DNA of 37,359 nt from Patescibacteria group bacterium. GTDB taxonomy: Bacteria; Patescibacteriota; Patescibacteriia; UBA9934; GWF2-40-263. Both the position numbers and the translations under genes were made by a program. Of this stretch, positions 1 to 37,359 are shown piece after piece (the stretch's first letter is position 1; the number at the start of each line of letters is the position of its first letter). The stretch covers positions 1 through 37,359 of the forward strand of contig JAHJAM010000017.1 of the NCBI GenBank assembly GCA_018814025.1, written 5' to 3'. The notes below the pieces were generated by a model. It was not told where the DNA came from and did no database searches. It saw only the letters and a program-made list of their open reading frames with translations.

Positions 1-132
1 TATGTGGTTCGCCCCGGGTGGACCTACGAGGTCATCAACCTCGACGACCTGACCAAGGCCGTCGACAGGGAGGTCACCGTGATCGATGACCTCAAGAAGA
101 GCAGCAACAGCTACACTGTTCATCCGAGCTAA
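1..132 (+). CDS. C-terminal fragment of an unknown protein (window edge)
   Basis: An open frame runs from base 1 to a TAA at 130-132 and gives 43 residues, starting YVVRPGWTYEVINLDD and ending SYTVHPS. The start lies outside the window. Codon use (GTC, CTC, GAC, AAG, ACC) matches the other genes of the first 1.9 kb and differs from the core genes further on. The stop codon lies inside a perfect 10-bp inverted repeat (114-123 with 132-141). No family is recognised. Confidence 0.6.
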   Translation, partial: YVVRPGWTYEVINLDDLTKAVDREVTVIDDLKKSSNSYTVHPS

Positions 133-141
133 TGAACAGTG
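114..141 (+). other. Hairpin spanning a stop codon
   Basis: CACTGTTCAT (114-123) and ATGAACAGTG (132-141) are perfect reverse complements separated by 8 bases that include most of the TAA stop (130-132) of the upstream gene. No T-run follows, so it is not a typical intrinsic terminator. It is the first of a series of hairpins associated with stop codons in this region. Confidence 0.7.
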
Positions 142-247
142 CGGCTACCCACCAAACGCTCCGGCTTCCACAATATGCCGGGGAAGACCAAGCCCCCTCG
201 CTTGGACTAGTGGATCAATCGCCACGATAAACAAGATTGTTAACATA

Positions 248-312
248 CGCGGTTCGTCCCAGCCACCGCGCAAACAAAAAGCTGTTAGATAGGGAGACGA
301 CTCTTGTCTCCC
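248..312 (+). repeat. Hairpin-linker-hairpin module, copy A
   Basis: Stem CGCGG/CCGCG (248-252, 266-270), a 2-base gap, the linker AACAAAAAGCTGTTAG (273-288), 3 bases, then stem GGGAGAC/GTCTCCC (292-298, 306-312). Copy B at 422-488 has the same order and the same gaps with different stem sequences. Confidence 0.6.
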
Positions 313-313
313 C

Positions 314-343
314 AATCCCAGCGTTCGCAACTTTGGTTGTGGA
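314..343 (+). repeat. AATCCCAGCG hairpin motif, copy 1
   Basis: AATCCCAGCGTTCGCAAC (314-331) is followed by a TTTG loop and GTTGTGGA (336-343), forming an 8-bp stem with two G-T pairs, then ATGATGGACATTG. A second copy lies at 747-796 with a compensatory base-pair change. A more diverged relative is seen near 1924-1942. Confidence 0.55.
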
Positions 344-421
344 TGATGGACATTGGAAACAGCAGTTTCTGAACAGGCAAGGCGAGTTTCGCCGATAGTC
401 TGATCAGAAACTGATTGCATA

Positions 422-488
422 GGCGGTGACAGCGGTCCGCCAGAACAAAACGCTGTTAGCTTCGGAGGACACATTTCTGTGTCCTCCG
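422..488 (+). repeat. Hairpin-linker-hairpin module, copy B
   Basis: Stem GGCGG/CCGCC (422-426, 437-441), a 2-base gap, the linker AACAAAACGCTGTTAG (444-459), 3 bases, then a perfect 11-bp stem (463-473, 478-488) closed by a TTTC tetraloop. The linker matches copy A at 15 of 16 positions while both flanking stems differ. Confidence 0.6.
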
Positions 489-545
489 GTTCTCAGAATT
501 CAGAAAGAGATTTGTGGATTATGAGAACCACAAAAAGGAGGAGTG

Positions 546-716
546 ATGAAGAAGTTGCTTGGCATGATTGGGGGCGTGTTCTATGTTCCCTTCGCCTTGA
601 TTTTCGGAGTCGCGGCCCTGCTGTACGGGCTGGCCCTCCTGTTCCCAGTCGAGCGGCCCGTCCCCCGGCTCCCGCGCTTCATCCAGAAACATATCAACAT
701 CCGCTTTCACCCGTAG
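546..716 (+). CDS. Small membrane protein (56 aa), unknown
   Basis: The ATG at 546 follows an AAAAAGGAGG ribosome site (532-541) and gives MKKLLGMIGGVFYVPFALIF and so on, ending at TAG 714-716. Residues 3-33 are almost entirely hydrophobic, giving one or two membrane-spanning segments. The tail is basic and proline-rich (VERPVPRLPRFIQKH). An in-frame GTG lies directly upstream, but the ATG is better placed. It sits in a run of small genes with strong ribosome sites, and its last stop-codon base is also the first base of the hairpin at 716-743. No family is recognised. Phage-like or mobile-element origin is possible but not shown. Confidence 0.6.
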   Translation: MKKLLGMIGGVFYVPFALIFGVAALLYGLALLFPVERPVPRLPRFIQKHINIRFHP

Positions 717-743
717 GGAACGCGTGCAATTCTCCGCGTTCCC
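716..743 (+). other. Post-gene hairpin, copy 1 of 3
   Basis: GGGAACGCG (716-724) and CGCGTTCCC (735-743) form a perfect 9-bp stem with loop TGCAATTCTC. It starts on the last base of the TAG stop. Near-identical copies are at 1176-1203 and 1895-1922. There is no poly-T tract, which argues for an RNA-processing or stabilising element more than an intrinsic terminator. Confidence 0.65.
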
Positions 744-746
744 TTC

Positions 747-796
747 AATCCCAGCGTTCGCAATCCTGCCTGCCGGTAGGCAAGTTCGATTGTGAA
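747..796 (+). repeat. AATCCCAGCG hairpin motif, copy 2, with loop insertion
   Basis: AATCCCAGCGTTCGCAAT (747-764) pairs through TTCGCAAT with ATTGTGAA (789-796), then ATGATGGACATTG follows as in copy 1. The loop carries 24 bases (765-788) in place of 4, and these contain the near-palindrome TGCCTGCCGGTAGGCA. The closing pair is T-A here and C-G in copy 1. Confidence 0.55.
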
Positions 797-871
797 TGAT
801 GGACATTGAAGATAATCCGCCCAGACAATGGGTGGTTTCGGATATTACAGAAATCTCACAAGGAGGAGAAA

Positions 872-1165
872 ATGCAGTATCTCTGTGTTTACCGACATTG
901 TCGGAAGCGGAAGGAGGATGCCTTTTATGTGTCTTCGGACAACGGTTCCCAGATCTTTTTCTGGAATGCGGAGGCTTTGGCCGGAGTTAGGAAGGTCTCT
1001 GTTCCGAAAGGGCAGGATTTCTTTGTTTTTGAACAAGACGACACAGAGGTTCATATTGTCGTACGGACAATCACCGAAATGGTTGTCCGGAGGGCGATCG
1101 CTGTGGCCCTTTGTTGTTCGGTTAATGAGGTTGATCTGTGTCACACTCCAGATTTGGAGTACTGA
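872..1165 (+). CDS. Hypothetical protein (97 aa)
   Basis: The start at 872 is chosen because AAGGAGGAG lies just upstream (860-868). Longer in-frame starts such as 806 lack a site and would run through the repeat motif. The protein starts MQYLCVYRHCRKRKEDAF and ends VDLCHTPDLEY, with the TGA stop at 1163-1165. It has six cysteines and no signal peptide or membrane segment. The alternation of charged and hydrophobic residues suggests a small soluble alpha/beta domain, which is a weak inference. A 6-bp hairpin (1145-1150/1155-1160) lies 2 bases before the stop and the 28-base hairpin lies 10 bases after it. No family is recognised. Confidence 0.6.
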   Translation: MQYLCVYRHCRKRKEDAFYVSSDNGSQIFFWNAEALAGVRKVSVPKGQDFFVFEQDDTEVHIVVRTITEMVVRRAIAVALCCSVNEVDLCHTPDLEY

Positions 1166-1175
1166 TTACTTTTTC

Positions 1176-1203
1176 GGGAACGCGTGCTTTTCTCCACGTT
1201 CCC
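1176..1203 (+). other. Post-gene hairpin, copy 2 of 3
   Basis: Same as the hairpin at 716-743 except that one base on the 3' arm gives a C-A mismatch (GGGAACG pairs with CGTTCCC). The loop keeps the TGC...TCTC pattern. It ends 3 bases before the AGAAAGGAGGG ribosome site of the next gene. Confidence 0.65.
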
Positions 1204-1220
1204 TTCAGAAAGGAGGGTAA

Positions 1221-1670
1221 ATGGAGCGTTTTGCCAACGTGCTACGTATCGTGTCGAGGTTGGAGATCGATGACACTGACTCGGACGAGAAGGCGCTTTT
1301 GAAGCGTCATCTACAGCACGGCAACATCTCTACGCATCGGGACAAGCTTTACAAGAAGCATCTCAAGATGCTGGAGGAGAAGAAGGCGGTCAGACGACGG
1401 GAATGGGTTCGGACGGTGTTCAAGAAGTGCGCCTCTTGGAGCCTGGCTTTGCTGGTCTTGGTGACCGTGGCCGGGAACCTATACGTGTTCGTCCTGGTCG
1501 GCGATCTGACGCAGGCGGCACCCCCAAGCGTGGCTGAGCCACTGAAGCCGACGGTTCAGGACAGTGCGACGGCCGGTTTGATCCTGAAAAACGAGACCGC
1601 GGTCTGTCCGAACGGCTTCACCGTGGCGATGAATCAGCGTACGGCCTACTGTCTGCTCGACGGTGGTTAG
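1221..1670 (+). CDS. Single-pass membrane protein (149 aa), unknown
   Basis: The start at 1221 follows AGAAAGGAGGG. The protein has a charged N-terminal part of about 70 residues rich in Lys, Arg and Glu (probably helical), one hydrophobic segment at about 73-94 (SLALLVLVTVAGNLYVFVLV), then a tail of about 55 residues with two cysteines (AVCPNG and AYCLL). The positive charges before the segment predict the N-terminus inside and the C-terminal tail outside. The TAG stop (1668-1670) lies inside a hairpin closed by a GAAA tetraloop. No family is recognised. Confidence 0.65.
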   Translation: MERFANVLRIVSRLEIDDTDSDEKALLKRHLQHGNISTHRDKLYKKHLKMLEEKKAVRRREWVRTVFKKCASWSLALLVLVTVAGNLYVFVLVGDLTQAAPPSVAEPLKPTVQDSATAGLILKNETAVCPNGFTVAMNQRTAYCLLDGG

Positions 1671-1682
1671 GAAACTACCACC
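1662..1682 (+). other. GAAA-capped hairpin over a stop codon
   Basis: GGTGGT, a bulged T, and AG (1662-1670) pair with CTACCACC (1675-1682) around a GAAA tetraloop (1671-1674). The TAG stop of the upstream gene forms the top of the 5' arm. The next ribosome site (CGGAGGG) begins right after the stem. Confidence 0.6.
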
Positions 1683-1691
1683 GGAGGGAAC

Positions 1692-1826
1692 ATGGCCACG
1701 ATGTCAAACATGAACGGAGATGGCATTGTAATCGGCGGAATCGGCACGTGGTCACTGCCGAAAATGAAGGGCGCATCGTCGGATCAGACGACAGGAGAAA
1801 ATGCAGGTCCGAAATCTGCAATTTGA
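1692..1826 (+). CDS. Possible small protein (44 aa)
   Basis: The ATG at 1692 follows CGGAGGGAAC and encodes MATMSNMNGDGIVIGGIGTW and on to TGA at 1824-1826. It is glycine- and serine-rich with no recognisable domain. Its support is the ribosome site and its position in the run of small genes. A short TGCAG/CTGCA hairpin (1802-1806/1816-1820) precedes its stop. It could also be a non-functional reading frame. Confidence 0.4.
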   Translation: MATMSNMNGDGIVIGGIGTWSLPKMKGASSDQTTGENAGPKSAI

Positions 1827-1878
1827 TCCTGACGCTGAAGTCCGGCCTGCTCGCCTAATGACCCAAGACGATATTTGA
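1801..1878 (+). CDS. Possible micro-protein (25 aa) overlapping the previous gene
   Basis: The ATG at 1801 has the same GGAGAAAATG start context as the gene at 872, and the frame ends at TGA 1876-1878 (MQVRNLQFDPDAEVRPARLM...). It overlaps the 44-aa frame by 26 bases, which would fit translational coupling. Coding evidence is weak because of its length. Confidence 0.3.
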   Translation: MQVRNLQFDPDAEVRPARLMTQDDI

Positions 1879-1894
1879 AACCTTCCTTGCTTTC

Positions 1895-1922
1895 GGGAAC
1901 GCGTGCTTATCTCCGCGTTCCC
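1895..1922 (+). other. Post-gene hairpin, copy 3 of 3
   Basis: GGGAACGCG (1895-1903) and CGCGTTCCC (1914-1922) with loop TGCTTATCTC. The stem is identical to the copy at 716-743. It is followed by ATCCCCAGAGTTTGCGAG, a diverged form of the motif that follows the first copy. Confidence 0.65.
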
Positions 1923-1942
1923 TGATCCCCAGAGTTTGCGAG

Positions 1943-1987
1943 ACCCCCTCCCGACCTCCCCCTTGGTAAGGGGGAGGAGAACGAGGG
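1943..1987 (+). repeat. GC-rich TTGGTAA palindromic repeat
   Basis: CCTCCCCCTT (1955-1964) pairs perfectly with AAGGGGGAGG (1968-1977) around GGT, with flanking ACCCCCTCCC/GAGGGA. It belongs to the same family as the copies at 2057-2105, 2413-2546 and 2892-3091. It marks the boundary between the small-gene region and the core-style genes. Confidence 0.7.
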
Positions 1988-2017
1988 AATCGCAGGTTCT
2001 GACTGATCATTCAAATA

Positions 2018-2050
2018 AACAAAAAACACCCTTCGGGGTGTTTTTTGTTT
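2018..2050. terminator. Bidirectional intrinsic terminator
   Basis: ACAAAAAACACCC and GGGTGTTTTTTGT form a long stem with a TTCG tetraloop, A-rich on one side and T-rich on the other. It can stop the small-gene transcript from the left. Confidence 0.8.
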
Positions 2051-2056
2051 GAAACG

Positions 2057-2105
2057 ATAACCCCCCCGGCCCCCTCCTTGGTAAGGAGGGGGGGAGACGC
2101 AGGAT
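2057..2105 (+). repeat. GC-rich TTGGTAA palindromic repeat
   Basis: Another family copy, with CCCCCTCCTT and AAGGAGGGGG arms around GGT and the trailing GAGACGCAGGA that recurs after most copies. Confidence 0.7.
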
Positions 2106-2110
2106 TATGG

Positions 2111-2116
2111 TATGAT
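2111..2116 (+). promoter_or_regulatory. -10 element of smr, probably leaderless
   Basis: TATGAT ends 8 bases before the ATG at 2125, so initiation would fall at or next to the start codon. No clear -35 hexamer is seen because the palindromic repeat occupies that place. Confidence 0.45.
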
Positions 2117-2124
2117 TTTTGGAT

Positions 2125-2412
2125 ATGAATAATGAATCATTAATAGTCGGTGCGGAGATGGGCGGGGAAGTGACGCAGATTGATTTGCACGGATCGGGAG
2201 TGGATGAAGCCGTGCGCGAGCTGGATATTTTTATTTCGCAAGAATTGGCTCGGGGCGAGCGGGTGGTAAAGATTGTGCACGGGCGCGGAACCGGCAAGCT
2301 GCGCGAGGCGATTCACGCTCATTTAAAGACTAACAATTTAGTGGATTTTTGGCGGGATAGCATGGAGTTGAATGAGATCGGCGGCGTGACTTATGCAGTA
2401 TTAAGCGAGTAA
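2125..2412 (+). CDS. Stand-alone Smr-domain protein
   Basis: A 95-residue protein made almost only of a Smr domain, the C-terminal nuclease or nucleic-acid-binding module of MutS2. It shows the family's LDLHG motif as IDLHG (residues about 19-23) and the HGRG core as VKIVHGRGTGKLREAI. Single-domain Smr proteins nick or bind branched DNA or RNA; the target here is unknown. The ATG at 2125 is preferred to the TTG at 2119 because a TATGAT -10 lies 8 bases upstream. It is flanked by GC-rich palindromic repeats on both sides and stands alone. Confidence 0.88.
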   Translation: MNNESLIVGAEMGGEVTQIDLHGSGVDEAVRELDIFISQELARGERVVKIVHGRGTGKLREAIHAHLKTNNLVDFWRDSMELNEIGGVTYAVLSE

Positions 2413-2546
2413 CCCCCCGGCCCCCTCCTTGGTAAGGAGGGGGAGAGATGGAACAAGTGATTGGTAAGGAGGGGGAGAGACGCAATTTTTTATTCTCATT
2501 TATATACTCCTCCCCCTTACCAAGGGGGAGGTTGGGAGGGGGTTAA
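2413..2546 (+). repeat. Inverted pair of GC-rich palindromic repeats
   Basis: One full copy plus a partial copy (TTGGTAAGGAGGGGGAGAGA at 2461-2480) read in one direction, and an opposite-direction copy (CCTCCCCCTTACCAAGG and onward) lies at about 2507-2546. The opposing copies can form a large stem-loop. A TATACT (2503-2508) between them could be a -10 for the next gene, and the GGGAGGGGG of the last copy serves as that gene's Shine-Dalgarno-like sequence. Confidence 0.7.
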
Positions 2547-2548
2547 GT

Positions 2549-2947
2549 ATGACCGAGTTATTTAATCAAAAGCTGCAAACTCCTCTTCGTAAGAAGTTGA
2601 GGAAAGATAATCCATCAGCTGAATATTTGCTTTGGATGTATTTAAGAAAGAAGCAACTTGATTTTCGATTCAGAAGACAGTTTGGAATCGGTACTTTTGT
2701 GGTTGATTTTTATTGTCCAAAAGCGAAATTAGTGATTGAGGTTGATGGCGATACTCATTATCAAAAACAAACACCGGATCAATATGATGTCGAGAGACAG
2801 AGGTACATTGAATCGAAAGGTTTAAAAGTATTGCGTTTCACTAATTTAGATGTTTATCGAAATATCGAGGGTGTGATCCAGGTGATACGAGATAACCTCC
2901 CCCCGGCCCCCTCCTTGGTAAGGAGGGGGAGAGACGCTCAGGAATAA
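2549..2947 (+). CDS. DUF559 (Vsr/restriction-like) endonuclease-fold protein
   Basis: A 132-residue protein of the DUF559 family, related to the very-short-patch repair endonuclease fold. Family features seen are ARLLW-like SAEYLLWMYLRKKQ (about 23-36), FRRQFGIGTFVVDFYCP (about 41-57), then LVIEVDGDTHY (about 61-71), in which D52, E64 and D66 fit the PD-(D/E)xK active-site pattern. The domain ends near residue 115. The last residues, LPPAPSLVRRGRDAQE, are encoded by the first palindromic repeat copy of the downstream tandem array, which also supplies the TAA stop. The ribosome site likewise comes from an upstream repeat. Substrate unknown. Confidence 0.82.
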   Translation: MTELFNQKLQTPLRKKLRKDNPSAEYLLWMYLRKKQLDFRFRRQFGIGTFVVDFYCPKAKLVIEVDGDTHYQKQTPDQYDVERQRYIESKGLKVLRFTNLDVYRNIEGVIQVIRDNLPPAPSLVRRGRDAQE

Positions 2948-3091
2948 CCTCCCCCCGGCCCCTCCTTGGTAAGGAGGGGGAGAGACGCTCAGGAATAACC
3001 TCCCCCCGGCCCCCTCCTTGGTAAGGAGGGGGAGAGACGCTCAGGAATAACCTCCCCCCGGCCCCTCCTTGGTAAGGAGGGGGAGAGACGA
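2892..3091 (+). repeat. Four-copy tandem array of the GC-rich palindromic repeat
   Basis: Copies begin at 2892, 2944, 2995 and 3047, each starting ATAACCTCC and containing the CCTCCTTGGTAAGGAGG palindrome followed by GAGACG. Copies 1 and 3 have five C before TCC, and copies 2 and 4 have four, so the array looks like a duplicated two-copy unit of 103 bases. The first copy is read as the end of the DUF559 gene. Confidence 0.85.
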
Positions 3092-3093
3092 GC

Positions 3094-3122
3094 TTGGATA
3101 AACACTTTTTTTAGCGTAAAAT
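3094..3122 (+). promoter_or_regulatory. Promoter of the HD-domain gene (leaderless)
   Basis: TTGGAT (3094-3099), 17 bases, TAAAAT (3117-3122), then 9 bases to the ATG at 3132. Initiation at the usual distance would place the transcript start at the start codon. Confidence 0.55.
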
Positions 3123-3131
3123 GGTAGCAAT

Positions 3132-4361
3132 ATGTGGAGAATGGAAACTTACAAAAAAGAGCGGGACAGCGAGTTTTTGGATGGGCTCATGGAGCGGATC
3201 GAAATGAACCAGCATCTTTGGCAAAAAGCCGAAGCGCTTTTGTCCGGGGTAGCCAAGCAGGAGCCTTTGTTCGCGGATGCTTTGCGCACGCCGCAGTCGC
3301 CGCACTATCATGCCGAGGGGCCGACCTTGCAGCACCACTTGCGATTGATGTTGATGGTTTTGTACGCGGTGGCGGAAGGCAAGTTATCGTTACTGGATAT
3401 TGAAGAATTCCGCCGAATGAAGGAATACGAAGGAGAGATTAAGGAATTGGAGCAAACGATTCGCGAGTCCGCGGCTTTGTTTGAAGCTTTTATCTTGTGC
3501 CACGACGCGGCCAAATGGGCGAGCGTGTTTTTTTCCGCGCCCAAAGGCAGCCGCGGCGAGCAATTGGGTTTTGATATGGACTTGATGTTTAAGTGGGATG
3601 AATTCGGGGCCAGTGAGCGGGCCAAAGCAAGGGAAAAGTATTTATTGTTGTTTGATGATTTTGTGCGCGAGCATCCGGGCGAGAATGAAGAGTCGATTGA
3701 AGCGCAGTTTTATCTTTACTACGGAATCCGCGTGCATTATCCAGGCCATGAACGAGCGATTCATACGCCGGTGTATCGGCATTTGTTGGAGCGAGTCGGG
3801 GTGGCCCACGGTTTAAGCGAGCAAGACAGAGTTTTGCTGGAAGATTTAATCGGCCATCATCAAATCGGCGAGCAGTTCAATGAGGTACGGCCGGAAGGCA
3901 TCCGCAAGCTGATGCATTTCGCGCAGGCGCGCGGCTATGACAGCGACGATTTCATCGACCGGCTGCAAGCTGGCGTATTCTTGGATATGGTCAGCGCTTC
4001 CAAGCGCTTGGCGCCGCACGGCACTTGGCGCGATCCATCGGTTTTGATCAATTTTTTGCGTTCGGAACACGAGTATCAGCCCGGACGCCGGCAAGAGAAA
4101 CTGCTGAGGCGCGAAGCAGAAGCCAAGCGAGAGCAAAATCGGCTGTTTCGAGAAGTGGGCCTGGACGGCGTGGCTTTGATGGAATTGTTTGAGATGGATC
4201 CGGGTCCGCAATTCGGCAAAGTGATGCGCAAAGTACACAATGCGATTGCGGGCAAAGAAGAAATACCGGAGTGGCCCAATCAAAAAGTCGCTAATGAGAT
4301 GAAAACTCGCGTGGCTCAATATTATTCAAGAGCGTTTGATCAGGGAGGGGATGGAGATTAG
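3132..4361 (+). CDS. HD-domain protein with a CCA-enzyme-like C-terminus
   Basis: A 409-residue soluble protein. An HD-type metal-binding pattern is visible: H60 in YHAEGPTLQHH, then CHDAAK with H124-D125, and LIGHHQIGEQF with H242-H243. Near the C-terminus LMELFEMDPGPQFGKVMRKV (about 349-368) resembles the conserved C-terminal helix region of class II CCA-adding enzymes and poly(A) polymerases, but there is no nucleotidyltransferase head domain. A complete cca gene lies at 31911-33278. Metal-dependent phosphohydrolase activity is likely from the HD motif; the substrate is unknown, with RNA a guess from the C-terminus. ruvA follows after 3 bases and is probably cotranscribed. Confidence 0.72.
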   Translation: MWRMETYKKERDSEFLDGLMERIEMNQHLWQKAEALLSGVAKQEPLFADALRTPQSPHYHAEGPTLQHHLRLMLMVLYAVAEGKLSLLDIEEFRRMKEYEGEIKELEQTIRESAALFEAFILCHDAAKWASVFFSAPKGSRGEQLGFDMDLMFKWDEFGASERAKAREKYLLLFDDFVREHPGENEESIEAQFYLYYGIRVHYPGHERAIHTPVYRHLLERVGVAHGLSEQDRVLLEDLIGHHQIGEQFNEVRPEGIRKLMHFAQARGYDSDDFIDRLQAGVFLDMVSASKRLAPHGTWRDPSVLINFLRSEHEYQPGRRQEKLLRREAEAKREQNRLFREVGLDGVALMELFEMDPGPQFGKVMRKVHNAIAGKEEIPEWPNQKVANEMKTRVAQYYSRAFDQGGDGD

Positions 4362-4364
4362 ATT

Positions 4365-4910
4365 ATGATGATATTACTTCGCGGCACAGTGCATTATCGG
4401 GGGAAGAATTTTGTGATTGTGGAGCAGGGAGGGATGGGACACCGAATCGTTTTGCCCGAGGATGCGGTCAGGGATTTCGACGGGGAAGTGGTATTTTATG
4501 TGCATGAAGCCATTCGGGAGAGCGAGCGGGAATTTTTCGGCTTTCGTACCATTGGCGACTTGGAAATGTTTTGGAAATTAATCGGCATTTCCGGCGTGGG
4601 GCCGCGCGTGGGCCAGAAAATTATATATTCCGGTTCCGGGGATGAGATTCGCATGAAAATCATGAGCGGGGACTTGGTATTTTTAACCAGCATCCCGGGC
4701 ATCGGCAATAAAACCGCGCAAAAAATTATTCTGGAGCTGAAAGGCGCGTTGGCGGAGGAGCCGGCAGCGGTCAATTATGACCAGGACGCGTTCGAAGCCT
4801 TGCTGGGATTAGGGTATACTAAAAAACAAGCACAAGAGGCTTTGGTGGAAACTGAAGCGGAAAATACGGATGATCGCATCAGGCAAGCACTCAAATATTT
4901 AGCAAAATAA
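4365..4910 (+). CDS. ruvA: Holliday junction branch migration protein RuvA
   Basis: RuvA binds four-way DNA junctions as a tetramer and loads the RuvB motor during recombination and repair. The 181-residue sequence shows the N-terminal OB fold (MILLRGTVHYRGKNFVIVEQ), two helix-hairpin-helix motifs (GISGVGPRVGQKI and IPGIGNKTAQKIILELK) and a C-terminal domain III (ALLGLGYTKKQAQEAL) joined by a short linker. It is somewhat shorter than the roughly 200-residue enterobacterial protein. ATG codons at 4365 and 4368 are both possible starts. It is coupled to the HD-domain gene just upstream; ruvB and ruvC are not in the window. Confidence 0.93.
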   Translation: MMILLRGTVHYRGKNFVIVEQGGMGHRIVLPEDAVRDFDGEVVFYVHEAIRESEREFFGFRTIGDLEMFWKLIGISGVGPRVGQKIIYSGSGDEIRMKIMSGDLVFLTSIPGIGNKTAQKIILELKGALAEEPAAVNYDQDAFEALLGLGYTKKQAQEALVETEAENTDDRIRQALKYLAK

Positions 4911-4920
4911 TAAACATTTT

Positions 4921-5016
4921 CGTCATTGCGAGGAGCTTATCTCTTTGCAGCGACGAAGCAATCTCGAGTCACTTGAGATTGCCGCGCGTCGATGAATAAC
5001 TCCGCTCGCAATGACG
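4921..5016. repeat. CGTCATTGCGAG interspersed inverted repeat
   Basis: CGTCATTGCGAG (4921-4932) and CTCGCAATGACG (5005-5016) are perfect outer inverted ends. Inside are GCAATCTC (4958-4965) and GAGATTGC (4975-4982), with CGACG/CGTCG between them. This type of nested palindrome is widely dispersed in many bacterial genomes. It fills the gap between ruvA and the next gene. Confidence 0.8.
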
Positions 5017-5027
5017 AGTAGAATAAT

Positions 5028-5768
5028 ATGAACAGGAGGATTAGCAAAAACCAAATATTCCGCATTGTCGGAATTTTGGTATTCTCTATTTACATCAGCA
5101 TTTATTTTCCGCCGGTGGTGTTTGGAGACAAAGCGACTTTGACCAATCCGTCGATTGTGATGATTGTGTTTGTGTTTTTGGCCGGTTTCTTAATCAGCCA
5201 AGCCATCCAGCGCAACCGGCAATTGGATTATGCGATTTCTGTGGAGATTTCCCGCTTGCGGCGGATCGTGCATTTAACGCGAAACATTACCGCGCCCGCG
5301 GCTTGGAAAAATTCAATCAAAAAAGACACGGTTGATTATCTGAATAAAGTGGCAATTTCAGGTTTTAGGAATTATCATGAAGCGCACGCGACTTTCCGCC
5401 GGGTGACGAAAATGCTTTATCAATACACACCCAAAACCGGGCGCGACCAAATTATTTTTAAGGAATTGTTGGAAGTGTCGCGGGACGCGGCTTACCACAG
5501 CCAGCGCGTGGGCCAGCTGGTGCAAACTTACGGGTCGTCATATGTGTGGTGGGTGCTGGGCGTAGTGCTGGTGATTAATATTATTTTGCTTTTGGGTTCG
5601 CGTGAACCGGGTTTTACATCGCAGTTGTTTATTGCGGGCGCGATTGCTGGATTATTGCTGGTTTTGGACATGCTGTACGAGCAGGATATGTTGACAAAGG
5701 GGCGGAGCCGGTGGTATCAAGCCATGTATGCGGCGAGCGCAAAAGATTTGCGGCAAATGTATCGGTAA
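5028..5768 (+). CDS. Four-helix membrane protein, unknown (DUF4239-like layout)
   Basis: A 246-residue integral membrane protein. Hydrophobic segments are at about 9-30, 42-60, 170-190 and 196-214, and a long soluble region of about 110 residues between the second and third is rich in Arg and Lys (SRLRRIVHLTRNI, FRNYHEAHATFRRV). The layout, a pair of helices at each end around a helical soluble middle, resembles bestrophin-like DUF4239 proteins, but no decisive motif is seen. It has no Shine-Dalgarno site. The FemAB-like gene starts 2 bases after its stop, so the two are probably cotranscribed. Confidence 0.65.
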   Translation: MNRRISKNQIFRIVGILVFSIYISIYFPPVVFGDKATLTNPSIVMIVFVFLAGFLISQAIQRNRQLDYAISVEISRLRRIVHLTRNITAPAAWKNSIKKDTVDYLNKVAISGFRNYHEAHATFRRVTKMLYQYTPKTGRDQIIFKELLEVSRDAAYHSQRVGQLVQTYGSSYVWWVLGVVLVINIILLLGSREPGFTSQLFIAGAIAGLLLVLDMLYEQDMLTKGRSRWYQAMYAASAKDLRQMYR

Positions 5769-5770
5769 TT

Positions 5771-6733
5771 ATGGAAGAGATTAAGGTTCAACAACAATGG
5801 AATGACATAATTCAGACGGAGGCTCCTGAGTCAGGAGCTTTTTTGCATAGCTGGAGTTGGGGCGAGTTTCAGAAGGCCACAGGCAAGGAAATCGCGCGTT
5901 TAGGAGATGAAAAGGGCGCGGCTTTGTTGATTGAGACTGAATTGCCCATGGGACAGAGCTATTGGTACTGTCCGAGGGGACCGGTGGGGGAAGTTGGAAA
6001 AGATTTGACACAGGTTGTAAACGGTTTGATCAAGGTTGGAAAAGATAAACCAGCCATTTTTTTGCGGCACGATTGTCCTGACCCTTCAGGTCAGCCTCTG
6101 GGGAAAGAGGTGATGGTGGTTCAGCCGCCGGACACGCTAATTTTGGATTTGGAGCAGGAGGAAAAAATGCTGCTGGCCAAGATGCATCCGAAAACCCGCT
6201 ACAATATTCGGCTGGCGGAGAAAAAAGGCGTGAAAGTCGAGTTGGGAGTTGGGGAATTCACGGACGAGATTTGGGCGGTGTTCGCCATGACGGCCGGACG
6301 GGATCAATTCCGATTACACCCGCGCCAATATTATGAGCAGATGCTGAAGGAATTGAATTCAGATGACTGCCGGGCGTTTTTGGCCGTGGCCGAGTATGAG
6401 AATCAAGTGATAGCGGCGAATATCATGATCGACAGCTTTGGTACGCGGACTTATTTGCATGGCGCGTCCAGTAATGAACAGCGCAATGTCATGGCGCCGT
6501 ACTTATTGCATTGGGAATTGATTAAAGATGCGAAGAAAAAAGGTTTGAAAGCTTATGATTGGTGGGGGATCGCGCCGGCCGGTGCTAAGAATCATCCTTG
6601 GGCGGGCGTGACCCGATTCAAGAAAGGTTTTGGCGGTCGAGAGTTGTCATATCCGGGCACTTACGATATAGTTTGGCATCCGGTTTGGTACGCGCTTTAC
6701 GGGATCGTCCGCAAGTTGCGCCGGAGGAAATAA
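5771..6733 (+). CDS. FemAB-like (FemX family) peptidyltransferase
   Basis: A 320-residue protein of the FemABX/GNAT-fold family, whose members transfer amino acids from aminoacyl-tRNA to the peptidoglycan precursor side chain. Typical features are LHSWSWGEFQKATGKEIARL (about 26-45), SYWYCPRGPV, LAKMHPKTRYNIRLAEKKGV, and the C-terminal YDWWGIAP followed by HPWAGVTRFKKGFGG. The start at 5771 was chosen over the in-frame 5711 because the latter would overlap the upstream gene by 58 bases. It is probably cytoplasmic and membrane-associated. The added residue cannot be read from sequence. Confidence 0.85.
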   Translation: MEEIKVQQQWNDIIQTEAPESGAFLHSWSWGEFQKATGKEIARLGDEKGAALLIETELPMGQSYWYCPRGPVGEVGKDLTQVVNGLIKVGKDKPAIFLRHDCPDPSGQPLGKEVMVVQPPDTLILDLEQEEKMLLAKMHPKTRYNIRLAEKKGVKVELGVGEFTDEIWAVFAMTAGRDQFRLHPRQYYEQMLKELNSDDCRAFLAVAEYENQVIAANIMIDSFGTRTYLHGASSNEQRNVMAPYLLHWELIKDAKKKGLKAYDWWGIAPAGAKNHPWAGVTRFKKGFGGRELSYPGTYDIVWHPVWYALYGIVRKLRRRK

Positions 6734-6738
6734 TTTCT

Positions 6739-6815
6739 GCGTCCGTAGCTCAGCTGGATAGAGCACCAGTTTCCGGAACTGGGGGTCACAGGTTCAAGTC
6801 CTGTCGGGCGCACCA
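6739..6815 (+). tRNA. tRNA-Arg(CCG)
   Basis: A full cloverleaf: acceptor GCGTCCG/CGGGCGC, D arm GCTC/GAGC, anticodon stem CCAGT/ACTGG with loop TTCCGGA (anticodon CCG, codon CGG), T arm ACAGG/CCTGT with TTCAAGT loop. The 3' CCA is encoded. It lies 5 bases after the FemAB-like gene and just before a terminator. Confidence 0.95.
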
Positions 6816-6828
6816 GATACAAATTAAA

Positions 6829-6857
6829 AACAACCTCGAAAGACGAGGTTGTTTTTT
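6829..6857. terminator. Bidirectional terminator between converging genes
   Basis: AACAACCTCG and CGAGGTTGTT form the stem, with T-rich tracts on both strands. It serves tRNA-Arg from the left and the DUF11-type gene from the right. Confidence 0.85.
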
Positions 6858-6858
6858 G

Positions 6859-8760
6859 TTATTCAATGACCACACCTTGACCGCGAGCGGTTTCATCCGT
6901 GGGCATTTCCGTGGTCAGGATATCCAAGGCGCTGGCCAAGTTGTCGCGGGTTTTGGTGTCCAAGGCGTCAATGGAAGTGGCGTTGGTGAGTTTGACGAAA
7001 GCGCCCACATCATTTTCGTCCGGAGTAATGGCGACATCGAAATAGGCTTGGGCTTCTTTGACGTCCGTGGGCAGCTTGTCGATCTTCCAAGTCACTAAAC
7101 GAGTGGTGTTGTTGTATTCCAAAGTGCCGATGTCCGTGTGAGTACCGCCGGTCCAAGCCACATCCGGGGGAAGGTTAGTGGTTAAACGAACGTCTTCCAG
7201 CGCGTGCAATGAATTTTCAAGAAACCAGAACACGCGGAAGGTGGTGGTTTGATCAACTTTGGGCGGGAGTTCGCCGCTGCCCAAAGGCTGGCCAGCATCG
7301 TCAAAGTAGCGAACCTCGGCGCCGCCGCGCAAATCGGAATTAATCGAGACGGTTAAAGGCGTGCTTTCAATGGTGCGCGGGCTGACAATACTGCCGACTT
7401 TGCTTAGGTGAGCCGTAAGTTTGTAAGTGAAGGAGTCAGCGGCGGCGGCCGGATCAATCGACTCAAAAATCGGCATAATGAAATCAATCACACCTTCGCT
7501 GTTTGGGGCCAGTGAGGCAAAGCCGGGAATGATGCTGCTGTCCCAAGTCAGAGTATTGCCTTGGCGGATTGCCGGTCGGGCGGCTTCGCCTTCGATTACT
7601 TTCGGTTCCAAATTCGAGGCCTCCCAATTAATGGGCAGCTGTTTGCCTTCGGCCGGTTCAAGTTCCAGGGTCAAAATTAAATCTTCAATGGTTTCATTGC
7701 CGTTGTTGGCGTAGTCGATGGAAACGAGCAGATTTTTACCGGGGTCGGCGGCCAGGCTTTGGGTGCCGCCGTCAATGATTAAATGGAACATAATGGTGCC
7801 GCCCAAAACATCAGTCAAGGTTTCAGTTTGTTTTTGGGTCAGGACGACATTGTTCTCTTCAAGCAAAGCGACTTCGGCTGATAAAGTCTGCTCGCCGGCC
7901 GCGCTGGAGGTATAGCTGCCGATCAAAGTTACGGATCGCTGTTCATTGGGTTCAAGCGATTCGATGTGCCACTGCGCCAAATCCGGAGCGCTGGGCGCGG
8001 GTTCGGAGGAAGCGAAAATAAAGTCCGGGGGGATGAGGGCAGAAATGCGAATGTCTTTGACCGGGCTTGAGCCGGTGTTTTGGACATCGATGGCATAAGT
8101 GACTTCATCGCCGGCCAAAGCTTTGGCCGGGCCGGTAATGGCTAATTCCAAAACGGAATTATTGATTTCAATGCTTAAGGTTTCAATGCTTTGAAAGTCA
8201 GAACTGACATTGGCCGGGCGATAGGTAAACAGGGCTTGGAAAGTTTGGGTGTTGGGGACTTCGGATCGGAAAACCCCGCTCACGCTAATGGCGCCGTCCG
8301 AGCCCGGAGTCAGACTGCCCAAGAGCCAGGTTAAATCATCGGAATTGGGTTCGGGCACGCTTTCGGTCAACTCAAAACCTAAAGGCAAATTGAGCTTGAG
8401 GTCTAAATTCGCCAGCGGATTTTGGCCGGTGTTTTGATAGCGGATGGTGAAGGTGACTTTTTCCCCGGATTCCACTTGGGTCGGACCTTCAATACTGGCG
8501 ATTAAAATGTCGTTGCTTTGGAAAAAACCTTTGGTCCAGACGAAAAAACCAGCCCAGGCGATGCCGGAAAGCACAATCAAGACCGCCAGCGCGCTGAGCA
8601 AAAAACGGCGGAAGCCGGAACCGGTTTGTTTATCCAGCTTGGTCAGATCCGGCAGTTGGCCGTCTTGTTCGCTGTAAATATTGCGCAGCTCATCTTCAGT
8701 GGATAATTTCGGCGCCGCGTCCGGGGCCGAAGCGTGATTAGGTTTGGATTCAGGTGACAT
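6859..8760 (-). CDS. Membrane-anchored surface protein with DUF11/Ig-like repeats
   Basis: A 633-residue protein with an N-terminal cytoplasmic part of about 50 residues, one membrane helix at about 53-75 (LLSALAVLIVLSGIAWAGFF), and a long extracellular part. The exterior has about four repeats that each begin like GPTQVESGEKVTFTIRYQNTG and VTYAIDVQNTGSSPVKDI, the signature of DUF11/CARDB-type beta-sandwich repeats. There is no cell-wall sorting signal, so the N-terminal helix is the anchor. It starts 1 base after the DUF4012 gene stops (TAATATG), so it is the last gene of the polysaccharide operon. It is probably structural or adhesive. Confidence 0.78.
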   Translation of the reverse strand: MSPESKPNHASAPDAAPKLSTEDELRNIYSEQDGQLPDLTKLDKQTGSGFRRFLLSALAVLIVLSGIAWAGFFVWTKGFFQSNDILIASIEGPTQVESGEKVTFTIRYQNTGQNPLANLDLKLNLPLGFELTESVPEPNSDDLTWLLGSLTPGSDGAISVSGVFRSEVPNTQTFQALFTYRPANVSSDFQSIETLSIEINNSVLELAITGPAKALAGDEVTYAIDVQNTGSSPVKDIRISALIPPDFIFASSEPAPSAPDLAQWHIESLEPNEQRSVTLIGSYTSSAAGEQTLSAEVALLEENNVVLTQKQTETLTDVLGGTIMFHLIIDGGTQSLAADPGKNLLVSIDYANNGNETIEDLILTLELEPAEGKQLPINWEASNLEPKVIEGEAARPAIRQGNTLTWDSSIIPGFASLAPNSEGVIDFIMPIFESIDPAAAADSFTYKLTAHLSKVGSIVSPRTIESTPLTVSINSDLRGGAEVRYFDDAGQPLGSGELPPKVDQTTTFRVFWFLENSLHALEDVRLTTNLPPDVAWTGGTHTDIGTLEYNNTTRLVTWKIDKLPTDVKEAQAYFDVAITPDENDVGAFVKLTNATSIDALDTKTRDNLASALDILTTEMPTDETARGQGVVIE

Positions 8761-8761
8761 A

Positions 8762-11437
8762 TTATTGAGGTTGGTCGAAAAGGATGGCTAGGAATTGATC
8801 AATTTGATTATTGAATTTGAGATTGGACAGCTGGTGGGAAGACCAGATCAGATCCAAATTGCCGGGCGGTTCAATAGTCACATCATAATTTCGTTCCAAA
8901 ATGCCGGATTGCTTTTGAATGGTCAGCGTGTAGTTTTGGGTGGCGGGAAAGCCGAGCCAATTTTTAACTTTGGCGAAAAAACCGTCCGCTTCATCTATGG
9001 TATCAAGAGTGAAGGGCAAGCGGTAGGTGAAAGAGGCCACGGAAGTGGTGCCGGGCTTGGTTTGCAGCCAATTGCCGAACACGGTTTTGCCGGATTCTTC
9101 AAAAATATCCGTGCCCGAGTCCGGATCCGTGATTTGACTGGCTTGGCTGTAATAAAGGTCGTTGTCCATTAACCAGTTTGAATCCGGAGTTTCAAAAAGC
9201 GATTGATCCGGGATGCTGAAACCGCTGGCATAAAGCAATTGACTGCCTTTGGGCACATACAGCCGCAAATAATCGACATTGTTGACGTTGTTGAAAAGAT
9301 TATTGGGCATGCCGTGATGGGTGCGGGCGATGCTGACCGTGTTGGTGATCACGCCGGTGTCATCGATTTTGACTTTCAGGTCGATTTGCTGGCTGATGAC
9401 GCCGTCGGTTTTGCCGCCGCCTAAATTAGTATCGACCACCATTAAGTAATCGCCATCAGTCCATTTGACTTGGCCGCCCCAGCCTAAGTTTAACACCTGG
9501 CGCTGCAATTCATCGTCGGTAAAAAAGATTTGCAGCTGGCGCTCGGTCAGGCCGCGATTGGCGAAATCAAGGATTTGCAGGAAATCATCGCCGGTTTTGG
9601 CCACGGCTCGTTCCAAGAGGATCGGGGCCAAGTCGCCGATGAAGGCTTTGGGCCGGTTTTCTGCAAGATCATATTCCAGCTCCACGATTTTTTGCGCTTC
9701 GAAAACAAAGTTTTCTTGATCGATGGTTCGACCATAGTCGGGCATGTCTACGGGGCCGAGCAAGCCGATTAAGTCCGCGACATAAGTGGCGTTGACGGCA
9801 ATTACGCCATCCAAATTACCGCCGCCCGAGTTTTGGTAAAACTCTAAAATTTTGCGCGCGGAAGTGGGGAAGTCCGCAAACCAGTTGGCGTCTTGGAATT
9901 CCCAACGCGCTTTGAGCAACTGCATGGGTTCGGGAGCCGCGATTTGGTCGCGCAGACTGCCTTGGAGATCATAAGTGCCGCCGCCGGGAATATTCATCCG
10001 AACGATTTCGCCGTGATGCAAATCGATTTCCGCGAAGCTGCCCATGAAGCCGCCGGTGGGACGAATTTCCGTATTGTTTTGAAAAACCACCAAATAGCTT
10101 TTTGTGCCTTGGCCGCCCATGATCACGGCCAACAGGTCGCTGAATTCCACAAACTCGTTGAGTGAGCCGATCAGCAAAGGCAGATTGGCTTGCAGTTCGG
10201 TCAAGGTGGGCCGGTATTCTTCAGGCAAAGACTCCGGATCCACCTGATCAAGCAGAGTTTCGGCGGCTTCAAGATGGGGCCGGGCGGAATTGAGATAGGT
10301 GGAGAGCAAGGCCAGGCGGGCGGTGGGCGCGGGATCCAAATTGTTGGAAATGGCGATAAAACCTTCGGCGATGCGAGCGCCGGCAATGGAAATTTCTTCC
10401 CCGGTTTTTACAAGGCTTTTGCCGCTTTGATAATCTTTTTGGGCCAAGGGAATAACCGATAACAGCAAGTCCGTGGTTAAGCCCAATTGCTCGATGGTTT
10501 TTTGAGCTTGATCAAAATGTTTGGTGGCTTGGCTGAAAGAGGCGGTGGCGCCGGAAACATCATTCACCAAGGCGGCGCCGGCCCCGCTCTCCAAAGCGCC
10601 CAGACCGGCTTGCGAGGAGGACACTATTTGGTCTTGGGCAAAATTCAGTTCGGAAACCAGGTTCATGGCGTGCAAAGGCAGAACAATAATGAACGACAAG
10701 AGGACAAAAGCGCCCAGGGCTCGAGGCCAGCCCGCGGGCAAAGCAAATCGCGACCAAGCAAAGGCAGGCGGGTTTTGCAGCGCCGGAGCCGCGATTTCTT
10801 CCAAGAGCACTAATTCCGATTCCTCGGGCTCGAGTTCGATCGGTTCGGCGGCTTCTTCATTTTCCGGCAAATCAAAGAAGGCAAAGATGTCTTCGGGCAA
10901 GGTCGGAGGTTCGAGTTGGTCTATTTGAGCGGTTTGGATAATGGCGGCTAACCGATCAGAGGGGTGAGCAGTTTGGGGTTTGGTCGGGAGATTGATTTCC
11001 AGTTTGGGAAAATGAAAGGCAGGCCGATCTTCAGTTAATTGACCGGAGAGATCCGCGGGGTGCAATTGCAAATCATGCTCCCAAGAGTTGACCGGAGCAT
11101 TAACCGAGGCGGAAGGTTGATCCGGATCAAGAAGATTAACAAAAATCGAGTTGTGGTCGACAGCGCCGACCAGATCTTCGGGGGCGGGCAAGGCCGCGGC
11201 GTTGAGGTGAATAACAAATCGGGAAGGCGGGTGGTGGTAATCGGCTCGGATTGAAAGGGGTTGGCCGGCTGAGTGCAAACCGCGGAAGATGCCGCGGTAT
11301 AAATACTGGCTGGGCAGGGAATGATCAAACAGAAAAGACTGATTATTTTTGGCTTGGCGACGGCGAATCACCCGGCGCAGGTATTGCGGCTGGGTTTTGG
11401 AATTCAGCGAAGGCAAATTGTCTTTCTGATCATGCAT
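8762..11437 (-). CDS. DUF4012 family membrane protein
   Basis: An 891-residue protein. The first 235 residues are hydrophilic and rich in Pro and Glu (cytoplasmic), followed by a helix at about 240-258 (LGAFVLLSFIIVLPLHAM) and an extracellular domain. The DUF4012 signature is clear at about 448-470: YLVVFQNNTEIRPTGGFMGS. DUF4012 is common in Patescibacteria and Gram-positives, usually in polysaccharide loci; a role like that of LytR-CpsA-Psr proteins in attaching or handling glycopolymer is inferred from this context, not shown. It starts 3 bases after the GT4 gene ends. The cytoplasmic 235 residues are longer than a simple anchor needs. Confidence 0.85.
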   Translation of the reverse strand: MHDQKDNLPSLNSKTQPQYLRRVIRRRQAKNNQSFLFDHSLPSQYLYRGIFRGLHSAGQPLSIRADYHHPPSRFVIHLNAAALPAPEDLVGAVDHNSIFVNLLDPDQPSASVNAPVNSWEHDLQLHPADLSGQLTEDRPAFHFPKLEINLPTKPQTAHPSDRLAAIIQTAQIDQLEPPTLPEDIFAFFDLPENEEAAEPIELEPEESELVLLEEIAAPALQNPPAFAWSRFALPAGWPRALGAFVLLSFIIVLPLHAMNLVSELNFAQDQIVSSSQAGLGALESGAGAALVNDVSGATASFSQATKHFDQAQKTIEQLGLTTDLLLSVIPLAQKDYQSGKSLVKTGEEISIAGARIAEGFIAISNNLDPAPTARLALLSTYLNSARPHLEAAETLLDQVDPESLPEEYRPTLTELQANLPLLIGSLNEFVEFSDLLAVIMGGQGTKSYLVVFQNNTEIRPTGGFMGSFAEIDLHHGEIVRMNIPGGGTYDLQGSLRDQIAAPEPMQLLKARWEFQDANWFADFPTSARKILEFYQNSGGGNLDGVIAVNATYVADLIGLLGPVDMPDYGRTIDQENFVFEAQKIVELEYDLAENRPKAFIGDLAPILLERAVAKTGDDFLQILDFANRGLTERQLQIFFTDDELQRQVLNLGWGGQVKWTDGDYLMVVDTNLGGGKTDGVISQQIDLKVKIDDTGVITNTVSIARTHHGMPNNLFNNVNNVDYLRLYVPKGSQLLYASGFSIPDQSLFETPDSNWLMDNDLYYSQASQITDPDSGTDIFEESGKTVFGNWLQTKPGTTSVASFTYRLPFTLDTIDEADGFFAKVKNWLGFPATQNYTLTIQKQSGILERNYDVTIEPPGNLDLIWSSHQLSNLKFNNQIDQFLAILFDQPQ

Positions 11438-11440
11438 AAG

Positions 11441-12577
11441 TTAGGACGCGGATTGGTAGATGGCTAAAGTTTGGTTGGCCAGGGCGGTCCAGGAGAATTG
11501 TTTGATCCTTTGATAGCCTTTGTCGGTCAGTTCCTGACGGAGTTTTTTATCCGCCAAAGCTTTTTTCATAATGGCGACCATGGCTTCCAAATCATCCGGG
11601 GCAAAGTAGAGGGCGGCATCGCCTAAAATTTCCGGCAAAGAAGAATTGTCAGCGGCGGCCACGGGCGTGCCGGCTTGCATGGCTTCCAAGGCCGGCAAGC
11701 CAAAGCCTTCGGAGCGCGAGGGGAAAAGGTAAAGAGTGGCGGATTGATAAAGGGCTTGGAGTTCTTGATCGCTGGGGTTCATTTTGAAGATAATATTTTT
11801 GGCCGGGACGTCGAGCTCGGATAATTCTTTTTTCAGCCCCTCATAAAATGAATCTTGGCGGCCGGCTAACACCAGTTTGACTTCCGGTTGAATTTTATTG
11901 AAGAAAGAAAAGGCGTGCATCAGGGATTCCAGATTTTTGTGCGGGTAAGCGTTGCCCACATACAGGAAGTAGGGGGCGGGGGGAGAGGTAGGTAGGGAAG
12001 GAGGAGGTAGGGTGGAAGAGGGATGGGTTAGATTGGTGACGCCTTCGTAGATGACCGTGATTTTGTCAGCCGGGATCTGAGGGAAATATTTTAAAATTGA
12101 TTGCTTGGTGTATTCGGAAACGGCGATGATTTTTTGGGATTTGGTGAGCGCGCGGCGTAAGACGATTTTAAAACCTTGATATTTGACGCGGTGAATCAGC
12201 GGGTGGCGGGTGGAGGCGTGGGAGGAAAGCGGTTCTTCCAGCAGTATTAAATCGTGAATGGTCACGACAAAAGGAGTTTTGAGATTCAGGGGCACATTCC
12301 AGTGCGGGAAGTGCACGAGATCCAATTTCGCCGCATCGATTTTTTTGGCTAAGGATAATTGTTCGCGCAGGGTGTACCAGTGAAGATCGATTTTTTGTTT
12401 GGAAAAATTTTTGTTGGTTAGGGCGCAAGCGGAATAATTTTCCGGCTTAAGAAACAAAACATAGCGGTTCTGGTGGTCGATGGTTTGCAGCTGATTGATC
12501 AGCTGTTCCACATATCTTCCCAGACCGCCGCCCCCCACTTTGGGCCCGTACATGCGAGCGTCGATTCCTATTCGCAT
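11441..12577 (-). CDS. GT4 family glycosyltransferase
   Basis: A 378-residue cytoplasmic or peripheral enzyme with two Rossmann domains. The N-terminus MRIGIDARMYGPKVGGGGLG is the acceptor-side glycine-rich loop. YFLYVGNAYPHKNLE and PSRSEGFGLPALEAMQAG are the nucleotide-sugar-binding GT4 motifs (the EX7E pair lies in SEGFGLPALEAM). It adds a sugar from an NDP-sugar to a lipid-linked glycan; the specificity is unreadable. It is the fourth gene of the locus in transcription order. A terminator and its own TATAAT promoter lie just upstream, so it can be expressed apart from the earlier genes. Confidence 0.9.
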   Translation of the reverse strand: MRIGIDARMYGPKVGGGGLGRYVEQLINQLQTIDHQNRYVLFLKPENYSACALTNKNFSKQKIDLHWYTLREQLSLAKKIDAAKLDLVHFPHWNVPLNLKTPFVVTIHDLILLEEPLSSHASTRHPLIHRVKYQGFKIVLRRALTKSQKIIAVSEYTKQSILKYFPQIPADKITVIYEGVTNLTHPSSTLPPPSLPTSPPAPYFLYVGNAYPHKNLESLMHAFSFFNKIQPEVKLVLAGRQDSFYEGLKKELSELDVPAKNIIFKMNPSDQELQALYQSATLYLFPSRSEGFGLPALEAMQAGTPVAAADNSSLPEILGDAALYFAPDDLEAMVAIMKKALADKKLRQELTDKGYQRIKQFSWTALANQTLAIYQSAS

Positions 12578-12588
12578 AATCTAGTCCA

Positions 12589-12594
12589 ATTATA
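12589..12594 (-). promoter_or_regulatory. -10 element (TATAAT) of the GT4 gene
   Basis: A perfect TATAAT on the minus strand, 11 bases before the ATG at 12577, giving a leader of only a few bases. The -35 position falls in the upstream terminator and has no good hexamer. Confidence 0.55.
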
Positions 12595-12596
12595 GC

Positions 12597-12623
12597 AAAA
12601 AAATCGGCATAAGTCTTGCCGAT
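12597..12623 (-). terminator. Intrinsic terminator inside the glycosyltransferase locus
   Basis: On the minus strand ATCGGCA and TGCCGAT form a 7-bp stem followed by a run of T. It ends the transcript of the GT4 gene at 12655-13794. Confidence 0.7.
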
Positions 12624-12654
12624 ATCCACAGAAAATCATGAGGTTTTTACGGGT

Positions 12655-13794
12655 TTAAGCGTTTTTTTGAAATAGGGATAAGGTTTGTCTGGCGGCTTGT
12701 TCCCAGGAGTAGTGGTGCGCGCGAATCAAGCCGGCTTGAGAAAGCTTTTGGGGCAAGCCCGGGGAAGCAAAAAGTTCGGTCAAGGCGCGAGCCAAATCAC
12801 GGCTGTTATAGGGGTCGATTAAGATGGCGGCACCTTGGGTGATCTCGGGCAGGGAGGAAGTATGAGAAGTGATGACCGGCAAACCGCAGGCCATGGCTTC
12901 CAAAACCGGCAAGCCAAAACCCTCATAAATCGAGGGCCAGAGAAACACTTGGGCCAAGCGCATGAGGCCGGGGCGATCCGCGCCGGGTACATAGTTGAGG
13001 TAATGAATCCAGGATTGATATTCAGGCTCCCGGATCATTTTTTGAAAGTCCGCGGATTTCCAGCCTCGGTGGCCGGCCAGCACCAGGTGTAAATCATCGC
13101 CAGCTTGAGAGCGATATTCTCGCAAGCCCCGAATCAGAGCAAAAAGATTTTTGCGCGGCTCCAGCGTGCCTAAAAATAGAGCGAAGCGGGACGGCAGATC
13201 ATATTGTTTGACCAGGTCTTGGTCCCGGGGAGAGGGGGCGGGGGTAAATTCCGGACCGCAGCCATGAGGAATCACTGCGATTTGCGACTGGGCTTTTCGA
13301 TAAAGCCGGTTGAGGTCTTGCCGGGTGGATTGGGAAGGGCAGATGAGGTGCTGGGCTCGGGCCACAAGCTGTGGCGGTTTCACCAGGCGATGCCAAAGGC
13401 GCATTCGGCCGGAGTAAAATTGCGGGAAGTGGGCAAAAGACAAATCATGCAAAGTCAAAACCGTTGGCCGGCCAGGCGGCAGGGCGACGAAGTTTAAGTT
13501 CGGCAGAAAGATAAGATCAGATTTGACGCCGGCGATTTCTTCCAGCGTGGGTTGGCCAAACAGGGCCAGAGAAGCATTGATCAGTTTGCCGGGCAGGGTC
13601 CGGTGGCGATGGACAACGCGAGGGTGATCGGAGATTAAGCCGCTGAGATCCGGCCGGCGGAGACCGACGGTGATTAAAGTGTAAGAATTTTCATGGTCAA
13701 TTTTAAAAAGAGCGGTCAAAAGCTGAATGGTGTATTCGCCAATGCCGCTGGGTTGGGGTTCATTGAGATGCCGAGTATCGACTAGGATATTCAT
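12655..13794 (-). CDS. GT4 family glycosyltransferase
   Basis: A 379-residue enzyme that starts MNILVDTRHLNEPQPSGIGE, with FALFLGTLEPRKNL and SIYEGFGLPVLEAMACG as the donor-binding motifs (EX7E type). It is about the same length as its neighbours at 11441 and 13901, but the sequences are distinct, consistent with different sugar transfers in one glycan. A 106-base gap containing short TAGAAAG-type tandem repeats separates it from the upstream gene, and a terminator follows it. Confidence 0.9.
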   Translation of the reverse strand: MNILVDTRHLNEPQPSGIGEYTIQLLTALFKIDHENSYTLITVGLRRPDLSGLISDHPRVVHRHRTLPGKLINASLALFGQPTLEEIAGVKSDLIFLPNLNFVALPPGRPTVLTLHDLSFAHFPQFYSGRMRLWHRLVKPPQLVARAQHLICPSQSTRQDLNRLYRKAQSQIAVIPHGCGPEFTPAPSPRDQDLVKQYDLPSRFALFLGTLEPRKNLFALIRGLREYRSQAGDDLHLVLAGHRGWKSADFQKMIREPEYQSWIHYLNYVPGADRPGLMRLAQVFLWPSIYEGFGLPVLEAMACGLPVITSHTSSLPEITQGAAILIDPYNSRDLARALTELFASPGLPQKLSQAGLIRAHHYSWEQAARQTLSLFQKNA

Positions 13795-13799
13795 AAAAG

Positions 13800-13830
13800 G
13801 TAGAAAGTAGAAGGTAGAAAGTAGAAATTG
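13800..13830. repeat. Short tandem repeat GTAGAAAGTAGAAG
   Basis: GTAGAAAGTAGAAG is repeated twice, then trails off. On the transcribed minus strand this gives a pyrimidine-rich TTTCTAC tract just before the start codon of the GT4 gene at 13794. The rest of the 106-base gap (to 13900) is A/T-rich and holds a small GCGAGCAAAGCGAGC palindrome. Confidence 0.6.
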
Positions 13831-13900
13831 GACTTGTTTTTCGATTTTACATTTTTTCCTTTTCTACAGCGAGCAAAGCGAGCGATTTGATTTATGCTAT

Positions 13901-15001
13901 TTATTGAGACTGGCCGTGTTGTTGCCAAAGTTCTTCGACCAGATCTTTAATTCTTTCTTTGAAGACCGGGAGCGAATAATGTTCCGCGTGGGCGCGGATT
14001 AGAGCGGGCTGGTAATTTGATTCATTGAAGCGAATCAGCCGGTCAGCAATTTCTTCCCAGCTTTGTTCATCAAAAAATTCACCGGACAAGCCTTCGATCA
14101 CGGTTTCGGTGGCGCCGCCGGCCCGATAAGCGATCACGGGCCGGCCCGCGGCCATGGATTCCACGGGCGTGATACCAAAATCTTCGACTTGCGGATGAAT
14201 GAAGGCTTTGGCCTGCGCGTAAAGCTCGGCTTGCTGCTGATCGCTGACCGCGCCCACGAATTGAATATTTGATTTGGCGATTTGGCGCAGGTATTTGGCT
14301 TGCGGTCCGGTCCCGAAAATAATCAAAGGCAGTCCGGTTTGGTTGCAGGCCTCGACCACCAGATCGTAGCGCTTGTAAGCAACCAAGCGGCCGCCGGTCA
14401 GAAAATAATTTTTCGGCTGATCCGAGATGGTGAAGCGTTCGGTGGCCACGGGCGGAGCGAGCAGACGGCTGTCGCGGCCGTAATATTTTCGAATGCGCCG
14501 ACGCACGGTTTCACTGTTGCCGATGAAATAATCAACTCGGTCCGCGGCTTGGCGATCCCAAACTCGCAAGCGAGAAAGCAGAATCGGCAAAAGAGACTTA
14601 ACCACGCGCGGCATGGACAGTTCTTGAACATAACTGTGGGTATCGGACCAGAGATACCGAGTGGGGGTGTGGCAATAACAAATATGCAGAGCGTCCTCGC
14701 GGGTAATGACGCCTTTGGCAAAAGCGCTGGCGCTGGAGAGCACCACATCGAACTCGCTTAAATCCAAACTTTCCGTGGCCGTGGGCATGAGCGGCAAATA
14801 CCACTGGTAGCGGGAGCGAATCAAAGGCAGCCGCTGCATGAAAGAAGTGCGAATGGGCGCGTTTTTGAATTGCGGCAATTTTTGGGAATCAAAAAAGAGA
14901 GTGTAGGTCGGCGCTTGCGGCCAGATGGACTGGAACGCTTGCAGCACCTTTTCCGCACCCCCGTTTTGCGATAGATAGTCGTGGACCAAGGCAATTTTCA
15001 T
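13901..15001 (-). CDS. GT4 family glycosyltransferase (mannosyltransferase-like)
   Basis: A 366-residue enzyme that starts MKIALVHDYLSQNGGAEKVL, the glycine-rich loop typical of GT4 mannosyl- and related transferases. NYFLTGGRLVAYKRYDLVVE and EDFGITPVESMAAGRPVIAY give the donor-binding domain. It starts 4 bases after the sugar transferase gene ends, so it is translated from the same transcript and probably acts next in the pathway. The sugar specificity is not readable. Confidence 0.9.
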   Translation of the reverse strand: MKIALVHDYLSQNGGAEKVLQAFQSIWPQAPTYTLFFDSQKLPQFKNAPIRTSFMQRLPLIRSRYQWYLPLMPTATESLDLSEFDVVLSSASAFAKGVITREDALHICYCHTPTRYLWSDTHSYVQELSMPRVVKSLLPILLSRLRVWDRQAADRVDYFIGNSETVRRRIRKYYGRDSRLLAPPVATERFTISDQPKNYFLTGGRLVAYKRYDLVVEACNQTGLPLIIFGTGPQAKYLRQIAKSNIQFVGAVSDQQQAELYAQAKAFIHPQVEDFGITPVESMAAGRPVIAYRAGGATETVIEGLSGEFFDEQSWEEIADRLIRFNESNYQPALIRAHAEHYSLPVFKERIKDLVEELWQQHGQSQ

Positions 15002-15005
15002 GTCA

Positions 15006-16427
15006 TCAGTATGCCCCCTTTCTGAATAAGACGACCAGCGGAGTTTTGAGCAGGATGTAGAGATCCAGCCAAGGACTCCAGTGTTCGATATAGTGAATAT
15101 CTAGCCGAACTTCTTCATCAAAGTCAAGGTCGGCCCGGCCGCTGATTTGGGCCATGCCGGTGATGCCGGGCTTAATGGTCAGAACCTTTTTTTGCTCGGG
15201 CCGATATTGGGCCACTTCCTCGGGCAGGTGGGGGCGGGGACCGACTAAAGACATGCGGCCCATAAACACCAGATAGAACTCCGGGATTTCATCCAAAGAA
15301 TATTTGCGCAGGAAGCGCCCGACTTGGGTGACGCGCGGATCATCTTTTAATTTGAACAAAGGCGTGCCCTCGCGCAGGTTGCCGTATTTTTTTACGAACT
15401 CCGGGTCAAAGCGCATTTTGTGCGCGTCTTTAACCATGGAGCGGAATTTGAAGTAATGAAACAAACGGCCGCCTTGGCCCACGCGCGTGACTTTTTTGTG
15501 ATCCGGTAAAAGGGAGAAAAGAACCCGGCCCGGCTGTTCGATGAAGAGGGCGATGATGATGGCGAATTGAATCGGCGCGGTGAGGACGATTAAAATCAGA
15601 GACACGAGCAGATCAAAAATGCGCTTGTAAATTGCGCCCCAGCCGTCGAGCGGGGTTTTTTGCACTTCAATCACGGGCACGCCCGCGAAAGTGTGGATAA
15701 TGGAACGGCCGACCGCGGCCGCGAATAGATCAGCCGTGTATTTGAAATGGATTTGTTCAGTTTCGGTAAAAGCCAAAAGTTTGATGCGGGTTTGCTGGTT
15801 GGCGTTGGGATCAGCCAAGATGATTTCATCTATTTTGCCGCGCCGTTTGAGGGTTTTGATTTTTTTGGCCGCTTCATCATCGAAAGCCGGGAATTGTTCC
15901 ACAACTTCAAAACCGAAACGGCGCTTGGCGCGGAAGAAATCGATTAAAGCCAAGCTGGAACGCGTTTGCCCGATAATGACCACGCGGTGGGTGCCGATGC
16001 CGAACTTGAGCAGGGAACGCTGGAGCGCGCGGATGACCAAGCGGCCCAAGCCCACGAAAAAAATTGCCAAGAGCCAGGCGGCCACGGCAATGAAACGAGA
16101 TTCGAATAAAACGCGGGAAAAAAATAAGATGGCAAAGACCACGGCCATGGAAGCGGAGCAGGCTAAAGCGACCTTGGTCAGTTCCGTGGAAATGGCTTGG
16201 CGGCGCGTGGAATACAGGCCAGCGAACGCAAAGAGTAAAAGCCAAACTAGGATGATGGGAATGATGGTGGAGAGATATTTATCAATGGACAGATCGAAGA
16301 TGACCGGGCGGACGCTGACGAAATAAGGATGGTAGCGTAAATAAAAAGCCCCGATGCCGGCGGCTAATAAGGCTAAAAAATCAAAGGGGATTAAGAGCAG
16401 GGTGAAGAGGAGTTCAACGCGTTTCAT
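15006..16427 (-). CDS. Polyprenyl glycosylphosphotransferase (initiating sugar transferase)
   Basis: A 473-residue membrane enzyme that moves a sugar-1-phosphate onto undecaprenyl phosphate, the first step of exopolysaccharide or O-antigen synthesis. It has four N-terminal membrane helices (within about residues 8-135), a Rossmann-like CoA-binding-type middle domain (RVVIIGQTRSSLALIDF), a fifth hydrophobic segment near 275-300, and the conserved catalytic C-terminal domain with KFRSM, RFLRKYSLDEIPEFYLV, MSLVGPRPHLPEEV and KPGITGMAQISGR. The natural end RKGAY is followed by TGA, which shows that UGA is read as stop in this genome. It heads the locus. Confidence 0.93.
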   Translation of the reverse strand: MKRVELLFTLLLIPFDFLALLAAGIGAFYLRYHPYFVSVRPVIFDLSIDKYLSTIIPIILVWLLLFAFAGLYSTRRQAISTELTKVALACSASMAVVFAILFFSRVLFESRFIAVAAWLLAIFFVGLGRLVIRALQRSLLKFGIGTHRVVIIGQTRSSLALIDFFRAKRRFGFEVVEQFPAFDDEAAKKIKTLKRRGKIDEIILADPNANQQTRIKLLAFTETEQIHFKYTADLFAAAVGRSIIHTFAGVPVIEVQKTPLDGWGAIYKRIFDLLVSLILIVLTAPIQFAIIIALFIEQPGRVLFSLLPDHKKVTRVGQGGRLFHYFKFRSMVKDAHKMRFDPEFVKKYGNLREGTPLFKLKDDPRVTQVGRFLRKYSLDEIPEFYLVFMGRMSLVGPRPHLPEEVAQYRPEQKKVLTIKPGITGMAQISGRADLDFDEEVRLDIHYIEHWSPWLDLYILLKTPLVVLFRKGAY

Positions 16428-16436
16428 AGTGAAGTT

Positions 16437-16442
16437 ATCATA
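16437..16442 (-). promoter_or_regulatory. -10 element of the sugar transferase gene (leaderless)
   Basis: TATGAT on the minus strand ends 9 bases before the ATG at 16427. It lies at the tail of the rnpB terminator. Confidence 0.5.
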
Positions 16443-16476
16443 TCAAAAACCCCCGCTTTTTGCGAGGGATTTTGAT
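16440..16476 (-). terminator. Terminator of rnpB
   Basis: On the minus strand ATCAAAATCCCTCGC pairs with GCGGGGGTTTTTGAT around an A-rich loop, directly after the RNase P RNA. Confidence 0.75.
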
Positions 16477-16479
16477 ACC

Positions 16480-16975
16480 GGGAAATATCTGTAAGCCGAA
16501 TTTTGTCTGCTCGGCATTTTTTTAAGCGCCGAGGAGATGATTATCTATCTAGACCAACTGTTGCCAGCTGGTTCGAGCGAGCTACCAAATTTGCTCTTGC
16601 ACCAGACCACGCCATCCATCGCTTTACGCTCAGGATTAGGCGGGCCCGCCTGCATTGGCCGAAGGCCTATGCGGCGGGAAGGGTTTACCACGCTGCCATG
16701 TCACCATGGAGCGAGAAGTGTAGCCTTGCGACATCACTTCACTTTTCACTTTTCACTCCCGAGGGAGTTAGTATTGTCTCTGTGGCACTTTCCCTAGGCT
16801 TCATCAGGAATCAAAGAACGAGTATGACCAGTTCTGCGAGTCCAGATTCGCCTGGTTGCCGTTAGCAACTTTCTTGTCAATGAATCTTGCGATTCAAAGG
16901 GTGTTCGGACTTTCCTCGTCCGTATTGGCAGAATCAAGTTCCGCCGTGGGACGCAATCATCCGATATTCCCAGGT
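16480..16975 (-). ncRNA. rnpB: RNase P RNA, type A
   Basis: The catalytic RNA that trims tRNA 5' ends. The minus strand holds the universal GACGAGGAAAGTCCG of P4 near the 5' end, AAAGTGCCACAGAGACAATA in the middle, GGTAAACCC, GCAAGAGCAAATTTGG, and TTCGGCTTACAGA at the 3' end. P1 is seen as GGGAATATC (16971-16963) against GATATTTCCC (16489-16480). At about 496 bases it is much longer than the 377-base E. coli RNA. The extra length lies in the P12 region and in an insertion between GGTAAACCC and the GCAAGAG segment, which contains the palindromic repeat at 16642-16679. A consensus promoter precedes it. Confidence 0.95.
16642..16679 (+). repeat. Palindromic repeat inserted in RNase P RNA
   Basis: A 38-base hairpin: CCCGCC/GGCGGG, GCAT/ATGC and GGCC/GGCC arms with a GAA loop. 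A second copy with compensating arm changes lies at 31034-31072 in the opposite direction. It falls where E. coli RNase P RNA has no extra sequence. Confidence 0.7.
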
Positions 16976-16981
16976 GCGGCA

Positions 16982-17010
16982 ATACTATCAATAAAAGAGG
17001 GAAATGTCAA
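16982..17010 (-). promoter_or_regulatory. rnpB promoter
   Basis: On the minus strand a perfect TTGACA (17010-17005), 17 bases, then TAGTAT (16987-16982). The expected start is near the A at 16975, which agrees with the P1 boundary of the RNA. Confidence 0.8.
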
Positions 17011-17028
17011 GGGTGGGGGAAGAATCAA

Positions 17029-17052
17029 AAAACTGGCCGTGAGGCCAGTTTT
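17029..17052 (-). terminator. Terminator of trpS
   Basis: AAAACTGGCC and GGCCAGTTTT form a 10-bp stem; on the minus strand a T-run follows. Confidence 0.8.
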
Positions 17053-17054
17053 GT

Positions 17055-18038
17055 TTACAAGGAAACGCCGAGTTTTTTGCGGACTACCTGCATTTTTTGC
17101 TCGGCCAGCAGTTCGGCTTTTTTGGCGCCAGATTCGAGTGTTTTGATTAGTTGCTTTTCGTTAGCAAGATTTTTTTGGATTTGTTCTTGCAGGGGTTTTA
17201 GAAATTGATTGATCGCATTAGCCAAATCATTCTTAAAATCCGCGTAGCCTCGGCCTTGATATTCCTGTTCAATGTCCGCCACCGGTTTGTTCGCGACCAG
17301 AGAAAAAATGGTTAACAAGTTAGTTAGGGCAGGACGATCTTTGCCGGCTTTGATTTCCGAGCCGGAATCCGTGACCGCGCTTTTAATTTTTTTCTCCACG
17401 GTTTTGACGTCATCCATTAAACTGATGTAGTTCTTGGGGCTGGCTGCGGACTTGGACATTTTTTTGCTAGGATCATCCAAGCCCATGAGGCGCGCGCCGT
17501 GTTTGCGAATGACCGGCGTGGGTACGACAAAAGTTTCACCGAATTGCTTATTGAAGCGCTGAGCCAGATCCCGGGCTAATTCCACATGCTGTTTTTGATC
17601 CTCGCCCACGGGCACGACTTGCGTATCATACAAAAGAATATCCGCGGCCATGAGCACCGGGTAATCAAAAAGTCAGACAGAGACGGACTCACCTTTGCCT
17701 TTGGCTTTGTCCTTGTATTGGGTCATGCGTTCCAGCTCGCCGATTTTTACAATACAGTTGAGCACCCAAGCCAGTTCGGTGTGCTGGGGAACCAAAGACT
17801 GCTGGAAGAGCAGAGTGCGGTTGGGATCAATGCCGGCGGCCAGATAAGTCGCGGCCGCAAAGAGAATATTTTGGCGCAATTCTTTGGGATCTTGCGGCAC
17901 GGTGATGGCATGATAATCAACCGCAAACATGATTAGGTCGTGATCTTTTTGCAGCTGCACGGCCGGCTCGATGGCACCGAAATAATTACCCAGATGGAGC
18001 AAACCGGATGGTTGGAGAGCAGTTAAAGCTTTTTTCAT
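17055..18038 (-). CDS. trpS: Tryptophan--tRNA ligase with an in-frame TGA codon
   Basis: TrpRS charges tRNA-Trp. Read as one frame of 327 codons (E. coli has 334), it shows the class I HIGH-type motif (QPSGLLHLGNYFG, about 9-21), ERMTQYKDK, LMAADILLYDT, VPVGEDQKQH and the KMSKS motif in DPSKKMSKSAAS. Codon 122 (17675-17673) is TGA. On both sides the frame is unbroken, and the family sequence there is SVxxGLFDYPVLMAAD, so TGA replaces a conserved glycine and one base change from GGA explains it. A 121-residue truncated product would lack KMSKS. It may be a point mutation, a sequencing error or a read-through codon. It has its own promoter and terminator. Confidence 0.85.
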
Positions 18039-18047
18039 ACGTGATTA

Positions 18048-18053
18048 ATACTA
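18048..18053 (-). promoter_or_regulatory. -10 element of trpS (leaderless)
   Basis: TAGTAT on the minus strand, ending 9 bases before the ATG at 18038. The same spacing is seen for three other promoters in the window. Confidence 0.5.
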
Positions 18054-18072
18054 GCAAGTTCGGGCCAAAATG

Positions 18073-18098
18073 AAAACACCCCCGGGCGGGGGTGTTTT
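18073..18098 (-). terminator. Terminator of the RNase J gene
   Basis: AAAACACCCCC and GGGGGTGTTTT form an 11-bp stem directly after the TAA stop, with T-richness on the 3' side of the minus strand. Confidence 0.8.
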
Positions 18099-18100
18099 GA

Positions 18101-19918
18101 TTAAACTTCGATAATGACGGGCAGAATCATGGGGCGGCGTTCGGTTTTCTTAAATAGGAATAAACCGATTTCGTCGCGCAGTTTATTGCGGATCGCGTTG
18201 GTGTCGGCAAAGGCTTTGGAATCCTTTTCCGCGATGACCTCGCGAACTTTTTTGCGCGTGGCTTCAATCATTTCCCGGTTTTCTTTCATGTAGATAAAAC
18301 CGCGGCTGATAATGTCGGGCGAGCCAATGAGCTGGCCGTTCTTTTTATCGATTTGCGCCACCAGGACCACCATGCCGTCGCCGGCCAGCACTTGCCGATC
18401 GCGAATGACCACTTGAGAGACATCGCCGACGCCCAAGCCATCAACAAACACATAGTCAGTCACGACTTTTTCATTGGTGATGACCCCTCGGCCGTTGCTG
18501 AATTCCACGACCTGTCCGTTGTCGGGCATGAAGACGTGGTTTTCATCATAACCCATGGCATAGGCCACTTCCGCATTTTTGTGCAGCAGCGAGCGGTTGC
18601 CTTCGATGGGCATATAGTAGGTGGGTTTGAGCAAAGCGATAAGGAGCTTAACATCTTCGCTTTTTGCATGGCCGCCAGCGTGGACATCCATCATGGAGTA
18701 GTTAATCACTTTGGCTTTTTGACGATACAAAGTGTCCTGCAGGCGCTGAACCGCGGTTTCATTACCGGGGACCACGGAACTGGAAAAGACAATGGTGTCG
18801 CCGGGGATGATTTTAATCGAGCGGTGCTCGCCGTTGGCGATGCGGTTTAAAGCGGCATTGCTTTCGCCCTGCGCGCCAGTACAGACCATGACGATTTTTT
18901 CCGGCGGATAGTTATCGATCTGTTCGGGTTTGATCAGCGATTGATTGGAAATTTTGATATAGCCGAGTTCTTTGGCAATTTCCACGTTGGTTTTCATGGA
19001 GAATCCATCTAAAGCAACTTTTTTACCTAAAGATTCTGAGATTTCCAGAATTTGTTTAACCCGACCGACGAGGGAAGCAAAGGTACCGATGATTACGCGG
19101 CCTTCGGCTTTTTCAATAATGCCCTGAAGCTCCTCGCCAATCACTCTTTCGGACACTTGATGGCCAGGCACGCCGGCGTTAGTGGAATCACCCATGAGAC
19201 AAGTAACGCCTTTCTCGCCGATTTTTGCGATTTGCTGCAAGTTGGCGCATTGGCCGCCAGCCGGATGAAAGTCAAATTTCCAGTCGCCGGTGTGGCAAAT
19301 GGTGCCGGCCGGAGTTTCAACCACCACGCCGACTGAATCCGGGATGTTGTGGCAGATATCATAAAAGGAGACTTTGAAAACACCAAGCTGGAGTACTTGA
19401 TCAGACTTGATGACTTTCAAATTTAGTTGGCCGGTGTGGAAATCTTGCTGCCGTTTTTTAATAATGCCGGCCGTTAAGGGCATGGCGTAGAGGGGCGGAT
19501 TGCCAATGTTGGGCATGATATGGGGAATGCCGCCGATGTGGTCGTAGTGGCCGTGAGTAATGATGACGCCGCGGACATTTTTCTCTTTGCCCTTGAGGTA
19601 ATCCATGTTGGGGATGATGTAATCAACCCCGGGCATGTTTTCTTCCGGAAACTGCAAGCCCATGTCGATGATAATGATATCGTTTTTATATTCGATCAGG
19701 GTGCAGTTGCGACCGACTTCTTCCAGGCCGCCCAAAACAATCACCCTGACTTTGTCAGAGCCGGAGGTTTTGGCTTGTCGGCGCTCTTTGGCGCCGGTGT
19801 CTTTGGCCGTAAAGATGCGGCCGCGAAATTTGGCAAAGTTTTTATGATCCTTGCGGCTTTTGTCCGGATGATAAGGCCGATGCCCTTGTTTTTTGTTAGG
19901 TTTTCTTTTTTCAACCAT
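18101..19918 (-). CDS. rnj: Ribonuclease J
   Basis: A 605-residue metallo-beta-lactamase/beta-CASP nuclease that matures and degrades RNA by 5'-3' exonuclease and endonuclease activity. The zinc-binding motif THGHYDHIGGIPH lies at about 121-133, followed by CHTGDWKFDFHP and GDSTNAGVPG. The beta-CASP part has VMVCTGAQGESNAALNRIAN and SSSVVPGNE, with DVHAGGHAK as the late histidine motif, and a C-terminal domain ends with RPMILPVIIEV. The first 55 residues are a Lys/Arg-rich extension before the usual start of the fold (VRVIVLGGLEEVGRN), common in CPR RNase J. It is monocistronic, or downstream of tRNA-Leu. Confidence 0.95.
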   Translation of the reverse strand: MVEKRKPNKKQGHRPYHPDKSRKDHKNFAKFRGRIFTAKDTGAKERRQAKTSGSDKVRVIVLGGLEEVGRNCTLIEYKNDIIIIDMGLQFPEENMPGVDYIIPNMDYLKGKEKNVRGVIITHGHYDHIGGIPHIMPNIGNPPLYAMPLTAGIIKKRQQDFHTGQLNLKVIKSDQVLQLGVFKVSFYDICHNIPDSVGVVVETPAGTICHTGDWKFDFHPAGGQCANLQQIAKIGEKGVTCLMGDSTNAGVPGHQVSERVIGEELQGIIEKAEGRVIIGTFASLVGRVKQILEISESLGKKVALDGFSMKTNVEIAKELGYIKISNQSLIKPEQIDNYPPEKIVMVCTGAQGESNAALNRIANGEHRSIKIIPGDTIVFSSSVVPGNETAVQRLQDTLYRQKAKVINYSMMDVHAGGHAKSEDVKLLIALLKPTYYMPIEGNRSLLHKNAEVAYAMGYDENHVFMPDNGQVVEFSNGRGVITNEKVVTDYVFVDGLGVGDVSQVVIRDRQVLAGDGMVVLVAQIDKKNGQLIGSPDIISRGFIYMKENREMIEATRKKVREVIAEKDSKAFADTNAIRNKLRDEIGLFLFKKTERRPMILPVIIEV

Positions 19919-20055
19919 AATAAAAAATAATTAACTGCGTGTTGAAACACGCTTGGTTTGATTTAGGAGAAGAGATGAAGCCATGCAATACACGACATGG
20001 GTTTCACATAATCTTTGTCAGGGTCACAAGACAATTATGGCCGGATCAAAGATTA

Positions 20056-20170
20056 GGTGGGTTATTGTCGAGCTTAGCTCGATCACCTCGCTGAGCATGA
20101 TTGCGATTTGGCCTCGTAGCGGCAAAGCTGAGCTTTGCCTAAAGTGCAGGCCAACCGAGCTCAGCTCGGT
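20056..20170. repeat. Cluster of AGCTnAGCT palindromes
   Basis: Three short perfect palindromes share an AGCT-N-AGCT core: 20069-20081 (arms CG, enclosed in AGGTG/CACCT), 20121-20139 (arms GGCAA/TTGCC) and 20154-20170 (arms ACCG/CGGT). The last one abuts the 3' end of tRNA-Leu. The rest of 19919-20169 holds one GCGTGTT/AACACGC hairpin (about 19936-19951) and no gene that I can support. Confidence 0.6.
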
Positions 20171-20255
20171 GGTGCGGATGGAGAGATTCGAACTCTCACG
20201 CTCTTGCGAGCACTAGCTCCTGAAGCTAGCGTGTCTGCCATTTCACCACATCCGC
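20170..20255 (-). tRNA. tRNA-Leu(CAG)
   Basis: Acceptor GCGGATG/CATCCGC with discriminator A and encoded CCA, anticodon stem CTAGC/GCTAG with loop TTCAGGA (anticodon CAG, codon CUG), a long variable arm (GCTCGCAAGAGC) typical of class II tRNAs, and T loop TTCGAAT. Confidence 0.95.
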
Positions 20256-20260
20256 ATTTA

Positions 20261-22105
20261 TTATCTCAGTTTTTTCTGAGTTTTACTATACCAGTTTTCT
20301 ATATTTTGAAAACGGTCCGAGGGGTTGATAACTCGTTCTAAAGAAACGTTTTTGATTTTGCTAGCCACGGCATAGTGATAGCTGGATTGATAAAGGAAAA
20401 CAGCGGGTAAATCTTCAGCCAAGATATCTTGGAATTGCTGGTAGCGAATCGCTCGTTCTTCAGTTTCGGTCTGGACGCGAGCTTCCTCTAATAAAGTATC
20501 AACTTTTCGGTTGGCATAATTGGCGAGATTTAAGCCGTTATCATTAATTTGCGAGGAATGCCAGAAAGGATAAGGATCCGGATCACTGCCTAAAATTAAG
20601 GTCGTGAGCAAGATTTCATAATTGCGCGGCTGAATGACTCGGGAGAATAACTCATCCGGCTCAATGATGTCAATGGTCAGGTCAACACCAATGTCCGCGA
20701 ATTGGTTTTTGAGGGATTCGGCCACGCGAGTCAATTCGTAAGAGTTGACCGTGGTTAAAGTGAAGCCAAGCCGGTGATCAGAAGCCTCATTTTCATTTTC
20801 GTTTTCGGATTCGTCGGCAGCAGGCGCTTCGGTTACGCGAAAATCGCTGTTTTCAGGCCAGGCGAATTTTGCTTCATCCAGCAGCGAGTTGGCGATGCCC
20901 AGATCATGGGGGGTTCTGGCCAGCTCTGGGTGTTCGCCAAGAAAGCCGGGCAGAATCGGCCCGTCAATCGTTTGGCCGTGTCCTTGCAGATCGTCGCTGA
21001 CCAGCAGAGTTTTGTTAATGGCCAGCGCCAAGGCTTTGCGAATTTCTTTGTTTTTAAGATTTTCATTGGTTTTTTGATTAAAGAAAAGCACGGTTTGCCG
21101 AGTGATCAGCGGAAAATTAAGGTTGACTGATCGATCACCGGATACCTCGGCCAGCAAATCTAAAGGCACATAACCCAAACCTTCAATATTGCGGTTGTCT
21201 AAAGCTTGAACCGCGGACGCGGGGTTGGGATAGAATTTGAAGGTGATGGTTTCCAGAAGCGGGCCATCGCCGTAATAGTCGGGATTGCGTTTGAGAGTAT
21301 AGGAATGAATCACGCCTTTTTTATCTTTGGTGAATTCTTCAAAACGATAAGGTCCGCTGCCGATGGGTTCTAAGTTCGGGGCGGCCAGCTGGGCGGATTT
21401 GGGCGGATATTCTCCCCAAATTTCCGCGGGCAGAATTCCTACGGTCAAATTGGATAAGAAGGGGGCAAAAGGTTCGTTGAGTTTAAGCTCTACGGTTTTG
21501 TCATCGATTTGGGTAGTGGTGACATTACGAAAAGCAGCGGCCAGCGGGCTGCGGTAGAGCGGGTTTTTGATGGCTTCGATGGTAAAAATGACATCGCGGG
21601 CGCGAACCGGTTCGCGGTTATGAAAGCGGGCATCATCGCGAATTTTAATCACGTAAGTTTTGCCTTCATCAAAAATTTCTAAAGTTTCGGCCAAGTCGTT
21701 GATCAGGCCTTGATTTTGATCCCATTTAAGGAGACCTGAATAAACTAGATAAGTGAGATCGGCATCAACATCACTGGCTGGCGCATAAAGCGGATTGATA
21801 AATTGCGGTTCGCCGATCAAGCCTTCGGTATATTCGCCGCCGACTGTGGGCAAATCCACGCGGTGGGTGAATAAATACCAAGAACCGATGAAAATTAAAC
21901 ACAGGACAATGGCCGAAAGACTCATCTGTAATTTTTTTTTGTCACGCGGGGAGAGAACGCTGCCGAAATGTTTCCATTGTCTGAAGCTGGGCCAGAGACT
22001 TTTTGAGCCAGCCGGAGAAACAGCCTGAAGTTGATTCAGGTTTGGGATTCGCTCCGAAGAGCGGTGCCAGATTTTTTTCAAACCCTTTGGTTTAAATAAG
22101 GACAC
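20261..22105 (-). CDS. ABC-type peptide/solute-binding protein, family 5, membrane-anchored
   Basis: A 614-residue extracytoplasmic binding protein of the DppA/OppA family (SBP_bac_5). The start codon is GTG (22105). A cytoplasmic N-terminus of about 60 residues is followed by one helix at about 61-80 (MSLSAIVLCLIFIGSWYLFT); there is no lipobox, so the helix is the anchor. Family features are GLIGEPQFINPLYAPASDVD, YVIKIRDDARFHNREPVRARDV, GSGPYRFEEF and IRKALALAINKTLL. An acidic ESENENENEASD insert lies near 435-447. No permease or ATPase gene is nearby, so transport partners are elsewhere or absent. It ends in a CTCAGTTTTTTCTGAG palindrome. Confidence 0.88.
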   Translation of the reverse strand: MSLFKPKGLKKIWHRSSERIPNLNQLQAVSPAGSKSLWPSFRQWKHFGSVLSPRDKKKLQMSLSAIVLCLIFIGSWYLFTHRVDLPTVGGEYTEGLIGEPQFINPLYAPASDVDADLTYLVYSGLLKWDQNQGLINDLAETLEIFDEGKTYVIKIRDDARFHNREPVRARDVIFTIEAIKNPLYRSPLAAAFRNVTTTQIDDKTVELKLNEPFAPFLSNLTVGILPAEIWGEYPPKSAQLAAPNLEPIGSGPYRFEEFTKDKKGVIHSYTLKRNPDYYGDGPLLETITFKFYPNPASAVQALDNRNIEGLGYVPLDLLAEVSGDRSVNLNFPLITRQTVLFFNQKTNENLKNKEIRKALALAINKTLLVSDDLQGHGQTIDGPILPGFLGEHPELARTPHDLGIANSLLDEAKFAWPENSDFRVTEAPAADESENENENEASDHRLGFTLTTVNSYELTRVAESLKNQFADIGVDLTIDIIEPDELFSRVIQPRNYEILLTTLILGSDPDPYPFWHSSQINDNGLNLANYANRKVDTLLEEARVQTETEERAIRYQQFQDILAEDLPAVFLYQSSYHYAVASKIKNVSLERVINPSDRFQNIENWYSKTQKKLR

Positions 22106-22155
22106 AAATAAACGCGTCTGGGCGATAATAGATTACCGCTGAGACACTAAGAAAA

Positions 22156-22374
22156 TTAGATCAGAACGTTGGCCAGAGCCACGCCGAAAAACAGGATGGA
22201 TAAAATGATGGTGAAGTGAAAAAGTTTTTTTTCAATGCCGCGCTTGGTGCGGTAGATGTTTCCTTCACCGCCGAAAGCGGCGCCTAGGCCGGTGCCGCGA
22301 GCCTGAAGCAGAATTACGGTGATCAAAAGGATCGCTAAGATTATTTGAACAATATTGAAGATCGAATCTGACAT
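22156..22374 (-). CDS. secG: Preprotein translocase subunit SecG
   Basis: A 72-residue membrane protein that assists SecYE in protein export. It has two hydrophobic helices (about 5-23 and 52-70) joined by the conserved loop LLQARGTGLGAAFGGEGNIY and RTKRGIEKKLFH, as in Gram-positive-type SecG. A perfect TTGACA promoter lies upstream with a leader of about 40 bases. The binding-protein gene follows 50 bases after its stop. Confidence 0.9.
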   Translation of the reverse strand: MSDSIFNIVQIILAILLITVILLQARGTGLGAAFGGEGNIYRTKRGIEKKLFHFTIILSILFFGVALANVLI

Positions 22375-22421
22375 ATGAATAGACTATTAATCAGGGAATT
22401 GAAGTCGATTAAGTAGGGATA

Positions 22422-22450
22422 ATAGTACAAAAAAAATGCTTTTTTGTCAA
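22422..22450 (-). promoter_or_regulatory. secG promoter
   Basis: On the minus strand TTGACA (22450-22445), 17 bases, TACTAT (22427-22422). The -35 overlaps the TGA stop (22449-22447) of the upstream small gene. Confidence 0.75.
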
Positions 22451-22590
22451 GATTTCGACCCCTTTTTGGGTTGGGCAAAACGTTTCAGGCCTTTACCTGA
22501 CATTTTCATGCTCGGATTTTTCTTTTTGTGCCGGCGGGCCGCTTTTTGTAAAGTTTGTTTCTCCGCGGCTTCGTGATGATTCATAAACAT
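22447..22590 (-). CDS. Small basic protein (45-47 aa), unknown
   Basis: An open frame with ATG at 22590 (MFMNHHEAAEKQ) or 22584 (MNHHEAAEKQ) ends at TGA 22447. It is very rich in Lys and Arg (LQKAARRHKKKNPSMKMSGK, then GLKRFAQPKKGSKS) with no hydrophobic stretch, as expected for a small nucleic-acid or ribosome-binding protein. Its stop overlaps the secG -35 box and it diverges from the DsbA-like gene. The family is not recognised. The strongly biased composition and tight fit between neighbours favour a real gene. Confidence 0.55.
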   Translation of the reverse strand: MFMNHHEAAEKQTLQKAARRHKKKNPSMKMSGKGLKRFAQPKKGSKS

Positions 22591-22615
22591 ATCGCTTAAC
22601 TAACCTTGTTCATGA

Positions 22616-22621
22616 TATACT
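22616..22621 (+). promoter_or_regulatory. -10 element of the DsbA-like gene
   Basis: TATACT, 18 bases before the ATG at 22640. No clear -35. It lies in the divergent 49-base gap shared with the small basic protein gene. Confidence 0.4.
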
Positions 22622-22639
22622 TTTATCAATATTACTTCT

Positions 22640-23413
22640 ATGCCCAGTGGAAAAAACCAGCCAATGGCCGACACGCCGCGGGCCGGGCAGCCGGTAGCCG
22701 GGAAAATTACAGCAAAAAAGATTGCCATAGCCATGATTACGGTTTTGGTTTTAGCTTTGATTACGATTTTTGTTTGGCGAGTGCTGTATTTTGCGAATTT
22801 AATCAGGACTGGGGAGATCAATACTTTGGATTTTCGTTACGCCGGCGATCAGACAACGAGTTTGACGGCGCTGGAAGGATTGGGCGAGGCGGGGGCTGAT
22901 AGTTTAGCGACCGAGGACGATCCAAATTTGGGTTCGCGGGCGGCGCCAGTGACGATTGTGGAGTTTTCCGACTTCTCTTGCCCGTATTGCCGGCAATCAA
23001 GTTTTGTCATGCGTTCTTTGGTAACCAGATACGGCGATCAAATTAATTTTATTTTTCGGGATTTTCCGGTGAGCGAATTGCATCCTCAAGCACAGTTGGC
23101 GGCTCAGGCGGCGAACTGTGCTTATAAGCAAAATAAATTTTGGGAATATCACGACAAACTTTTTATCAATCAAAGCCGGCAGCAAGAGGAAGATTTGTTG
23201 CGCTATGCGCGGGAATTAAATTTGGATTTGGGGCTGTTTCGGATTTGTTTAACCGACCGGGAGGTGGCCGAAGAAATTTTGGATGATTTTGCGGATGGGG
23301 TGGCAGCCGGGGTTTATGGCACGCCCACTTTTTTCATCAACGGCCGGCGCATTCCCGGAGCAATTCCGGAAAGCATTATGGAAAAGATGATTAACGGTTT
23401 GTTGGCTAAGTAG
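22640..23413 (+). CDS. DsbA-like thiol oxidoreductase, membrane-anchored
   Basis: A 257-residue thioredoxin-fold protein. A basic cytoplasmic N-terminus is followed by a helix at about 28-50, then an extracytoplasmic domain with VTIVEFSDFSCPYCRQ; the active site is C114-P-Y-C117. VYGTPTFFINGRRIPG carries the cis-proline loop, and NCAYKQNKFWEYHDKLF is the typical DsbA helical insert. It should form or rearrange disulfides outside the membrane. The next gene, 2 bases downstream, encodes a protein with 26 cysteines outside the signal peptide, its likely substrate. Confidence 0.9.
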   Translation: MPSGKNQPMADTPRAGQPVAGKITAKKIAIAMITVLVLALITIFVWRVLYFANLIRTGEINTLDFRYAGDQTTSLTALEGLGEAGADSLATEDDPNLGSRAAPVTIVEFSDFSCPYCRQSSFVMRSLVTRYGDQINFIFRDFPVSELHPQAQLAAQAANCAYKQNKFWEYHDKLFINQSRQQEEDLLRYARELNLDLGLFRICLTDREVAEEILDDFADGVAAGVYGTPTFFINGRRIPGAIPESIMEKMINGLLAK

Positions 23414-23415
23414 CT

Positions 23416-24771
23416 ATGGAAAAGAATTTGGCGATGATCAAAAAAAGTTTGGGAATAGGAATCATCCTGTTTTATTGTTTGTTTTTTGCCGTTCAAGTCC
23501 AGGCACAAACCGTGGAAACCTGCCATTGTTTTTGTCAGAGCAAGGGCGGGGCAGTGGAGCGGGGAATGCGAACAGTGGAAAAATGCCGAGAAGAATGTGG
23601 AACGGATTATTTAACTTGTGCCAGCGTGCCGCGCGCTTTTCCGGAAAATAATATTCGCTGTTTTGATTCGTCGTATTGCGAGGGACAGAACGGAATTTGG
23701 GCGGCGGAGCAAACGCCGGCCTGTATGCCGGGTTATCGCTATTGCTATCCGAAAGCTTCCCAGGTACCGATCTCGTTAATCGTGCCGATCGGCGAAACCG
23801 ATGCCGTGGCTGATGTGGGCGATTACATCAGTGCGATTTATACCTGGCTCTTGGGAGCAGCTTTAACAGTGGCGATTGTTATGGTTATGATCGGCGGTTT
23901 GCAATATGTCATTTCAGCCGGGGGCGGCAAAGCGAAAGAAGCCAAAGATCGAATTTCAAACGCGGTAATCGGTTTTGTTCTGCTTTTATTTGCTTACGTG
24001 ATTCTTTTTACGGTGAATCCGAATTTGCTGGATTTGACCATGCCGCCAATTCCCATGGTTAAGACCGTGGCCTTTGTGGGCGAGGGATCAAGCTGCGAAG
24101 GGTTGGCTGAACAAGGTTATACAATCGAGAAAGCCAAAGGTTTGATGATTTGCGGCGGGATCGGGAAGATCGTAAAAGCGCCGGAGGGAATCAAAGTAAC
24201 GGACGGGGCGACTTGCCGGTATATGAAGTGCGGCAATCAAGATGAACGCTGTATATTGGTGGGGGATAAGGGTTTGTGTTTGGAATGCGCCGACATTTAT
24301 CCGAATAACTTGCACAATATTCCGCCGAGCAGTGCTATGTGCGGGTCTTTTGATCGGCCGGTGCGAATCGACAAAAAAAATAATCCCAAAGATGGCAATC
24401 GCTGTTTTTATTCAACCGATGCCAACGTTATGACTTTGTATGGCGTTGATATTAATTTGCCAAATTTAGCCACCGGCGGCGATTTAATTACCGGTTCGTG
24501 CGTTTCGTTGCCGATCGATTGCTCGAAAATTAACACATGCGAGGATTATGATGATCTGGTGACTAAATCTTTCAAAGGCGATGTTAAATTAGACGATTTA
24601 GAACCGGAATATTATCCAGGGCCGGGGGAGAGCGATATCGATATTGAAGAAATATGTCTGAGCAACCCTTGTCGAGCGACGACAGAAGGTATCAGAGAAG
24701 GTTTGAAGAAGGGATGCCACTTTGAAGCGGGTATCTCCAGTCTGGTGGCTGATTGTGAAACACCCAAATAA
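23416..24771 (+). CDS. Cys-rich secreted protein with TrbC/VirB2-like membrane core
   Basis: A 451-residue protein. A signal peptide (about 1-30, ending VQVQAQ) is followed by a Cys-rich domain with 10 cysteines (TCHCFCQ, KCREEC, YCYP), then a two-helix core at about 141-165 and 181-200 with the charged loop SAGGGKAKEAKDRISNAVIG, typical of TrbC/VirB2-like proteins in CPR genomes. A C-terminal Cys-rich domain with 16 cysteines follows. All cysteines lie outside the helices. It may be a surface or pilus-like component. It is coupled to the DsbA-like gene, has no Shine-Dalgarno site, and is followed by a strong terminator. Confidence 0.78.
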   Translation: MEKNLAMIKKSLGIGIILFYCLFFAVQVQAQTVETCHCFCQSKGGAVERGMRTVEKCREECGTDYLTCASVPRAFPENNIRCFDSSYCEGQNGIWAAEQTPACMPGYRYCYPKASQVPISLIVPIGETDAVADVGDYISAIYTWLLGAALTVAIVMVMIGGLQYVISAGGGKAKEAKDRISNAVIGFVLLLFAYVILFTVNPNLLDLTMPPIPMVKTVAFVGEGSSCEGLAEQGYTIEKAKGLMICGGIGKIVKAPEGIKVTDGATCRYMKCGNQDERCILVGDKGLCLECADIYPNNLHNIPPSSAMCGSFDRPVRIDKKNNPKDGNRCFYSTDANVMTLYGVDINLPNLATGGDLITGSCVSLPIDCSKINTCEDYDDLVTKSFKGDVKLDDLEPEYYPGPGESDIDIEEICLSNPCRATTEGIREGLKKGCHFEAGISSLVADCETPK

Positions 24772-24785
24772 ATCGTTATGAATCA

Positions 24786-24811
24786 AACCCCGCCTCGAGG
24801 CGGGGTTTTTT
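24786..24811 (+). terminator. Intrinsic terminator
   Basis: CCCCGCCTCGAGGCGGGG followed by six T, 14 bases after the stop of the Cys-rich protein gene. Confidence 0.88.
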
Positions 24812-24893
24812 GATACCCAGGCCGAACTCTTGCCGAAGATTAAAATGTGTGATAGAGTTTTCCTCACTTTATATTCGACCTATCTTTTTCCTT

Positions 24894-27755
24894 ATGCAAG
24901 AGAAAATTTCCGTGCGCGGAGCTCGTGTTCATAATCTCAAGAACCTGTCCGTGGACATTCCCAAGAATCAATTAGTGGTTATTACCGGCTTGTCCGGCTC
25001 CGGGAAATCATCTCTGGCTTTTGACACAATTTACGCGGAGGGCCAGCGGCGCTACATGGAATCGCTTTCCAGCTACGCGCGGCAGTTTTTGGAATTGCAG
25101 GACAAGCCGGACGTGGATGAAATTTTGGGCTTGTCGCCGACCATTGCCATTGATCAAAAATCATCTTCCCATAACCCGCGCTCAACCGTGGGCACGGTGA
25201 CGGAGATTTATGATTTCATGCGCGTTTTGTTCGCGCGGGCCGGCGTGCCGCATTGTCCCAAATGCGGAGACAAAGTGAGCGAGCAGACTTTGAAACAAAT
25301 TGTCGACCAAGTTAAGGAACTGATGAACGGCACGCCCCTGCAGCTTTTCGCTCCGGTGATCAAGGAACAGAAAGGCGAACACAAGCTGGCTTTGGTCGGG
25401 GCCATGAACGCGGGTTTTTCCCGGGTGCGTTTCGATGGTTTTTTGATGGATCTGGATGAGGCCGTGGCCATGCGCCGAGACAAGAAGAAAGATCACACAG
25501 TTGAAGTTTTGATTGCGCAATTTGAGCCCGGGGTGATCTATGATCCCAAACAAGTCGAGGATTTGGTGAAAAAGACTTTGGATTATGGCAACGGCTTCAT
25601 GCTGCTGGTGGATGATGACACCGGCGATGAAACTTTGTTTTCCCAAAGTTTCACTTGTTCGCGCTGCGGCATAAATTTACCCCAGCCGGAGCCGCGCTTG
25701 TTTTCATTTAATTCGCCGTTTGGCGCGTGTCCGGAGTGTACCGGATTGGGCATGAAGCTCGTGTTGGAACCGGATTTGGTCATTCCCAATAAACGTTTAA
25801 CTTTCGCCGAAGGCGCGGTGCGTCCGTGGACGAGAATCGCGGGCAATCAAACCAGTTATTTGCGCATGCTGGAAATCGTGGGCAAGAAACACAAGTTTTC
25901 GATCAATGTGCCGGTGGAAAAAATTCCCAAAACCAAATTGGATTTGGTTTTGTACGGCACGGGCGAGCAAGAATATAATTTTGACGGGCAATTAGTAATG
26001 TTTCCCGGGATTTTGACGCAGCTGGAACAAAAGTATAAGGAAACGGATTCGGATTACGTGCGCCACGAATTGGAAGGCTATATGCGAACCATGATTTGTC
26101 CGGCCTGCGAAGGCAAACGTTTGCGGCCGGAAGTTCTGGCCATTACGATTGCGGATAAATCCATCTCCGATTTGGTCAATTTGCCGATTGAAGATGTCTA
26201 CGAATTGTTTGCAGATTTCGTGCCCAGCCGGAAATCGAAAAAGAAGATCGAAAATCAAAACTTGCTCAACGGCGCGCTTTCCGACGATCAACGCTTGGTG
26301 GTGGAACGGGTGGCCAAAGAAGTGCTGGCTCGATTGTCTCATTTGATCGACGTGGGCTTGGGTTATTTGACTTTGGATCGCAGTGCCATGACTTTGTCAG
26401 GCGGCGAGGCGCAGCGCGTACGCTTGGCCACTCAGCTGGGATCATCGCTTTCCGGGGTGATTTATATTTTAGATGAGCCTTCGATCGGTTTGCATCCGAA
26501 AGATAATGATCACTTGATTAAGATTATTAAGCAGCTGCAGGCTTTGGGAAATTCAGTTCTGGTGGTGGAACATGATGCGGCTATGATTGAAGCCGCGGAC
26601 TACGTTTTCGACGTGGGTCCGGGGGCGGGCGAATACGGGGGCGAAATCGTGGCGGAGGGCACGCCGGCGCAAATCAAGAAAAATCCGGAGTCGCTGACCG
26701 GTTTGTACATGTCCGGCAAGAAAGAAATTCCGGTGCCGAAAAAATACCGCAAAGGCAGCGGCCAAAGCATCTCGATTCAAGGGGCCAAAGCTTTCAATTT
26801 GCGCGACATTGATGTGGAGATTCCTTTGGCCAAACTGGTTTGCGTAACCGGAGTTTCCGGATCCGGCAAATCCACTTTGATTTTGGATATTTTAGGCAAC
26901 ATGCTGTCCAAGCATTTTTATCGAGCGAAAACTTATCCGGGCGAGCACAAAGCCATTAAGGGAATCAGCAATATCGATAAGGTGGTAGCGGTTGACCAAT
27001 CGCCGATCGGGCGTACGCCGCGATCCAATCCAGCCACTTACACGGGCGTGTTTACGGCGATTCGCGATTTGTTTACGGCCGTGCCGGAAGCGAAGATGCG
27101 CAATTTCGACGCGGGCAAGTTTTCTTTCAACGTCAAAGGCGGCGGCCGGTGCGAAGCTTGCGCGGGCGAGGGCCTGCGCCGAATTGAAATGCAATTTTTG
27201 CCGGATGTTTACGTGGAATGTTCCGAGTGCAAAGGCACGCGCTACAATCAGGAAGTTTTGGAAATTCATTATAAAGGCAAGAGCGTATCAGACGTCTTGA
27301 ATATGACCGTGGAGGAAGCGCGTCGTTTTTTTGCGGATCAGCAAGCGATTTTCGACAAGTTGAATATTCTGCACGAAGTGGGCTTGGGCTATATTCGTTT
27401 GGGGCAGTCAGCCACGACTTTGTCCGGCGGCGAGGCCCAGCGCGTGAAGTTGGCCACGGAATTGTCGCGGCGATCAACCGGTCGGACGTTGTACATTTTG
27501 GATGAGCCGACCACGGGTTTGCACTTTGAGGATATCAAGCGCTTGCTGGGCGTGCTGAATCGGTTGGTGGATAAAGGGAATACCGTGGTGATCATTGAAC
27601 ATAATTTGGATGTGATTAAAGGTGCGGACTGGGTGATTGATATGGGACCGGAAGGCGGAATCAAAGGCGGTTTGGTGGTGGCCGAGGGAACGCCTAAGGA
27701 AATTGTCAAAAATAAAGACAGCGTGACCGGCAAGTATCTCAAAGCAATTTTGTAA
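24894..27755 (+). CDS. uvrA: Excinuclease ABC subunit A
   Basis: UvrA recognises DNA damage for nucleotide excision repair. The 953 residues carry two ABC ATPase modules: Walker A at GLSGSGKSS (about 32-40) and GVSGSGKST, signature LSGGEAQRVRLA and LSGGEAQRVKLA, and Walker B YILDEPSIGLHP and YILDEPTTGLHF. Zinc-binding cysteine pairs occur in CPKCG, CSRCG/CPEC, CPAC and CEAC/CSEC. The start at 24894 gives the usual MQEKISVRGARVHNLKN; the upstream frame has no family match. A TATATT -10 lies 18 bases before it. The gene is complete with its own terminator; uvrB and uvrC are not in view. Confidence 0.97.
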   Translation: MQEKISVRGARVHNLKNLSVDIPKNQLVVITGLSGSGKSSLAFDTIYAEGQRRYMESLSSYARQFLELQDKPDVDEILGLSPTIAIDQKSSSHNPRSTVGTVTEIYDFMRVLFARAGVPHCPKCGDKVSEQTLKQIVDQVKELMNGTPLQLFAPVIKEQKGEHKLALVGAMNAGFSRVRFDGFLMDLDEAVAMRRDKKKDHTVEVLIAQFEPGVIYDPKQVEDLVKKTLDYGNGFMLLVDDDTGDETLFSQSFTCSRCGINLPQPEPRLFSFNSPFGACPECTGLGMKLVLEPDLVIPNKRLTFAEGAVRPWTRIAGNQTSYLRMLEIVGKKHKFSINVPVEKIPKTKLDLVLYGTGEQEYNFDGQLVMFPGILTQLEQKYKETDSDYVRHELEGYMRTMICPACEGKRLRPEVLAITIADKSISDLVNLPIEDVYELFADFVPSRKSKKKIENQNLLNGALSDDQRLVVERVAKEVLARLSHLIDVGLGYLTLDRSAMTLSGGEAQRVRLATQLGSSLSGVIYILDEPSIGLHPKDNDHLIKIIKQLQALGNSVLVVEHDAAMIEAADYVFDVGPGAGEYGGEIVAEGTPAQIKKNPESLTGLYMSGKKEIPVPKKYRKGSGQSISIQGAKAFNLRDIDVEIPLAKLVCVTGVSGSGKSTLILDILGNMLSKHFYRAKTYPGEHKAIKGISNIDKVVAVDQSPIGRTPRSNPATYTGVFTAIRDLFTAVPEAKMRNFDAGKFSFNVKGGGRCEACAGEGLRRIEMQFLPDVYVECSECKGTRYNQEVLEIHYKGKSVSDVLNMTVEEARRFFADQQAIFDKLNILHEVGLGYIRLGQSATTLSGGEAQRVKLATELSRRSTGRTLYILDEPTTGLHFEDIKRLLGVLNRLVDKGNTVVIIEHNLDVIKGADWVIDMGPEGGIKGGLVVAEGTPKEIVKNKDSVTGKYLKAIL

Positions 27756-27756
27756 G

Positions 27757-27786
27757 AAAAAACCCCCGCCATTGGCGGGGGTTTTT
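27757..27786. terminator. Bidirectional terminator
   Basis: AAAAAACCCCCGCC and GGCGGGGGTTTTT with a short ATT loop, between the converging uvrA and lipoprotein genes. Confidence 0.88.
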
Positions 27787-27798
27787 GGGCGAGAAGAT

Positions 27799-28320
27799 TT
27801 ACCTTTCGGTCACACTCAAAGTGAGCATGGTGGCGAAGTCGCCGTCTTCTTCAGAAGGCGCGGCCGAGACGTTTAAGTTCCGGCTGCCTTGGTTGAACAT
27901 GAGCATGCTTGTCCCATCCATGTTGAAAGAGCCGTTTTGGGTCCAGTTATTTTTGGCGGCTTGGGCCGCATACCAGCCCATGACATCTTCGACTGAATCA
28001 TTGGTGACTAACACCACGAAACCAGCCAAGCCTTGTTCCGGGTTGTACGAGACCGAGCGTGCGACCGCGTCCGGATAGAGCGGCACATCATTTGGAAAGT
28101 CATCGGGGATGGTCACTCTCTCGCTGACTTGAACTTTGGTACCGGTTTCGGAATCTTCGTATTCCCAGCCATCGCCGGTATATTCAATTTCACCTTGTCC
28201 ATCCAACGCATTGTTAATGCGGTTTTCTGCGGCTTGTTCGGCCGCTTTTTGTCCGCAGCCCAGTCCGGCCAAGGGGAGAATGATTAAAATCAGGAGTAAA
28301 TATTTGGCGTTATTGATCAT
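27799..28320 (-). CDS. Putative lipoprotein (173 aa)
   Basis: A short basic start, a hydrophobic stretch (YLLLILIILPLAGLGCG) and a cysteine at about residue 22 suggest a lipoprotein signal, though GLGC is not an ideal lipobox. The mature part starts with a helical Ala/Glu/Asn segment (QKAAEQAAENRINNAL), then a soluble domain with IPDDFPNDVPLYPDAVA, a pattern seen in CPR lipoproteins of unknown role, and FVVLVTNDSVEDVMGWYAAQ. It is predicted to sit on the outer face of the membrane. It stands alone between two terminators. Confidence 0.65.
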   Translation of the reverse strand: MINNAKYLLLILIILPLAGLGCGQKAAEQAAENRINNALDGQGEIEYTGDGWEYEDSETGTKVQVSERVTIPDDFPNDVPLYPDAVARSVSYNPEQGLAGFVVLVTNDSVEDVMGWYAAQAAKNNWTQNGSFNMDGTSMLMFNQGSRNLNVSAAPSEEDGDFATMLTLSVTER

Positions 28321-28371
28321 AGAAAATAGGTTAATTCTAGGAGTATGGTCGCAGACAAACGAGGAAAAAGC

Positions 28372-28395
28372 AAATCACCCCGCGAGGGGTGATTT
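28372..28395 (-). terminator. Terminator of rplS
   Basis: AAATCACCCC and GGGGTGATTT form a 10-bp stem with a GCGA loop right after the rplS stop, with T-rich sequence beyond on the minus strand. Confidence 0.75.
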
Positions 28396-28399
28396 AAAT

Positions 28400-28921
28400 T
28401 TATTTTTGAACCCAGGTTTCTTTGAGTTTGCGCTTGAAGCGTCGCTTCATGTTGTCGAGATACCAGAGTTTGGCGCGTCGGACTTTGGCGGTTTTGACCA
28501 GTTCGATTTTGTCTACCACCGGAGAGTTTAGAGGATAGATTTTTTCCACCCCGAATCCTTTGGAAACTTTGCGAACGGTCATGGTTCGAGATACACCAGA
28601 ACCGCGCAGACCCATGATAATTCCTTCAAAAACCTGAACGCGCTCGCGTTCCTCGCCTTTGGGAGAAACATCTTTGATTTTTTCGTGTACACGCACGGTC
28701 ATGCCGGGCTTGAGATCCCCGGTGCCAACCAGTTTGACTGCAAAGCCTTGGGGCGGTTCTTCTTCGGCGGCCGCTTGAGTTTCAGCGACCGGTTCAGCTT
28801 CAGGGCCCGGTGTTTCTTCGGCTTGAGGTTCTTCAGTCTTCGGCTCTGAGACCGGAGTTTCTTCTTTGGGAGCTTTGGGAGTTTCAACTTCTTGAGCTTC
28901 CTTTTGTTCTTCGTCGGACAT
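28400..28921 (-). CDS. rplS: Ribosomal protein bL19 with acidic N-terminal extension
   Basis: The L19 core, at the interface of the two ribosomal subunits, starts near residue 65 (LKPGMTVRVHEKIKD) and has VFEGIIMGLRGSGVSRTMTV, GVEKIYPLNSPVVDKIELV and the basic end RRAKLWYLDNMKRRFKRKLK. The first 60 residues are an added, probably disordered segment of Glu, Pro, Ala and Thr (EEQKEAQEVETPKAPKEETP). L19 is usually about 115 residues; this one is 173. The start at 28921 (MSDEEQ) is preferred; an upstream in-frame start at 28960 would add 13 unlike residues. Confidence 0.93.
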   Translation of the reverse strand: MSDEEQKEAQEVETPKAPKEETPVSEPKTEEPQAEETPGPEAEPVAETQAAAEEEPPQGFAVKLVGTGDLKPGMTVRVHEKIKDVSPKGEERERVQVFEGIIMGLRGSGVSRTMTVRKVSKGFGVEKIYPLNSPVVDKIELVKTAKVRRAKLWYLDNMKRRFKRKLKETWVQK

Positions 28922-29024
28922 ATTTATATTATTAGTCACATTCCAGTGGACCACATTCACAAGGAATCAGTGTTCGTAGATATGCGCTTAAGTGTGGAAA
29001 GGATAGTCAATTCTGCGTTTTTCG

Positions 29025-29579
29025 TCAAGTCTTAGCCATTATTTGCTTAATTTGTTCTACTGTTTGATCCATTTCTCCCTGGATATTGATGATGATGTGC
29101 TGGCAAGTTTGGGAATAGGCCAGTTCGTCCTTAAGTTTGGCCAGACGGGTTTGGAAATTATCCGTGGCGCCTTGGTCGCGTTGTTCCAAACGTTTGATCA
29201 GGATTTCCGGGGAGTCGGCCAATAAGCAAATTTGGATCGTATCCGGCTTTTTTTCCAGAATAGTTTTTGCACCTTGGACATCCACCACCATTAAAACATT
29301 TTGGCCGGCGGATAACAGCTGCTCCACATCTTGAATCCGACTGCCATATTGATGACTGTAGACTTGAGCGGATTCAAAAAATTCAGCTCGGGCTTTCATT
29401 TGATTGAAAGTTTGATCATCGACGAAGTGATAATCAATTCCATTTTCCTCGTGCGGCCGCGGGGCGCGCGTGGTGTAGGTAATGACTTTTTTTAAGTTCG
29501 GCATTTGACGCAGAAGTTGGTAGGCAATCGAAGTTTTGCCCACGCCGGAGGGGCCGGTGATCACAAAGAGTTTGGACAT
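29025..29579 (-). CDS. gmk: Guanylate kinase
   Basis: This enzyme phosphorylates GMP to GDP with ATP. The 184-residue protein has the P-loop GPSGVGKTS at residues 9-17, the GMP-binding TTRAPRPHEENGIDYHFV (about 38-55), FFESAQVYSHQYGS, and the lid region RLEQRDQGATDNFQTRL. The start at 29579 gives MSKLFVITGPSG; it lies 1 base after the stop of the pseudouridine synthase gene, so it is coupled to it. It ends in TGA at a natural C-terminus, which supports UGA as a stop codon here. Confidence 0.95.
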   Translation of the reverse strand: MSKLFVITGPSGVGKTSIAYQLLRQMPNLKKVITYTTRAPRPHEENGIDYHFVDDQTFNQMKARAEFFESAQVYSHQYGSRIQDVEQLLSAGQNVLMVVDVQGAKTILEKKPDTIQICLLADSPEILIKRLEQRDQGATDNFQTRLAKLKDELAYSQTCQHIIINIQGEMDQTVEQIKQIMAKT

Positions 29580-29580
29580 A

Positions 29581-30507
29581 TTAGAGTTTGGGAAGAGTAG
29601 TGAGAATTGATTTGAGTTCAGCGGGCAGGGGGACTTCAAAAGTTTGGCGCGAACCATCCATGAGATTTAAGGATAATTTGGCCGCGTGCAGAAAGAGGCG
29701 ATTCATTTCCAAAGGCTTAATATTTTTCATATTGCGCTTGGCGTAGAGTTTGTCCCCGACAATCGGGTGGTCGATGGCTTTGAAGTGCACGCGCAGTTGA
29801 TGGGTGCGGCCGGTTTTGGGAGAGGCTTTAACTAAAGTCATAATTTTAAAGCGTTCGATCACTTCAAAATCAGTCAGGGCTTCTTTGCCTGCTTGATCTT
29901 GGGTGCGGGCCACCATTTTGCCTTTTGTTTTGGAGCGGGCGATTTTTAAATCGATTTGACCTTGATCCGCGGCCACGGCGCCGTAAAGCAAAGCCAAGTA
30001 TTCTTTTTGAATAGTGCGATTTTGGAACTGCTGCTTAAGGTTGGCAAAAGCGGCTGGGGTTTTGGCCGCGACCATCACGCCGGAAACATCTTTGTCCAAG
30101 CGGTGCACCAGTCCGGGCCGAGTCGGATCATCGCCGACGGAGGCAATGGCCGGGTCATGCTTGACCAAAGCATCGGCTAAAGTCGGTTCGCCGCGATCCG
30201 GGCCGGCCGGATGGACGATCAGGCCGGCCGGTTTGTTGAGCACGAGCAAATCTCGATCTTCATAAAGAATGTCTAAAGCCGGCGGGGCTTGTTTGATGAT
30301 TGGCTCAGACTGAAGCACAGCGTCCGGATAAAATAAAACGTCCCCGGTTTTGACTGGGGCGTGCGGCTTGGCCGTTTGGCCGTTGACCGTCACTTTTTGA
30401 TCTTTAATAAATTTTTGGATTCGGGCGCGGGAAACATCCGCGGCTTGGCTCAAGATTAAATCCAGGCGAGTGCCGGCTTGGGCTTGAGAAACAATTAATT
30501 CCGGCAT
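29581..30507 (-). CDS. RluD-family rRNA/tRNA pseudouridine synthase
   Basis: A 308-residue enzyme that converts specific uridines to pseudouridine. An N-terminal S4 RNA-binding domain (TRLDLILSQAADVSRARIQK) is followed by the catalytic domain with NKPAGLIVHPAG and GLVHRLDKDVSG, in which D138 is the catalytic aspartate, and KTGRTHQLRVHFKAIDHPIV near the C-terminus. It is of the RluA/RluC/RluD type; the exact target site cannot be read from sequence, so no gene symbol is given. It lies in a four-member unit: tRNA-Ile, small membrane protein, this gene, gmk. Confidence 0.93.
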   Translation of the reverse strand: MPELIVSQAQAGTRLDLILSQAADVSRARIQKFIKDQKVTVNGQTAKPHAPVKTGDVLFYPDAVLQSEPIIKQAPPALDILYEDRDLLVLNKPAGLIVHPAGPDRGEPTLADALVKHDPAIASVGDDPTRPGLVHRLDKDVSGVMVAAKTPAAFANLKQQFQNRTIQKEYLALLYGAVAADQGQIDLKIARSKTKGKMVARTQDQAGKEALTDFEVIERFKIMTLVKASPKTGRTHQLRVHFKAIDHPIVGDKLYAKRNMKNIKPLEMNRLFLHAAKLSLNLMDGSRQTFEVPLPAELKSILTTLPKL

Positions 30508-30508
30508 A

Positions 30509-30688
30509 TTAGCTTCCGAGCAAAGTTAGGCCGCGATAAAAAAAGCCAAAAATAATAATTAAAATCAGACCGGCAATGATCAGCCCGGACGAGCCGACCA
30601 CGCCATCTGAATCGCCGGACTTTTTGGCATGGCGGTAAAAAATGATTCCCAGAATCAGGATGATGATTCCAATGATTAAAAAAGGCAT
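30509..30688 (-). CDS. Small two-helix membrane protein (59 aa)
   Basis: The ATG at 30688 gives MPFLIIGIIILILGIIFYRH, a charged loop (AKKSGDSDGVVGSS) and a second helix (GLIIAGLILIIIFGFFYRGL). Its first codon lies 10 bases after the encoded CCA of tRNA-Ile with no ribosome site between them. The next gene starts 1 base after its stop. Function unknown. The longer in-frame start at 30760 runs through the tRNA and is rejected. Confidence 0.7.
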   Translation of the reverse strand: MPFLIIGIIILILGIIFYRHAKKSGDSDGVVGSSGLIIAGLILIIIFGFFYRGLTLLGS

Positions 30689-30698
30689 ATGATTTTTT

Positions 30699-30775
30699 TG
30701 GTGGGCGTGCTTGGACTCGAACCAAGGACCATCAAGGTATAAGCTTGACGCTCTAACCAACTGAGCTACACGCCC
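30699..30775 (-). tRNA. tRNA-Ile(UAU)
   Basis: Acceptor GGGCGTG/CACGCCC with discriminator A and encoded CCA, D arm GCTC/GAGC, anticodon stem TCAAG/CTTGA with loop CTTATAC (anticodon TAT), T arm CTTGG/CCAAG with TTCGAGT loop. Anticodon UAU reads AUA directly. Most bacteria read AUA with a CAU tRNA modified by TilS. Confidence 0.9.
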
Positions 30776-30781
30776 ATAATG

Positions 30782-31024
30782 CTATTGGATAAATATTCTT
30801 TTGTTCAAGAAACTGCGTCCAAAACCCGTTTTAAAATATTTTTCACGAGCCAAGGCTAGTTGTTTATTTAAGCATGCCTCGTAATAGATCAATTGGACAG
30901 GCCTGCGGTTTCTCGTGGAGCTAACGTCTCTTCGTTGATGTTCATCGATTCTTTGTCGCAGGTTCGAGCTGCTCCCGATGTAGAGTTTATGTTCACAACA
31001 TTTGAGTACGTAAGTATAATGCAT
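30782..31024 (-). CDS. GIY-YIG domain protein (YhbQ-like)
   Basis: An 80-residue single-domain protein of the UvrC-type GIY-YIG nuclease family. MHYTYVLKCCEHKLYIGSSS shows the GIY (as YTY) and YIG motifs, followed by NLRQRIDEHQR with the catalytic-type arginine, and ARKYFK-like ALAREKYFKTG at the end. Such short proteins are usually of unknown function, and some act on DNA ends or structures. The start at 31024 is preferred; the longer frame to 31120 passes through the palindromic repeat and the tRNA fragment. A repeat copy lies 10 bases upstream. Confidence 0.8.
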   Translation of the reverse strand: MHYTYVLKCCEHKLYIGSSSNLRQRIDEHQRRDVSSTRNRRPVQLIYYEACLNKQLALAREKYFKTGFGRSFLNKRIFIQ

Positions 31025-31033
31025 ATCTTGCGC

Positions 31034-31072
31034 TCCCCGCCGGGCAGGCCAAAGGCCAGCGCAGGCGGGCCC
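31034..31072 (-). repeat. Palindromic repeat, second copy of the rnpB-inserted element
   Basis: Read on the minus strand it aligns with 16642-16679 over the whole length: identical GGGCCCGCCTGC start, TGGCC/GGCC inner arms and CGGCGGG end. Two arm pairs change in step (A-T to G-C and T-A to C-G). Confidence 0.7.
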
Positions 31073-31076
31073 GGCC

Positions 31077-31107
31077 GTCCTGAAGTCAGCAGAGCTGACT
31101 GATGGAC
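31077..31107. repeat. AGTCAGC palindrome beside the tRNA fragment
   Basis: AGTCAGC (31084-31090) and GCTGACT (31094-31100) with outer GTCC/GGAC arms. It lies 6 bases from where the tRNA sequence breaks off. Confidence 0.6.
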
Positions 31108-31112
31108 GTCGG

Positions 31113-31135
31113 GTAACCAACTGAGCTACAGACCC
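31113..31135 (-). pseudogene. Truncated tRNA (5' acceptor and D-arm part only)
   Basis: GGGTCTGTAGCTCAGTTGGT followed by TA is a textbook tRNA 5' end (7-base acceptor strand and most of the D arm) matching tRNA-Ile(GAU)-like genes. It then departs into the palindrome at 31077-31107. No anticodon arm, T arm or 3' acceptor strand (CAGACCC) is present downstream. Confidence 0.6.
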
Positions 31136-31253
31136 AGGTTATGGAAATTATAATGGAAAAATCGGAAACTTGATAGGGTTTTTTACCTAAAAAACAGCTT
31201 TTTGTCAACTCTCTGGCTGGCAAACGGAGATTCTGGCTCGCGCCGGGCAGGCA

Positions 31254-31282
31254 TTGGCGAGTCGACCGCGGCTTGCTATACT
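31254..31282 (+). promoter_or_regulatory. Promoter of the membrane protein gene (leaderless)
   Basis: TTGGCG (31254-31259), 17 bases, TATACT (31277-31282), then 9 bases to the ATG at 31292. The rest of the 267-base gap from 31025 holds only the repeats and the tRNA fragment already listed. Confidence 0.6.
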
Positions 31283-31291
31283 CTGAACACT

Positions 31292-31732
31292 ATGGAAATC
31301 ATGACTCCGCTTTTAATCACCCTGTCGATCATTTGGTTCGTGGCTTATTGGGTGTTAGGCGGTGTTTTTTTTGCCGTGATTGCTTTGCTGCGCTTGGGAC
31401 GCGTGCGGAAAGTCCGCTTCAGTTGCTTGTTTACTTTTTTAGCCATGGCCTGCGCGGTCGGGGCGGCATATGGGGGATTGCGCTATTCGTCCGAGAGCGT
31501 AAATGAGTGTTTGCTGCAATCCGACAGCAAAGCGGAGTCTTTGGCCGCAATTTTTGGCTGCGGCTTGGCCTCGATCATGGCCGGATTTTTAATCGGGGCG
31601 TTAGGGTTAATAGTCGGAGGCTTCATTATTATGGCGATTTCAAAGTCCAAAACCAAGCCTTGGATCAATTTGAATCACAATGGAGAAGGGGATGAGGAAG
31701 ATGCTGAAGAAGCCAATGGTTTTTTTAAGTAA
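31292..31732 (+). CDS. Four-helix membrane protein (146 aa), unknown
   Basis: The ATG at 31292 is fixed by the promoter spacing. Hydrophobic segments are at about 5-30, 42-60, 82-100 and 101-118, with the motif LRLGRVRKVRF after the first and a cysteine pair (ECLLQSDSKAESLAAIFGCG) in the second loop. The tail is hydrophilic and ends in an acidic stretch (GEGDEEDAEEANGFFK) that is probably cytoplasmic. It stands alone and converges on tRNA-Val with a shared terminator. No family is recognised. Confidence 0.65.
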   Translation: MEIMTPLLITLSIIWFVAYWVLGGVFFAVIALLRLGRVRKVRFSCLFTFLAMACAVGAAYGGLRYSSESVNECLLQSDSKAESLAAIFGCGLASIMAGFLIGALGLIVGGFIIMAISKSKTKPWINLNHNGEGDEEDAEEANGFFK

Positions 31733-31748
31733 ACAATCGATCGAGAAT

Positions 31749-31781
31749 AAAAAACACCCCGGCTGAGCCGGAGTGTTTTTT
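31749..31781. terminator. Bidirectional terminator
   Basis: AAAACAC-C-CCGGC and GCCGG-A-GTGTTTT with a TGA loop, between the membrane protein gene and tRNA-Val. Confidence 0.82.
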
Positions 31782-31857
31782 GGTGGGCGGTACAAGACTC
31801 GAACTTGTGACCTCCACAATGTCAATGTGGCGCTCTAACCAACTGAGCTAACCGCCC
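31781..31857 (-). tRNA. tRNA-Val(GAC)
   Basis: Acceptor GGGCGGT/ACCGCCC, discriminator A and encoded CCA, D arm GCTC/GAGC, anticodon stem CCACA/TGTGG with loop TTGACAT (anticodon GAC, codons GUC and GUU), T arm ACAAG/CTTGT. Confidence 0.95.
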
Positions 31858-31910
31858 GCATAATGATCTGTGAGCGTAATGGTAATTAATCAGAACCGGT
31901 TTGTCAACGA

Positions 31911-33278
31911 TTAGCGGTGCCGGGTCTGATTTTTTAGCAAGGACAAGGCTTGCTCGCGATTAGTCACTCGGCCGGCCAGCTGGGCATCGCGGATGCGATT
32001 CAAGATTTCTTTGATTTGCGGACTGGGATCCAAACCTTGAGCCAGAACATCTTCGCCCGTGACCAGTTTGGGAATTTGTTTAGGCCAGATGATTCGAATA
32101 TTTTTGATTTGTCGTTCGATGGCGGCCAAGCGATCGGATTGATGCAGGCCGGACATGGTTTGAATCAGGCGTTCGCCGCGGCCATTCATAAAAGTCTGTT
32201 CGATTTCGGATAACGAGAGCTTTTCCGGATCGATGGCCGATTGAAGGTAAGCGGCAATCCAGGCCACTTCATCTTCGTGGATTCGGTCTTTATGATTTTG
32301 GGGCAGGGCCGCTAAACCGTTGCGCCGCAAGGTGTCTTTGATCAGGTCCGCGGGCAGATCGCGATAGATCAAACTGGCAATGACCGTGGGATCCGAGGCC
32401 GAGGCCTCAATCACCGGTTTGAGATAATCTTTTCGTTCATTTAATAAAAGCTGGATTTCCGGAAAGATTTGGCTCAGCAAACCTGACTCGAACAACAAAG
32501 CCAAAGCGTTGGCATGATTGGCCGCCAAGGCCCGGCTGATTTCCGCGCCCACGGTTTCTCGAGGGACCACATATTCGGTTTGTCCGTCAGCCGCCAGGCG
32601 CTGGGTATTTAATTGCCGGCCGGCTTGCTTGAGCGCTTCCCAAGTTTGGTTCTCAATTTTGAAATTCAGTTCCGCGGCTAAACGAATGGCTCGCAAGACG
32701 CGCGAAAGATCTTCGGCGAAACGCTCAGCCGGATTACCCACACAGCGGATGAGCTTTCGTTTCAAGTCGTTGCGGCCGTTAAAGGGGTCGATCAGTCGAT
32801 GGTTCACCACGTCAAAAGCCAAGGCGTTAATTGTGAAGTCGCGGCGGGCTAAATCAGCTTCGATTTGAATGGTTTCATCAATCTGCGCGGCAAAATCCCG
32901 ATAGCCGCCTCGGCTGTCCGGAAGCGCTTGCTCGGTTCTGGGCAAGGCGAAATCTAAAGGTTCGCATTTTTGCGGATCGGCATCACGGGGCTGGAATTTA
33001 TAGACGCCGAAATTCCGGCCAACCAAATCAACTTGGCCTAAATTTTTTAATTCGACTTCCAGCTGGTGGGGTTTCAGGCCGGCAATGACAAAATCATAAT
33101 CCTTGCTGGTTTTTTTCAGCAAGAAATCTCGGATCGCGCCGCCGACCAAGTAGATTGAGGCTTGGGGCAAGCGCTTGATAAAAGAGGGCAGGAAAGCCAA
33201 ACAAGGCTCTTTGGCGATTTGGCGGGCCGTCTTTTTAGTGACCGAGGCGAAAAAATTTATTTCCGGGTGTCTGAGCAT
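31911..33278 (-). CDS. cca: CCA tRNA nucleotidyltransferase / poly(A) polymerase family
   Basis: A class II nucleotidyltransferase of 455 residues. The head domain has YLVGGAIRDFLLKKTSKDYD (about 43-62) with the GG motif and the catalytic DxD-type D60-Y-D62, then RRDFTINALAFD, and ERFAEDLSRVLRAIRLAAEL as the RNA-binding and nucleotide-selecting neck. The C-terminal body ends LAQGLDPSPQIKEILNRI. All tRNAs in the window already encode CCA, so a repair role is likely. A TATACT (33303-33298, minus) lies 19 bases upstream, divergent from the O-antigen ligase-like gene. Confidence 0.92.
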   Translation of the reverse strand: MLRHPEINFFASVTKKTARQIAKEPCLAFLPSFIKRLPQASIYLVGGAIRDFLLKKTSKDYDFVIAGLKPHQLEVELKNLGQVDLVGRNFGVYKFQPRDADPQKCEPLDFALPRTEQALPDSRGGYRDFAAQIDETIQIEADLARRDFTINALAFDVVNHRLIDPFNGRNDLKRKLIRCVGNPAERFAEDLSRVLRAIRLAAELNFKIENQTWEALKQAGRQLNTQRLAADGQTEYVVPRETVGAEISRALAANHANALALLFESGLLSQIFPEIQLLLNERKDYLKPVIEASASDPTVIASLIYRDLPADLIKDTLRRNGLAALPQNHKDRIHEDEVAWIAAYLQSAIDPEKLSLSEIEQTFMNGRGERLIQTMSGLHQSDRLAAIERQIKNIRIIWPKQIPKLVTGEDVLAQGLDPSPQIKEILNRIRDAQLAGRVTNREQALSLLKNQTRHR

Positions 33279-33343
33279 ACGGGTCGTCCACCCTCACAGT
33301 ATATCAGACTCCCGGCGAACTCGTGGCCGGGACCAATTCATGT

Positions 33344-33349
33344 TATACT
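33344..33349 (+). promoter_or_regulatory. -10 element of the O-antigen ligase-like gene
   Basis: TATACT with a leader of about 44 bases to the ATG at 33400. A second TATACT on the minus strand (33303-33298) drives cca in the other direction. Confidence 0.45.
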
Positions 33350-33399
33350 AGAGGCAATTCCCCACAACTTTAACAAGCAAATTAATTAACTTTACTGTT

Positions 33400-35910
33400 A
33401 TGGAATCAACCCCAATGACTGAGGCCGCGGCGAACACGCGCCTAGTGCGCGTCTTTAATTTTATCTCCCGCTGGTCGATCTATTTACTCTTTTTGCTAAT
33501 CCCGATTTTTTTCCTGCCTTGGACCACGGAAATTTTTGAGATTAACAAGCAGATCGCCCTGGTAGTGTTGACGGCTTTGGCGACCATGGCTTGGCTGGGC
33601 GGCATGGTGGCGGGCAAGCAATTGCTTTTTAAGGGCGGCTGGTTGAATGTTTTTCCTTTGTTATTTTTTGGCGGGATTTTAATCTCATCGAGTTTCTCTT
33701 TAGCCGGTTATCAATCTTGGGTCGGCCAAGCCGCTCAGGAATATACCAGCTTTTTGACCCTGACCAGTTTCTTGCTGTTGTTTTTCGTGCTGATGAATGC
33801 GCCTCAGGCCAAAAATCAACAAAGAAACATTTTGACCGCTTTGTTCATCTCGGCCGGTTTGACGGGTTTGGTGACGGTGCTGTCAATGTTGAAGATTGTC
33901 AGTTTGCCTTTTGAATTTGCCCAAGCGCGCGGTTTTAACACCTTAGGAACCATCAATAGTTTCGGTTTGTTTATGATGACGGTGATGTTCGTGGGCCTGG
34001 CCATGTGGAGCGTGGCTGAACTGGCGCCGAAAAAGATCGGCGGCGTGCTTTGGAAGATTTTAGTGGTCTTGATTAGCGCGATTACTTTGCTGATTCTGGC
34101 GGCCGTGGATTTTTGGATCTTTTGGGCACTGGCCATAGCGGGCGTGGTGCTGATTGTCACTTTTAATTTCGTGTCCACTAAGCGTTTTCCTTCACCGAAA
34201 AGATTTGTCCTGCCGATGGCGGTGTTTTTAGTCAGCTTGTTGCTGCTCTTTTTCCCCACGCCGTTTAAACCGGGTGTGCCGGTGGTGGTCACCCCCAGCT
34301 ATACCACGAGCTGGAATATTGCTAAGCAAGTTTTGAGCCACGACGGAACCCGGTTGCTGTTTGGATCCGGTCCAGGCACTTTCACTTTCGATTACGATCA
34401 ATTCAAGCCGGTCCAAATCAATCAAACTTATTTTTGGAATGTCCGGTTTGATCGATCAAAAAGCCACGCGTTGACCGCCCTGGCTACCTTTGGCGTCTTT
34501 ACCTCGGCCGTGGCCATGCTGTTTTTCTTACTTTTGGCATTAAAAGCTTTAGAGCGCTTGCTGTTTGAAAAAGACCATGAGGCCTGGAAGATGACTTTTG
34601 TGATTTTTACCGGCTGGTCCATGCTCGCTCTGGAACATCTCTTGTATTCTTCAAATCTTACTTTGCATTTTCTGTTTTGGGGCTTTTCCGGTTTGCTGGC
34701 CAGCCAAGTGATGGGAAAAACTTGGAATAAGAAATTCGCGCAAGCGCCCAAGGCGGCGCTGATCGCTTCTTTCTTGTTTGTAATTTTGGCGGTCGGGGTG
34801 ATGGCCGGCGTATTTATTTCCCAGAAGCGCTACAGTGCGGAATTGGCTTTTGCTCGGGCCGTACAATTGGATGAAGCGCAAGCGCCTTTGTCCCAAGTGA
34901 TTTCCGAATTGGTGCGCGCCACTCAAGCCAACGGTTTGAGCGACGTGTATTATCGAAATTTGAGCACCGCGCTGTTGCTGCAAGCCGGAAACGTCATTCA
35001 ATCCGCTCAAGGCGAGGAATTAACCAAGGAACAAATCCAACAGGTTAACGCCTTGGTGGCCGCGAGCGTGAGTGCGGCCAATACGGCCACGCAAATCGAA
35101 CCCAACAATGTTTTAAACTGGGCGGCTCGGGGCGCGATTTATCGCGAGGTCATGAGTTTCGTGGAAAACGCGGAAGACTACGCGGCCGCGACTTTGTCGC
35201 AAGCCACTTTGCTTGAGCCGGCGAACCCGGGGCACTACACGAGTTTGGGTCAAATTCATTTACAAGTGGCCGAGCGAGCCGGTTCCTTGAAAACCAACGA
35301 AGATGAAGAATTGGCCAAGGCCGCGGCTCAAGCCGAGGCTCAAGAATTGGCCTTGGCAGAACAAGCTTTCAACGCCGCGGTTCAGTTGAAGCCGGATTAT
35401 GCACCCGCTTACTATTATTTGGCGGCCGTGTATGAGCGCCAAGGACGCTTGGCGGAAGAGGCCACGATTTTGGCGGCTTTGTATCAGAATGAACCCACGA
35501 ATGTGGGCTTGGGATTTGAACTGGCCATTCTTTTGCTGCGGATGCAAGAATTGGAGGCGGCCAAAACCGTTTTTGAAAGCGTGTTGAACTTGTCGCCGGA
35601 TTACAGCAACGCCAGGTGGTTCTTGGCCTCGGTTTACGAACTGCAAGGCAATCCGCAAAAAGCTTTGGAGCAAGTGGAAAAAGTGGCGAATTTGAATCCG
35701 GACAATCAATTGGTGGCTAAGCGCTTGGAGCGTATGCGAGCCGGCGAAATCACTACCTTTATTCCCGGGCCCGTGGAAGCGGGCGAGTTGAGCGCCACGG
35801 ATGTTGAGGGCGGGGAAGTGACGGATGCGGAATTGCCGGAAGGCGCGGAAGCGCAGATTGAAGAGATCGCGGCCGAAGTGGAAGCAGTGGAGCCGGCCCC
35901 GGCTTTCTAG
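33400..35910 (+). CDS. O-antigen ligase/polymerase-like membrane protein with TPR domain
   Basis: An 836-residue protein. The first 470 residues contain about a dozen membrane helices in a Wzy/WaaL-like layout, with a large loop (about 290-345) holding GSGPGTFTFDYDQFKP and then SHALTALATFGVFTSAV, the region conserved in O-antigen ligase-like proteins. From about 560 to 790 are several tetratricopeptide repeats (YAPAYYYLAAVYERQGRLAE, SNARWFLASVYELQGNPQKA). The C-terminal 60 residues are acidic. It likely polymerises or ligates lipid-linked glycan outside the membrane, with the TPRs organising partners. The glycan is probably the product of the locus at 6.9-16.4 kb. Confidence 0.85.
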   Translation: MESTPMTEAAANTRLVRVFNFISRWSIYLLFLLIPIFFLPWTTEIFEINKQIALVVLTALATMAWLGGMVAGKQLLFKGGWLNVFPLLFFGGILISSSFSLAGYQSWVGQAAQEYTSFLTLTSFLLLFFVLMNAPQAKNQQRNILTALFISAGLTGLVTVLSMLKIVSLPFEFAQARGFNTLGTINSFGLFMMTVMFVGLAMWSVAELAPKKIGGVLWKILVVLISAITLLILAAVDFWIFWALAIAGVVLIVTFNFVSTKRFPSPKRFVLPMAVFLVSLLLLFFPTPFKPGVPVVVTPSYTTSWNIAKQVLSHDGTRLLFGSGPGTFTFDYDQFKPVQINQTYFWNVRFDRSKSHALTALATFGVFTSAVAMLFFLLLALKALERLLFEKDHEAWKMTFVIFTGWSMLALEHLLYSSNLTLHFLFWGFSGLLASQVMGKTWNKKFAQAPKAALIASFLFVILAVGVMAGVFISQKRYSAELAFARAVQLDEAQAPLSQVISELVRATQANGLSDVYYRNLSTALLLQAGNVIQSAQGEELTKEQIQQVNALVAASVSAANTATQIEPNNVLNWAARGAIYREVMSFVENAEDYAAATLSQATLLEPANPGHYTSLGQIHLQVAERAGSLKTNEDEELAKAAAQAEAQELALAEQAFNAAVQLKPDYAPAYYYLAAVYERQGRLAEEATILAALYQNEPTNVGLGFELAILLLRMQELEAAKTVFESVLNLSPDYSNARWFLASVYELQGNPQKALEQVEKVANLNPDNQLVAKRLERMRAGEITTFIPGPVEAGELSATDVEGGEVTDAELPEGAEAQIEEIAAEVEAVEPAPAF

Positions 35911-35935
35911 GAAAGGAAAAAAGTAGAGAGTTAAC

Positions 35936-35966
35936 AAAAAATCCGCCCTGAAAGGGGCGGATTTTA
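35936..35966. terminator. Bidirectional terminator
   Basis: AAAATCCGCCC and GGGGCGGATTTT around TGAAA, with A/T tracts on both sides, between converging genes. It overlaps the TAA stop of the DHH-family gene. Confidence 0.85.
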
Positions 35967-37139
35967 TAGTCCAAGTTTTTTGCCTTGTTCGGTCAAGTGC
36001 TTGATCAATTCTTTTTCCACCTGGACAATGGTTTTTCCGGCGGAGCCGGATCCGGCTTTGCCGGATTTGGTGAAACACAGACGGGCTTCTTCGCGCGTGC
36101 CGGACGGACGGAAATTCGAGGTGAGCGAAACGGCATCCAAAGGGTTTTCCGCGCGAATGATGGCGCAAATATTTTGATCCCGATCTTCATAAATCAGGGC
36201 CACGATTTTGGCCTCGGGCGAGGAAGCGATCAATTCATCAATCACGTCGACTAAATCAGCTTCTTCGCCGCCGGCGTGCATGAAGTCCTGCTGGGAAAGC
36301 AAGGACCAAACCAATTTGGCCTCCTCGTTGACTTTCAGGCGAGCCAGGGTCCGGCCCCAAAGCCGCAAGGTGGCCACGGAACGAGTGCGGTAAAGATTAT
36401 CCACGATGATGGCGCGCTCGGCGCCGCGAGCAATCAGCCGGCTGGCAGTCATGAGAGTTTTGGGCGTGACGTTTTTGGATTTGAAACTTTTGGTTTTGGC
36501 GACCATGCCGGTTAAAAAGGCCGTGGCGACTTGAGCATCAATCAGTTCCGGTTCGATGGCGGCAATTAAATCGTGCGCCACCTCGCCGCAAGCCGAAGCC
36601 GTCAAATCCACCACGTTGATTTGGCCGTAGTGTTCGTTGGCCGGATTATGATCAAGATTGATAATCGGGGTGGTAAAAAAGAAATCCGGATTTTCGTGAA
36701 AATGACGGCCTAAGATTTCCAAATCTTGAGCGGCCACGGTGATAATCAAATCATAGCGGTAATCGGAAGTTGAGAGCTTAATATCTTTTTCCTGCCAAGC
36801 GCCTTTTTTGGGCGAGAGATAAACATAAAGGCGATCGTCTTTGATCTCGTAGGATAATTCATCCACCCGCGTCTGGCTGGCATCCAATTCAATGGTGAAT
36901 TTTTGCAGGTTTTCCAGGACCGGGGAGATGTGCTGGTGATCTTTAAGGAAGTGCAGGTTCTTGGCTGGCAAGCCGTCGGTGGCCACGATCACGGGATTTT
37001 TTTCCAAACGGCGCAGCACCCGAGCCAAGCCTAAAGCCGTGGCATAGCCGTCGGGTCCGCCTTGGGCCGGAACGCAAATCAGCGGATGCTGGCTCCGCTT
37101 AACGGCTTCTAAAAATTGTTGGGATTGATGAAGGGCCAT
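35964..37139 (-). CDS. DHH-family phosphoesterase-like protein with altered active site
   Basis: A 391-residue protein with the DHH/DHHA1 layout of oligoribonuclease NrnA-type enzymes. The usual motif I (PDGDA) appears as GGPDGYATALG (D30, Y32), and the DHH motif appears as NLDHNPANEHYG (D163-H164-N165), followed by the family's INVVDLTASACGEVAHDL. A DHHA1-like domain with IIRAENPLDAVSLTSNFRPS is seen near the end, though the usual GGG is replaced by KAGSGSAGK. Several metal ligands are missing, so catalysis may be lost or changed; nucleotide or nucleic-acid binding may remain. The window shows no operon partner. It diverges from the probable valS. Confidence 0.8.
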   Translation of the reverse strand: MALHQSQQFLEAVKRSQHPLICVPAQGGPDGYATALGLARVLRRLEKNPVIVATDGLPAKNLHFLKDHQHISPVLENLQKFTIELDASQTRVDELSYEIKDDRLYVYLSPKKGAWQEKDIKLSTSDYRYDLIITVAAQDLEILGRHFHENPDFFFTTPIINLDHNPANEHYGQINVVDLTASACGEVAHDLIAAIEPELIDAQVATAFLTGMVAKTKSFKSKNVTPKTLMTASRLIARGAERAIIVDNLYRTRSVATLRLWGRTLARLKVNEEAKLVWSLLSQQDFMHAGGEEADLVDVIDELIASSPEAKIVALIYEDRDQNICAIIRAENPLDAVSLTSNFRPSGTREEARLCFTKSGKAGSGSAGKTIVQVEKELIKHLTEQGKKLGL

Positions 37140-37140
37140 G

Positions 37141-37283
37141 CTTGGCGTTCTAAGAAAACATTTAATTTATGCTCCATTCTCAAGCATGGGAATGGATTAG
37201 CATATCCCTAATAAAAGAGGGCGTCAAGGGAGCATGGGAGGTGATTGCATAAACCGCGGATTTACCCTAAACTATCAAGTAAT
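37141..37283 (+). other. Divergent intergenic region with a possible structured leader
   Basis: CTTGGCGTTCT (37141-37151) can pair with AGGGCGTCAAG (37218-37228) as 11 base pairs including three G-T, and ATGCTCC (37169-37175) with GGAGCAT (37229-37235). The two long-range pairings cannot nest, so they are alternatives or form a pseudoknot. The likely valS promoter lies downstream of both. Confidence 0.3.
37245..37273 (+). promoter_or_regulatory. Promoter of the probable valS (leaderless)
   Basis: TTGCAT (37245-37250), 17 bases, TAAACT (37268-37273), then 10 bases to the ATG at 37284, matching the other leaderless promoters here. Confidence 0.45.
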
Positions 37284-37359
37284 ATGGGGAAAAATGAAAT
37301 GCTTAAGGCTTACGAGGCCAAAGACTACGAAGATAAGATTTATACCGCTTGGGAAAAGA
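37284..37359 (+). CDS. valS: N-terminus of a class I aminoacyl-tRNA synthetase, probably valine--tRNA ligase (partial)
   Basis: The frame from 37284 reads MGKNEMLKAYEAKDYEDKIY and on to TAWEK at the window edge. The pattern of Y-(x)-YEDKIYxxWEK within the first 25 residues is the usual start of ValRS; IleRS is the main alternative. An in-frame ATG at 37299 (MLKAYE) could be the start, but the promoter spacing favours 37284. Only 25 codons are visible. Confidence 0.5.
   Translation, partial: MGKNEMLKAYEAKDYEDKIYTAWEK

Follow-up and report, generated by a model that had tools for sequence, protein, structure and literature searches.

Two copies of a short structured unit, at positions 248-312 and 422-488 of the + strand, lie within a densely folded stretch that runs up to the start of a small gene, and selection on the RNA fold is likely. 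The window analysed, the whole stretch of 37,359 nucleotides, is one complete contig of a 978-kb genome in 62 contigs. In the preferred reading, for which confidence is about evenly balanced, each copy is a pseudoknot-hairpin unit, duplicated inside a lineage-specific, cis-acting structured leader of the gene that begins at 546.

The duplicated unit

The order and spacing of stem, linker and stem in the two copies are as the first-pass annotation had placed them, and all parts are on the + strand. Copy 1 opens with a hairpin, P1, formed by CGCGGT/ACCGCG (248-253/265-270), and its loop (254-264) holds CAGC at 260-263. The linker AACAAAAAGCTGTTAG (273-288), preceded by CA and followed by ATA, consists of an A-rich run and then GCTG (281-284). 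A second hairpin, H2, closes the copy with 9 bp (292-300/304-312), a CTC loop and no U tract on its 3' side. In copy 2, P1 is GGCGG/CCGCC (422-426/437-441) with GACAGCG (428-434) in the loop at 427-436. The linker AACAAAACGCTGTTAG (444-459) stands between AG and CTT and contains CGCTGTT (451-457), and H2 has 11 bp (463-473/478-488), a TTTC loop and CCTCC in its 3' arm. Both linkers are flanked by a stem of 5-6 bp on the 5' side and one of 9-11 bp on the 3' side. Their spacing is 171 nt, and other hairpins lie in between. Folded as separate segments, 248-316 and 420-494 have z scores of -2.8 and -4.6. Module folding energy has no + strand preference, the values for the + and - strands being about equal.

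The linkers agree at 15 of 16 positions, as had been noticed from the sequence, and this is the sole 15/16 direct repeat within 133-545. Dinucleotide shuffles of that region contain no such repeat (0 of 400). Both stems had been described as differing in sequence between copies. Some pairs have changed, but a pair-by-pair comparison shows most to be identical, and 'divergent stems' overstates the difference. For example, the 5' flank and arm, CATA(C/G)GCGGT, match at 9 of 10 positions. In P1, four of the five shared pairs are the same and the fifth flips from C-G in copy 1 to G-C in copy 2; copy 1 also has one additional closing T-A pair. In H2, seven pairs are common to both copies, and the changes are one double change (G-C to C-G), two paired one-bp indels that give copy 2 its 2 extra bp, and one G-U to A-U change. 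In all, the copies differ by two double-sided substitutions, by three indels that are each paired and by a single G-U/A-U change, and none of these breaks a pair. Because all of the differences keep pairing, the comparison supports a duplication with selection for folding, in which the two copies would descend from one unit whose fold was kept. A chance origin of the unit was considered and rejected on the linker shuffles, the fold z scores, the tail of the genome-window distribution and the pairing-preserving differences.

Probable pseudoknot formation

The linker had been described as single-stranded, which is doubtful, as pairing is possible between its core GCTG(TT) and the P1 loop. This core probably supplies the 3' strand of the helix of an H-type pseudoknot with an A-rich loop, and a role as a pseudoknot strand would be the simplest explanation for the conservation of the linker. 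In copy 2, linker CGCTGTT (451-457) is complementary to loop GACAGCG (428-434) and gives a predicted helix S2 of 7 bp. The geometry of this model is an S1 of 5 bp, an L1 of 1 nt, an L2 of 2 nt and an A-rich L3 of 9 nt, AGAACAAAA; nested folding of copy 2 favours S2 over P1. In copy 1, GCTG (281-284) can pair with CAGC in the loop (260-263), for an S2 of 4 bp. Among 50,000 shuffled loops, 309 (0.6%) scored at least as well as copy 2 in loop/linker pairing; for copy 1, 12% of shuffled loops did so. Joint occurrence of CAGC in the copy 1 loop and ACAGC in the copy 2 loop was seen in 31 of 200,000 joint shuffles. As a model the pseudoknot is well supported in copy 2; for copy 1 the case is weak when taken alone and suggestive together with copy 2. 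From these comparisons we infer that the unit folds as a pseudoknot.

The proposed structured leader

The two-copy module proposed earlier is present in both copies, but it is no free unit. It belongs to a larger hairpin-dense stretch of at least 400 nt on the + strand, at ~109-530, nearly all of which is in hairpins. The fold of 100-560 has an energy of -186.6 kcal/mol, with z scores of -9.3 on the + strand and -6.5 on the - strand. After GC correction, 400-nt + strand windows starting at 138-251 were matched or exceeded by 13-16 of 3901 genome windows sampled from a set of 6596, many of which hold palindromic repeats. The proposal of selection on an RNA fold is supported by this position in the extreme tail, by the z score of the leader (-9.3) and by the pairing-preserving differences between copies.

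The stretch begins with a hairpin that, in the fold of the region, spans the stop codon of the upstream ORF (109-146, +). The contig opens inside that ORF, which ends at 132, and no extension of the contig upstream was found via end overlaps. Two structures separate the modules on the + strand, element e1 at 313-355, whose long helix CAATCCCAGCGTTCGCAA...TTGTGGATGATGGACATTG is interrupted, and at 363-413 a long hairpin. A further hairpin, GGTTCTCA/TGAGAACC (488-529, +), stands directly before the Shine-Dalgarno-like GGAGGAG (537-543, +) that precedes the ATG at 546. The leader of the following gene holds a second copy of e1, called e2 (746-808, +), which has ~20 extra nt that contain a palindrome, CCTGCCTGCCGGTAGGCA, inside the terminal loop. 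In these two consecutive leaders, e1 and e2 share 18-nt and 13-nt nearly invariant strands of a single long interrupted helix. The stability of e1 is -15.8 kcal/mol on the + strand against -6.3 on the - strand, and that of the hairpin at 488-530 is -20.2 against -11.0 kcal/mol; the strand bias of these two helices fits an RNA made from the coding strand. Neither a promoter nor a U-tract terminator was recognised on the + strand of the leader, and the sequences 3' of H2, CAATCC in copy 1 and GTTCTC in copy 2, do not fit an intrinsic terminator. Palindromes similar to the one in e2 are also found in other genomes of the phylum.

Other small structures occur nearby. Near-identical hairpins of the form GGGAACGCG..CGCGTTCCC are found three times on the + strand, at 716-743, 1176-1203 and 1895-1922, and the first two directly follow ORFs whose ends are at 716 and 1165. 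A search of the genome that allowed up to 3 mismatches found no others of this kind. They are possibly sites of RNA processing or 3'-end protection. A palindromic repeat, CCCCCTCCTTGGTAAGGAGGGGG, is dispersed over 1943-3090 of the window and over many contigs, and is arranged head-to-tail at ~2895-3086. As for tmRNA, there is no Rfam match in the window and ARAGORN found none in ~97% of the genome. Its absence at a stated completeness of 98.85% could mean that the tmRNA is divergent or that it falls in a gap of the assembly.

Gene context and proposed function

The ORF downstream of the leader (546-716, +) encodes a hydrophobic protein of 56 aa (MKKLLGMIGGVFYVPFALIFGVAALLYGLALLF...), and it is followed by ORFs of 97 and 149 aa. 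The ORFs at 546, 872 and 1221 had no convincing family match or relative in Pfam, PADLOC, PHROGs and protein searches, and no relatives of the neighbouring proteins were found in viral contigs, phages or order-level genomes. Judged by these searches, the genes adjoining the leader are ORFans. Further downstream, the ORF at 2549 carries a DUF559, endonuclease-like domain.

In the preferred reading, ~109-530 would be transcribed and would form a folded + strand leader, itself not translated, that separates two small ORFan genes. Each unit within it would consist of P1, a P1 loop paired with the GCTGTT core of the linker, an A-rich loop that crosses P1, and then a strong hairpin. Such a leader may protect, punctuate or regulate the message of the 56-aa membrane-protein-like gene, by way of RNA stability, RNA processing, or control of the Shine-Dalgarno sequence and translation at 546. 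The 3' arm of H2 in copy 2 contains CCTCC, complementary to GGAGG of the Shine-Dalgarno sequence, and on this complementarity one might speculate that opening of H2 could hide the ribosome-binding site. A direct switch is not apparent, since the modules end ~50 nt (copy 2) and ~225 nt (copy 1) upstream of the Shine-Dalgarno sequence. A cis role is favoured by the way the leader runs into the Shine-Dalgarno sequence and ATG, and a leader function by the presence of the e element before two consecutive genes.

Search for relatives

The statement that no named RNA family has this pattern agrees with a search of the Rfam 15 covariance models, in which 133-545 had no match at gathering score and none that was credible when the threshold was relaxed to E<=10. 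Covariance models were made of the module (R1) and of the e element (R2). There is no third copy of the module in the genome, and e elements are likewise absent elsewhere in it. Two matches located elsewhere, a weak one to the covariance model (25185-25254, -) and one to the pattern (31193-31219, -), score near chance and were dropped. Comparison of the DNA of 133-560 with 43 genomes of the family gave short chance matches only. In 381 class and 380 phylum genomes, R1 and pattern searches found no credible relative. The one outside match of R1, in genome G105, lies inside a 601-aa ORF, lacks H2 and was judged to be chance. R2 had four outside matches, all weak, three of which rest on a CCTGCCTGCCGG-like palindrome. 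Linker patterns combined with a structure filter were run over the viral_contigs and genome_contigs collections, and none of the matches listed has P1, pseudoknot and H2 together. No relatives of the module were found in phages or in plasmids; the plasmids have only the palindromic repeat at 1943-1979 in common with the window.

The first-pass annotation had called for a covariance search of this kind and had named a lack of further copies anywhere as the result that would count against it. No copies were found within the reach of these searches, and selection on the fold is still supported by the evidence given above. Because of this result the status of the unit as a family is unproven, and because homologues are absent from all collections searched, covariation rests on two copies. 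The unit is probably lineage-specific, although searches of this reach do not prove that relatives are absent.

Alternative explanations

The preQ1-I and SAM-II riboswitches are small H-type pseudoknots found in leaders, in which an A-rich strand follows the first stem. The unit, a predicted small H-type pseudoknot with an A-rich strand after P1, also in a leader, resembles them, and its compact pseudoknot, A-rich tail, nearly invariant linker and occurrence twice in one leader would suit a tandem metabolite riboswitch with an aptamer of that architecture. However, no Rfam riboswitch model matches it even at E<=10, no expression platform adjoins the modules, and neither a metabolic gene nor one related to those of preQ1-I and SAM-II lies downstream. 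The loop length and S2 (4 versus 7 bp) also vary between copies, which is unusual for a ligand pocket, and a riboswitch is very improbable here. The preQ1 riboswitches have been reviewed (PMC11625349). Type III antitoxins likewise place repeats of an H-type pseudoknot before a small gene, an arrangement predicted in the present case. Their repeats (ToxI, CptI and TenpI) are contiguous, 36-45 nt long, and lie upstream of an endoribonuclease with the ToxN fold; CptI has two repeats, and its pseudoknot has a one-base L1 and a long loop (PMC4627078), much as predicted for copy 2. On this comparison the leader would serve as antitoxin-like RNA and the small downstream gene would encode the toxin, in a toxin-antitoxin locus resembling type III. 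The units differ from such repeats in being spaced 171 nt apart with hairpins between them, and in that each is followed by a separate hairpin. As to the H-type pseudoknot by which type III repeats are recognised, the helix measures 7 bp in copy 2 and 4 bp in copy 1. The ToxI covariance model has no match at E<=10, and the downstream ORFs (56, 97 and 149 aa) match no ToxN, CptN, TenpN or other PADLOC model; a genome search with PF13958 gave no match, but this is no proof, its control being silent too. An antitoxin is more improbable still than a riboswitch. Both readings fail their defining tests on the Rfam, downstream-gene and repeat-architecture results.

Two further explanations deal with the stretch as a whole. 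It might act as DNA, its hairpins being palindromes active in single strands or REP-like debris of mobile elements, duplicated locally and without RNA function. Palindromic repeats such as the CCCCCTCCTTGGTAAGGAGGGGG family are common in the genome, the two strands of the modules fold about equally well, and the contig ends at base 1. On the other side, neither the modules nor the e elements have copies elsewhere in the genome, neighbouring helices have a G-U-dependent strand bias, and among the ORFs of 1-4900 none was recognised as a transposase or recombinase; this explanation is improbable. The ~400-nt region might otherwise be a stable trans-acting or scaffold RNA of its own, to which the neighbouring ORFs are incidental. 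ROOL, GOLLD and OLE are large orphan structured noncoding RNAs of bacteria and phages, with functions that are unknown or partly known. The leader is also long and highly folded, but it has no Rfam match, is known from one genome only and leads directly into an ORF. In favour of a discrete RNA are the near-complete organisation of 109-530 into hairpins, a GC-corrected stability above nearly all sampled genome windows, and a length beyond that of usual leaders. The region nevertheless runs into the Shine-Dalgarno sequence and ORF, with no promoter or terminator recognised around it, and the recurrence of one of its elements before the next gene suggests a leader. A discrete RNA is rather unlikely.

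Implications

General importance is limited for now because the proposed cis-acting leader is known from a single genome. It is unlikely, if conceivable, that it represents a new class of large structured RNA, in which duplicated pseudoknot-hairpin domains and a second repeated helix govern a cluster of small ORFans in a lineage that has been little studied. If real, the leader would be a structured RNA with a regulatory role, not represented in Rfam, from a lineage with small genomes, and its internal duplication would provide natural evidence for a fold that has no homologues.
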